A program made the translations under genes and the position numbers. A DNA stretch of 64,000 nt from Owenia fusiformis (taxonomy: Eukaryota; Annelida; Polychaeta; Sabellida; Oweniidae). Positions 1-64,000 of the stretch are shown in pieces. The notes beneath the pieces were generated by a model. That model worked only from the letters and a program-made list of their open reading frames with translations, did no database searches and was not told the origin of the DNA. The DNA lies in the NCBI GenBank assembly GCA_903813345.2, contig CAIIXF020000010.1, forward strand, positions 9,976,349 through 10,040,348. Reading direction: 5' to 3'. Every line of letters starts with the position of its first letter. The first letter of the stretch is position 1.

Positions 1-945
1 TTGAAGTGTAAAATACGAGATATAGATTGAGTACACCTTTAGATAATGAATTCCTATAAAAGAAGGGGACCTCAAAAGCTACCTAGTTTCAATATTTGGA
101 CACCAAAATGCCTAGGTCAAAATCTAGGTCAAATTCATAGTTTTTCCTTATTTTTGCGATTCTGGCACTACACTTTTAGGATTTGCTTCAAAATTTTGTA
201 TACAGGTAGCAAAGAGTGTGCTAATAGTGTTAGCCTTTTGCCGTCAGAGAGTATTTTGACCCACTTTTGAGATATGGTGTCCGAAAAGTAGGTCAAAATA
301 AAAGTTCTCCGAATTTAGCATATGAGTTATGAAATAAGGATAGAATTTTCTGAGGAATCTGAATCTGCAAACCAAATTTCGATCCGACTTTCTGTTTGAA
401 AGTAATAGCGTTTTGAAAGCTCAAAAATTGCTAAATTTGGTGCCCCATGTTATGTCAATAGGGAAAAAGATTTTTTTGAAGTCTAAAATACCAGATATAG
501 ACTGAGTACAGCTTAACATTCTGAAAGCCTTTAAAAGAAGGGGACCTCGAAGGCTATCTAGCTTTAAAATTTGGACACCAAAATGCCAAGGTCAAAATCT
601 AGGGCAAATTCATAATTTTCCTTATTTTTGCGATTCTGACATTACACTTTAATGATTTGCTTCGAAATTTTGTATACAGGTAGCAAAGAGTGTGCTTATA
701 GTGATAGCCTTTTGCCGTCAGAAAGTATTTTGACCCACTTTTGAGATATGGTTTTCCAAAAAGTAGGTCAAAATAAAAAAATCTCCAAATTTAATGTATG
801 AGTTATGAATTAAGGGTAGAATTTTCTCAGGAGTCCGAATCTTTAAACCAAAATACAATCTAACTTCTGGTTAGATAGTTATAGCGGTTTGAAGTCTTGA
901 AAAGTCGCTATGATGATATCCCCATGTTAAGCCAATGGAGTCGAA
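1..945. repeat. Two tandem copies of a ~475 bp repeat
   Basis: Positions 1-475 and 476-945 align along their whole length; for example both carry 'aaaagaaggggacctc' and 'gtatacaggtagcaaagag' at equivalent places. Identity by eye is roughly 85 percent, with scattered substitutions and small indels. The first copy starts at the window edge, so the array may extend leftwards. No coding potential is visible: reading frames are short and not conserved between copies. It could be a satellite fragment or a local duplication. Confidence 0.8.
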
Positions 946-2145
946 GATAAAAAATGGAGAGTTGTCTAAATTCTAGCTGACTCGATCAGCTTATTCTGGA
1001 TGACTCAGCTTACAAGTATTCTGGATGACTCAGCTTAAAAAAAGAATTAAATCTGGAGTCTTAAATTGAACTTGTTCAATTTACATGTCTAGTTATATTA
1101 GCATGTTAAACATGTAAAGGTTTGGAGTCAAAACTTACAGCATTACAGCCTTGTTTGCCACTTTCTACAGCAGACCAACTTTTATTGTACCTCTAAAAAG
1201 TGTTCCACTTAGGAGGTGTTCCACTTATAGAGGTTCATTTAACATTATTTAAGTCAGATGGTCTTGGGACTCTTAAAGTGTTCCACTAGCAGATGTGTTC
1301 CACTTTACAGGTTTCATTGTACCCTTTATTGAACAAATGTTCAGTATTGAAATTTATGCAAACCTTTTCGAATGTGTTTCACTGTATAAATAAATGTCTT
1401 TTGTCAAGTTTTGATTTCAACAAATAATATATTAATAAAAAGGCAGTTTGTTTAGTTGAGACAAGGTGCCAAAGAAACTAAAATTGCCAATATGTTTATA
1501 AAAATGCAATCTGTCAATCTACTAAGAGGAATATCTCATTTTGTAATTCAATTTTAGTTTTTAGTGCAATATTATGATGGGCTGCATGAAATAACAATAT
1601 TATTACTCAGTTTCCTTCTGTTACACAGGAAATTATTCATGCGACTGGATTTTGAAACTTCCACCAGTGAGAATATGAAATAAAAAGTTCTTTTATGATT
1701 TAGCTGTAACTTTTTTTTGGATATATACCCTTTAGAACACTTAAAGAATTATGTGTTTTATCCAAAGCAGTCAGCAAAATGTAGATATATAGGTGTCATG
1801 TACAGTAGCAACTGAAGATATGTATATTGATGATTTTTGGATTTATTTCTTACAATAGGAAATAATATTTATAATATGAGAAATATTGAATACTATCTAG
1901 TATGGCTGTATTTATGCCTAATGTCTGTGTGTTCAAAATATCCTATTAATTGCTTGCTATTTTGTAATGAAATAAAGAAGACAAATGTGATATTATATTG
2001 GGCTTTTGTTTAATTTCTCTCTAGCATGTTATAAAACATAGGGTAGTATATGGTAGCAATACAATGCCAGTATGGGGAGATATAAAAATATTTTGCAGTA
2101 AAAAATATTTTGATCAGAACTTTACATTGAAACAATCAGTCTAGA
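946..2145. other. Non-coding 3' flank of the misato gene
   Basis: No gene seen. It contains a decayed short element around 1190-1320 with repeated 'gtgttccact' motifs, related to the family with ends like TACAGTAAAACCTG found at 35148, 54661 and 59173. A minus-strand AATAAA at 1842-1847, about 300 nt past the misato stop codon, is a possible poly(A) signal. The rest is AT-rich without recognisable structure. Confidence 0.5.
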
Positions 2146-5100
2146 TCACTCCATCAATTGAGTTGAATAATTGCTAGCCATATCTTCTAGACTATTAAGC
2201 ATCTCATTATAATCATCTTGTTCTAATCCAGAATCTTTAAACTTATGGTATTTATTAATGTCAAGTCTCTTGGCTTCATGGATAAGTTTGTTTAACATGG
2301 TGGCAGCGGTGGGATTACTCTGCAATGAAGTCCATATTGGAACAGTTTCTACACCTGAAAGAAGCAATTGACACATTTAAAACCAGAAAAAATAATTCCC
2401 ATTTCTCATCACATGTGTTGAAGATTTTGGACCTGTCCGTATCTTTTTTATTTCAAATTCAAAAGGATCTGTTCTGTATAATAGCCCTTACCAATAAATC
2501 CTGCCACTTTTTTGTAAATGAAAGAGGCTTGGATATATGGCAAGATTGATGATGTCATTGGTTGTAGGTAGCAATCTATCCAAGCAAAAATAGGATCAAC
2601 TTATTGTTAATTTTGTAAAAGAACAACCTATGACATCATCAATCAAGCCAATGTATCATAGATTCTTTGATAAATCAAAAGGTGGCAGGAGTTACTGGAA
2701 TTTACTGAACCTGAGCTTTATAATATATTTCTAATAGTTAGATACTTTATATAAAGTAAAGGTGAGTTATACTTGCCTACAGTGGGAAGCCTAGGTGTTT
2801 GTGATAACTGACCATCAGGTGTGAGATTGTCTCTGAATATATTGGGGAAGGGAGCTATGACTTTACATGGTTGCTTCACAACAAAACATGAGCTGCAATA
2901 GAAAACCTTTAAGTTTATTTAAATTCACTGTTTATCAGATCCCAAGCTCTACATTAGTATAAAATGCTCCATAATGGTTAAGACTAGGGATGTCACGGTT
3001 TCCCGATATTGTCCCGTCCCTCAGGACTTTGGTCTCAGGACGGGACATGACAACCCTTGTATACCGAAGATTTTGGTCCATGTTCAGGATATACTATTTC
3101 TCCTGTATATGACCCTAAAACTTCCCAAATGCACGATAAATATGATCTAAACTAGAATTTTCTTTCGTTTTATTATCTGCCGGATTGCGTTCATGCGTAA
3201 ATGCCATGTAGTGGTAATATTACAATAAGTAATTATAATAAACAAAAATTCAGGACAGAACATGCAGTTTTATCGATAAAAGTGTTTTCCTTTAAAATAT
3301 GCTTTAAATTAATTTATCCCGAAATGGATAATTCCTGTCCCGTCCCGAAATATTTTTGTCCCGTGACATCCCTAGTTAATATGTATAATGTATAAATCCT
3401 GTTTCCAGCACTGGACTAATTCCAAAAAACACTTAAATGAATAAGAATGAAACTGACTGAAATTGATAAAGTAAATAGATTTATTATGTAAATATTAATT
3501 AATCGATACAATAAAGTTCACCAATATCCATATACAGAAGTAAAATGTTTCGTAATAGTGGTAAACAGTGTAGTGATTTTCTTACTTGAGTGTATATGGG
3601 AACATTTCAGTTGAATAGAGTTGAAGCAGATCTTGGTAGTCATTACACTTTCCTAGTACACTGTGGACATCTTTATCTGAAACACTGCAAACCAAACGAC
3701 TTTTTATGGTTTCTCAAACGAAAAATTTAATGAGAAATAAAAAAAATAATAGTGTAACTTGCTGCTTTTTCGCAATTTTGTCAAAATGTGAGTAGGCATC
3801 TTGCGATTTTTTATTGCAAAAGATAGACCTTCGCCCCTTTTTAGTGGAAACTGGCATAATATAAAAGTTATTGGAAAAAACCTTGACACTTAAGACAGAC
3901 TCCCTGATGTCTCAATATTCATTGAATAAATACGAGCATTTCATTTTCATTATCTCTCAATATTGAATTATTTTCCATTTCGATTTACCTTTTCATTCTA
4001 TTTGGTGGTATTCCTCTCAATACCATCGACTGTGAAAACAACTTAGACTTTGATGTTGGGTATGGTCCTAGTGGTTGCCATGGTAACTCATCTTCCAGCT
4101 CCATTAACCGACCAATCAGAGACTGTGATTGATTCAGGGTGAATGGGAATGAAGCATTTAGTGTTAATACCTGAAAAATATGTTATTTCTAAACATAGAC
4201 CTCATGAAAAAACAGATAGATGAGTAGGCTTGATGCCATATCAGATTATCAATAAGTTCTTATTTACTGTCATTTGATTGCATCAATTATGGACTTCTCC
4301 ACATGTATTTTTATATGAGGTTTACAAAAGTTTACTGAATCTCAGAAAGAAAAACAACAAAAACATTGATGAAATTCCCATTTTGTCAATGGCTTGTGGC
4401 TGAGATCTGCTTTAAATTGGTATATACCACACATTAGGAAATTTCAAAATTCTTGAGATTCCCTTATCTGATTAACTTAGATATTGTACCTTTCTATTAC
4501 ACTGTGTCAGTGCATCTGTTATGTGTGTCATTGTCATTGCACTGCCATCTAGCCTATATGGGAGTGACATTGTGTCGAGACAGGCTGCTAGGACTGCACT
4601 ACTATGGTAAGCCAACCTAGCCTAGAAATAATCATAAACTTCACTTCAAATTCAAGAAGAATGAGTTGCATAATATGTGTGCATAATCACATTATACAGC
4701 AATTCCAAAAGTTATATTTCTCCCACATCTAATGATCCATGTTTCACAGATGGTGCACAAGTGTATTGGGTCTAGGATTTGGTTTGAAAGGAGTACAGTG
4801 AAACCTGCAATAGTATATACAAACACCTCTGTAATCTGATGATCTCTCAATGTGGAGACTTTTTCTCAGTCCAAATTTTGTTATCTCCCATTGACTTACA
4901 TGTTTATAAAACCTTGAAATGTGAACACCTTCTAATCTGAACACTTTTGGGTGATATAGAGGCATTTGGATTAGACAGGTTTTACTGTACTGTATGTAAC
5001 ACCTCATCAAGACCATTGGAACGTCAGGATCTAGTTAAATGCTCAGGCAACATATCATACTCACATCAAAATTAGTATGAGGAAACTGAAGTGGGCCCTG

Positions 5101-8100
5101 TGGTTTCCGCCATTGCTCCTGACAGGTTGACAATGGAAGGAATGCACTACTGTGGGTTGCAGCTTTATTATAGGTCAGTACACTGTTGATCACACGAAGT
5201 GAGTCCTGGTAAGTTGTCTGGAAAACATACTTATATTAAGTCAACTATTTCATTGGGATGGGGGGAAAAACTGTAAAAGCCAGAGTTTCATTAGAGATTT
5301 GACAATCCTTTGTGATAAATGGGCTCTAGAGGCCCAAATATATGGCCTTAAGTGTCAAAATGGGCCAGATCTGAGCCTTATAATGATTCATAATTTGGGC
5401 TCTGTTCCAAAACTAAAGGAGCAACCTTCCTTAAACTACTTACAGTGTCTCCATGATGAGCTGGTGAGAGTCCAAATGTAAATATCCCTTTAGAGGAGTA
5501 CTCATCTTCTAGATGTTCCAAAAGACTTGTTGACAAACCCCCAAATCCATCAAATGTGTCTGTCAGGACATGGAAACCCTGAAATCATAATATCTTTCAT
5601 GTATGTTCTGTTGTTTAACAGGATTTAGCAAAGAAAGCACCAATCAGTCATATTAGAGTAATGCAAAGAGAGTGGAAAGGATAGCAACAACAAGAGAATA
5701 AGTTTAAAAAAAATGTCAAAATGTTTTGCTCCCATCATTCAATTTCATGCCTATTTTCTTAAAAAGTGGCTATCTATCCCCTTTTTTCAATTCTAATGAG
5801 TTTTTGGACATTTCTCCATTTTAAATCTTCAATAACTTCACAATCTGATATCTAAACTTGCCTTTAGAAATATAAAGAAAACATTTAACATTTTTATCCT
5901 TTAAAAAAGGATGTACCTAATACTTTACACTCTCTAATCCCTTCTCATATAATTTCTTCAATATACATTACATTACTTTAGTTAAACCTGCACATCGCTC
6001 CAAAACGCAATCTTGGGTTGTTTCGGGGGTTGTTTCGGGGGTGAACTTTATCATTTTGAGCTTAATAAAAGATTATAGAATGATGAACAAATGGGGCAAA
6101 TCTTGTGTATAAATACTTACGATAAATGAGTCATTTCAAATATTGTTCATTGAATTGCTTCGATTGGTGACGTAGATATGATTTGGAAAAGGTTTCTAAA
6201 TTAAGAACGTGACGTCACTACCGAATCATAGCATTCAAGATTAGTGGCGTTTAATTATTACTGTCATTCATAATAACTTGGTGGCCTTGCGGTAGAATGC
6301 TCGCTCAGCATGCAGGAGGCCCGGGTTCGAATCCTGCGCTCACTTTTTTTTCTTTTTTTTAACTAAATGATTGTTCTTTGATATTATGTAGAAAAAACAA
6401 TTTTTATTTACATAAACTTTATATTAGAGCTTGAAAATGTAAAAACAATATATGTCAATATATTGCGTTTTGGAGCGATGTGCAGGTTTAATCATCGACA
6501 TGCAAAAATAACTTGCATAAAGTCTACATACCTGTAAATGATCACATTCTTCCAAGAAGAAATGGAGTTTATCATCTATCTCATCTTGGTGAGTTCTTGT
6601 GTTGTAGATGGCACTACCATAGGAAAAAATATCAAATGGTTCATTTTCGCTGAAATCATACAATGAAAAATATTAGGGTCAATTGAGGTATTGTAGTACC
6701 CAACAGTATTTATTTAATTTTTACAGCTTTATGTATTGCATTTTCAAACTGACAAATATATACTGTAGTGATAATAAGTTATTTTTTTTCACAAGCATGA
6801 AATATTTTCCGGATATTACAACATATTCATATGCTCAAATAATAAGTCGGGTGACTGACTGACTCTTTACTCTTACTTAAGATCATAGATAATAGTTGAA
6901 TCAACTGCACACACAATAAAACCCAAAGTACATGTACAGGGTGTCAAAATGAATAATTCCCCCCCTTAATTTCAAAAGTATGAACTTTTGTGCATAAAAG
7001 TGCATCTAATTGAGCTAGTCATCTGAAACTTCTTGTGGAGTTGCTCCATGAAGCCTAGTTTTGATGTGCCAAAGAATAATTCAGATATCATGCAGACAAG
7101 AAAGTTATGCAACATTATGTGGATGTTAAAGTAAGAGGGAGAGAACATATTTGACACCCTGTACATGTATGAAAATAAAAGCAGAGCATTCTCATCTTTC
7201 CAAGATATTTTAGATTTCTCATCGGACTCACTTGTTGTAAATCTAAGATTTTCTCTTTAGATTGTAAATCTATAATTTTCTCATAGTAAATTCATGTTTC
7301 CTCTTATAGCTGTACCTGTTATGTGAGTAATCTTGCAAAACATATAGCGACTTTGGATGTAGGTAGATTTTGAGAAAATCTGACCAGACTTTGATGTTTT
7401 TCTCAAGATGGTACAGTTTTTTAGTGAGGTCTTCCTCAATATCTGTGGGACTAGACTCTTTAGATACATCTGGAAATGAATGAAAAGGCATTAACATCAC
7501 TACCTGATAAGTTATTGTAAATGGTTACAAAAGTGTGACAGTTTGTTACAGATGCCAACTGCCAACTACAGTGCCAAATATTAATCAAGGCATTGACATG
7601 TAAAATCTACCTGCCATTTGTAACAGGCACTGAAGACTAACTGCCAAACTCCAAATGCCAAACACCAACCACCAAACACAAAAATATAACAATATGTCAC
7701 CACTTATGATGGTGACATGAATATAATAAAACATGCAGCATGACCTATATCTGTGTTCCCCACTGCTTCAGATTTTAAGTCACTTCCCAAAATTGTTATA
7801 GAAGCCATTTTTGTGACCAGTATTTGACATTGTAATTGGTATTTTTCATGAAATCAACACACTATGAATGATTTACATTGTATCAACCTCCTCATGCAGA
7901 CCTCAGCTCAATAACCTTATTACTTATCAAAAATGGTGCAGTTTCTTTCTAAATTCAATGATGGTGACTTTTCTAGCAATCTGATTGGACAATGTGACAC
8001 AAATGTATGCTGTATTTTTACACATTCTGATACAGAATCTGTATTATACTCTGCATGAGGTAACCATATATTTTCCCTTTGGTCTCCATGGCAACACAAG

Positions 8101-11100
8101 AATATAAGAACTTACCACCTATTTCCATCTTCTCATCCTCTTCCACTTTTCTCCTCTTTCTCTCAGAGCCATCTATATGTGCCTCCTAAAACAAGCACAA
8201 AAACACCATCATCAACTGTTTATGCCTTCTTGTTCTCCTATCAAAACAAGGGCTCAATCCATAGCACATGCTTAAATTGTCATTAATACCCCTGCCGATG
8301 CTTAAATTGTCATTAATGCCCCTGCCCATGCTTGAATTGTCAATAATACCTCTGCCCATGCTTAAATTGTCATTAATACCCCTGCCCATGCTTAAATTGT
8401 TATTAATACCCATGCCCATGCTTAAATTGTCATTAATACCCCTGCTCATGCTTAAATTGTCATTAATATCCCTGCCCATGCTTAAATTGTCATTGATACT
8501 TGATACCCCTGCCCATGCTTAAATTGTCATTAATATCGCTGCTTATGCTTAAATTGTCATTAATACCCCCGCCCATGCTTAAATTGTCATTAATACCTTT
8601 GCCCATGCTTAAATTGTCATTAATACCCCTGACATAAATAATGTTAGAACCAGAGGCATATATGAGGTGACCTATATGATATACATGTATATTATATATT
8701 ATTCTACAACCTTGTGTCAATCAACCTTTTTAACTTTTTTGAATGTTAAGACATCAATGGATATATGCATATATTGTTCAACGAAACAATTGGTCTTACT
8801 TGTCAAACTACTGTGAACTTCTAAGGTGAACAGGCATTTCTTAAAGTGCAAAATGTGAAAGAAAAATCTTAGAAAGCCAAAAAAGGATTAGAGAGATTTT
8901 GGAATGATCAACCCTGCCCCACTATACCAATATTTAAGATGTAGTCAAACTAAACTTCACCCACAGAATACCCCATGAGGCAAAATAATTAAGTGTTTAA
9001 GTGTTACCTGTTGCCTTTCAAGATCTAGTAGAAAATCATTCTTCTCGCCAACTTCAACTTTGTGTTGTGTCACATCAGCTGCCCTGCAGTAAATTGAGAA
9101 ACAATGTGTTTATATCTGTATAGATCAATACTGCATGAGAAAATACAGCATTTCATTATAAGGTATTTGATCCTTCCTTTGGGTGACTTAGACCCTTTAC
9201 CTCCTAAAAATCTTAGAAAGCCCAAAATGGTTTGATTAGAGAAATTCTGGAATGATCAACCCTGCCCCACCATACCAACATTTAAGATGTAGCCAAACTA
9301 AACTCAACCCACAGAATACCCCATGAGGCAAGCTTCGGAGCTACAGCACATTTCTCTATGCAAATAACATTATTTTAGAATATAAGGTAATTGCATGTTG
9401 TGCATTTTATATTTCATCTATCAAACATAAAAATTATTTTATACAATTACCATTTTAGATCTTCCTCTAGATTGAGGTCATAGAGGTTCCCATCTTGTTT
9501 CAATGTGTTCAGACTCCCTTTCAGGTCAAACCCTATCAGACGTGGCGTATATGTCACCTCACCCTGTAGAAAATAACACATTACACTGTACCTGTACATA
9601 TTACATATGACCAGCCAATAGCCAGTTTTGACAGGGAATGCTACTTTAAGTCATGCTAGGTGTTTTTCCCCAATCCTAAGAGCATTCATTCGGAAAACAA
9701 GGGGTCCTTGGTTCGATCGCCACGGGGGTGGACTGCTTTTTCACATTAGCCCTTAGAGAGTAGAATTTCATTCTGTGTTTTCATTAACTAATCTACTTTC
9801 ATATAAATTCACTCAGATCAGAATGCAAATAGGGAGACTGTTCTAAGCCAGCTAGAATGAGGTCCCACTATTGGCATGGTTTTGTTTTTGTGAATAATGG
9901 CACCGTTTGGTAAGGTCACACGATGAAAAAGCAAATTTCTCCAAAACGACACAAAGAAAAAAACTTGGGACCAATGGTGTAAATTGCCTCCATGGACACC
10001 TATAAAATGGATATGTGCGTTGGTTCAGATGAATGGCGGTTTTCATTTGTCCAAAAATTGATGATGGATGGACTGATGGGTGGATAGACAGACTGCTGGA
10101 TAGATAGTATGATATTCAAGGGCTCATCATGTGAGCCAAAGATTATGATTATGAAACAATAGGTTACAAAATTGTTATTGAATGGGGTTTGTTCATCACA
10201 TTTATTTGGACCAGGGGAAAAAATAGACTGAGGTAAGAGATTTCTAAACCTGGAAAGGACCCTTTAGTTAGCCTATTTTCAAAGATCAGAAAAAATGGTA
10301 AAAATATACAGTTGTTTTTACCATGAGATTCTGTCCCTCTCTGAACATGACATCTGTGTTGACCTCCTTGTTAGCTGCTTCCTTAGGGTCATACACAAAA
10401 GATGCATCCTGAAATCAAACAAAAAGCTCATATTATAGATACATTGTACCATAGGCTTTATGTACAGAAACGTATCAATGGCTTGTTAAAGTGAAGTTGC
10501 AACAGAAAGTACATGTGAGTTGAGTAACTTATTTGTTCAACTGTTATTTCATGATAAGAACCATACAATCCTTTGATTTTAAAGTAATTTGGGAAAATTT
10601 GGAAAATGTAAACATCCCCTTTTCAATCTTTAATAAATTTGAACATGATTCCATCTAAGATCTTCAATAACTACCATATTTGATTAGATATCTCGATTCT
10701 TTTTTCAGATAATAAAATTATGTAAGGGAAATGCTGACATGCTTTTCGAAAAAATTTGATTCCAACATTTTACATTCTATTATTTGCTGCCAGTTTAACA
10801 ACTACCATAAAGGCCCTAAAAAGTAATTGATCAGGCATGGTAATCAACATGTTTGAAGTCATATTACATGTATATTCATGTGCCACATTTGATGTCATAA
10901 TTTTCATGTGCCACATTTGATGTCATGTTACATGTATATTCATGTGCCACATTTGATGGCATATTACATGTATATTCATGTGCCACATTTGATGTCATGT
11001 TACAAGTATATTCATGTGCCACATTTGATGTTATGTTACAAGTATATTCATGTGCCACATTTGATGTCATGGTACATGAATATTCATGTGTCACATGAGA

Positions 11101-14100
11101 TACCATGATATTAATTTGTCACATTAGATGTCATGTCATATTCTGTCACCATCGATGTCATGCAATGTCTACATCAAGCTGCATCACCTAAGAATAATCA
11201 ATTGATAAGAATAAATTATTATTTCACGATATAGTTGGATTAAAAGTTTCATTTTGATAGTGTGGAATTTGTGACAATCAATGTTAACCATTTAGTGATA
11301 TTATGTAATCATTTACATTATGCAATTTATCTGTTACAGAATAATAGATAACAAATGGCAAATTGAACAAAAACACCTAATTAAAACCAGACTAATTAAT
11401 AACCATTTCTATTTGAAATAATTACTGTTTAAATTCCCATGATTTTGAATTGCTCAAGGGTTGGTAGCAATTTGTTATTAATCAAAAAAGTAATTTGAAA
11501 TCCATAATCTTTTGATCACAACACAAAATGGAACATTTATGCCAATCTAGCACACATATTTAGCTGCTGGGGATATTCACATATGAGAAACATGTCAATG
11601 ATCATGGAGTCAAAATTTACATAAATATAGGGGGACAAAAATAAAAACTTTCATTCAAGAAGTATTATTTACCCAGTAAAGGACATATCAAATTTTTCAT
11701 ACTTAGTTCAAGGTAAGGCACAACCATAAATATTATATTATGTATGAGCATCAACACTTTTATCAAAAATGCAAATAACTTGTAAAAATTGAAAATCAAT
11801 AGAATTAAAAAACATTTTAAAGAAATCAAACAATGTAATTTAAAGAGCAATTCAAATTTCATATTTTAAAAGAAGTCTATCACCAAGACTCGTTTAAAAA
11901 TAGTTTAATCTCAAAGAAAATATAATATTATCTACATATTGAAGAAACAAAATCCATACAATACACCAATATGGCTACAAATGATAATTCAGACATAGCA
12001 AAAGTTTGAAAATTATTTTGGTGATTTTGTTTTTAATTTTATACTGTACCATCCCTCTAATATTTGATGTACATTCAATTAATTTCAGAGTACTTCCAAA
12101 TATGGGTAAATTAATAGTCGCAATCAACATCCTGGTATTTACCTACATGTCGCTAAAACTTGGCATGCAACAAATGAGGCAAAAGAACGTATTTGTGTGG
12201 CTCGTTGAAAATAATGTGGAGCATCTATTGCCCATACTACAAGAACATAGCATTCAGACATTGGAGGAACTGGCTGCTTTGGAGATGATGGATCTGAACT
12301 ATGAGACCCTAAAAGATGTTAACAAGGAGACTCGTTATCAAATTCTCAAAGTCAGATTAAAAGCGAGAAATGAGATTGCATTTAATATGTGGCTCCTAGA
12401 GAAACGTTTAACACCATTTCAACAGATAGCTCGAATAATAAAAAAATCTGTGTATGAATTCGCTGATATGTCTTCAAGGGAAATCAATGACGTCATCAGT
12501 GAGTATGTGGACTTAGCACATCAATCGACTTTGAGGGAGATGGTTGGTGACTTCAAATACGCTGTAGAAGCATTCAAGGACAACCATATGGAGGTGGTGT
12601 ACAAAAAGGAACAGTATACAAAAGTGATAAAACAGAAAGCTGGAAAGAGCTACCTTTGGAAACTTGGTGAATATCTAAATGATCACCCGATACAGATAGT
12701 ATTCACTATGATCCTTGTATGTTTGAACAATCTAGCAATTAAGTGGGCTGTCCCAACGAAAATACCAGCTAACACTCATATAGGTTTGAGCATAGCTCTT
12801 TTCTATTTCATGCCACAGATGGGGAGAATCAATCTCACGCTTGTAATATTATTCCGTAGTTTTGTTGATCCACTTGGAGCTCTGATCACTGGTATCGTTC
12901 TCGAGATGTGGATCACGATGATCACCATATATGTTGCTAACACCGGGAACCTTATTCCTATATCATTGGTACCAACAGTGCTGTTTTTCCTCTGTGCGTG
13001 GGCCTTAAAGCTACAACCACTCTACTGGTGTAACAAGAAATCTGACTCCGAGGTACTCGTTCTTTCTGGCATGGGCTGTGTTGACTCACATGTGAAGACA
13101 TACTTAACCAATGGGCGAATCAATCTACTTACTCGACTTATTGTTGGAATCAAATCAGATGAGAAAATAAAAGTGGAAAATGTTCATATTTTGAAAATTG
13201 AAGATGTCGACATGACAACAGCAATTGTTAAAGATGTTGTACTGCCATCTATTGAGAAAGGGAACCTTCGGGAGTTGTGGATCTTGAATAATCATGGCTT
13301 TACAAATGAAACAGCCAAAATGCTAGCTGGTCTTATGGAGATGCATCCCTCCCTGGAAAGCATCCATATCATGTTCAACAGACCACGGAACATCTTTGAA
13401 ATAATAATAAATATGCTCACCAGAGACAATGCACCCATAAAATTCAACAGTGATGGTGCAAAATCAATTCTTGATGCTGTTTACACAAACAAAAATAAGA
13501 ACATTAAAGCTGATGAAGGTGAACGAAATGTGAAAGTTCTGGACTTAAGAGGTGTTGAATTAGATGAGGAATTCCGTGACTTTGCCCATAAAATTAGTCA
13601 GAACATGGACATTAAGGTGATGGGTAGCAAAAATCCATCTGACATTTATATCAACTCCTTATGGTACAGAGTGGTACATAATCCTGTATTTAAGTACTCA
13701 ATTCAGTTTGCAATCCTGGCATTTTTCCTCTATCGTCTTTCACACCAAATGACTTTCTATAACTTTAATTAATATTTAATATGTTATTCAACAGTTTTCT
13801 CTGATGTATGTATGTATGTATTATTTATTTGCGTCTAAAAATTGGACAGTTACATATTATACAATGAAATAAAGAAAGTAAATTAAACATCATTTCAATA
13901 TAATTAAATTTAAATTCTCATCATTTCAATTTCTAGCTGGGAGCAAACTCTAGTAATACAAATGTTACAATCGAATATAAATAAAATCATGAACATGTAA
14001 TTTATACACCTGTATAGATTAAATAAAATAAAATAAATATTTGATATTGATTTAATCTACATGTATTATTAAGGTGAACATTAGTAACATTAATTACAAG

Positions 14101-17100
14101 GTATTAAATGCAAAATGTCATCACCTACCATTTGTTACAGACACCAAACTGCTGAACACCAACAACCAAACACCATCCACAAAAAAGGTTTGAGACAATT
14201 ATAATATGTCAATCATAAACACTCTTGGACATCAGAGAAAATTGTTGACAAAGTACAATGAATATGAATGATAAAATGTTGGAGCAAGTTAACTTTATTT
14301 CAGATTTTCTTAACATTAACAAAACAATTAAAGATTTCTCCATTCAATTTTAAGAGGACTAAGAAAAGCATAATATGATTTGGAGAAATTCCTTTATAGA
14401 GACTATTACCCTGACCTTTTTTACTAACATTGCTTACATTTCATTTCATTAGCACTAGAAAAAGAATGATTACAATATAACCCCCAAAGGGTGCTATAAA
14501 AAGGGGACAATTATATATGAGTATCATTCTTCAAAGTGATCACTCAAAATGGAAAATAATGATTACAATACAGGGTGTTCCAAAAGTAACAGGACTGGTG
14601 CTGGTATTTTGCTAAATATCCACCAATTATCTTCAAACTTTTACATTAGCATTTCATTCTCCATAGAGCACCAGTCCTGTTACTTTTGGAACATTCTGTA
14701 TAGCCCCCGAAGGGTGCTATAAAAAGGGGACAATTATATATCATTCAACAAAGTAGTCACTCAAAATGAGACTGTCTACATATAATATCTAAAAAGAAGA
14801 CAAAGTAAAATGTTAGAAGCAATCATTTCAATAAATATGCCAAACATCCTAAAGATCTCAGCATTCATCAGTATGATACCCATTTTAGATTTTGTGGCAA
14901 AGAAAGGCCAAAATTAAATGATGTAAGCACAATGTGTAGCGAGGACCTAAAATAAGTATTCTGAAAAATATGATTCACCTGAAGAAAAATAGGAGTGGAA
15001 AAGGTAACAGAAATCATAAAAGAAATGTGATGAACGAAAGTGATGAAATTGTAGTTTAATCTTAAATTCAGCAGGAAAATATCAAGGACTATCAGGCCTT
15101 TACCTAACAATTTACCAAAATAGCAACTTGGCCAATTGTCAGGTTATTGTGTGCCTCTCTAACAGACTTGATCACCAGTCCTGTCATGAAAGGAAGGTAG
15201 ATCTAATGAAATCCTGACTTACATGTAGGCTAAAGAAATTAGAACATGTAAAACTGGTGCAATTTGAAAGTTTAGTCCAATTAATAATGCACCATAAACT
15301 TCAGAGTACATAGGTGCATTCTTGGCCATAGGGCATTCTCGTCAAACCCTCAGCATCAGGTGAAAATCGGAGACATTATCATATTAGACTTTTTACTATA
15401 TCACGATGTGTCTAATTTGAAGTTTCAATAAAGAAATCATGCAAACAAAAAATTATTTAAGATTGTCCAACAATGCCCCATGTCAGAGAATGCCCCTATG
15501 TACTCTAAATGCTCCAAGGCCTACACGTACAGGTATGATATAGAAACTGTACATTTACATCGCAATTCGGAATAACAAGATCCAGATTCTAGAGTCCATT
15601 TCACTGCTTCATTTCGTCAGTAGAACGGCAAAAGTAAGAAATTGGGAGACCATTGTGCAATAATATATGGAAAAGTATATTCATAATGTACATGAATGAC
15701 ATTTGTATATCTTGGATTGCTTCTAGTTTGGCTTATAAAGTGTGTGGCCTCTTATACAGTTATATTTGGATGTTTCTCTGCCATGTTATTTTCAATAAAA
15801 TTAACATGGCTGAAATTCTTCAAATTACAAGACGGCACAGGCTTATTGCACAAAAAACTAAAAAATCTGAAATATACAAATGTCATTCATGTACATTATG
15901 AATACTTACTCGAGTCTCTAGCTTACAGCTAGACGAAACTTCATTGATTTCGTATGTACTGTGCTACACGCACCTACACGCACCTAGAACTCATTTTTAA
16001 TAAATTTTATAAATATTTTTAAGAATATTAATCATATTTAGGATGAAGCGTTGCTTGTCTGGATTTAGATATTTCAAAATTTCATTTCGGAGTTTGACAC
16101 ATGGTGAAATTTTCTCGCTGTAGCTAAAAATGGCTTCCGCGTGAATAACATTTGAAATTATTCTCGCTTAAAGATATCATATATAACAATAGATTCAGAC
16201 GGGGATGTGGGCTGATGTTCTTCAAATCTATACATAAAGGTATATTTCATATTATTATGCCATATTTACTGTGCGTGTGACACAATGATTTACAATATTT
16301 ATAATACTAAGGCAGCTCAATCTTCCTCCTCAAAGCCGGAATATAGAGAAGGCTTTGGACCGAAGTAAATGAATACACTTTTCCATATATTATTGCACAA
16401 TGGTCTCCCAATTTCTTATTTTTGCCGTTCTACTGACGAAATGAAGCAGTGAAATGGACTCTACATGACACAAATTTGACATAAACACATTTGCATGACT
16501 AATTGCTTTAGCCTTATTTTTGACGAGGACAACATTATGCTATTTGAGACAACCTTATATTAGTGTTGTCGCGATGTGCCATAATCGTACATCGATGCAT
16601 CGGCAATTTTCAGTAGAAAACATCGATGCACATCGCGATGCACATCGAGAAAAAGTCCGAGAAAAGTGCACTGAAATACCGAACGCTAATGCACTAAAAT
16701 ACCGAACATCCGGTACATCCGGGAACTTCTAGAAAGGTGAAATGAAAGTAAAGTAATTTTTTTAGATAAATGGTTCATTTCGAATAGCTAAAACAGTTTT
16801 AAAGCGAAAGAATATCAGAAAACATTGGAAAATGAAATAAGACATGAGAAAGGTAAGCGATTTGCGTCAAAATAAGATAAGAAAGGGTGATTTTTAGCAA
16901 ATTAATTTTTTTCAAAAACATCGATGTTTTGTTTTAGTCATCGATGCATCGCCAGAATCAGCTTTGGCGATGTATATCGCGATGTATCGATTAATCGCGA
17001 CAACACTACCTTTATATACAGAGAAAATCTTCCATGTTTGAAAGTGAAATTCAGATTTTATCAATTATCACCCACTGTAAAATTTAAAAAAATTATATTC

Positions 17101-17188
17101 CTACTTGTAAATTCCACCAGTGAGTTCCAACGAAATTAGAAAAATGTCCAACTTGAAGAGTTACTATTTCTTTTGTTATCCCTGCCAT
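2146..17188 (-). CDS. MSTO1: Protein misato homolog (DML1/Misato family), 14 exons, complete
   Basis: Misato proteins are tubulin-like proteins linked to mitochondrial distribution and fusion. Coding exons in transcript order are 17188-17105, 10408-10322, 9563-9451, 9083-9008, 8185-8116, 7469-7316, 6649-6532, 5578-5444, 5217-5065, 4621-4490, 4170-3989, 3684-3586, 2892-2777 and 2354-2146. Every junction has AG acceptors and matching phase, giving 575 residues (human about 570, from memory). The N-terminus includes [19 protein letters not shown], the family signature. Further matches are [46 protein letters not shown] and the C-terminal [13 protein letters not shown]. The exon 13 donor is GC (GCAAGT). 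Intron 1 is about 6.7 kb and hosts another gene on the opposite strand. The start ATG has a purine at -3 and G at +4 and lies 193 bp from the PTS start. Confidence 0.95.
2984..3375. mobile_element. MITE with CTAGGGATGTCACGG termini
   Basis: The ends are inverted copies of CTAGGGATGTCACGG, 392 bp apart, and internal 'cccgtcccg' motifs are also mirrored. It is non-coding and lies in misato intron 12. Termini of the form AGGGATG resemble hAT-type elements, but no clear 8 bp target duplication is visible, so the superfamily is uncertain. Confidence 0.75.
4794..4989. mobile_element. Short MITE with TACAGTGAAACCTG-type ends
   Basis: Left end TACAGTGAAACCTG and right end CAGGTTTTACTGTA are near-perfect inverted repeats about 195 bp apart. 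The element sits in misato intron 9. Related copies lie at 35148-35302, 54661-54796 and 59173-59321, so this is a dispersed family of short, non-coding, pogo/Tc1-like elements flanked by TA. Confidence 0.75.
5983..6490. mobile_element. Inverted-repeat element carrying a tRNA-like gene
   Basis: The ends TAAACCTGCACATCGCTCC and its inverted copy at 6463-6490 extend over nearly 28 bp to 'aaacgcaat'. The 508 bp element lies in misato intron 7 and ends about 40 nt before the exon 7 donor. Its interior holds a tRNA-like sequence followed by a T-run. A relative with similar ends and another tRNA-like cargo lies at 51489-52787. Confidence 0.8.
6280..6343 (+). tRNA. tRNA-Ala-like sequence (AGC), probably a pseudogene
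   Basis: It has an internal-promoter A-box-like stretch (TGGCCTTGCGG), a canonical B box (GGTTCGAATCC), a T loop TTCGAAT and a run of T directly downstream at 6344, as for polymerase III. The anticodon loop reads best as TCAGCAT, giving AGC (alanine) but with C instead of T at position 33. The acceptor stem pairs only partly and one T-stem pair is lost. It lies inside an inverted-repeat element, so a mobile tRNA relic is likelier than a functional gene. Confidence 0.55.
7590..7725. repeat. Fragment of the GGTGGTGACAT repeat family
   Basis: It contains 'tgccatttgtaacaggc', a run of CCAAACACCAAC-like motifs and 'gtcaccacttatgatggtga', in the same order as copies around 14125, 35930-36050, 43395-43505, 59675-59790 and 61049-61166. 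The fullest member is at 23231-24720. It lies in misato intron 5 and is non-coding. Confidence 0.7.
8266..8634. repeat. 30 bp minisatellite, about 12 units
   Basis: The unit is built from ATGCTTAAATTGTCATTAAT followed by ACCCCTGCCC. About twelve copies are seen with few substitutions, and one has an 8 bp insertion near 8492. Because 30 is divisible by 3, short ORFs open on both strands, but they are artefacts. The array lies in misato intron 4, starting about 80 nt upstream of the exon 5 acceptor. Confidence 0.9.
8866..9332. repeat. Pair of ~125 bp direct repeats bracketing misato exon 4
   Basis: Segments 8866-8990 and 9206-9332 match along their length; both contain 'tggaatgatcaaccctgccc' and 'cagaataccccatgaggcaa'. 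They lie on either side of misato exon 4 (9008-9083) in direct orientation. Divergence of roughly 10 percent indicates an old local duplication. Confidence 0.8.
10858..11110. repeat. 36 bp minisatellite, about 7 units
   Basis: The unit is CATGTGCCACATTTGATGTC followed by ATGTTACATGTATATT. Later units degenerate. The 36 bp period keeps frames open on both strands without implying a protein. It lies in misato intron 1. Confidence 0.85.
12102..13772 (+). CDS. Multi-pass membrane protein with SAM-like domain, uninterrupted CDS, function unknown
   Basis: I do not recognise this protein. The frame is open from 11985, but the first in-frame ATG is at 12102 in a good context (AATATGG), giving 556 residues. 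A plausible 3' splice acceptor (ttaatttcag, ending 12088) just upstream suggests a 5' UTR intron. Predicted by eye: a membrane segment at about 3-21; a SAM-like helical domain at about 30-85 ([19 protein letters not shown] onward); hydrophobic segments near 196-216, 227-243, 245-280 and 284-305; a soluble part with a leucine-rich-like stretch around [20 protein letters not shown]; and a C-terminal membrane anchor near 530-545. AATAAA at 13868-13873 lies 96 nt after the stop. The gene is nested in misato intron 1 on the opposite strand. Length and hydropathy pattern argue for a real gene; similarity to SAM domains is inferred, not searched. Confidence 0.75.
   Translation: MGKLIVAINILVFTYMSLKLGMQQMRQKNVFVWLVENNVEHLLPILQEHSIQTLEELAALEMMDLNYETLKDVNKETRYQILKVRLKARNEIAFNMWLLEKRLTPFQQIARIIKKSVYEFADMSSREINDVISEYVDLAHQSTLREMVGDFKYAVEAFKDNHMEVVYKKEQYTKVIKQKAGKSYLWKLGEYLNDHPIQIVFTMILVCLNNLAIKWAVPTKIPANTHIGLSIALFYFMPQMGRINLTLVILFRSFVDPLGALITGIVLEMWITMITIYVANTGNLIPISLVPTVLFFLCAWALKLQPLYWCNKKSDSEVLVLSGMGCVDSHVKTYLTNGRINLLTRLIVGIKSDEKIKVENVHILKIEDVDMTTAIVKDVVLPSIEKGNLRELWILNNHGFTNETAKMLAGLMEMHPSLESIHIMFNRPRNIFEIIINMLTRDNAPIKFNSDGAKSILDAVYTNKNKNIKADEGERNVKVLDLRGVELDEEFRDFAHKISQNMDIKVMGSKNPSDIYINSLWYRVVHNPVFKYSIQFAILAFFLYRLSHQMTFYNFN
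13773..14568. other. Downstream flank of the nested gene, no further gene
   Basis: It contains the likely poly(A) signal at 13868 and a GGTGGTGACAT-family fragment around 14125-14190 ('accatttgttacagacacc'). From about 14477 an ~85 bp segment ('aagggtgctataaaaagggg') is repeated at about 14703 on the other side of the MITE at 14569-14700. The rest is plain AT-rich intron. Confidence 0.5.
14569..14700. mobile_element. 132 bp mariner-type MITE
   Basis: The ends TACAGGGTGTTCCAAAAGTA and an inverted near-copy ending TTTTGGAACATTCTGTA pair over more than 30 bp. The TACAGGGTG start and TA target are typical of mariner-derived MITEs. The same type of end delimits the larger transposon at 55501-56413. 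Confidence 0.85.
15590..16463. mobile_element. Inverted-repeat element with ~100 bp arms
   Basis: Left arm 15590-15690 (TAGAGTCCATTTCACTGCTT at its end) and right arm 16363-16463 are nearly perfect inverted copies. TA occurs at both outer ends, consistent with a TA target. A second inverted repeat (about 15678-15720 with 15873-15907) is nested inside, probably a later insertion. It is non-coding and lies in misato intron 1. Confidence 0.85.
16561..17008. mobile_element. hAT-like MITE (TAGTGTTGTCGCGA ends)
   Basis: It starts TAGTGTTGTCGCGATGTGCC and ends ATCGCGACAACACTA, with extended 'catcgatgcatcg' inner repeats. Flanks CCTTATAT and CCTTTATA look like an imperfect 8 bp target duplication, which supports hAT. 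It ends about 100 bp from misato exon 1. A second copy, inverted relative to this one, is at 45649-46090. Confidence 0.8.
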
Positions 17189-17381
17189 TATGTCGCACGT
17201 ACTCAAACCTAAACCATGTTAGCTCGCTTAATATATTGAAAAATAAGTTTTTTTGAAGTTTCACATTTAACAGCCGAAGGAAAATGTAACTGATAATTTG
17301 ATTGGATGCTGTAAAACCGGATGTAGTTTTGACCAATTAGATCACGTTTAACAAAACGTCAACAAAGATCGATGAAAAATT
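17189..17381. promoter_or_regulatory. Bidirectional promoter between misato and PTS
   Basis: Only 193 bp separate the two divergent start codons. Two CCAAT boxes face each other, ATTGG at 17301-17305 and CCAAT at 17333-17337, with an ETS-like ACCGGATGT at 17316-17324 between them. CCAAT plus ETS sites without a clear TATA box is the usual make-up of housekeeping bidirectional promoters. That it controls both genes is inferred from position. Confidence 0.7.
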
Positions 17382-20300
17382 ATGGAGAGTGAGAGATTAA
17401 AAAACGGTGTAGAAAACGTTGATTTATGCGCCCCTGTAGTGTATATTAGCAGATCAGAGACGTTCAGTGCATGCCATAGACTTCATAGGTAAGTATGGTT
17501 AATATTAGCTAGCCGTACACCAATGGGCCAATGGGCATTAATCTGAGATTTGTCACGACCCCAGACGCTATTAAAACTCCTACAGTCAAAAAGTCAATAG
17601 AGGCGGGGCTTCCATGTCTACAATCGGCCATGATGGGACATCCAAAGGGAGCTATAGAGTAAAATATTTTCATGGGACATTAGGATCAACCTCGGACATT
17701 TCCATAGGACATGTCTATGTCGCGTTGATGTATATAACAAATACACACACCTGGGCACCTTTCACATTAAAACATAGATCTATATTAAAAACACACCTAT
17801 TTAATTGCAGTTATTGACATAGGCATAGTATGATGATTTAAAACTACTTAGACTGTCACAATCTAAGATGTCACCAGGTAGAGTGTTCCATTTACATGTA
17901 GCTATTGTCCTAGGGAAATAGCTAAATTTGTAGGGTTTGTGTAAAAAACCAGGTACCCTGTCGACCGGGTACCTAACGTTCCTAGCAGGGTTACCAACTT
18001 TCAAAGTTCCACATTTCCCCCGATATATAGTAGGGAATTGACTTGACACACTTAGCCTATCGAGTGCACTGCTGTTCGATATTTTTACCCTATACGAGAT
18101 AGAGCACTTTTTAAAATAAACAGTGACATCCATGTCACGTTGCTTATAAGTAGCATATAAGTTCCTAGAAGACGTTGCACATTTTCGTTCTTTACACATC
18201 GAGGCAACGTAAACATGAGACATCTATTGATGGTATAAAAAGAATGTTGTTGTCATGTGGCAGTAAAGTTCGTTAGTGTGGAAAACAAAACAAACAGGGA
18301 CGTTTGATTTTTTACTACATTGGTCCATATGTGACGTAACTCAAACGTTAAAATTCAACGTTGTCAAAACAGGCTTTTAATATCAAAATATTTTTTGGTG
18401 GAAAAAAACATGACAAAAACTTTGTGTTCTCACGAAGTCGGTTCATTTCTGACGTATTGTCAACTTTAAAATTTAATGTTGTCGAAACGTTTTTTCGATT
18501 TGAAATAACCTCAAAGCGTGACGTCAATAATGACGTTGGTATCGATGGTCATTACAGAAATGTTTGGACTTCTCTGTTCATGTCCACTGAAAACATGAAG
18601 TCTAATCATGTCTGATTGGTGTTTGGTTACCTTTAAAGTTGAAGGTCAAAAAATGGTATCCACCTTCTCTGGGATGAATGAAAAAATCTACCCTAGGATA
18701 GTAGATTATAGTAATAACATTAAACCATGTAGATATTTGTACTTGAATTCAAATTTTAGCATTTTCTATTTTCAGCCCCTTGCTGTCAGATGAAGAAAAT
18801 CGCAACATATTTGGGAAGTGTAACAATGTTAATGGTCATGGGCACAATTATAAAGGTATATATTTATTGATTCCCCTCTAACATTTCAATCGTTATTTAA
18901 AGTAACTACTGTTATCAGTGTGATTGATAAATGATGTTCTGAATTTTGTATTGAAAATGTTTTCTAAAATTACCAGAAATAATATGCAGACAAGATGAGC
19001 TTATTGTGTTTTATACTATATTTTGTTGGATTTCTGGCTCAGATGGTGAAAGTAAGGAATCACCCTTTGATCCGTCTGTCTGTCCTTTCATACATCAACA
19101 ATTTTTGGACAAATGAAAACTACCATTCACAATCATCTGGAGTAATGCTACATCAACAAATGATGCTTTTGTCAGTTATATTGGAAATCTGGTGACAGAT
19201 GAATTGTGTTTTCGAGACATCCTACTAAACAATTCTTTTATTTGTTATGTCATTTAACCATGTTTGATTTCATAAAAAATGTTTAAAAAGTTGTTGAACC
19301 AGTTAACTTCACTGTTAATGCTATTTTGAAGCAGGAAAATGTATTATACAATAAAAGATAATTCCACCATGCAGAAATTTAAGGTTAAAGCATTCTTTAT
19401 CCCCAAATTCGTCTGCACTGTGGTCCCCTAAAATTAAATTTCAAAACATCCCAAAAGGGGGTCATGATGCCCATCTAAGTTATTGCCTGAATACTTGAAA
19501 AAAAAACATAATTGTCCATCAGCTACTTACTTGTACTCAAATATGTTTTGTTTTTTCTTTCCAGTTGAAGTGATATTAAAGGGTAAGGTGAGTTCAAATA
19601 TTTTTACCTTCTTAGGATTATGGGTCAGAAAATGCTTTTAGAGTCAGTGTTGTGTTTGTCATTTTCTTTTGTCCATATAAGTTATTCTTCTTTTTGGGCA
19701 TATTTTCCTTGGAATGTATTGCAGGGCTCTCCCCCCACATAACACCAAAATGTATCTCCTTTAATTCAACATGCTTTAAATGTTTTAAAAACAATGTTTT
19801 AAAAAAATAAGAAAATGCACCAAAAAATGACAAAACACTATATGACAAAATATGTTATTTTAAGAGAAATATGTTATGGCAAGATATATTATGACAAAAT
19901 GTGTTTTGACAAAATCTCATGTTTATTCTGATGTTGTATAATATAAATTTTTATTTCTACATTTCAGGTTGACCCTGTAACAGGCATGGTGTTAAATCTA
20001 GTAGATCTGAAGCAATATATTAATGTAGGTACATGTTTTTGATTCTTATATCTAATTGCTTTGGACTCATTTTCCTTGTTTTTTAATCTTTAGGACACCT
20101 CACTTGTACAATGTCAGGTAGAATCTGAAGCAATATATCAATGTAGGTACATGTTTTTGATCCCTATTTCTAATTGTTTTGGACCTATATCCTTGTTTTT
20201 GTAACCATTAGGACACCTTACATATACATTGTCAGGTAGAATCCCAAAGGAGCACGTAGGTTATCGCAAACAATTTCAGAAGGTTATATCTTGGATTATG

Positions 20301-23300
20301 AGTATTTTCTGACAATAAAGACAGGTTTATCTTTTAGGTCAATTCATTAATTGAAAGAAAATTATATATAGTAATAATAAAGTCAAACAAACCCGGAGAT
20401 ATTTAACTAGCAATCAACCCATCAATACACGTTTTCAAAGATGTTGACCCCATTTTCACCAAAAATGCAATCATTTTTTACAATGTTTAATGCATTACTA
20501 TTCTTTATTTTGATGTATCAAATAGTTCTTGAAAGAAAAACTTAATTGCTTTAAGATAAGTGTTCCCCATGTTATTTCTCCATTGAAAAATATCATGCTA
20601 TCCATTGGTTTCAGTTCATTTTGGTCATCCAAATTCAATATCTTTAAAGTCCCTGGAGCAATCACATTTTCATTTTAGGAAATCGAACATGGCTCAAAGC
20701 ACATTCTAATTATGCATTCAACAATATAATAAAAGGTTGCATTTTTGGTGAAAATTAGGTTAACATTTTTGAAAAAGTATGTTGATTGGTCCATTGCCCC
20801 TTCAATATCACTTAGGTCTGATTGACTAAATTATGATTATATATACTTTTCTTGAAGATAATGAATGGATCTAAAAGATACACTCATGTTCATGATAAGA
20901 AAATATTCATAATTCAAATTAGAATCGTTTGAAATTGTTTGCGATAACTTACGTGCTCCTTTAATAGCTTTGTTGCACTGTGTGTTTGGGGTTGTTTAAA
21001 TCTGGAAAATTTTTCACCATTTAAATTATATGACTATTAAGATGCAAAAAACAATCTGTATCTGTAGGGTTAATTGTTCAGGTGGTGATATTTTGCATGT
21101 TAATGCCTTGTTATTCATGTTTCTATTGTATGTTTCAGAAGGGGGTGATGGATGTGCTAGATCACAAAAACATTGATAAAGACGTCCCTTACTTCAAGTC
21201 TAGAGTTAGGTAAGGCTGAGTAAAAGGAGGAGGGAAAGTATCGCAACAGATTTCGGACAGTCATATGTTGGATTGTGGCTATTCTCTGAGGATTTAAACA
21301 GGTGCATATGTTAGATCAATGCATTACTTCCAGGAAAAGCACTCGTAGAGATGATAAAATAATTTTGACTTTGAGACAGGGGAGGTGCAAACAACCCACC
21401 CACATGTTTTTTCTGAAATGTTGTTCTGGTTTTCGACCCCTTTCACCCCTGCTTTTTCAATTTTTATAGCATCAATATATTGCATTTTGACACAGAGTTA
21501 ACCCCTTTAAAAGAATAAGTGATTCCTTCAGGGGTTTTAAAGATATCCATTATGGGTGACCAGTATTAGCTGAAAGCAATGGATCGCATGAGTTTTCCCT
21601 ATGGGAAAATAACATGGGAAATATTGTTTTCCACTTTATCTAAAAGGAATCATTTATTCCTTTAAAGGGGTTAAATGTGTGTCAAAAATCAACATACTGA
21701 TGCAAGAAAAATTAAAAAAGCAGGGATGGAAGGGGTTGAAAATCGGGAAAACATTTCAGAAAAAACATGTGGGTGGATTGTTTGAATCTGCCCTGTCTCA
21801 AAGTCAAAATTATTTTATCATCTCTAGAAGTGCTTTTCCTGGAGGTAATGCATTGGCCTAGCATATGCACCTGTTTAAATCCTCAGAAAATGGCCAAAAT
21901 CCAACATATGACTGTCCAAAATCTGTTGCGCTAATTTCCCTCCTCCTTTATCAAAATAGCTCCATTAAAGAATGATGTAAAATTCTGATATTTTCTGCAC
22001 ATAATTTGTTAATTTTATTTTGTATTTTTGCCTGTAGATCACAGTAGCGAACATTCAGATAACCAGGTGACCTTGTTCTGATTTTCTCATTCTTTATACA
22101 ATAAGATAGAATTCAATCACTATTTTCATTTGCATACACAGGGAACATGGTTAGCTATTTTCATTTGCATACAGAATTAATTCACTATTTTCATTTGTGT
22201 ATACAGGGAACAGGGTTCACTTTTTTCATTGCATGCAAAATTTATTCATTATTTTTATTTGTGTACAGGTAAAAAATGAATTATTTTCATTTGCATGCAA
22301 AATTCATTCACTATTTTCTTTTGCATACAGGGAACAGAATTCACTATTTTCATTTGCATACAGGGAACAGAATTCACTTTTTTCATTTGCATGCAAAATT
22401 CATTCACTATTTTCATTTGCATAACAAAATTCACTGTTTTCACTTGTGTGTGGAATTTATACATTATTTTCATTTGCATACTGGAAACATGAATTCACTA
22501 TTTTAATTTACATCCAGAATTCATTCACTATTTTCATTTGCAAACTGGGTTTGTAATTCACTATTTCTGCTTGTATGAAGAATTCATTCACTATTTTCAT
22601 TGGTACATGGGTTACAAAACTCACCATTTTCATTTGAATGCAGAATTCACTATATTCATTAATTAATTATTCATTTATTTCACCATTAATATTATCATTT
22701 GCATCATGGGCTATCTAGAGATGAAATATGGGAAGTTGCATACCCTTCTGTTGGAAGCCCATGTTTGCACATAGAATTTAATATTTTCATGTGCAAGTAG
22801 AATGCACTATTTTGATTAATACTCAGAATTTGCTTTTTTCACTTGTATGCAGAATTTAATAATATTTTAACTTAATTTTAAGTAACGGATGGATATATGG
22901 ACAGATGTACAAACAGAGCCATTCTCTATATCTCCCCCAAACTTTGTTTGATGGGATAAAAATATATTGAGGACTGTTCTAATACTTATTTATTCAGATT
23001 AGCATAAAAGCAAGGTTGCTATTTTGCTAATCTGAATAAATGAATAAAGCATTATGACTTTGCTGGTCTGAATCCTTCTCAATTATCTCCATGTAAAATT
23101 AAATTGTTTACATGTACCAAATGGTTTACATGTATTAAATGGTACATGTAAATTGTGAATATAAATGAGTCATACATCAACTGGAGGAGAGAACATCTCA
23201 CGTTAAGAATTAATTCACACTGTAGATTATTATGTCACCACCACCAATGTGGTGACATATTGTTATGGTCTCCGCTTTTTTGCGACGGCGGTTGGAGGTT

Positions 23301-24952
23301 GGCGTCCGGCGGTTGGTGGTTGGAGGTTGGCATCCGGCGTCTGTAACAATTTCTTACAACTTCCTATAACTTAACAAATACTGTTTAGACTGACTTCAAT
23401 TTTTTCTAAATCATCTACATGTTCTCAAAAGTTCAAATCTGACTTTAGATTTGACATTTGACCTTCAATGACCTTCTCAAGGTCAAAAAGGTCTTTTTTC
23501 AACTTGCTTCACATTGACTAAATTTTTTTTCAAAATCATCTACATGTTCTCAGAAATCCAAATCTGACTTTAGATTTGACTTTAGATTTGACATTTGACC
23601 TTCAAATCTGACTTTAGATTTGACATTTGACCTTCAATGACCTTCTCAAGGTCAAAAAAGGTCAAAAAGGTCTGTTTTCAACTTGCTTCAAATTGACTAA
23701 ATTTTCTTTTCAAAATCATCTACGTGTTCTCAGAAATTCAAATCTGACTTAAGATTTGACTTAAGATTTGACATTTGACCTTCAATGACCTTCTCAAGGT
23801 CAAAAAAGGTCAAAAAGGTCTGTTTTCAACTTGCTTCAAATTGACTAAAAATTTTTTTCAAAATGATCTACGTGTTCTCAGGAATTCAAATCTGACTTTA
23901 GATTTGACTTAAGATTTGACATTTGACCTTCAATGACCTTCTCAAAGTCAATAAAGGTCAAAAAGGTCAAAAAGGTCTTTTTTCAACTTGCTTCAAATTG
24001 ACTAAATTTTTTTTCAAAATCATCTACATGTTCTTAGAAATTCAAATCTGACTTTAGATTTGACATTTGACCTTCAATGACCTTCTCAATGTCAAAAAAG
24101 GTCAAAAAGGTATTTTTTTATCTTGCTTCAAATTGACTAAATTTTTTTTTCAAAATCATCTACATGTTCTCAGAAATTCAAATATGACTTTAGATTTGAC
24201 CTTTAATGACCTTCTCAAGGTCAAAAAAGGTCAAAAAGGTCTGTTTTCAACTTGCTTCAAATTGACCAATTTTTTTTTTCAAAATCATCTACATCTTTTC
24301 AGAAGTTCAAATTTGACTTAACAAGTTCTCAGAAGTTCAAATCTGACTTTAGATTTGACCTTTGACCTTCAATGACCTTCTCAAGGTCAAAAAGGTCTTT
24401 TTTCAACTTGCTTCAAATTGACTAATTTTTTTTCAAAATCATCTACATGTTCTCAGAAGTTCAAATCTGACTTTAGATTTGACATTTGACCTTCAATGAC
24501 CTTTTCAAGGTCAAAAAGGTCTTATTTCAACTTGCTTCAAATTTACTTAATTTTTTTTCAAAATCATCTACATGTTCTCAGAAGTTCAAATCTGACTTTA
24601 CATTTGACCTTCAATGACCTTCTCAATGTCAAAAAAAGTCAAAGAGGTATTTTTTCAACTTGCTTCAAATTGACCAAATTGTTTAAGGTGGTGACATTTT
24701 GTCATGTTAATGCCTTGTATGAATTCTTGTTTTGAACATTTTCTGAATTGGTATTCAAGTGGAATGATCGCCTTTAAATTAAAATCTAATCGCTTCCTTA
24801 TAATGCATCTTTCATTTGTATTTTCCAGTACAGCTGAAAATATTGCAGTTTTTATATGGAGCCAATTGAAGAAACTGCTACCAGAAGGACTACTTTACGA
24901 AGTAAAACTCTACGAGACTGAAAAGAATGTGGTAGTATACAGAGGAGAATGA
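17382..24952 (+). CDS. PTS: 6-pyruvoyl-tetrahydropterin synthase, six exons, complete
   Basis: The family enzyme converts 7,8-dihydroneopterin triphosphate to 6-pyruvoyl-tetrahydropterin in tetrahydrobiopterin synthesis. Exons are 17382-17488, 18776-18855, 19565-19587, 19968-20024, 21139-21209 and 24829-24952, giving 153 residues (human 145). All junctions are GT-AG and in phase. The expected zinc ligands are His32 (SACHRL), His57 and His59 (NGHGHNY). The catalytic cysteine is Cys51 (FGKCNN), and Asp97/His98 (LDHKN) and Glu142 (LYETEKN) complete the site. The 23 nt exon 3 matches the tiny exon 3 I recall for the vertebrate gene; the donor at 19588 (GTGAGT) is required to keep frame. A 6-codon uORF at 17372-17392 overlaps the start codon. 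Introns 4 and 5 hold fold-back elements and tandem arrays. Confidence 0.97.
17489..18775 (+). other. PTS intron 1, no gene seen
   Basis: Intron between PTS exons 1 and 2. Open frames on either strand are short and show no recognisable domain. I see no clear element ends. Confidence 0.5.
20118..20235 (+). repeat. Partial duplicate of PTS exon 4 with its splice donor
   Basis: Positions 20001-20117 (last 24 nt of exon 4 plus 93 nt of intron) are repeated in tandem at 20118-20235. The copy contains 'ctgaagcaatatatcaat' followed by the same GTAGGT donor. It has no acceptor and a one-base insertion in the exon part, so it cannot act as a full exon, but it supplies a second donor 117 nt downstream of the real one. 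Confidence 0.85.
20246..20962. mobile_element. Fold-back element (AAAGGAGCACGTAGG ends)
   Basis: The ends pair over more than 30 bp (AAAGGAGCACGTAGGTTATC against its inverted copy ending at 20962), and weaker pairing continues inward. It is about 717 bp, non-coding, in PTS intron 4. A lone end of the same family occurs near 29383 ('ccaaaggagcacgta'). Confidence 0.8.
21222..21950. mobile_element. Fold-back element with ~330 bp arms
   Basis: The left arm starts AAAGGAGGAGGGAAAGTATC and the right arm ends in its inverted counterpart at 21950. Pairing runs through 'gataaaataattttgacttt' and beyond, leaving a short spacer. It starts only 12 nt past the PTS exon 5 donor, so the pre-mRNA would form a very long hairpin right at that splice site. 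Confidence 0.85.
22118..22880. repeat. Degenerate AT-rich tandem array
   Basis: About twenty imperfect copies of a 30-40 bp unit around 'ttcactattttcatttgcat' and 'cagggaacagaattcac'. Unit length varies, so short overlapping ORFs appear by chance. It lies in PTS intron 5. Confidence 0.8.
23231..24720. mobile_element. GGTGGTGACAT element with internal tandem array
   Basis: The left end carries 'gtcaccaccaccaatgtggt' and the right end 'aaggtggtgacattttgtca' then 'tgttaatgcctt', the ends seen in the dispersed family. Between them about nine ~150 bp units repeat 'tgaccttcaatgaccttctc', 'aaggtcaaaaaaggtca' and 'caaatctgactttagatttg'. The elements at 61049-61166 and 43381-43505 look like short versions without the array. 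Non-coding; PTS intron 5. Confidence 0.75.
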
Positions 24953-25940
24953 ATCATTCTTTGTTTTACGATTTGTTTCACATTTAGATGAACCATATGG
25001 AGGAAGACATCATATATACAAAGAATTTGTGTCACTTTTGAAAATTTTCAAGGTGCGCAAAAATTTGTTCAGTACTTAAAATCTGTAGTTGTATTTCTCA
25101 GGTAATATTGGTTGAATTTGTCTTGGATGATATTAAAACCACAAGTACATTAAGGAGAGAAGAACCAAAGAGTTCATGGACTTGTTCAAAGAGTCATTTT
25201 TAAAAAGTTCATCTTGGTTATCATCTATTTTCTTTGTCTCCAGTCAAAACAGTTCTATCTGACCCCTTCTGTATGTCCCGGTGAATCTTAAAATCTTACA
25301 AGGTAATGTCCACCTTTTCAATTTTCAAAGTGCCAAATAGAGATAGATGTGGCAATTTCCATTAAAAATAGATCCAGATATGAAATGTTTATTAAATGAC
25401 AATCTGATAGCACAGAATCAGTAATGAAAGTCTATATTATCCACTGCTGTTCTCCCTTTGGGGATATTAAATGATGACCATAGCCATGGTCCATGATACA
25501 ATCATTATGACACAATTTGCCAAGAGATCTTGATAAAGTAACATTCCAGTAAATGTATTTTTTCAAGGATCTTGTCTATTCATTTTGATACATTAATCAG
25601 GGCTACTTACATATATATATATATATTATATGAGTTAGTTATTTTCAAAAGGTGGAGTGAACTATAGTACCTAGTTTAGTCAATAGAGGGAATAGTTATC
25701 TGTTCCCGGGAAAGTTTCCCCGGGAATTGTTACTCCAACTGAGTAATTCAGTCAGTAAATTGGCTTACACTACGATACAATTTCGATCCCAGCATTTTTT
25801 TTGCATTATGCATGCGTTCTATGTGTAGGATTGTATAGTTTTTAACAACACGTGTCACTCGTCGGGAGAGGTGTACTGTGATAAGTTGCACATTCAATAT
25901 CGCAATTATTTGGCCTTTTTGAATTTAACAACTTTGACAA

Positions 25941-26119
25941 CACTGGCGGATCCAGATGAAAATTTAAACCCCATTTTGGAAAATTTGGCCTAAAATGCCA
26001 AGTCATGCCCAAATAGAATCATTTTTGAGGCCATACTTAACTTTCGAGCAAAACGACTTTTGGGCTCCTACAAAAAAGGGGGCGGGTGGGGGCGCAAGAT
26101 GGATCTGGATCCGCCAGTG
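25941..26119. mobile_element. 179 bp MITE with CACTGGCGGATCCAG ends
   Basis: The left end CACTGGCGGATCCAG and right end CTGGATCCGCCAGTG are perfect 15 bp inverted repeats. Similar interior and 'ggatccgcca' or 'gatccaccc' sequences occur near 44630-44780 and 60330-60430, which look like decayed relatives. Non-coding. Confidence 0.85.
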
Positions 26120-26214
26120 GGATGATAACAAAAATAGGCGTATAGCTAAATACGGTGAACAATCGTAGAACTCCTGATATGCCCGTTAATTTCATGATTT
26201 ACGTATACAGTATA

Positions 26215-27095
26215 TACACTCCCCTCCATAAGTTTGGCAACTCTTTTTCCCCCATTGAACTACGTGTTAAAGCCTCTTTACCTTTGAATTTTTATTTACT
26301 TAACCTGCGTTGAAAATACTTATACTATTGATGGAAACGTAATTTTGCTTTAATTCCAATACCTCCAAATTTTCTCAATTTTTTTCCTCAATTACACTAG
26401 GTCGGAAATTGATGATGAATTTGATGAATTTTTGAAAATCGACATTCCCATGTTAACCAATGGGAAATGGTAGGTTTGCCGCAAGTCATATGACAGAATA
26501 TCCATCCATCCGAGTCCTTGCAAAAAATATGAGTTAGGCAGGTAATTGAATTTGCTAACTTTATTTAACAAAAATTGATATGTTTCTTCAGGTTCAACAA
26601 AGTTATAGGGCTTTAAAGTCAAAATTGTTTTTCAAAAAACCTCTCCCATTGAAATAACACAGGAGGCGAAAAATTCTTTTCAAAAATGACTTTGAAGCGC
26701 TGTAACTTTAATATTCATCAAATAAACTAAACACTTAGTGTTCAAAAAAGTTATACAATTCAATTTTCTATATAAACATATTTTTTGCTGAATCTTTTAC
26801 TGAAAAGATATCCTGATTTCTGATTTGCCCTGAACCCTCCATTTCCCATTGGATTACATGGGAATGACGATTTTCAAAAATTCATCAAATTTATCATCAA
26901 TTTTCGACCTATTGTAATTGAGCAAAAAAATTGAGAAAATTTGGAGGTATTGGAAAAAAGTCAAGTTACGTTTCCATTAATATTATAAGTTATTTTATCG
27001 CCGGTTAAGTAAATAAAAATTCAAACGTAAAGAGGCTACGTAAACACGTAGTTCAATGGAGAAAAAAGGTTGCCAAACTTATGGAGGGGAGTGTA
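26215..27095. mobile_element. Fold-back element (TACACTCCCCTCCATAAG ends)
   Basis: Two arms of about 270 bp (26215-26480 and 26830-27095) are inverted copies, starting TACACTCCCCTCCATAAGTT and ending at GGAGGGGAGTGTA. No transposase frame. A shorter diverged relative lies at about 33425-33760. Confidence 0.85.
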
Positions 27096-29683
27096 AGTAC
27101 AATTAGTACGCTATGAACGCATTCGTTTATTTGACTTGGAGCGGAGTTCAAGCACATATATAGGTTAATGCAGAATACGGCAGTATGCTCTTCCATTGTG
27201 TGTTTCATCTGGAAGAACCCCCGTCCTCAACATAATATAATATGAAGTATTGCTGCCCTTGTTCGAACCCCAATACTCGAAAACCCATTATTACACCGAA
27301 ATCAAATAATACGGAATCCAATACTCTAGAAAGATAAATCAATTAAACTTTATGAGAATGACGTATACAGTTTGTTTAGCGTCCCGGAGGTGGAGATGGA
27401 GAAGGCGTGGCTTCCCACGGCAGGGAAGGACAATTTTACAAAAAAAGTTCAAAACACAGCGCGTATTTAATTAATTTTGTTACCGTATATATTTTCATTA
27501 AGTTAAAAATATTCAAAAACAGTTAAAAGATCCAAGGTGAAAGATCAGTAAAACATGCAATGAAAATACATTTAGGAAATATACATTTACACGGATCTTC
27601 AATCTCCTTTATGGCATAGTTGATTGATACATTTAGAAACTAAAAAACTAAGTGTAACGTATATGGAACTCTAAAAGACAATGACGAAATGTTTTCCCCA
27701 GACTAACAACATACAGTTTGGACGATATGAAATATATACAGCAACTTACAGCGCATCATATTGGAAAACGTACCGTCCTCTTTAATCTTGAATTGTTCAT
27801 ACCAGATTTGAATCAGTCGTTTGGGAAGTGATATATGCGATATATGAATACTAAGGACGCTTTCATGATTTTAAATAGCTACGCATTCAGCAAGCATTTT
27901 GTTCATTACAAAAAGTGACATTAAATAATAACCTGCCAAGATTTATTAAAAGTTCCAATATAGCAAATATCTGCGTTCATCAAAACTGATCGTTCTTAGT
28001 TCCACATCTAAGTAACCTGGTAATAACCGCGTTATTTAAAACGCCGCCGAATCAGAACGAATCCATTGACACAGCCTAGGGGTTAGAGGAGTTTCTAAAT
28101 AGCTTCGAAATCTATGTCATTTAAAGGACATGCGTTCATAAAAATAGTCTTTCTTAGTTCTTCTGAGTAACCCGGTAATAGCCGCGATATTTAAATCGCC
28201 ACCGACTCTTAAGGAGTCCCGGTGTCAAAGGGTAGGAGGTCCTATCAAATTATGGTCCTACTCTCCATTGATTTATATGGTGACCTCAATAGAACTCTTT
28301 CCCTCATTATCTTATACGCAATTAGGGCCAGTAAGGGCCGTTAAGAAAGGGGACCATAATCCCTGGGGGACCATCATTTCTTTCACACCGGCATATGAAC
28401 GAGAATCATAGATATAATGGAGAGGTTTCGCACAACTGGTTAGCTAAAGAGGGGGATATTGGAGTGAAACCCCCGGGGATAATCCCAGAGTTCAGAGATG
28501 ACATACGCTTATCATGTAAATTTGTTTCTGATGGTCAAAATCCACAAAAAATGGCGGCCTCAGAATGTTTATATGATTCGAATAATATTATGTTCATTTC
28601 TGGAGAATTTAAACAATGTCATACGAAGGTGGCAAGCGAAAGACGCAATTATGTCTGGTATCGTCTAAGCTCTTGGGGTTCTCCTCTTGGGTGCTAAAAC
28701 GTACCCGTATTCGTATTTCATTACGTTTACGAATTACCCTGCGTGCAGAGTCTAGTTAAACTACAGACGAAGCTCTCTTTTAAGAAGTGAAGTCAAACGA
28801 ATGCAAAGGGTATTTACGAATACGGTATTTCGATAATTTTGTTTCGCAGTACGTTTTTTGAAGTACGTAATTTTAAACGCATCTCAATCTGTGGCTATTA
28901 CTAGTGTCAAATAAATCGCCTCGTCTGCTCTCAGGTTCCAATACGTCGGTAGTCTAAGCTTTTAAAATCCCACCTCCATTCGAATTTTTTGTACTACAAA
29001 AATAGACATTAACCTTTTCATTCCAAAGAGGGTCATTTATCAATTTTATTAAATCACTTTCAAAATGAACGATTTCTAGGTTTACAATAACTAATTCAGT
29101 GTAAAAGAATTCTTTGTAGAATATTTAATTTTATGAGTCTTATCTCAGACCATAAATGCAGTGACTCCATTATGCTACAAAATACGCAAACAATTTGTTA
29201 CAGGTAGAATTTTCTTCTGAGAATATTAAGATTGCACCACGTGTGTATTGACTTAACATATAATATACACCATAGACTTAACATTGGGTATCATCCATAT
29301 CCCTTTTGATCTCATTATATTTTAAAATATGCCCTTATAAGTATATTTATTAATGTATTTTTTTAATCAATGTATTAGTTCCAAAGGAGCACGTACAATC
29401 TAAACAGTGATTCACTTTATATCAAGATTAAGTAGAATCCATCATACCTATTTTATTTCACTCTAATGTAGAATCTAATCTCGAGCATACATAATGGCTA
29501 ATACGAAATAATGCCAGTAAATAGTTTCGTATAAAACTAGTAGACATAAAAATCCATATAGGCATTCGTAAGCCATACACTTTCACAAACAACCACCCCC
29601 CCACCTCATGAAAACTGAGGAGAGAAGCAAAGTAACACATTGGATCATAGGAAGTGACACAAACAAATATATCATCTATGCAA

Positions 29684-30135
29684 TACAGGGTGATCAATAA
29701 GTAGTGACAATGATTCTCCCATTCATTCATTGTACACTGACAATCGCTGCAAATTCATTATAATGCATTTGCAGTTGTCATGGTAACCCTAGCTTGTATT
29801 GGGTAGGCGGACCACGGCCATTGTCTTAAAACAAACAGACAATATCAGGGTTCCATCGAATATTATTCGGTCAATCTAAGCGACTCCTTGTCCTGCCAAA
29901 CTTCATTCAAAAATGCTATTGAACGCCAAGTCACTGCTCATGTTCAAAATAAGCACCATCTTTACGGACACATTCTCTATGCATCCCATCCCACTCATGA
30001 TGGAACATGATCTGATCTGTCTGCCACTGGTCGGCCACTTGGATAATTCTCTGGTTTGACTCGACCACCCTTGAACTTCTCGTGCCAGCAAGTATACACT
30101 CTTTGCTCAGACATAATAGAGTCCCCATAGGCATT
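29684..30135 (-). pseudogene. Internally deleted mariner-like transposase relic
   Basis: The plus-strand left end is TACAGGGTGATCAATAAG. On the minus strand the region near 30135-30020 reads like the mariner N-terminal helix-turn-helix (an AYGDS motif followed by a GRPV motif). It passes almost directly into something like the C-terminal end of such proteins (KDGAYFEHEQ). The catalytic middle is absent and stops interrupt the frame. I could not find the other terminal repeat. Identification is from remembered family motifs. Confidence 0.6.
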
Positions 30136-30513
30136 TCTCAAGAACCTAATTGTATAATGTACTCATAGGTTATTCTTAACACAGACTTGTATCAATGTTC
30201 TCTGTTTGATTCAGTTTTTTTGCTATTGAAGATGTTTTATCCATTTTGATACCTTTGGAATATGGCTACCCTGGCAAAAAGGTGTTTTGCCACTCGTGTA
30301 TAATGACTCGTAATCTTGTCAACAATAAACATATGTTGTCATCATAACAATATATTAGACATTCATAGAATTAATTTTTCATAGAATACATAAAATCTCA
30401 GAAAATTGCTCTAATTTAGATCAATCAATTAACAGCTGTGCCAAGAAAGAAAATAAACAACGTAGAAATAAAATATAATGACGATCAGCAGGTAAATGTC
30501 ACTTGCTCCGGGT

Positions 30514-31965
30514 ACCCTACCCCTATATTACTAAAGTCATCGGCAATCATATATATTGTGACATGTATCCTGTCTCTTTATAATAAAATTAGTCAAACTA
30601 CTACAACACAATCGAGCACAACCCAATAATAAACCAACCCAACACAGTCAACAAGATTAAAGTCAACTCTACTTATCATTTAACTAATTCATTTTGGCAC
30701 TACCTGACAAAAACCCTACCATAACACAACCAGGCTTAACCAAATACTCAATTAATTATACTCGATTAAATCAATTAATCAATTAAATCAAAACACAATC
30801 AGGCACACCCTATGAAACGGTGATATCAGTGACACGTCGCAAAAAGTTCGTGCACGTATTGTTACACTTTTTCGCTTCTCAACACCACAGAATGTGACGT
30901 TTTTTGAGAAAAATGTACAGACACGTCGCAAAAAGTTCGCGCGCGTATTGTTACACATTTTTGCTTTTCAACACCACAGAATGTGACGCTTTTTGAGAAA
31001 AATGTACACATATGGAAATCCTTTCGTCCTCCACATTTGCCTCTATATCTCAAAATATTTAAGGCGAATAACTTTGATATCGTATATGTATTAACAATGG
31101 GTTAGGAGCATCATTAAACACGAATCAATTTGTTATTTTAGGTGAAATAAATATATGTGTTGCTGTGTTTGAAAATAGGTGAATGGCGTAAATTCGCCCT
31201 ATTTTAATGAATTTTGAAAACCTTTCGTCCTCCATCCCTACCCTACCCCTATATTACTAAAGTCATCGGCAATCATATATATTGTGACATGTATCCTGTC
31301 TCTTTATAATAAAATTAGTCAAACTACTACAACACAATCGAGCACAACCCAATAATAAACCAACCCAACACAGTCAACAAGATTAAACTCAACTCTACCT
31401 ATCATTTAACTAATTCATTTTGGCACTACCTGACAAAAACCCTACCATAACACAACCAGGCTTAACCAAATACTCAATTAATTATACTCGATTAAATCAA
31501 TTAATCAATTAAATCAAAACACAATCAGGCACACCCTATGAAACGGTGATATCAGTGACACGTCGCAAAAAGTTCGTGCACGTATTGTTACACATTTTCG
31601 CTTCTCAACACCACAGAATGTGACGTTTTTTGAGAAAAATGTACAGACACGTCGCAAAAAGTTCGGGCGCGTATTGTTACACATTTTTGCTTTTCAACAC
31701 CACAGAATGTGACGCTTTTTGAGAAAAATGTACACATATGGAAATCCTTTCGTCCTCCACATTTGCCTCTATATCTCAAAATATTTAAGGCGAATAACTT
31801 TGATATCGTATATGTATTAACAATGGGTTAGGAGCATCATTAAACACGAATCAATTTGTTATTTTAGGTGAAATAAATATATGTGTTGCTGTGTTTGAAA
31901 ATAGGTGAATGGCGTAAATTCGCCCTATTTTAATGAATTTTGAAAACCTTTCGTCCTCCACTTTT
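30514..31965. repeat. Recent 726 bp tandem duplication
   Basis: 30514-31239 and 31240-31965 are almost identical; I see only a handful of base differences, for example TTCGCGCGCG against TTCGGGCGCG. Inside each copy an ~88 bp segment starting ACACGTCGCAAAAAGTTCG is itself duplicated. Very low divergence points to a young event, a length polymorphism or an assembly artefact. Confidence 0.9.
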
Positions 31966-32537
31966 CCACATACAACAGAAAACACATACGTTTGTGAACA
32001 AAATCAGCTATTTATAAATAAACTAGAGTTTTTGAGCAAAATAATCATGTATGATATATAACAAAGTGGTCTCGTATTTTTTGTTTAATGTACACTTGAA
32101 AAGTTGAAGGTAACAAAAAATGAGCAAAGAAGGGCGCTGTCAACAGATTCTATTTTTCAAACTATATGACGTCACAATATGGGACGCTAAGTAGAATTCA
32201 TCCTTTGAAATAACACTTCCATCTACCTTTATCAAGATGAAAATAAAGTATAATAGTCAAATATTGTTTGAGTTATGCGCTTTTTAAAACGAAAAAGTAT
32301 TCAAAATGTAACGTGTCGACAGCGGATATTTGGAAGATTTTCGGGTAAAAAACTCTTTTTTAAAAAAGAACGCGCAAGAATTGTGAAAGAAGTGTACTTC
32401 ATTTGAAAACTTCATTAAAGCAGCTTTAAAATGATATATAATTTTGATTAGAATATTATCTTATATTCAGAAGAATTAAAGTTACATTCATGCGATACCC
32501 TAAAAACACAAGTGTGCCAGCTTTTTGCGACGTGTCA
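30830..32537. mobile_element. Element with TGACACGTCGCAAAAAG ends
   Basis: TGACACGTCGCAAAAAG at 30830, and again at 31556 in the duplicated copy, is matched by its inverse CTTTTTGCGACGTGTCA ending at 32537. The likely original element is 31556-32537, with the 726 bp duplication overlapping its left part. No transposase frame is visible. Confidence 0.6.
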
Positions 32538-33424
32538 GTATATCCAACTATAAGCTTCTCTAAATAGAGACAACCACAACCGGGCAACCACAAACACAAT
32601 CGTGGACCAACCAATACATACTCCTCCCACGGAACGTTTTAGAAGTACAGATTATAACGGTTTTTTGAAGTTCTGTCTACTTAACAAGTAAGGTCGTCTG
32701 AACTCTTTGTTCGTTAATATGTTGATTTTCTTAAATATATTAATTATGATCACTCAATCACTCGATTAACGGTATGCTATGAAAACTATTTTTAATGTTT
32801 TTTAACTTTTTCTTGCATTTTAAAAATATTTTCTTGCGAAATTGCGTCTTGGAATTTCTGCTGGAGAGGTGTTTCTCTGTAAACACAAATTTCTATCAAC
32901 AATTCACAAACTCTGATGGTACATTGTATTCTCGAATAACACACCGTTGAAAATGTTCGAGCTTTGTGACGGACCCGATGCAGAAAACGTTATCCTCCAT
33001 TAAAAGGGAGTTTTTACCACACATGACGTACACTGCCGAACACTATTAACTACTCCCATGAAAGACATGCGTCGAAATCTGATTACGCACGATCATTTCG
33101 TTTTGTCATTTGATTTAATCCTGGCTGCCTGTGCTATCCGCCAAGGTTAAAAAGCGAGGGACTAAATGAATAAATTACAGCTTCATTTAAACCAAAAATT
33201 ACAAACCAGAGGCATTTTTAAATTCCGACTAGATTGTGTTCCTTGGTACAAAATTATAATATGCAACTTAACGTATGACATTCATGACATGTGTTTAAAA
33301 ATAGAAAACATCTTACAGAATGAGAATAGCCAACCTCCTCTATTTCGTAACATTTTGTCAAAGTAACTACAAATAGTTATGAAACAATAAATACGAGCGT
33401 TTAATTTCAGTAAAATTAGCAACC

Positions 33425-33760
33425 TTTAGCCCCTTCTATTGGACTACGTGTTAAAGCCTTTCATGCTTGAATTGTGAAGAGAAAAAAATATATGTAGGGC
33501 TACAGATGTCCAATTCCTCACTTTTCTAAGTTTTCGCCATTTACAATAAGTGGGAAATTGCCACAAATCATGTGACCTACAGAATATGCATCCATCCGAA
33601 GTTCTAACAAAAATATAAGTTAATAAAGAGAAAATTGAATTTAACTTTATGGAACACAAAATTGATATCTTCTTCGAGAATATTGGGACAGTTCGGAGGT
33701 GCAGAAAATAAAAAAAACGTTGGGGAGTTAAGGCTGTCAAACCTATAGAGGGATGTATGA
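33425..33760. repeat. Diverged copy of the 26215 fold-back family
   Basis: It contains 'ggactacgtgttaaagcct' at the left and 'tcaaacctatagaggga' at the right, in the same order and orientation as the arms of the 26215-27095 element, but with many substitutions and a shorter middle. Confidence 0.6.
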
Positions 33761-35147
33761 TATTCAAAAAAAATGTATCCTTTTAAAAACAAATGTTAAA
33801 ATAAATTATAGAAAAGGTGTCCATTCGCCTGTACTTTTTTCAAAATACCCGTTCATTTGTAATTGTCCGTTCGGTTAATAACCCAATGATCGGATCTAGT
33901 ACAGAGGCCAATAATTTTTTTCATCGGTTTGCCCCTCTTGATTTTATCTGGACCGCCCCGTAGATTATACGTCAGTGGGTCATCTTCACTGGAACCAGAC
34001 GATATTCTTGTCCGACGCATGAGATATATCATATGCGGCGTTCCCTTTTTGCTTTTGCAAATGTTGAAAATTGAATGCGATTGCAACCCTGGAAGTGTAA
34101 CATTGCTCAGAGGTACTCAATCCCTTAAAATAATGCATTGGACCACAATTTCATTCGTACCTTATTCACAGAATCGATGGTACAGCTATAGTAACACCAA
34201 GTAGTGACACTACGTTATTTCTAAAGGATAAATGTCAAATATATTACATTGTTTTTGCGAGACCTCATCGGGGACCTCATCAACTTTGAATAAATGTTTC
34301 ATTTTTCCCCCTTGGAGCCCCTGGGTTAGAGACCAATCATAGTACATTGTACATCTTCTAAATTACCGCGAGTGACAAATTGAATGATTGTATTTTAATT
34401 TTCACTTTACAAATATTACATACATTCCTCATGTTACAACAAAGATAAATAAAACTGTTTTATATGTCTGGTTACAAAGACAATGGAATATGATGCAGTT
34501 TCATGTTACCAGGTTTATCAATCCTATAGTCACTTCACATATAAAAACGTATTTCTCATTTATCCATCAACCAAAATATTGCTGGGGTGTACAGATGGTC
34601 TTGATTGCTGTTAGCTAACCGAGGGACGCACAAATTAGCTCGATTACAATTTCCTTGATATCGAATTGAGCTACATGCCAAAACTAATTAGGTGCATTCC
34701 CAAGCAGAAATCCACCAATCAGAAAACGTATATATTTGAAGTAAGACATGCATGATGGGATTGAAAAGGGCGCCGTTTGTTGATTACACTACTCACCTAT
34801 AGTAACATTCCCGGGGAAAATCCTCCCGGGGACAGATTAATGTTCCCTCTATTGACCAGACTTGGTACTACACTCCACTCCACCTTTTGTAAATAAGGTC
34901 AACATATATATATATATACATATATACCGGTTATATTTTACCAAGTTTATCATAATGTGCAGTCGTGCAGTATTGAATGAGCATATTAGGTGGTGGGCGC
35001 TAAATATGGCAATTACAGTACTTAAGATGGCTTCCATTGACAGATTGGCGGTTTGAAAAAATCCACCAAATTAATAATGCTTTAAATTAATGCTGCACTT
35101 TGAGTGAGTTATATTGCGTTCATGTGTATGTGAGATGACAGTCTTCC

Positions 35148-35302
35148 TACAGTAAAACCTGTGTCTATTAAACATTTTTGCCAAAAAATGTTCAGTGTTG
35201 GTAGGTGTTCACTACAGAAAATATATTCTGTAGTCAGTAGAATATGTGCGGAGGAAGGGTGTTCACTAGAGAGAGGTGTTCACAAAGACAGGTTTTACTG
35301 TA
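35148..35302. mobile_element. 155 bp MITE with TACAGTAAAACCTG ends
   Basis: TACAGTAAAACCTGTGTCTA at the left and GACAGGTTTTACTGTA at the right are inverted repeats. Same family as 4794, 54661 and 59173. Confidence 0.8.
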
Positions 35303-35764
35303 GCAAAATGTATTGTAAAATTGTATTGCATTCAAATTCATTTAACTGTTATATATATGGAATTATATAGGGTTAAGAAGGGATAAAGACAACTTGAGAT
35401 TTTAGTTTCAAAAAATGTCACAATTTTAAACTATTTTTTCCTCTCATTCCATTATAAAAAAGGCCAACAGTTTATTTTTCAGAACATAATATTTGGATGA
35501 CCAAATTGTATTATATATTAGTTCATTAATATAGTCAAATAAACAAACATCAATTTAGTAATACAGCGAGTTGTTGATTTATTTTTTATGCTCCAGTGCC
35601 AAATATCAATAGTTTAAAGTATGACGCGTAAAACTAAGGCTAGTGTTATTAAATTTAATCTTTAGCCTTGTTTGTATAGACTTCACTATTTGGGTGATCA
35701 GATACCCCCTTAAATGTCAAATACATGCTTCTGTGTATAGTAGCCATATTTTGAAATTCATTGT

Positions 35765-38700
35765 CTACTTTCTCTGTACTTTCCTGGATTTTCCCCCTCC
35801 CATTCTTATTGGTGTATTGTCTGTTATGGACACTACATTCAGTCCTGCCATCTGCAGGCCCTTTATAGCAGGCTGAAAATGAAAGTACAATTACAACTAC
35901 AAACAAGCCATGAACATGGAAAATGTCACAGCCTGCCATTTGTTACAGGCATTATGTTATTTGTTACAGAAGCCGACCACCAAACTCTGAACACAAGCCG
36001 CCCATCGACAAAAAAGTTGGAGACTAGGCTATAACAATGTCATCTCTTGTGGTGGTGAAAGAAACACATTATCTATCCATAAGGGTTATGTACTGGGAGG
36101 TTTTGGATATGGGGTTTATCGAGAGGCATATATGCATATCTACCAGAGGGACCGAAGGTATATGTGCATATCTCACGAGGGATGAAACCCCATGGCCCAT
36201 ATCCAAACCGACCGTACATAATTTTTTCAAATATTTTTTTTCAAAAAGGATTGGTATTGATATGGTGAACTGAATTCAACACATGTTTCTCTTAAACCAG
36301 TCATCAAAAAATTCTGAAAATTTTATACATCGACAATCGAATGATCATCTTTTGAATGGTAACAGTTTAATTTGAAAAATATATATATACTTTTCTCTAT
36401 ATTGTTTTAGAAAATATATCAGACACTTCTTTTGTTCTTGGTATCATATGTTTAGAATTAAACGAAACCTCTATCCGAAACTCATTGGAACAAAACGACA
36501 TATACACAACGTGTTTAGGTCTCTCAATATTGTAATTGTACAAAGGATATTTTGGTTGATTCTAAAAAAGTATCTTCTTAATGAATCAAAAGGTTTACTT
36601 CAATTTTTATCTATTTTGGGTTTTTTGTTTTAATTTTTTGAATTCTTTTTGTTAAATCAACCAAATCTTCCTTATAGGTATAACTATAATTATATTGAGA
36701 GGTCTTGGAAAATGTTGTATATGCTATTTTGTTCCTACAAGATTGGGAAAGATATTTTATTCTCAAGAATTAATACTCAAAGCAAAAAAAACAATTGCAC
36801 TAAAATTCAAAAAAATTTTACAAAAAAAACAGTTCTAAAAAAATATATTCAAATAGTTTTCTGCAAAAGTAAGCTACAGACCCATGATGAGTCAATTTTA
36901 CAGAGTTAGTACAACAATGATCAATAGCTCGTAACTGCCCTGATTTTCTGATTTCTTATTTTTTGGCATTTTCCAATGAAGTTTTGCTTTTGGAATTCTG
37001 ACTCTATAAAACTGGTGTAAAAACTATCACCCAAGATATGTTTCCTATCTTCCCTAGTTCAATTGCAGATATCCAGTCACCATTTTAAAAGAAAATGTGA
37101 TAGCAGTCTTTAATGTATCCTTATCACGGTGTATAACCAAAACGCTCCTACATGCACGACGGAGCGTTTCATTTACGCGGAAACGCTCCGGAGCGAAATA
37201 AAATGGCGGCTAATGAAGATTCCACTATGACCGTAAGTATTGTTTCTCTCGCTTCTCTTACATATCATATGTTATGGTGAAATATTATGTACCATTCGAT
37301 GAACAATACCCCGAGCAAAGATCTTATTTATTCAACTTCTGGTGGTAAACTGTTATTTGCTTGATCAAAGCTCCGTAGTGTAGATCGAACGAATCTGAAG
37401 ATGACGATTTGCCCACAAATTACGAATTAAACTAGTATTTCTATGAAAACGTTAATATTTCTGTTAAAGTAGTAGATCACAAACTCGTATATTCTCATTT
37501 CTTAAAATCCCAGTCCAAATCCATTACTTGTTCTCAAGAAATCGCTTGTTTTCCTCGAATCGCTCCGTCGATTTAGAACACAATTTTAGAAACGCTCTTA
37601 CCATTTTGTTTTGATATCATTTTCAAATTATTAGAGAAGAGTTCCGAATCGAATCTATCTCTCAAAAACGTGTTGTACTTGTTAGGCAAATTGAAACATC
37701 TGAACCTGGTGGTGCAACTAGCTGATTTAAGCCTACATTAGATGATGTCATGCCTACATGTATGTTAGATCATAAAACTATAAAAAAAAAACGAAAATTA
37801 ATATATGAATTAATCTTTTTTCTTTTGATGCCAAGGAGTATAATAGATCTTAATTTCTTTCTCTTCCTGAAAAGGAAAGGCAAGCTATATATTTCCTAAA
37901 CAGATCTAGACTACCGGAGCGTTTCCAGTTCATTTTGTTAACCAGATCGGAGCATTTCTTGAATATGAGAATGTCATCATTTTTAAGACTGGATTTTCGG
38001 TGATCAAGTCACTATTACGATAATGTATGGTGCGTTGAAGCATTGGAATTTGACTAAAATATACGTTGGTGCTCTAATCTTGACTCAACTAATCACATGT
38101 ATCGACAGAATGGGTTTTGACCGGTAGAATGACAAATACGTTTTTGGATTTTGATAACTATACTGCTTCGTACAGCTCTTCCTAATTGCTTCAAACATCA
38201 ACAGCCAGCCAAGAACAACATGAATATCACACCCATCGAATGGTATACTCGAAATATGTAACTCATACCTCTTAATCCCATTATTGGGGAAATCGTCAGA
38301 CGGCTCATCATTCCCGCCAGCCAGTTTTCCTACTCCGGAGCGTTTCTTTGTTTAATTTTAGTAATGAAACGCTCCGTCGTGCATGTAGGAGCGTTTGGGT
38401 TATACACCGTGCTTATACTGACGTGAATAGTGTAAGCATATTTTCTGGTGAGAGTAATCTATTTTCTATACTTGGATAATTCAACACCTCATTGATAATG
38501 TATTTTTTGTTCTTGATTTGGGTTTTATAATCAAGGGCCAATATTATAGACAATGAAGTTAATAAATTCAGAAAACTAATAAGTTTGGCAAAGAGTTAAC
38601 CTACCAATCTTCCTGGTCCAAGTCCTTTCACTATGATCTTCACATCTCTTACTCCCTTTTCAAGGGCCTTCTGCAATAATAAATTACAAATATTAAGGGG

Positions 38701-41700
38701 TACTTTAAGGTGGGCAATGAAGAATGACATTTAGACACATGATATCAGTAATACTGTACAAGCAAACTTGGGTATCATTCTACTCTACCTACCTTAAAAA
38801 ATTTCAGATGACTTGTAAATGACCCACCTTGCTAAGAGAAATGGCAGCAGCCAAGGCAACAATATTGGTTATCATGCAATGTTTGTTGCCATGGGAACAT
38901 AACCTACCTTTTTAGGTAGGGTAATAGCAGCAGCCTTGGCAGCATTAAAAGTTATCATGGGGACACAACCTACATTGCCTAGGGAAATGACAGCACCTTG
39001 GGCAGCAATGTTGGGTACTATGGGGACACAACCTACCGTGCCTAGGGAAATGACAGCACCTTGGGCAGCAATGTTGGGTACTATGGGGACACAACCTACG
39101 GTGCATAGGGAAATGACAGCACCTTGGGCAGCAATGCTGGGTACTATGGGGACACAACCTACCGTGCCTAGGGAAATGACAGCACCTTGGGCAGCAATGT
39201 TGGGTACTATGGGGACACAACCTACGGTGCACAGGGAAATGACAGCACTTTGGGCAGCAATGCTGGGTACTATGGGGACACAACCTACCGTGCCTAGGGA
39301 AATGACAGCACCTTGGGCAGCAATGTTGGGTACTATGGGGACACAACCTACGGTGCATAGGGAAATGACAGCACCTTGGGCAGCAATGCTGGGTACTATG
39401 GGGACACAACCTACCGTGCCTAGGGAAATGACAGCACCTTGGGCAGCAATGTTGGGTACTATGGGGACACAACCTACCGTGCCTAGGGAAATGACAGCAC
39501 CTTGGGCAGCAATGTTTAGTACTATGGGGACACAACCTACCGTGCCTAGGGAAATGACAGCACCTAGGGCAGCAATGCTGGGTACTATGGGGACACAACC
39601 TACCTTGCAAAGAGGAGCTGCAACAGCTTGGGCAGCAATGTTGGTTACTATGGAGACACAACCTACCGTGCCTAGGGAAATGACAGCACCTTGGGCAGCA
39701 ATGTTTGGTACTATGGGGACACAACCTACCATGCCTAAGGAAATGACAGCACCTTGGGAAGCAATGTTAGGTACTATGGGGACACAACCTACCGTGCCTA
39801 GGGAAATGACAGCACCTTGGGCAGCAATGTTGGGTACTATGGGGACACAACCTACCATGCCTAGGGAAATGACAGCACCTAGGGCAGCAATGTTGGGTAC
39901 TATGGGGACACAACCTAGCTTGCAAAGAGGAGCTGCAACAGCTTGGGCAGCAATGTTGGTTACTATGGAGACACAACCTACCGTGCCTAGGGAAATGACA
40001 GCACCTTGGGCAGCAATGTTGGGTACTATGGGGACACAACCTACCGTCCCTAGGGAAATGACAGCACCTAGGGCAGCAATGTTGGGTACTATGGGGACAC
40101 AACCTACCTTGCAAAGAGGAGCTGCAACAGCTTGGGCAGCAATGTTGGTTACTATGGAGACACAACCTACCGTGCCTAGGGAAATGACAGCACCTTGGGC
40201 AGCAATGTTGGGTACTATGGGGACACAACCTACCTTGCAAAGAGTAGCGGCAGCAGCTTGGGCAGCAGTTTTGGTTACTATGGAGACACAACCTACCTTG
40301 CCTAGGGTAATAGCAGCAGCTTGGGCAGCAATGTTGGGTGCTATGGGGACACAACCTACCGTGCCTAGGGAAATGACAGCACCTTGGGCAGCAATGTTGG
40401 TTACTATGGAGACACAACCTACCGTGCCTAGGGAAATGACAGCACCTTGGGCAGCAATGTTGGGTACTATGGGAACACAACCTACCGTGCCTAGGGAAAT
40501 GACAGCACCTAGGGCAGCAATGTTGGGTACTATGGGGACACAACCTACCTTGCAAAGAGGAGCTGCAACAGCTTGGGCAGCAATGTTGGTTACTATGGAG
40601 ACACAACCTACCGTGCCTAGGGAAATGACAGCACCTTGGGCAGCAATGTTGGGTACTATGGGGACACAACCTACCTTGCAAAGAGTAGCAGCAGCAGCTT
40701 GGGCAGCAATTTAGGTTACAATGGAGACACAACCTACCTTGCCTAGGGAAATGACAGCACCTAGGGCAGCAATGTTGGGTACTATGGGGACACAACCTAC
40801 CTTGCAAAGAGTAGCAGCAGCAGCTTGGGCAGCAATTTAGGTTACTATGGGGACACAACCTACCGTGCCTAGGGAAATGACAGCACCTAGGGCAGCAATG
40901 TTGGGTACTATGGGGACACAACCTACCTTGCAAAGAGGAGCTGCAACAGCTTGGGCAGCAATGTTGGTTACTATGGAGACACAACCTACCGTGCCTAGGG
41001 AAATGACAGCACCTTGGGCAGCAATGTTGGGTACTATGGGGACACAACCTACCTTGCAAAGAGTAGCGGCAGCAGCTTGGGCAGCAGTTTTGGTTACTAT
41101 GGAGACACAACCTACCTTGCCTAGGGTAATAGCAGCAGCTTGGGCAGCAATGTTGGGTGCTATGGGGACACAACCTACCTTGCAAAGAGGAGCTGCAACA
41201 GCTTGGGCAGCAATGTTGGTTACTATGGAGACACAACCTACCGTGCCTAGGGAAATGACAGCACCTTGGGCAGCAATGTTGGGTACTATGGGGACACAAC
41301 CTACCATGCCTAGGGAAATGACAGCACCTAGGGCAGCAATGTTGGGTACTATGGGGACACAACCTACCTTGCAAAGAGGAGCTGCAACAGCTTGGGCAGC
41401 AATGTTGGTTACTATGGAGACACAACCTACCGTGCCTAGGGAAATGACAGCACCTTGGGCAGCAATGTTGGGTACTATGGGGACACAACCTACCGTGCCT
41501 AGGGAAATGACAGCACCTAGGGCAGCAATGTTGGGTACTATGGGGACACAACCTACGGTGCATAGGGAAATGACAGCACCTTGGGCAGCAATGCTGGGTA
41601 CTATGGGGACACAACCTACCGTGCCTAGGGAAATGACAGCACCTTGGGCAGCAATGTGGGTACTATGGGGACACAACCTACGGTGCATAGGGAAATGACA

Positions 41701-44462
41701 GCACCTTGGGCAGCAATGCTGGGTACTATGGGGACACAACCTACCGTGCCTAGGGAAATGACAGCACCTTGGGCAGCAATGTTGGGTACTATGGGGACAC
41801 AACCTACGGTGCATAGGGAAATGACAGCACCTTGGGCAGCAATGCTGGGTACTATGGGGACACAACCTACCGTGCCTAGGGAAATGACAGCACCTTGGGC
41901 AGCAATGTTGGGTACTATGGGGACACAACCTACCGTGCCTAGGGAAATGACAGCACCTTGGGCAGCAATGTTTAGTACTATGGGGACACAACCTACCGTG
42001 CCTAGGGAAATGACAGCACCTAGGGCAGCAATGCTGGGTACTATGGGGACACAACCTACCTTGCAAAGAGGAGCTGCAACAGCTTGGGCAGCAATGTTGG
42101 TTACTATGGAGACACAACCTACCGTGCCTAAGGAAATGACAGCACCTTGGGCAGCAATGTTGGGTACTATGGGGACACAACCTACCTTGCAAAGAGTAGC
42201 GGCAGCAGCTTGGGCAGCAGTTTTGGTTACTATGGAGACACAACCTACCTTGCCTAGGGTTATAGCAGCAGCTTGGGCAGCAATGTTGGGTGCTATGGGG
42301 ACACAACCTACCTTGCAAAGAGGAGCTGCAACAGCTTGGGCAGCAATGTTGGTTACTATGGAGACACAACCTACCGTGCCTAGGGAAATGACAGCACCTT
42401 GGGCAGCAATGTTGGGTACTATGGGGACACAACCTACCGTGCCTGGGGAAATGACAGCACCTAGGGCAGCAATGTTGGGTACTATGGGGACACAACCTAC
42501 CTTGCAAAGAGGAGCTGCAACAGCTTGGGCAGCAATGTTGGTTACTATGGAGACACAACCTACCGTGCCTAGGGAAATGACAGCACCTTGGGCAGCAATG
42601 TGTGGTACTATGGGGACACAACCTACCTTGCAAAGAGTAGCAGCAGCAGCTTGGGCAGCAATTTAGGTTACTATGGAGACACAACCTACCTTGCCTAGGG
42701 TAATAGCAGCAGCTTGGGCAGCAATGTTGGTTCCTTTTCTACTGTTCTTGAAACCCTCTATACCACATGAATTGTAGGCAATACCAGTTCCTATAAATAA
42801 TATTATCAAATATACTTGTAAATCTATATAGAATACAAGGTCAGGATCAGAAGTCATTGATGCCAGGATAAGGAAAAGACAAAACATCATGCCTGGAGGT
42901 CAAGGTCATTAAAAAAATAGTTGGATATAGAATTCTCTGATGGTCTTGCATTACCATTTAGCTCAATTCAAGCATTGACTTCCCTATTTTTCCTTCTAAT
43001 TCAACTTCTTTCCAACTTCAGCTTACGTATTATTATTTGAATTAGGCTAATTACCTTTTCAGAGTTTCTTAATGGTCAACAACTTTCATTTTTAATTGTA
43101 TATTTACCTTTATGTTCCTGTAGCGAGAGGATAGTATTGTTTGGTGTCGACTTAATGCTCACGAAATGTAATTCTGAATATTTTGTGCCACTGATTACCA
43201 TATTTGGAGTGTGCTTGGAAGGGGTCAATATTCCACCACTGAAAAATAGAAACCCATGGAATACAATTTGAGCACCTTGAAAATCGGAAATTAAGAAATA
43301 CATGTATTATTTAAGCAAATATGGCACCAATATTTTACATTAAATTAGTTGTGAGGAAGGGAAAACCATTGAATCAAGAAGGCATTAACACATCACCACC
43401 TGCCATTTGTTACAGATGCTGACCACCAACTGCAGACTGCCTTCACAAAATTATTGGAGACCATAACAATATTTCACCATAATTGGTGGATGGTGGTGAC
43501 ATAAAAATCCTACTATAATATTGAGAAAAGTAAATTGTGGGCATTAAATAATTAAGTATAATCTGTGTTATAAAAATTTGCTTTAGGTATCTAAGTCATG
43601 TCTTGGCTGCTGAGTGTTGAAGTAAAGGTGATTACGCAGTATTCCCACAAGACATCTTTTTTATTTGAATGAATGAATTTTTTAAGAGTCAACCTCCAAC
43701 AGCAGGAATTTTATTTCATAGCATTGATAATTATGTGAGGTACATGTACATGAAAAAGCTAAAAAAAAGTTAAAGTTCAATTTTTATGGCCTGGATAATA
43801 AGTCAGGCTTTGAGAGAAGTGAATATAACAAACCAAAATCTTATAAGGGTAGTTTATCATTATAGAGCCTCATTTCGGGTAACATTAAGTAGGGAGTCAG
43901 GGACCCAGCAAATATTCACCTATTTAAGCCCTCTATCACAGCGTCATTTTCTGTATTTAATGGATCATCCATAGGTTGGTAGCTCTTCCTCCTTCCAGCC
44001 TCTTCCAAAACTTTGTCCTTCCCTCTGACATCTTTATCCATGATGCAACAGGCAGGCTTTGTGTGGATGGATTTATGATTCCCCAAGACACCTAAAACAT
44101 TAATATTTCTAACATTAGATAGAGTGAAACTGTACAGTGTATTGAAAACCTGAAGAAATGAGTTTACAGGAAGATGTATCAGCAGAGTGCGGTATTCAAA
44201 TTGGGTAAGACATCACTTCAAATATTTCTTTAACATTTAATTGTAATAACATGTATGACTTAAAATAAATACTTTGGCTGAATTAATTGAAGGATTCATT
44301 GATTCATGATACAAATTATTAGACCCTTAAACCGTAAACACTGTCGCTGATATGTTCCAACTTACCTATAGATGGAGTAATGCCAGCCGACTGCTTCCAA
44401 AGCCCCCGGCATATACATGTGTAAGTTGCTCTAGATGTGAGACTTGCCAACATTTTCATCAT
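35765..44462 (-). CDS. MRPS11: Mitochondrial small-subunit ribosomal protein uS11m, six exons, complete
   Basis: uS11 lines the mRNA/E-site platform of the small subunit; the mitochondrial form acts in mitoribosomes. Exons in transcript order are 44462-44366, 44091-43920, 43238-43108, 42790-42690, 38670-38605 and 35872-35765, giving 224 residues (human about 194). All junctions are GT-AG and phase-consistent. The first ~33 residues are basic and hydroxylated, as in a mitochondrial targeting sequence. Domain matches are STPNNTILSLQ, SCGIEGFKNSRKGTNIAAQ, VKIIVKGLGPGRL and VVSITDNTPI. The C-terminus departs from the usual uS11 tail: after TDNTPI it reads RMGGGKSRKVQRK where PHNGCRPRKARR is expected. 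Intron 4 (38671-42689) is filled by a 63 bp array derived from the end of exon 4; intron 5 carries two mobile elements. Confidence 0.95.
36241..36800. mobile_element. Fold-back element, copy 1 of 2
   Basis: It matches the element at 62553-63284: 'ggattggtattgatatgg', 'gaactgaattcaacac' and 'gtttctcttaaaccag' appear in the same order. A partial inverted right arm ('atattgagaggtct', 'gttttgttcc'-like) folds back on the left. It lies in MRPS11 intron 5. Confidence 0.65.
37135..38411. mobile_element. 1.28 kb terminal-inverted-repeat transposon, non-autonomous
   Basis: 49 bp inverted ends (CACGGTGTATAACC start, one mismatch) are flanked by a perfect 5 bp target duplication CTTAT (37130-37134 and 38412-38416). 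The motif GGAGCGTTT or its inverse recurs about ten times in the subterminal regions, as transposase-binding repeats often do. No long ORF. It lies in MRPS11 intron 5. The superfamily is not assigned. Confidence 0.9.
38820..42728. repeat. 63 bp minisatellite copied from MRPS11 exon 4 and its splice donor
   Basis: About 60 units, plus one or two degenerate ones at 38820-38935. Read on the minus strand, each unit is the last 39 nt of MRPS11 exon 4 (codons for NIAAQAAAITLGK), the donor GTAGGT and 18 further intron bases. The exon-4 end itself (42728-42690) is unit one. Variants differ at the donor flank: GCACG, TTGCAAG and CATG before GTAGGT. One unit near 41657 has lost a base. In the MRPS11 frame the second unit has a TAA at 42663-42665, and similar TAA units recur near 40711 and 40839. 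Long ORFs on both strands (up to 615 codons) follow from the 3-divisible period. Confidence 0.95.
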
Positions 44463-46805
44463 CTAAAGAAATATGAGAATGTTAAAAGCTATAAACTTTT
44501 CATGGCATCTTTAAAACTATGACACACATCAGGGTACTCTTACACACTAGAAATCTGAATAATGTCAACCAAATATCCGGGTGTAAAAGACCAATCACAC
44601 CTTCCACCGACTGGTCAGCACTGGTGGCTGCTGGTGGATCTTGGGGGGAATCAGGAAAATGGGCCTTAAATTTTCAAAATTTGGACCCACATTTGGTTTT
44701 AGGGGCCCAAATTTTTTCCTCACAAGCGCGGAATTTTTTTCAGACTTCAAATATGAACCCCCATTGTTGGTTCTAGATCCACCCCTGGGTCAGCGCTTTC
44801 CACAGGTAACCTTAAAAGGGTTTGAGGAAAATATGTAAAAGACTGACTGTAAGGGTAAAAGGCTGGCCAAAATTTGCATGTGTGTATTTAATTTATTAAT
44901 GCTTTTTACTTGTCACACTGATTACTGAACTTAATAATAATATCTTGGTCATGATCAAAAGTGACTAACCATTTAAGCACACCATTGGAAAGCTATATTT
45001 GTCATATTGAATATAGTCTTTACCAAACTGACATTTTGATATTGTGCTTAGTCTAGTGCTTCATGGTAGACAAAACTAAGCTGATATGGGTTCATTTGTG
45101 ACTGATTAAAGGCAGGTTGCGATTTATAGAGTGTGAAATGGTTGAAAATAACATTTTCTGGCTATAGATATGATTGTCTGGTCTAAAACTATCCCTGGTG
45201 AATCTTTTCGAAATATGCATTAAGGTCCTTCAAAAGTTGCTGTTTGAACCTTTAAAAGCCATATTTAGACTGAGGATTGAAAAGGTTCTAAGAACTTTTT
45301 CATTTGAGATTTTTCGAGTCAAGAAAACAGCGATAATGTTCTTTTTAATAAGCGAGAGTCAAAACGTTCCTGATAGAAATCATATAAATCAATTTAGATC
45401 ATTATGAAACACTCCAGTCCAAATTGAATTAAACGGCGGCAGAATTTTGCTTGCGCGTGGATGTTATAGAGAACATACTTCTAGTTTCTAATAAATCTTA
45501 AAAGAAAGATATTAATTTATTAGAAAATGGTTTTCAGACATCTGCTGCTGAATATAGAAGAAAATATTCCAAGATAGTGATGTCAAATATTGTAAAAAGG
45601 GCCTCTGAAGCTACTGACTATTAAAATCAACTTTATTCAAGATATTACTAGTGTTGTCGCGATTAATCGATATATCGCGATATACATCGCCAAAGCTGAT
45701 TCTGGCGATGCATCGATGTTTGATACAAAACATCAATGCCAGTTTTAAAAAATTTAATTTGCTAAAAATCACCCTTTATCTTATCTTATTTTGACGCAAA
45801 TCGCTTACCTTTCTCATGTCTTATTTCATTTTCCAATGTTTTCTGATATTCTTTCGCTTTAAAACTGTTTTAACAAGTCGAAATGAACCATTAATCTAAA
45901 AAATTTACTACTAGAAGTTCCCGGATGTACCAGCGTACTCTTATTAATTTATTCTGTTCGGTATTTTAGTGCATTAGAGTTCGGTATTTCAATGCACTTT
46001 TCTCGGACTTTTTCTCGATGTGCATCGATGTTTACTACTTAAAATTGCTGATGCATTGATGTACGATTATGGCACATCGCAACAACTCTAGTTACTACGC
46101 TAGGAAACTTATTGATTTCATGAATCATAAAGACCTGAAATGATGTACATTAAACGCTATACATAAAGTGGTGAAAAACAACAAACTAAAGTTGAAAGAT
46201 CACAACATTCGCTACTTTGTTCAATTCCGGAAATCTCCAAGGTGCTACAAATGGAAAAAAATTATTTCGATCTATATTTTATAACCTCAGAATACTGCCT
46301 TCAGTGTCGTGTTGAGTTTCACAATTTACATAGTTGGATAGATAGCATAGAACATACTGGTAAGTAGATACATGGTAACATCACATCATTTCGTTATTTT
46401 AACCATTTGAACTGCTTCCCAGAATAATAATATAAAAGTAAAAATCATAAAAAATGAATAAAAAGCAAGAAAACTTTTGAGCTGTAATATCTCAAAATCT
46501 ATCGCGGATAATAAAGAAAGTGCTGTGTCATTTGGTAACTGATATATCTATGATTTTCATATCTGTAATAATCAAATGAAATATAAGACACAATCCAATA
46601 AATAAGCGAATAAGCGAGAAAAGTAAAAACTTACATTTTATTTTCTGATCAAGAACTGTTATAAGAACTAATTATTTTCGCTACAGCGATAAAAAAAGTG
46701 GGCGTGTCTTCAAGGTCATTCTGTCTATCTGATGACCTTGCACGTTTAAAATTTGGAAGAGAAGTCGGGATTTGTTTTCTCCAGTTTAAACACTAATTAA
46801 ACACC
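44463..46805. other. Divergent spacer between MRPS11 and FBP
   Basis: 2.3 kb between two head-to-head genes. It contains a decayed relative of the GGATCCGCC-type element (about 44630-44780) and the hAT-like MITE at 45649-46090. MRPS11 translation starts directly after 'ttctttag' on the minus strand, so an upstream untranslated exon is possible. No other gene seen. Confidence 0.5.
45649..46090. mobile_element. hAT-like MITE, second copy
   Basis: It starts TAGTGTTGTCGCGATTAATC and ends with a decayed inverse (GCAACAACTCTA). Its interior matches 16561-17008 in inverted orientation, for example the 'acgcaaatcgcttacctttc' block. It is about 0.7 kb upstream of the FBP start. Confidence 0.8.
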
Positions 46806-49800
46806 ATGTCGAGTCAGGGGAGCGGTATCGATGTAGATTGTATGACTCTGACCCGTTTTGTGTTAGCTGAACAACGAAAACATCCAGAAGCAACCGGGGA
46901 TTTGACTCAATTGATCACCGCAATTTGTACAGCAGTCAAGGCGACCTCATCAGCTGTTAGAAAAGCAGGAATAGCAAAGTTGTGAGTTTATCTTGTGTTT
47001 TTAGACTGCCAATGTATATATGCTAAATTTATTGTTATCTAATGGCCTCTAATAACTATACAAATGTAAATCGCAGTGGGGGTACGGTGAATGTGTGGAT
47101 TACTCATTTGACAAGTCCTCGGCCTCCATGGCTGTAGACGACAGTCTTTATCCGAAACTATATCCTATTTACAGTCTGAATAATTATTCAGGACTTCTAG
47201 TCATGTATACTCGTCATGATACAGGATAAGGTATTAGACTCCCTGGCTGTAGACATTAGTCCCGGGTAGTCATTCAATCAAGGACTAGATTCGTCATGGT
47301 ACAGGATACGGTTGTACATGTACATAGTCTCAGCTCTGATGTCTATCAGTTGTTTTGACTTTGTTTTGAATTGTACACTGAGGGTTTAAATAATCTGAAA
47401 TGTAAGGCTTGTGGGTGCTGCTCCCCGGAGGGCTGCTATTGCTCCCATGATTTGGTCTGCAATTTAAACTCAGAGCACTGCAGGCCATTAGGCTTATTAG
47501 GCCCCAACAATCATGTAAATGAAGTACTTCACAAAGAATTAGTTTGTCTACCGGACAACACTGTCCTGGCTCTGAGGAGTCAGACTATTTGAATTTTGTA
47601 AATCAATATTATTGAGCCCATTGGTAAGGCCTACAAATCTCAGATATACAAACAAAAATATCAGTTTTCTTTGCAGTGCACTTAATTCTGTCATATGGAA
47701 TTGGAGTCATAAAAGGGAATGGAGATGCAACTATGAAGATCTACCCTCTTATAAAATGACAACAAACAACTATACCATGGGCTTCCAGAGATCTAAAATC
47801 CAAGCCAAAAAATATACATATGTACAATTATTTTTTGGCTTGGATTTTAGATCTCTGGAAGCCCATGGTTTTACATACAATGTACATTTGTACATTTACA
47901 TTCATGTATGTTGCATATGTACACTGGTGTAAAGTGACACCATTTCTTATTTTAACCTACATGTATGGTATTACGCTATGATTTGTTATAGGCAACTACA
48001 TGTATATCACCCCCCCCCTCCCCGGGAGGCTAATTTAGTTTTTACATCTCACAACGTGACTGCATGATCCTATAAGCTTGTTATCTGAACTTAGACTTGT
48101 TTACCCCTTGACATTAGTTTGGACTTTGCACCCAATGTTTACTCGTCTGAAAATTGGTTGAGAAATTATTTGATTCAACATAATATTAATATAATTGGAG
48201 AAATAATCATTGAAATAGGCTTGAAATATGTAACAGCCATATGCTATTGTCAGTGGGCATCCACTAATGCACAACTGGGCATGTAATGCACATACATCTA
48301 TAATTGCAGAATTCACATCTTTATACTCATTGTAAATTCCAGATGTTTACATTCAAATGTACAGTACAGTGCATTCTATTGATTGAATTTATCAGTGAGC
48401 TCAAAGTCAAGTAAGGACCCAGCAATGACAAAACATCAGCCATTAGATTCATACATTACATTACATCTTTAAGATGAGTCAGTTTCATGAGATTGAATTT
48501 TCAACTCATAATTTTTGACATTATCATTATTGTCCCATGGTCTCATGGTTTTGGATGGTGAAAATGATTCTTGATTCATAAGAGGTCTTAAACATTGTTT
48601 CTCTGTGTATCAAATCATAGTTTGGGATATTGTGGGTTTGCTTTCATAAGCTTCATGCTCTTCGATGTTTCCTTTTCTTGCTTTTATGATAATCTACTTT
48701 CCTTTGGTCTCATGCATATATATTTTTACAGATTGAGGACCCTTCCTTGGTTAAAATTTCAAATAAAAAAATCATTCCATATTAACAAGTAACTGTTGTT
48801 GCTATTGTTGAGCTGAGGTATTACCAGCAACATTGTGTTTTTCATTGTCTCTTAAAAGAGAAACCTGGTTTCCAAGCCCTCAACTCTCCTTGGAGTTAGT
48901 TTGGGTCTCAGATAGAGAAGACCTAATAGGGTTTAATACTATTATATTACAAACATATTAAAATGTTATATTAAATCAATTTTGTTTTTCTGAGTTATAT
49001 TGTGTCTATAATTGATTTTCATTATATGTATTCAGATGCATATTGTGTCATTGAAGGGTGTGCCTAGTGGGTGTGAACATATTGGCCAATTAGATGTCTT
49101 GTTTCTGTACACACCAGGTAGTTGTAACAGCTGATGTGAGGTCAACATGTTTTCAGTGCAATTTAATACATACAATTAGCTATAGGTTTTTGTATCCATT
49201 GATACACTTTAAAATATTTAAGTTTATATGAAAATGTTAAGTCTGAATAGAAGTTTATTGAAAAATAGTGGATAAATCTGTAACAAAAACTTGATTGAAA
49301 AGCAATAACTGAAATTTACCCTGTATTATGAGTCAGGTTAGTCTTGCGTCAAACCAAAACCCTGTATACACCCCTCCCATCCTGTTCCCCTTGCATATAT
49401 TGTGTATAAGGGAGGCAAGAGAGTTTTTATGCAAGATTAGATAGAAGGAGTCATTGTTTTTCTTGAAATTATTGTTAAGGGAAGGGGAGTAAATCCCAAC
49501 TTTGTTAAAGGTAAAAATATTGAAATCAACAAAGCTAAGAAAAGTGTAGAAAAATATCAGTGTTGAAATACATTTGTAGGAACTGCAAGAAAAGCTGCTT
49601 TGTATAAGTTGTTCTCTTAGACCTGACCTTAAAAGATGCAAAATGTTTATACCCTAAAATCACTGGTGATCCACTCGATTACGCTGTTTACCAGGGTAAT
49701 CGAGTGGATCACCAGTGAAAATACCGATATCTTTATGCTTTATCTGCCTACTGACTGGACTTAATATCCTCAGGGTGGCCAAATCAACTGAATTCTCATG

Positions 49801-52800
49801 AAGTCAAAATTCTTAACTATAGTATTGTGCCCTGATTCACTCAATGTATCATTTGGAAAAAAAACAATACAGTTTGTCATCTCAGTGCAAGTTTTATACA
49901 TTGATGTAAACACAAAGGTACATAGCATTTTGTCAGTTTGCTCCAGTGCATTCTGCTTAGTTCTGAAATGGTATATTGATATCTAGATAGTTTCATAATG
50001 TACTTTTACTTCAATTTGATTTCCTCTTACAGATATGGCATCGCTGGAACGACTAACACCACAGGAGATGAGCAGAAAAAGTTGGACGTTTTGGCAAATG
50101 ACTTGTTCATCAATATGTTGAAGTCTTCTTTCACGACATGCTTGCTTGTCTCGGAGGAAAATGAAAATTGCATTGAGGTTGAAACAGAGAAACAGGTAGA
50201 GATATTTCTGATTTTAAGGAAGAAGGTGGAAAATATTAGGTGTCCCAAAGAAGTGAGCTGCTTTTTGACAAGTTTTTTCTTAGTAATACAAATCACTCAG
50301 ATTTATTGAAAATGAAAAAGACAGTGGCCATAAGGGTATTATTACCAAGTGTTACAAATAAATATATGTATGAAATAACCAATTTCAAAGCTGGGCATTG
50401 ATACTGGCCATTTAGGCATGATGTTTTTAACTTGACAATACTTATATAATATGTAACTGATCTCTTTCTTTATAGCACTTGCTAATGACAACCAATCTAC
50501 CTTCTCATCTTAGAGAATGGTTTCATACAGATAATAAACACTCCATGACCAAATGTGTTAATAAATGTTTCCAAGCAAATGCACAGTATATTTTGATTTG
50601 TACAATAAGTCTTTTTGAAAATACAATATGATGTTAAACTAAAATGTGTCTGTTTTAGGGGAAATACATTGTGATGTTTGACCCATTAGATGGATCTTCA
50701 AATATTGACTGCCTTGTTTCCATAGGAACAATATTTGGAATTTATAGAAAAGTAAGTTTCCATCTATCATTTAGTTTGTTAAATGTGACATGTAAAATAA
50801 TAAGCAATGGTACATATATTGAAATTCCTGCCAATAATAGTTGTGAAATAATTTTATATTAACCAACGTGTTTTAATTTTGAATTTTTGAGATTCACTGT
50901 ACCTTTTTGTATAAAATCCTCATTGTGGTTTAAAATTCAGCACCTAGAAGTGGTCACATATTAAACAAATACTGGATGACCATGAGGTGGATATGCCAGA
51001 AAACCTATCCGAGGAAAGTGTATTTTTTTCGAGGATAGGTATTCTGGCATATCCACCTCATGGTCATCCAGTATTTATTTTATTATGCACCTGCCTTGAG
51101 AAATACTTTATTTTAAAGAATGGGTCTACTAAAACAGAAGCCGAGCCTAGTATTTTTTTTTCGAGGATAGGTATTCTAGCATACGGGATGGTTGGAGATC
51201 TCGTTGCTTCAATACTGGATAGAACGAGATCTTACTGCCATGTATGGCAATAGACCCTGCAGCTCTTAACCAATAAGATTTGAGTATTTTAATGAGGTGC
51301 ATAATAATATTATTTTTGTGACAAGCATTCATCATTGTTGTTGTTGTTCTACATCAGCATTTTCATCAATTGTTAACGTTTTTGTAATTGCAACTAGGTG
51401 GTGACATTTTGTTAAAACCTTGTTTAAAGATGTGAGAAATAGAAATAAGAAACAACATTGAATTAATTCAGTAAATTAAGATTGATATTAAACCTATACC
51501 TCTCTCCAAAACGCAAACATAAATTATTTTTCCATTTTCCTACGACTGAAGAGCTAATAAATGCTTAAATATAAAGGATCTTGTACACCTGCCATTATGA
51601 TCTCCCCATGAACAAAATGAATCATTTTTAGGTGTAATATAAAGAATACAATGTTACATAATACTTTGGAAAATATTTAAGCGTTTGGCCCCACATGGGC
51701 TGAGGTTGGGGTCATTAAGTTCAGCAAGGGTGTATTGACTTGACATTGGATGTGTTCTATTGACTTAACATGTGGATACCATCAGATTCCAATGGAGGCC
51801 ATTGGTTTCTATTGATTTTCACAAAAATACCTAAAATACACTATGACCTGAATCGATTGCAAATTAAATAATTTCACAATATGACACAAATGGTATTTCA
51901 GATCAGATGTGCAAATATAAAGTTTGCAATCGATTCAGGTCATACTTCAAATTAAAAGATTATTCATTTTTTCATCATTTTTTTCCTACAAAATGGCTAT
52001 AGAAAAATGCTTCAAAAGCAACTTTTACACTTATGAAATCCCATACAACTTTGTAAATCCAAATATTATACTGTTATGATTCATTAATTAATAACATATT
52101 TTGATAAGATGTAGGGATGTGTAGGATGCAAATGGATTTTGACAGACACAAAAAGACTTCCTGGTTTGGCATCTCTACCCCTGTACACTTTATGATTGAA
52201 TATTGCCCTAAAAAGTGGCCCATTCATCAATACAGTGCTGAATATAGGTCAACAAGATACTAGTGTACATATAAATGTAATAATAAAAGCAGTATATTTA
52301 TTTTGAAAAATCAGATGAATTTATTTTTGTTCATGGGGAGATCATAATGGCAGGTGTACAAGATCCTTTGACATAGATATAAACGTTTTTTAAGTGTAAA
52401 ATCAAAGCATAACCAATAACTTAAAAAATAAAAAAAGACTATGCCAGGATTCAAACCCGGACCATCAAAGTGACAGGCGAGCACTCTACCACTGTACTAA
52501 CCAGGCATTGGCTACACATGCGAGTAATTTAAGGGGATTTATCTAAACTTTGTTTTAGTTAGTCGCGTGACATTCTAAATTTAGAAATCTTCGAAGAAAT
52601 TTGTTTACCGGCGAACCTCCGAGCAGTTGAATGAACAATCGTCAAAATAATATCTTTATCGTGAGTATTTCTTCACAGTATTTGCTCCATTTGTTCATTA
52701 TTGTATATTTTCTCATTAAAGCACAAAGTATTACTAGGGACCCCGGGAACAACCTAAGATTGCGTTTCGGAGAGAGGCCCGACTTTAAAGTTTAGACAAT

Positions 52801-55800
52801 ATCTGAAAGATTGGTCTCTATCTCTGATTTATCTTAAGTAAAGTGCATGTGTATCACTCTAACAGAGAATTAATTTTTTTTTCACAAGACCCAAAGAAAA
52901 GCATCATTATGAACCTTTGACAATATAGAGGTCATAATACATGTAACTTCTTTGAGTCAATACCTCATTATTTCCCATATTTTCTTTGGATTCTGTACTA
53001 TAATGAATTTGAACAAGATTAACACTGACTATTGCATGGCTTTTATTAGACATCAGATGGGCCTCCCTCACTGAAAGATGCCCTACAGCCAGGAATTGAA
53101 ACAGTAGCTGCAGGATATGCACTTTATGGTAGTGCTACCATGATTGTCCTTGCTGCAGGAGGTAGCACTGTTAACGGCTTTATGTTAGATCCAGTAAGTG
53201 TTTTTGAAATGATTGACCCATACACAATTGCCTCCCTTTTTTTTCCTAAACTAAATTATATTTTGCTTTTTTTAGGATCTGGATGAGCAAAAGAGGCGCA
53301 ATCTATGACATCATGCATGACAATTGGTTTTTCTGTACCTCATTCTGTCTAATGACTTCAAAGGCAAGGTTTGGAGCCTAGTTATTAACTTTGTGTTGTC
53401 ATTAGATAGTAAAGGTAACATTTGTTTAAGTAAATATCACAATGAGTCTATCCAGGATTTTACCTTGTGCAGTATAGGTATGCCAGTTGGCCGACTCAGT
53501 CAAAGATTAGAGTGTTATTTTATAGTCTATTAGTCTATTTTGGTAAAAAGGAGATCATTGTGATATTTTGTTTGAAATGAACTCATCCTCTATCATGTCT
53601 ATTGACCTTAAGAAATTCCCATGAAATTCAAATCATAGCAACCTACCCATTCGAATCACTAATGGACTATGATACAAATGTTTTTTTTCTTTAAAAACAC
53701 AGCTTTAAAGGCAATCGATAGGTAGTTACAGGTTGCCACACCTTTCTTTCTTGGGAGGATTTCATATAGGGATAGAGGTTGATCCACGTTAACATTGACT
53801 TTCTCAGTTCTGTTAATAGCAATTAAACATATCATTTTGACATTCATCAGACCCACACTGGACGTCCGACTGTTAAGGATGCGTTGGTTCCAGGACATGA
53901 AATGGTAACCGCTGGATATGCCTTATATGGTAGCGCCACAATGGTCGTCCTAGCGCTGAATGGAAACGTCAATGGGTTTATTTTGGATCCTGTAAGGTTA
54001 AATGCTGTGGTTCAATGTTGTTTTTGCATGTGACTAGAGAATCTGATTTTATGGCATGATTTGAAAATGCGCTTTTGTCAGATGTTGTACAACGATGAAG
54101 AAATCAAGCTCAATTTGCAAGAGAACATGTATTCACTATATTAGATTAAAAAAGGCCAATCTGCAATACCACACTCACAATCTTCAAAAGTCATAATTTG
54201 GCTGGTATGGCTGCAGCTTTCATATCTTATGTGTTTACATAAACAAAACTTTACACCATTTATTTTGATGAACTTGATGACAGTACTGTCCCCTTAATGC
54301 AAATATATACTAATAGATATTAAGTATTTTATATTTGAATAGTTCCCTTTTCTTGAAATAGTTTTGAACACTGAGAATACCACATTAAGCTCTTCTTTGA
54401 AAATGATGATGTTTAATTACTGACTTCTGGCTTCCAATGCTGGCTTTATGACTAAATACTACACAAAGAATTCCAGCTCTTTGCTCTGATATTCTACTAA
54501 GTAGACATATTTTCCTCTGGACTATCTCTGTATTAAAGCTTCAAGCTTATATGAACTACAGCAGCTACAACTACTTGTATAAAATAAGATTATTTGTTTT
54601 ATTTTTGATGTATGATACAACACAAAATTATATTGATGCATATTGCTAAACGCCATCTATTACAGTAAAATCTGTGTAAGTGGAACACCTTTGGTACCTC
54701 CACAAAGTGTAGCACTTCTAGAGGTTCAATTGCTTATGGGTCTCTGAAGTGTTCCACTTACAGAGTCAGAGGTGTTGCACTTTACTGGTTTACTATATTT
54801 ACTTACAAATTGTTTTACAAGTTAGGCTTGTGTATATCTGTGTTTTGTTTGTTCCAATCATTGTTTTATATACCCACAGGGACATACTGTTAGATCTTGA
54901 GGGTAGGGCTGTTGCTTGGAAGGGGACCCAATCTGATTTACTTTTTTGAAATGACTTTATCTAGAATATTTTTCTCTCCAAATAAAAGAGGAACTTCTAG
55001 CCAATCATTTTCAGAATATACAAAAAAATACCAAAAAGGTGTTCTTTTTGAACTAAGTTTTTATTCTTCAATATTTTAATCGAGTATTTTTTTTAGAAAT
55101 CATTTTGCAATCAAGATCTACCAGTTGTCACCATAGATTTTAATTTTGTTTGAGGGGTGTTGTTCAATAATCAACACTTGTGGAAGAATGAAGTTCATTA
55201 TGTCATTATGTAAGAGGGGAGGGGGTTAATGAATATTTCATAAGTGAGAGTAAGAGGGGATTAAACATAACAAAAAAATTGAAGTTCATTTCCCACGACT
55301 GTCAACATTTGGACAACACCCCTTGTAAGAAGCAGTGCTGTAATTGTGTTAGAAATGAGAGCACAAAGGACAACATTAGAAGAAATAGAAGAAAATAACC
55401 AAAATAATCTTTGCGGCTTAAAGAACGTATTAAAGACCAATAAAAATTCAGATAGCTACTATGGTTTTGTTATGTAATGTTAACATAAATACAGCTGTAG
55501 TACAGGGTGTCCAAAAAAAACCAGGACCGTAAGAAAGTTGAAACTCGGTCAATTTTGCATATTTTGCCTTGCTATTTCAGAATTATTTAGTTCATTCAAT
55601 GTGAATTTTGTTGTGAAAGTTTGATAATAATCTACTAATTGAGTCAAAAACTATAGCTCCTTACAAAACATGCCCCAAATGTGCAAATCTCATCTCTATG
55701 CACAATTCAATCCGGTGAACAAAGCTGTTGATGATCCTCCTACACACATGTCTTTCTGAATGGACAGGTTTGTTCCAAGAACAATTGCTACTGGGGCTTA

Positions 55801-57505
55801 CATCCTCCTGATGAAGTGTTACAGCATCCATTGCATTCTGAACAATGCACTGCCTGGGTGGCAATGAGGAAACATGGAATCATCAGTCCCTTTTGGTTCG
55901 AAGGTGACTGGGGACTTGCTATCACCATGAACAAGGACCAGTAAGTTCTCACCAAGTTTTGGAGGTCACTAAGCACCAGAAGGGACATCTAAGGAGATAA
56001 TTAAGCAGTGGTTTCAACAAGCCAATACCACCCCAACACTGCAAATGATATGCTGAAATGGTTTAGGCAATGCTTTGGTGGTCAGCTCATCAGTTGCAGA
56101 ACACAAACCATATGGGCAGCTCATTCGCCTGATCTAAATCCCCCAAATTTTTATCTTTGAGAATTTCTCAAAGCCAATGTGTATACTGACAGGCCCCTAA
56201 CAATCTTAAGAGGGCAATAACTACCCCAATATTTACCATCCACATTAATGTGTATAGGTAAGGGTCATTAACAACTTTGTTCGCAGGATTCATTATCATC
56301 AAACTTTCAGAACAAAATTCACATTGAATGAACTAAATGATTCTTAAATTTCAAGGCAAAATTGACCGAGTTATTCAACTTTCTTACGGTCCTGTTTTTT
56401 TGGACACCCTGTATTATTCATTAATTTAGCATTTTTAAAATATCTTTGTAAGATAAAAATCTAATAGTTGTAAATAGTTGTTTTAACTTATTACTTACTT
56501 CAGTCTCAACCTAAATAATAAATGTAAATTACAAATATATGTGTATAATACCCCAGTCATATAAAAATGAAGTTCAAATTATTTTCTGTTATATTCCAGG
56601 CAATTGGTGAGTTTGTCCTCTCTGAGCCAAATATCCGTATAAAGCCAAGAGGCAAGATCTATTCCCTCAATGAGGGATATGCTGCAATATGGGATGAGGC
56701 AACTAGGGAGTATATCAATAGCAAAAAGGACCCCAAGGTACAGTACAGGGCTTTCCATAGGCAACCTATTTGAGCATACCCTTGCCATATCTAGAACTGT
56801 ACCATGTTCAAGCTTCAAATAGATTAAATCTGTTTGCCTAGTACAGTACATTGAAAAGTATATGTGAACATTCACTAAAATGTGTGTTTGTTACATCTCA
56901 TGACATTGAATTAAATGTTGTGAAAAACTTATCAACTCCAACTAAAATACATGCAAGTATAAGATAAGCAATAGAGTCCATGTATTAAAATCATTCACTG
57001 TGACACTCTTTTGAATCAATTCAACATGTTGGTCAATTTCCCTAAAAGAAATATCTTCTGATCTGTATAGTAAAATTAGTTTTTAAGTTCTATACATGGA
57101 AGTCTATAAAGTATTGCTACAGCGTGGGAAGTTGTATGTTGCAATGCACAGTACATTGTTTTTTTAACATAAACATCAAAATTGTATTTTCTCCAGTGTG
57201 GCAAACCCTATGGTGCAAGGTACATTGGTTCAATGGTGGCTGATGTACATAGAACTCTGGTGTATGGAGGAATATTTGCATACCCAGCAACCTCAGCCAA
57301 TCCTAAAGGAAAATTGAGGCTCCTGTATGAATGCAATCCAATGGCTTACGTCATAGAAAAGGCGGGAGGAATGGCCACGACTGGTACTCAACGAATTCTC
57401 GATATCGTTCCTGAATCAATCCACCAGAGGTCGCCTATATTCATGGGATCAAAGGAAGACGTACAAGATGTCATAGACATGTATAAAAAACACGGAAAAA
57501 GCTGA
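46806..57505 (+). CDS. FBP1: Fructose-1,6-bisphosphatase with alternative exons 4a/4b, complete
   Basis: It hydrolyses fructose 1,6-bisphosphate to fructose 6-phosphate and phosphate in gluconeogenesis and is a cytosolic enzyme inhibited by AMP. Exons are 46806-46981, 50033-50195, 50659-50751, then 53050-53193 (4a) or 53851-53991 (4b), then 56600-56737 and 57197-57505. The product is 340 (4a) or 339 (4b) residues; human FBP1 has 338. All splice sites are GT-AG. Metal-site residues are visible: Glu100/Glu101 (LVSEE), Asp121 and Asp124 ([11 protein letters not shown]) and Glu283 (LYECNPMAY). The AMP-loop region ATGDLTQL is in exon 1. Substrate-site stretches [15 protein letters not shown] and KAGGMATTG are intact. 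FBP1 rather than FBP2 orthology is only nominal, since invertebrates usually have one gene. Intron 1 is 3 kb; intron 4 hosts a mariner relic. Confidence 0.97.
47773..47868. repeat. Perfect 40 bp inverted repeat with 16 nt loop
   Basis: Arms 47773-47812 (starting accatgggcttccagagatc) and 47829-47868 are perfectly complementary. It is in FBP intron 1, so it would be transcribed as a hairpin. It could be a very young fold-back insertion or a small-RNA precursor; nothing in the sequence decides. Confidence 0.9.
49660..49718. repeat. Perfect 22 bp hairpin with 15 nt loop
   Basis: Arms 49660-49681 (tcactggtgatccactcgat..) and 49697-49718 pair perfectly around the loop cgctgtttaccaggg. It lies in FBP intron 1, about 315 nt before exon 2. 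The size is short for an animal miRNA precursor. Confidence 0.9.
50967..51077. mobile_element. Short fold-back with ~50 bp arms, plus a partial third arm
   Basis: Arms 50967-51016 and 51027-51077 pair with few mismatches ('aaatactggatgaccatgag' and its inverse). The inner part of the right arm ('tcgaggataggtattct') is repeated at about 51162. FBP intron 3. Confidence 0.8.
51489..52787. mobile_element. Inverted-repeat element with tRNA-like cargo and nested palindromes
   Basis: Outer ends resemble those of 5983-6490: 'tctctccaaaacgcaa' at the left and 'ttgcgtttcggagagagg' at the right. Inside is a second inverted repeat (51577-51620 with 52326-52371, 'ggatcttgtacacctgccat'). Within that is a third, 51842-51863 with 51922-51943 ('atgacctgaatcgattgcaa'). 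A tRNA-like gene lies at 52442-52507. FBP intron 3. Confidence 0.75.
52442..52507 (-). tRNA. tRNA-Asp-like sequence (GTC), probably a pseudogene
   Basis: On the minus strand the acceptor TGCCTGG pairs with CCTGGCA at six of seven positions. The D stem GTAC/GTGC pairs with one wobble, and the T arm CCGGG-TTTGAAT-CCTGG is well formed. The anticodon loop CTGTCAC gives GTC (Asp). The 3' half of the anticodon stem does not pair, and the stretch to the T stem is a few bases short. A T-run follows the 3' end. It is probably a mobile relic inside the 51489-52787 element. Confidence 0.6.
53050..53193 (+). CDS. FBP1: FBP alternative exon 4a (48 codons)
   Basis: Acceptor ttttattag, donor GTAAGT, phase 0 at both ends. 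It encodes [15 protein letters not shown] through [19 protein letters not shown] to VNGFMLDP. It aligns with residues about 143-189 of human FBP1 (recalled), including the [11 protein letters not shown] core. It is one codon longer than exon 4b in the loop after the MIVLA strand. Confidence 0.93.
53851..53991 (+). CDS. FBP1: FBP alternative exon 4b (47 codons)
   Basis: Acceptor attcatcag, donor GTAAGG, phase 0 at both ends. It encodes [15 protein letters not shown] through [19 protein letters not shown] to VNGFILDP. It shares the core of 4a but differs at many other residues, so it is an old duplicate kept open. Including both 4a and 4b would keep frame but insert a second copy of a core segment, so mutually exclusive use is expected. 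Confidence 0.93.
54661..54796. mobile_element. 136 bp MITE with TACAGTAAAATCTG ends
   Basis: TACAGTAAAATCTGTGTAAG at the left and TTTACTGGTTTACTATA at the right are decayed inverted repeats. Interior 'gtgttccactta' is shared with the copies near 1200 and 59173. FBP intron after exon 4b. Confidence 0.65.
55501..56413 (+). pseudogene. Mariner-like transposon with broken transposase
   Basis: The ends TACAGGGTGTCCAAAAAAAA and TTTTTGGACACCCTGTA with ~100 bp subterminal inverted repeats define a 913 bp element at a TA. Inside, on the plus strand, fragments such as [19 protein letters not shown] (about 55852-55910) and [13 protein letters not shown] (about 56118-56157) match the DDE-transposase patterns GIIGPYFFE and PRSPDLTPLDFFLW as I recall them. 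Stops and frameshifts break the frame, so it is dead. FBP intron before exon 5. Confidence 0.85.
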
Positions 57506-59509
57506 AGGATCGGACTTACGTAGTCATTATTACTCTTGTAGCAAAATTTAGAATTTTATTGAAAACTCTTTAATTGATGATTCAGATTGATATGAGTATC
57601 AAGTATTTACCCAAGAATGGAGTGTTCATTCAGAAATCTCATTCCATTGGTTATATCTAGGGCAATCTTATTGCATTGGTTATATCTAGGGCAATCTAAT
57701 TGCATTGGTTATATCTAGGGCAATCTTATTGCATTGGTTATATCTAGGGCAATCTAATTGCATTGGTTATATCTAGGGCCGAGCAATGCTACAATTCCTA
57801 ATACTTATAGACATGCATAAGCTAGTTAGTTATATGAAGAGAATAAGTGTGTTTTAACACTTTTTCTCTTAGTTTTTAAAGAAATATTGATAAAATTTTG
57901 AATTTGGTTATATGGGTACATGTACGAGTATAAACTATAACATTTCAATGGTATTAGGGATTTAACATGATATTACAAATGGCCTGAACTACTGTATTTA
58001 CATTAATCATTCATTAAATATAACACATGAATTTTGTTGCTCAGTTAATGTGATATTTGGTAAAAAAGAAACAACATGTAAGTGCCATATCTTTTGTTGT
58101 ATCACACTGGGTAGAATATATACACAAAAGTAACAGTATAATGTACACACAAATGAGTTTCAAATTCTTTGCACCATGCTCACCTTAATAGTAGCATTAA
58201 TTAAAAAGTTAATTTATCTTCATACTACAGGGTTTCATTATTTCATAATATCATCTATGCTGTCAATGTGATATTTTATTAAGGTGATTGTAAATAAAAG
58301 GATGATGGACAATAAAAAAACTATTGTGTTTTAATGATAGAGGTAGACCAATTCCAACAGTTAACATCAAATTGAGGGTATATTTTTCAATATTTTTTTC
58401 TCATAGCATTTTATGTCAAAGTTAAAGTTTTGACTTTTATTTCAATTGATCAATTGTGGCAGTTATCTGGTAATGAGCTTAAAAAGTTTCCTTTTTTTAA
58501 TTCTAATGATTTTACAAAATTTTGCAGCTTAAATGTATTTAAAAATTGCTTGCGACATTCTCTGCCCATTCTTTAGTCCCAATTTAAATACTCAAACCTC
58601 AGGAAGCCATAGGTCAAGGTCAAACTGTAGGTAAAATCAGTAATTTTATCTTAATTGTAATTGTAGATCGTATACTATCACTACAACAAATATCACAAAA
58701 AATTTCAAGAGAGCAAACAAAAAATTTCAAAAAGGCCTTGGTTAAGCTTCGATAGTGTTTGAGAACCCCTATTTCTACTATTGAAAATGGATTCTAGCAA
58801 TACTATTCCACATGAATCTACTTGTTGCGACTTGATCAACTTGAGTTCTTTTGAGATAATGAGGATTTTCTATCTATCCTCATGTTAACAACATACATGG
58901 TGGTATCCCCATGTGAAGTCAATGCATCCTTGCTGAAATCCTCATTTAAGTATATGTTTTGGTTATGATGTTTTAGTCTCTAAAATATTGAAAACACTGA
59001 ATTTTATAGAAACACATGTAATAGAGGAAACACTCAAATTGATAGAAGTGAAAGACATTCAGACCCATATCATGAACCCTGCTTGCAGTCTAGTTATAAA
59101 CTAAAGAAGATGAAGCTCTCTTTTAAGAAGTGAAGTCGAACGAATGCAAAGGGTACATATCATGATAAACGTGCAGTAAAACCTGTGTTTGCGAAACATA
59201 TTTGGTTTTTATAAATGAGTATCAATTGGAAGGTGTTCCACTTATTGAAACTCAATTAAAAATGGGTTACTGGATTATGAAGTCTTCATTAGAGGTGTTC
59301 CACTTGTCAGGTTTTACTGTATTTTTATATTTTATCTTACTTTTAAATGTGTTCCAATATAAGGTGTTCCACATATGGACGTTCAATTAACCTCAAGGCA
59401 ATGGGTCATGGCATCTTCAGAGATAAGAAAAATGTCATTGACATTGAGTATTATGTTGTATTTAAATCAGTATCTCGACTTGCATTGTTATCATTACATT
59501 GGAGGTAAA
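57506..59509. other. FBP 3' region and spacer to the lysozyme gene
   Basis: It contains five copies of a 29 bp tandem repeat (57641-57780, 'attgcattggttatatctag' core). Possible FBP poly(A) signals AATAAA are at 58293-58298 and 58311-58316, about 790 nt after the stop. A 45 bp stretch at 59110-59153 is shared with 28768-28812. A MITE is at 59173-59321. No additional gene seen. Confidence 0.55.
59173..59321. mobile_element. 149 bp MITE with CAGTAAAACCTG ends
   Basis: CAGTAAAACCTGTGTTTGCG at the left and GTCAGGTTTTACTGTA at the right are inverted repeats; it belongs to the family at 4794, 35148 and 54661. It ends about 190 bp before the lysozyme start codon. Confidence 0.8.
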
Positions 59510-62219
59510 ATGAAGGTGTTGTTTCTCTCTGTTGTAATTCTGTATGGTTTAGTGGGGTTTATAAAAGGTAAGATTTTTTTATTGTTACAAACTGACATGG
59601 TATAAGATTTTAAAATATCATGATATTAAAGGAAGAATCGGAGACAGTGAAACTGACAAAATTTTGTTTTTATGTCACTGGCAGAAGTGAAATATTGTCA
59701 TAGTCTCAAACATTTTTGTGGCTGGTGTTCAGCAGTTGGTGTTCAGCATTTGGTGTTCAGCGTCTGTAACAGTGTTTTGCTGTCAGTGTTTGTAACATAA
59801 CAAATGTAAATATATAGAGAGAACCAGTTAGAAACTGGATTTCTTTCCACCTAACTTAATTCAAGGCTCCCTCAAGGTGAAATTAAACATCCGACCGTGT
59901 GGTGTTTGTGCAGTAAAGTCATAAGTTAAAGGACACTAGTATAACATGACACCTTTTAGGAGATACAAGATGCCGAGCTGTGAATGGTTACTGCCAGTTC
60001 ACCAGCACTAGATGTGATGGTACTTACTCTCCTGGAATGTGCAATGGACCAGCTAACAGACAATGCTGCAGACCAAGTGCCAATGGTAGGTATGCATGGA
60101 TTAATCAAATAGTGAAAATACATTAAATTAATGAAATAGTAAAAATCAAATATAGTGAATGGATCAAGCAGTTTCAAATAGTATAGATGCATGAACCAAT
60201 GTACATGGTATTATATATCATTTTGTCAAATTATATAAAACAGGTGCCCTCACCTCTTTTGTGGGCCCAAAAATGGGGCTTTTTGGGCATAATTTAGCCT
60301 TTTTAGGCAAAACTACAAAAATTGGGCTTTGAATTCAAAATTTCGGCCCAATTTTTGATTTTTAGGGGCCCAAAATATTTTCCAGGGCCAAAATTTGCCC
60401 CCTCTCCCTTGTTAGCTTCTGGATCCGCCAATGATGCTACTATACTAGTATTTCTTATAGCTGATAGGAACTGCGCTGCTCGTGGTGGCACATGTAAATA
60501 TGGGACTTGCACAGGGGGAAACTTCATACCTAACCTCTGTCCTGGCCCAGCAGATAGAAGGTGTTGTGTGGGACTAAGACCTCCACCCAGAGGTGACTAT
60601 TTTGTTTCTTGCTGAGAAAATGAAAAGACACGTTTTTTGATAAATATGCACTGATATAAGATGTTTAATACATTGTTTTATTATATTCAGAAGTGAGTTT
60701 ATTTTGTTGTTTTCACCTTGGGTTTAAATCTAAAATATAATTTTGATATAAATTTTTACGGAAACCGTAATTAAAAGTTAGATGCACTATGTATACCTTC
60801 TTTCAGGCCGTCCCTGTATGCTTTGTATCTAATAATCCCATTCATTTGTAATGTAGGTGATGCTAGATGTACCAGCCGTCAAGGTCGATGTCAACCCCGC
60901 AGCAACCGTTGTTCTCCTGGAGGATATGTCAGTGGTCTTTGTACTGGATCCAATGTGTGTTGCATGGGTATGTAGAGCTAGCCACATACACTCCCTTCCT
61001 TAATTTTGGAAACCCATCTGTGTATGTGTAAAGAGGATGATTTTTATGTCACCACCAGAAGTGACATATTGTTATTGTCACCAACTTTTTTGTGGACGGC
61101 AGTCTGTGTTCGGCGTCTTTAACAAATGGCAGGTGGTGGCATTTTATATGTTAATTCCTTGTTTATTTTCTGATCCTTTTTCAGGGAGGCAGTTTCAGAG
61201 ATGTGAGTTAGTGAGAGCTCTGAGAGCTCGCAATATGCCTGGCAACCTTGCTGACTGTAAGTATTATAAAATGTTTGTGTATGGATAAGATCATGGGCTC
61301 ACAACAGAAGCCCATGATAAAATCTAAACAAGTTGCCTTCAAAGAGCCTAGTAAGAAAGGCAAGAATTATCAGAAAAGCAATGGATAATCCGATCATATT
61401 AGAAAGCACAAGTGCACATACCTGTGAACTACAAAACAAAGCGCTGTACAACAAATATAAAATCATTATTAAAATCCCACGATGAACCCCTTAAAACGTG
61501 ATGGGTTTTGAATCAGAAAACTCAATGGGCAACGGCTTAAGATCGAGTACAACACTACTGTCATTAAACAGAATATAGCACTAGTTATTACTTTTTATAG
61601 GGATGTGTCTGGCCTATCATGAGAGTAGATTTAGAACATATGCCGTGGGGCGGCCCAATTCTAATGGGTCCCAGGACTGGGGTCTTTATCAAGTGAACGA
61701 TAACTACTGGTGCAAGAGTAACAGAAATGGACGCTCAAATAATTGTGGATTGTACTGTTGGGGTGAGAAAACAAATTATATAAAATGGACCACCTGCTAT
61801 TTTCTTGTTATTCTCCTTCTAAATGAGTAGACGATCACAAAAAGGAGTCAGGGAATATATGCCCTTTTGATCCCTCACTTTTTGAGATTCTACTAGGTAG
61901 GAGATATAGGTAGGAGAATGAACCTATGTCACAACTGTGCAGTCAATAATTCCATTGTCCAAATTACCCCTTTCAATTAATTTGACGTTGACAACATATC
62001 TTATAACTAAGTAGACAATGGATATTCAAAAATGTCGAGCCATCTTATATGAGAAGGTTCGTATATAACGTGAGCTATTGAAGAACCCGCTGTTTTACAA
62101 CATGTGACCCCTTACACTAATCTTGTTCTCATGTTAATTCAAGATGTTCTGAAAGCTGACATCACAGATTCAACCAACTGTGCTAAGATTGTCTACAGAG
62201 CCCAGGGATTCAGAGCATG
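59510..62219 (+). CDS. Secreted c-type lysozyme (GH22) with three cysteine-rich modules, 3' end outside window
   Basis: It cleaves the MurNAc-GlcNAc bond of peptidoglycan, for defence or digestion. Exons are 59510-59567 (signal peptide MKVLFLSVVILYGLVGF), 59960-60085, 60461-60592, 60857-60967 (one cysteine-rich module each), then 61185-61256, 61601-61762 and 62144-62219 (lysozyme). The 246 residues seen are all in phase. Modules have six cysteines ending in a CC pair; the first reads C-x6-C-x6-C-x8-C-x7-CC and the second includes CPGPADRRCC. The lysozyme part has QRCEL, catalytic Glu174 (YHESRF) and Asp192 (SQDWGLYQVN), and six of the eight standard cysteines. The last two cysteines and the terminal helix are missing: the exon 7 donor at 62220 leads out of the window, and I found no matching exon before 64000. 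Confidence 0.92.
60240..60440. repeat. Decayed element in lysozyme intron 2
   Basis: G/C-rich runs of 'gggcccaaa' type and an end 'ggatccgcca' resemble the interiors of the elements at 25941-26119 and 44630-44780. It lies just before lysozyme exon 3. Non-coding. Confidence 0.5.
61049..61166. repeat. Short complete copy of the GGTGGTGACAT family
   Basis: It runs from 'atgtcaccaccagaagtgac' through 'acttttttgtggacggca' and 'aacaaatggcaggtggtg' to 'gttaattcctt', without the internal tandem array seen at 23231-24720. It ends about 20 bp before the lysozyme exon 5 acceptor. Confidence 0.7.
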
Positions 62220-64000
62220 GTAAGATGTACATATGAAAACATAAATTCTCGAGATGTTCCCTTTTGAGAGTGTTGACATTCACATGTCACATTATATATT
62301 TTGATTCGATATTTGCACTCATCAGGGGCCTCCTATCAATTTTATAGATATTATTTATCAGGAGGCCCTCTAAAGGTGGCCTCCTAAAGTTTTCTTAGCT
62401 TTTCTATATATTTATTATATTCTTTCAAAGTATTTTTCTCCTACTCAACTAATTTACAGCTATCGACTATTTGCTCCTAGCAAGGACTTGGTGGGGAAAT
62501 ATTTGTTGTCGAGGGAAATGTCAAATGTCAAATTTTAGGTCAAATCGAAGTTCTTTATGAAGGATTGGTATCGATATGGAGAACTGAATTCAACAATGTT
62601 TTTCTCTTAAACCAATCATTGAAAACATTCTGTAAAAAAACATGGTATTTTATGTTATGTTGACTGATTGACAATTATTTAGAAATATTTTATAAAACTG
62701 TTTTTGTTAACTTTTTTTGTTCTTTTAGTGCAATTGTTTTTGCTCCTTTCTACAAAATCTTGAGAATGAAATAAAATGTTTTTCCGAACCTTGTTGGAAC
62801 AAAATAGCTTATACAACATGCTTTTAGACCTCTCAATATTATAGTTATACAAAGGAATTTTTGGTTGATTTTAAAAAAGTATTCAGAAAATTTAACAAAA
62901 TCCCCCCAAAATAGATAAAAATCAAGATAAACCTTTTATTTCATTAATAAGATACTTTTTTGAATCAACCAAATTTTCCTTTGTACAATTACAATACTGA
63001 GAGACCTAAACATGTTGTGTTTTTGTCGTTTTGTTCCAATGAGGTTCGGAAAGATCATTTCACTCTGGAAACATGATACCAAGAACAAAACAAGTGTTTG
63101 ATGTGTTTTCTAAAACAAAATATAGTTGAAAGTATATATATATATTTTTCAAATTATATTGTTACCATTCAAAAGATGACCATTAAATTGACGATGTGTT
63201 AAATTTTTAGATTTTTTTATGACTGGTTTAAGAGAAACGTGTGTTCAAAAAGTTCTCCATATCGATACCACTCCTTTCTCAAAGCTTAACAATACACTTC
63301 AATAAGTTTGCCGTCTGGAAAAAATTTGCATTTTTTTTATATTAAAAGAAAAAAGGTCAAAAAGTTTTTTTCAACTTGCTTTAAGTGGACATAATTTCTT
63401 TAAAAATCATCTACAAGACCTCAGGAGTTCATATCTGACCATATATTTGAGAAAATTACAAATACAACCTAAGAGTTTTCTAATACAGTATCTACTGGTA
63501 TCCTGGTTGCATTACAAAGTCACGTGCTTTTCCATTATTCATCATTTAGGTGAATGATAACGTATTATTTTGTGCATGACTAGCCCATGCCAATCTGGCT
63601 AAATTAATGACTGCCAATCATACTGGGATGACAAGATGATGACCATGTATTTATTGCAGCATATTCAATAGTCATATTAACTCAGTTGACCAAGAGGAGG
63701 GAAATCCTAGAGCTCAAAGATGGCCCTATAATTACCTCTCTTGCCCAAATCCTCCATTTGTCCGAATTTCTATTACCATCTAGTTTTTGAATACCACACA
63801 TCTATGTGGTGGTATAAATCGATGTAATACGAGGGTTGATCATAACGTTCTCATAATATCTCTCTTATTTCTTTATTTTTCGATTCTAATGAAATTTTCA
63901 CAGAATGTGCAGCATAGAATGTCTTTTTAATTCAGCAAAAAATATCTAGTTTAACAGAAATATTAAATAAGAAATGGTTGCCAAAGTAACGGGAAATCAA
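62220..64000. other. Lysozyme intron 7, no exon found
   Basis: It holds the fold-back element at 62553-63284 and a fragment related to the PTS-intron array (63335-63440, 'ttcaacttgctttaagtgg'). The expected last lysozyme exon (two cysteines in a W-x-x-x-C context) is not visible here. Confidence 0.6.
62553..63284. mobile_element. Fold-back element, copy 2 of 2, ~350 bp arms
   Basis: Left arm begins CTTTATGAAGGATTGGTATC and right arm ends with the inverse at 63284. Pairing runs through the 'tctcttaaacca', 'acctctcaatatt' and 'gttggaacaaaa' blocks. It matches the partial copy at 36241-36800. Confidence 0.8.

Follow-up and report, generated by a model that had tools for sequence, protein, structure and literature searches.

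We found that intron 4 of MRPS11 contains a minisatellite of about 60 units, each of which copies the end of exon 4 together with its splice donor, and that at least seven further genes of this genome, among those examined, carry arrays of the same type. The explanation that we favor, with a probability of roughly 0.85, is that the array is a tolerated, expanding boundary minisatellite of the kind called 'mirages', whose first donor is used. The analyzed window is a stretch of 64,000 nucleotides (G000:C10:9976349-10040348) in a 498-Mb assembly, and positions below are those of the window unless another locus is named.

The numbering of the MRPS11 exons follows a first-pass annotation made from the sequence only, and the present model, located on the minus strand, spans part of exon 3 to exon 6. 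The part of exon 3 matching uS11m (LHFVSIKSTPNNTILSLQEHK; 43108..43171) was placed by alignment to pig MRPS11 and is followed by the donor GTAAAT. Exon 4 (42690..42790, 101 nt) was identified by matches to Pfam Ribosomal_S11 and to MRPS11 in PDB; its 3′ end is AACATTGCTGCCCAAGCTGCTGCTATTACCCTAGGCAAG, and its last 39 nt form unit 1 of the array. The genuine 5′ splice site of this exon (donor 1; GTAGGT at 42684..42689) was assigned from an ungapped alignment to pig MRPS11 across the exon 5 junction. Exon 5 (38605..38670, 66 nt, phase 0, donor GTAGGT) and the last coding exon (35765..35872, PAIKGLQMAGLNVVSITDNTPIRMGGGKSRKVQRK, stop TAG, acceptor TTTTCAG) were supported by Pfam and PDB matches of the joined exons. 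Joined exons 4 and 5 matched mammalian MRPS11 at 1.1e-15, and joined exons 3–6 matched Pfam Ribosomal_S11 at 4.8e-22. With exon 4 (donor 42689) joined to exon 5 (acceptor 38671) in this model, the match to pig MRPS11 was 1.2e-30, and the 108 residues aligned with no gap. Exons 3–6 are intact and encode uS11m, in agreement with the earlier naming of the gene and of exon 4. The gapless alignment to the pig protein indicates that the conserved protein requires a single copy of the unit and, by homology, that the ancestral junction is at donor 1. A whole-genome search with PF00411 gave matches on C9 only and missed MRPS11, which has short exons.

The array was the top-scoring tandem repeat of the window in TRF (38957..42730, minus strand; period 63, 59.9 copies, 87% matches, score 5631), the second-best score being 1048. 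The 63-bp unit consists of the 39-nt tail of MRPS11 exon 4 and the first 24 nt of the intron. Locating units by a word covering donor positions +1 to +11 gave 61 minus-strand split sites (42689 to 38907), and 58 of the 60 spacings were 63 bp, with one of 62 bp and one of 66 bp; this unbroken spacing indicates that no interior unit was missed despite the word-based search. Unit 1 is the genuine end of exon 4, and intron 4 (38671-42689) is mostly array. The copy number, the composition of the unit, and the origin of the array from the exon-donor boundary, all of which the first-pass annotation had claimed, were thus borne out by TRF and the unit table. Unit 61 (38884..38946, minus strand) is diverged and has the donor GTAGGTTATG at 38907. 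Beyond it, local alignment revealed one more degenerate exon-tail copy (38822..38866, minus strand; donor GTGGGT), which scored 35 compared with 22 for the best of 500 shuffles, and which also lies within the interval 38820-42790 originally assigned to the array. Unit 61 and this degenerate copy are the old 3′ edge of the array. A 301-bp probe comprising exon 4 and the first units had at least 27 matches in the genome, including itself, all at the MRPS11 locus.

Classification of the units revealed the order, read from the exon, ABCDCCDABCDCCCCCCCCCCDCCDABCDCBCBCDCCCABCDCCDCCCCDCCCCCCCCCEF. Class A is that of the exon unit and comprises units 1, 8, 26, and 39; units 26 and 39 are the same as the exon unit at all 63 positions, and unit 8 matches it at 62. 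One non-exon class holds 39 of the 61 units and encodes NIAAQGAVISLGT-like peptides. The mean pairwise identity of units 1–60 was 88%, and near-identity to the exon is limited to units 8, 26, and 39. Runs of as many as seven consecutive units occur more than once, with no more than one difference in each unit, and the most diverged copies sit at the 3′ edge. We read these features as those of an old array that was expanded by multi-unit exchange involving the exon's own unit. A coding array was considered and rejected: the minus strand is open in some frames, but the MRPS11 frame stops at unit 2.

Several other features were observed in the window. An ORF for a fructose-1,6-bisphosphatase C-terminal domain lies at 57173-57505 on the plus strand (Pfam, 7.1e-45), and TRF detected a 29-bp array of 5 copies 130 bp downstream of it (57635-57779). 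TRF also detected two closely similar pairs, each an 89-bp tandem duplication, at 30831-31008 and 31557-31734, 726 bp apart. The plus-strand ORF at 11988-13772 had no Pfam family, and neither did nine of ten other ORFs of the window.

Other donor-bearing arrays were searched for in the genome with two motifs. A loose pattern of three AGGTRNGT words at 48–78 bp spacing gave 2037 + 1697 matches, compared with 1516 + 1744 for the reversed word, and the raw counts were hardly enriched; the matches listed name seven arrays, located in the first 12 Mb of C1. With the strict pattern AGGTAAGT, 675 matches were obtained, compared with 380 for the reversed pattern, and the matches listed name 13 arrays on C1–C3, two of which are common to the AGGTRNGT list. 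The union of the two lists, 18 arrays beyond that of MRPS11, was inspected in full. By eye, 14 of them (L003–L008, L010, L011, L014, L015, and L017–L020) start within an apparent coding exon, at its donor, and extend into the intron. The peptides of these 14 were chosen by eye with the donor frame known; L010 was open in two frames, and its peptide was a guess. In seven of the 18 arrays, the exon bounded by the first donor matched a Pfam family above the curated cut-off, namely BLOC1S5/Muted (L004, 5.9e-15), NAD kinase (L005, 1.2e-20), Rieske_4 (L007, 3.4e-8), and NIF phosphatase (L011, 4.3e-6) on C1, the HSP70 family (L015, 2.3e-6) and a ligand-gated channel (L017, 2.4e-15) on C2, and MRPL52 (L020, 3.4e-7) on C3. 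The exon of L003 on C1 was tetraspanin-like at 0.058, below the cut-off, and those of L006, L008, L010, L014, L018, and L019 had no Pfam match; a PDB search with the exons of L014 and L003 also gave no match. The remaining four arrays were searched with one peptide (L016) or one edge-crossing ORF each (L009, L012, and L013) and showed no exon and no Pfam match. A donor-like array is therefore not always a boundary array.

For comparison, thirteen arrays were listed with the reversed word, of which 12 (13 loci) were taken, the simple repeat at C1:20774102 being left out; L022 and L023 were excluded as having no usable array edge. Two of the longer edge-crossing ORFs of each of the ten control arrays were searched, with the edges of L031 set from match positions and the L029/L030 array represented by L029 ORFs only. 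None of the ten arrays and none of the 20 ORFs exceeded the Pfam cut-off, and four sub-threshold matches were obtained. The difference between 7/18 donor arrays and 0/10 controls gave a Fisher P of 0.027, a comparison in which the eye-picked donor peptides favor the class. If a 60-bp unit meets a donor with a probability of 2.4%, which assumes one donor per 2.5 kb, the chance of 7/18 is about 1e-7, a figure to which the same choice of peptides contributes. The view that such a boundary array is unusual is not supported for this genome, with its seven other Pfam-supported cases, and the MRPS11 array is a long but otherwise typical case.

The number of such arrays in the genome was roughly estimated. 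Among the first matches listed, there were 10 exon-like AGGTAAGT arrays in 101 Mb and six exon-like AGGTRNGT arrays in 12 Mb, which by extrapolation correspond to roughly 50 and roughly 250 arrays genome-wide, respectively; both values are rough, as the two motifs catch only part of the donors and other donor words and periods are uncounted. A hand count revealed six or seven arrays capable of yielding a triple in 124 kb, with two in 60 kb of arbitrary sequence and five, including that of MRPS11, in the window. With these arrays born at random and an assumed donor per 2.5 kb, a few hundred donor arrays are expected. This figure is of the same order as the extrapolations, and a donor-specific mechanism is therefore not needed, while an excess of a few fold at donors would also be compatible with the counts.

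These estimates bear on the possibility that the birth of the arrays is coupled to splicing, with 5′ splice sites acting as hot spots of tandem duplication, to which R-loops or paused transcription might, for instance, give rise. The exon-anchored position of 14 of the 18 arrays by eye, seven of them with Pfam support, the excess of AGGTAAGT over its reversed pattern, the two extrapolated numbers from partial motifs, and the smaller number of exon-like acceptor arrays on C1 described below are consistent with such coupling. On the other hand, AGGTRNGT showed hardly any excess, chance predicts donor arrays in numbers of the same order, and the sensitivities of the motifs differ. We consider coupling to splicing unlikely.

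Arrays with acceptor words were also found. Triples of TTTTNCAG gave 543 + 512 matches, compared with 182 + 306 for the reversed word, and most of the matches listed belong to dispersed repeat families. Among 12 acceptor arrays picked by eye as lying outside repeated families, two on C1 (L042 and L045) had an exon-like end. These arrays, at positions 1-468 of L042 and 80-265 of L045 in the acceptor orientation, have a 2OG-Fe(II) oxygenase-like exon (0.0015) and a laminin-G-like exon (0.037), respectively, both below the Pfam cut-off, and they seem to copy the 3′ splice site and the exon start into the upstream intron. Both types of boundary, donor and acceptor, probably occur in arrays. A dispersed fold-back-like family was also noted in the genome, with TTTTTCAGTACAT subrepeats of about 48 bp in opposite orientation approximately 1.5–3.5 kb apart (pairs at G000:C1:293555/296192, 1625795/1629196, 6229545/6231119, and 15153967/15157461).

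The quality of the repeated donors was evaluated. GT at the donor position is kept in 60 of the 61 units and AG|GT in 21. Recursive splicing at the AG|GT units was considered, and nothing was seen that favors it. Against the U1 consensus CAG|GTAAGT, 21 units, including donor 1, match at 7 of 9 positions, 34 at 6, and 6 at 5. The candidate donors, earlier called near-identical, are thus unequal in strength, and only 21 of 61 equal the score of donor 1. Donor positions +1 to +11 contain one variant in 660 cells of units 1–60 and form the least variable 11-column window of the 63. This near-invariance, with GT lost in a single unit, could hint that selection maintains the donor copies, for instance as additional U1 sites that aid the definition of exon 4 or protect the long intron from early polyadenylation. 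Homogenization explains it equally well. Variation lies largely at class-specific columns, and the invariance may therefore be inherited. Moreover, the donor window from −3 to +6 ranks only 31st of 63 for variability, and conservation of the donor as such is therefore not established. U1 binding would also not explain the acceptor arrays, which seem to exist, with exons below the Pfam cut-off. Maintenance by selection is accordingly regarded as very unlikely.

The reading frame was examined with regard to the proposal, made in the first-pass annotation, that the choice of donor switches between functional and degraded mRNA. In a regulated form of this switch, donor 1 would give functional mRNA, the array donors would give mRNA that is degraded, and the length of the array would set MRPS11 output. 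The premise concerning the stop codon was correct. Unit 2 opens with a TAA in the MRPS11 frame (42663..42665, minus strand), eight codons past exon 4. This is the first in-frame stop after donor 1, and since it sits in unit 2, the use of any later donor would include it. The 21 donors that equal donor 1 also fit a switch, as does human IFI6, for which the available part of one source reports use of downstream units (PMC4526556). Productive use of later donors should be reflected in unit lengths that preserve the frame. In the class of 15 arrays, consisting of the 14 exon-like arrays and that of MRPS11, the period is a multiple of three in six, with five expected (P = 0.38). A stop occurs within 25 codons past the first donor in 12 of the 15, as expected of unselected intron, and the stop in MRPS11 needs no selection. 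Published mirages, as far as the accessible text of the amphioxus report goes, seem not to disturb splicing (PMC3087553). A regulated switch is highly improbable on these grounds.

The frames remain open in L003 (332 codons), L005 (374 codons), and L006 (160 codons), where later donors could be productive. The L006 array (2171-2673, unit of 33 bp, peptide VSPNAHSFDTE) is in frame with its exon over those 160 codons and may belong to the coding sequence, as a repeat within it, instead of to an intron. In the NAD kinase gene, the domain continues in the exon that follows the array, and the alignment of 75 residues to 73 profile positions shows no insert the size of a unit. The simplest reading of the class has splicing from the first donor, with the other copies tolerated as intron sequence. 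That the length of the array was invented or inflated by the assembler is hardly credible: tandem arrays this long are hard to assemble, but the units differ from one another in an ordered block structure, the window contains no N, and independent genes share the anatomy.

The tolerated boundary minisatellite may have arisen as follows. A short tandem duplication would once have copied the end of MRPS11 exon 4 and its donor into the intron, and unequal exchange would then have expanded this duplication to about 60 units in multi-unit blocks, sometimes including the exon's own unit. Since every additional copy is downstream of the genuine donor, splicing most likely proceeds from the first donor, which adjoins the exon defined by the spliceosome, and the array would be removed with the lariat. 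If a later donor were occasionally used, the message would contain the TAA of unit 2 and would probably be degraded; the array would otherwise be neutral.

A wider proposal is that mirages form a genome-wide class, hundreds strong, outside lancelets and preferentially at 5′ splice sites, in which the first donor is still chosen among dozens and the exon's coding end can be altered by unequal exchange. We regard it as doubtful, with a small but appreciable chance of being correct. Genes with boundary arrays are ready-made tests of 5′ splice site choice among many similar sites in a row; if the first donor always wins, this would support an exon-anchored choice over the choice of the donor nearest to the acceptor. 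In such a class, the coding ends of exons would also be open to copying by repeats of the adjoining intron and hence to fast change at conserved positions. In the open-licence literature, no paper was found on competing identical 5′ splice sites.

Arrays of this type have been described in other organisms, contrary to the initial impression that they are unusual in general. The primary Adh paper on amphioxus mirages is reportedly Canestro 2002. According to the available portions of a later report, mirages are tandem duplications of exon-intron boundaries, both 5′ and 3′, found in amphioxus Adh3 (in two Branchiostoma species) and in the globins BflGb6 and BflGb9; they show length instability, and RT-PCR suggests regular splicing (PMC3087553). 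Their units measure 10–72 bp in Adh3 and 150–160 and 157 bp in the globins, with copy numbers of 6 and 3 in two globin haplotypes (PMC3087553), and mirages are also mentioned in PGBD5 and troponin C in the accessible part of a further article (PMC3902484). Similar to these, the MRPS11 unit spans the exon-intron boundary, with 39 nt of exon and 24 nt of intron, and its 63 bp lie in the minisatellite range; many but not all units keep AG/GT, the genuine exon is intact, and the array runs into the intron with repeat turnover within it. Unlike them, as far as that report is available, MRPS11 has about 62 copies instead of 6 and 3, and its exon unit has identical counterparts in the interior of the array, whereas the boundaries of mirage clusters escape homogenization (PMC3087553).

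The GC content was 33.8% in 60 kb of arbitrary sequence of the genome analyzed here; Branchiostoma has a higher GC content and many GFP genes. A GFP-family profile search of the genome gave no match, and none of 14 control genomes matched either. Mitochondrial COX1, a mollusc haemocyanin domain, and an arthropod cuticle domain were likewise looked for and not found; as with GFP, the control genomes had no match for the two domains, and these three negatives are therefore weak. If the host is not a lancelet, the class reaches wider than the lancelet-only use of the name 'mirage' in the available parts of the sources above.

The minisatellite of human IFI6 (6-16) has a unit of 12 bp. In the available text of one article citing Turri 1995, it is a splice-donor minisatellite of which two downstream units are used as donors, giving rise to isoforms (PMC4526556). 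MRPS11 resembles it in having a minisatellite of splice-donor copies directly after the exon and differs in that its later donors are predicted to bring a stop codon, not isoforms. In potato RdRp, a new intron was made by tandem duplication according to the AGGT model, as stated in the accessible part of the source (PMC4974935). There, as in MRPS11, a tandem duplication across an exon-intron boundary multiplies splice signals; unlike in potato, the MRPS11 array is contained within an intron, with no sign of a new one. The MRPS11 array belongs to an already published kind, that of the mirages, with IFI6 as a short-unit relative.
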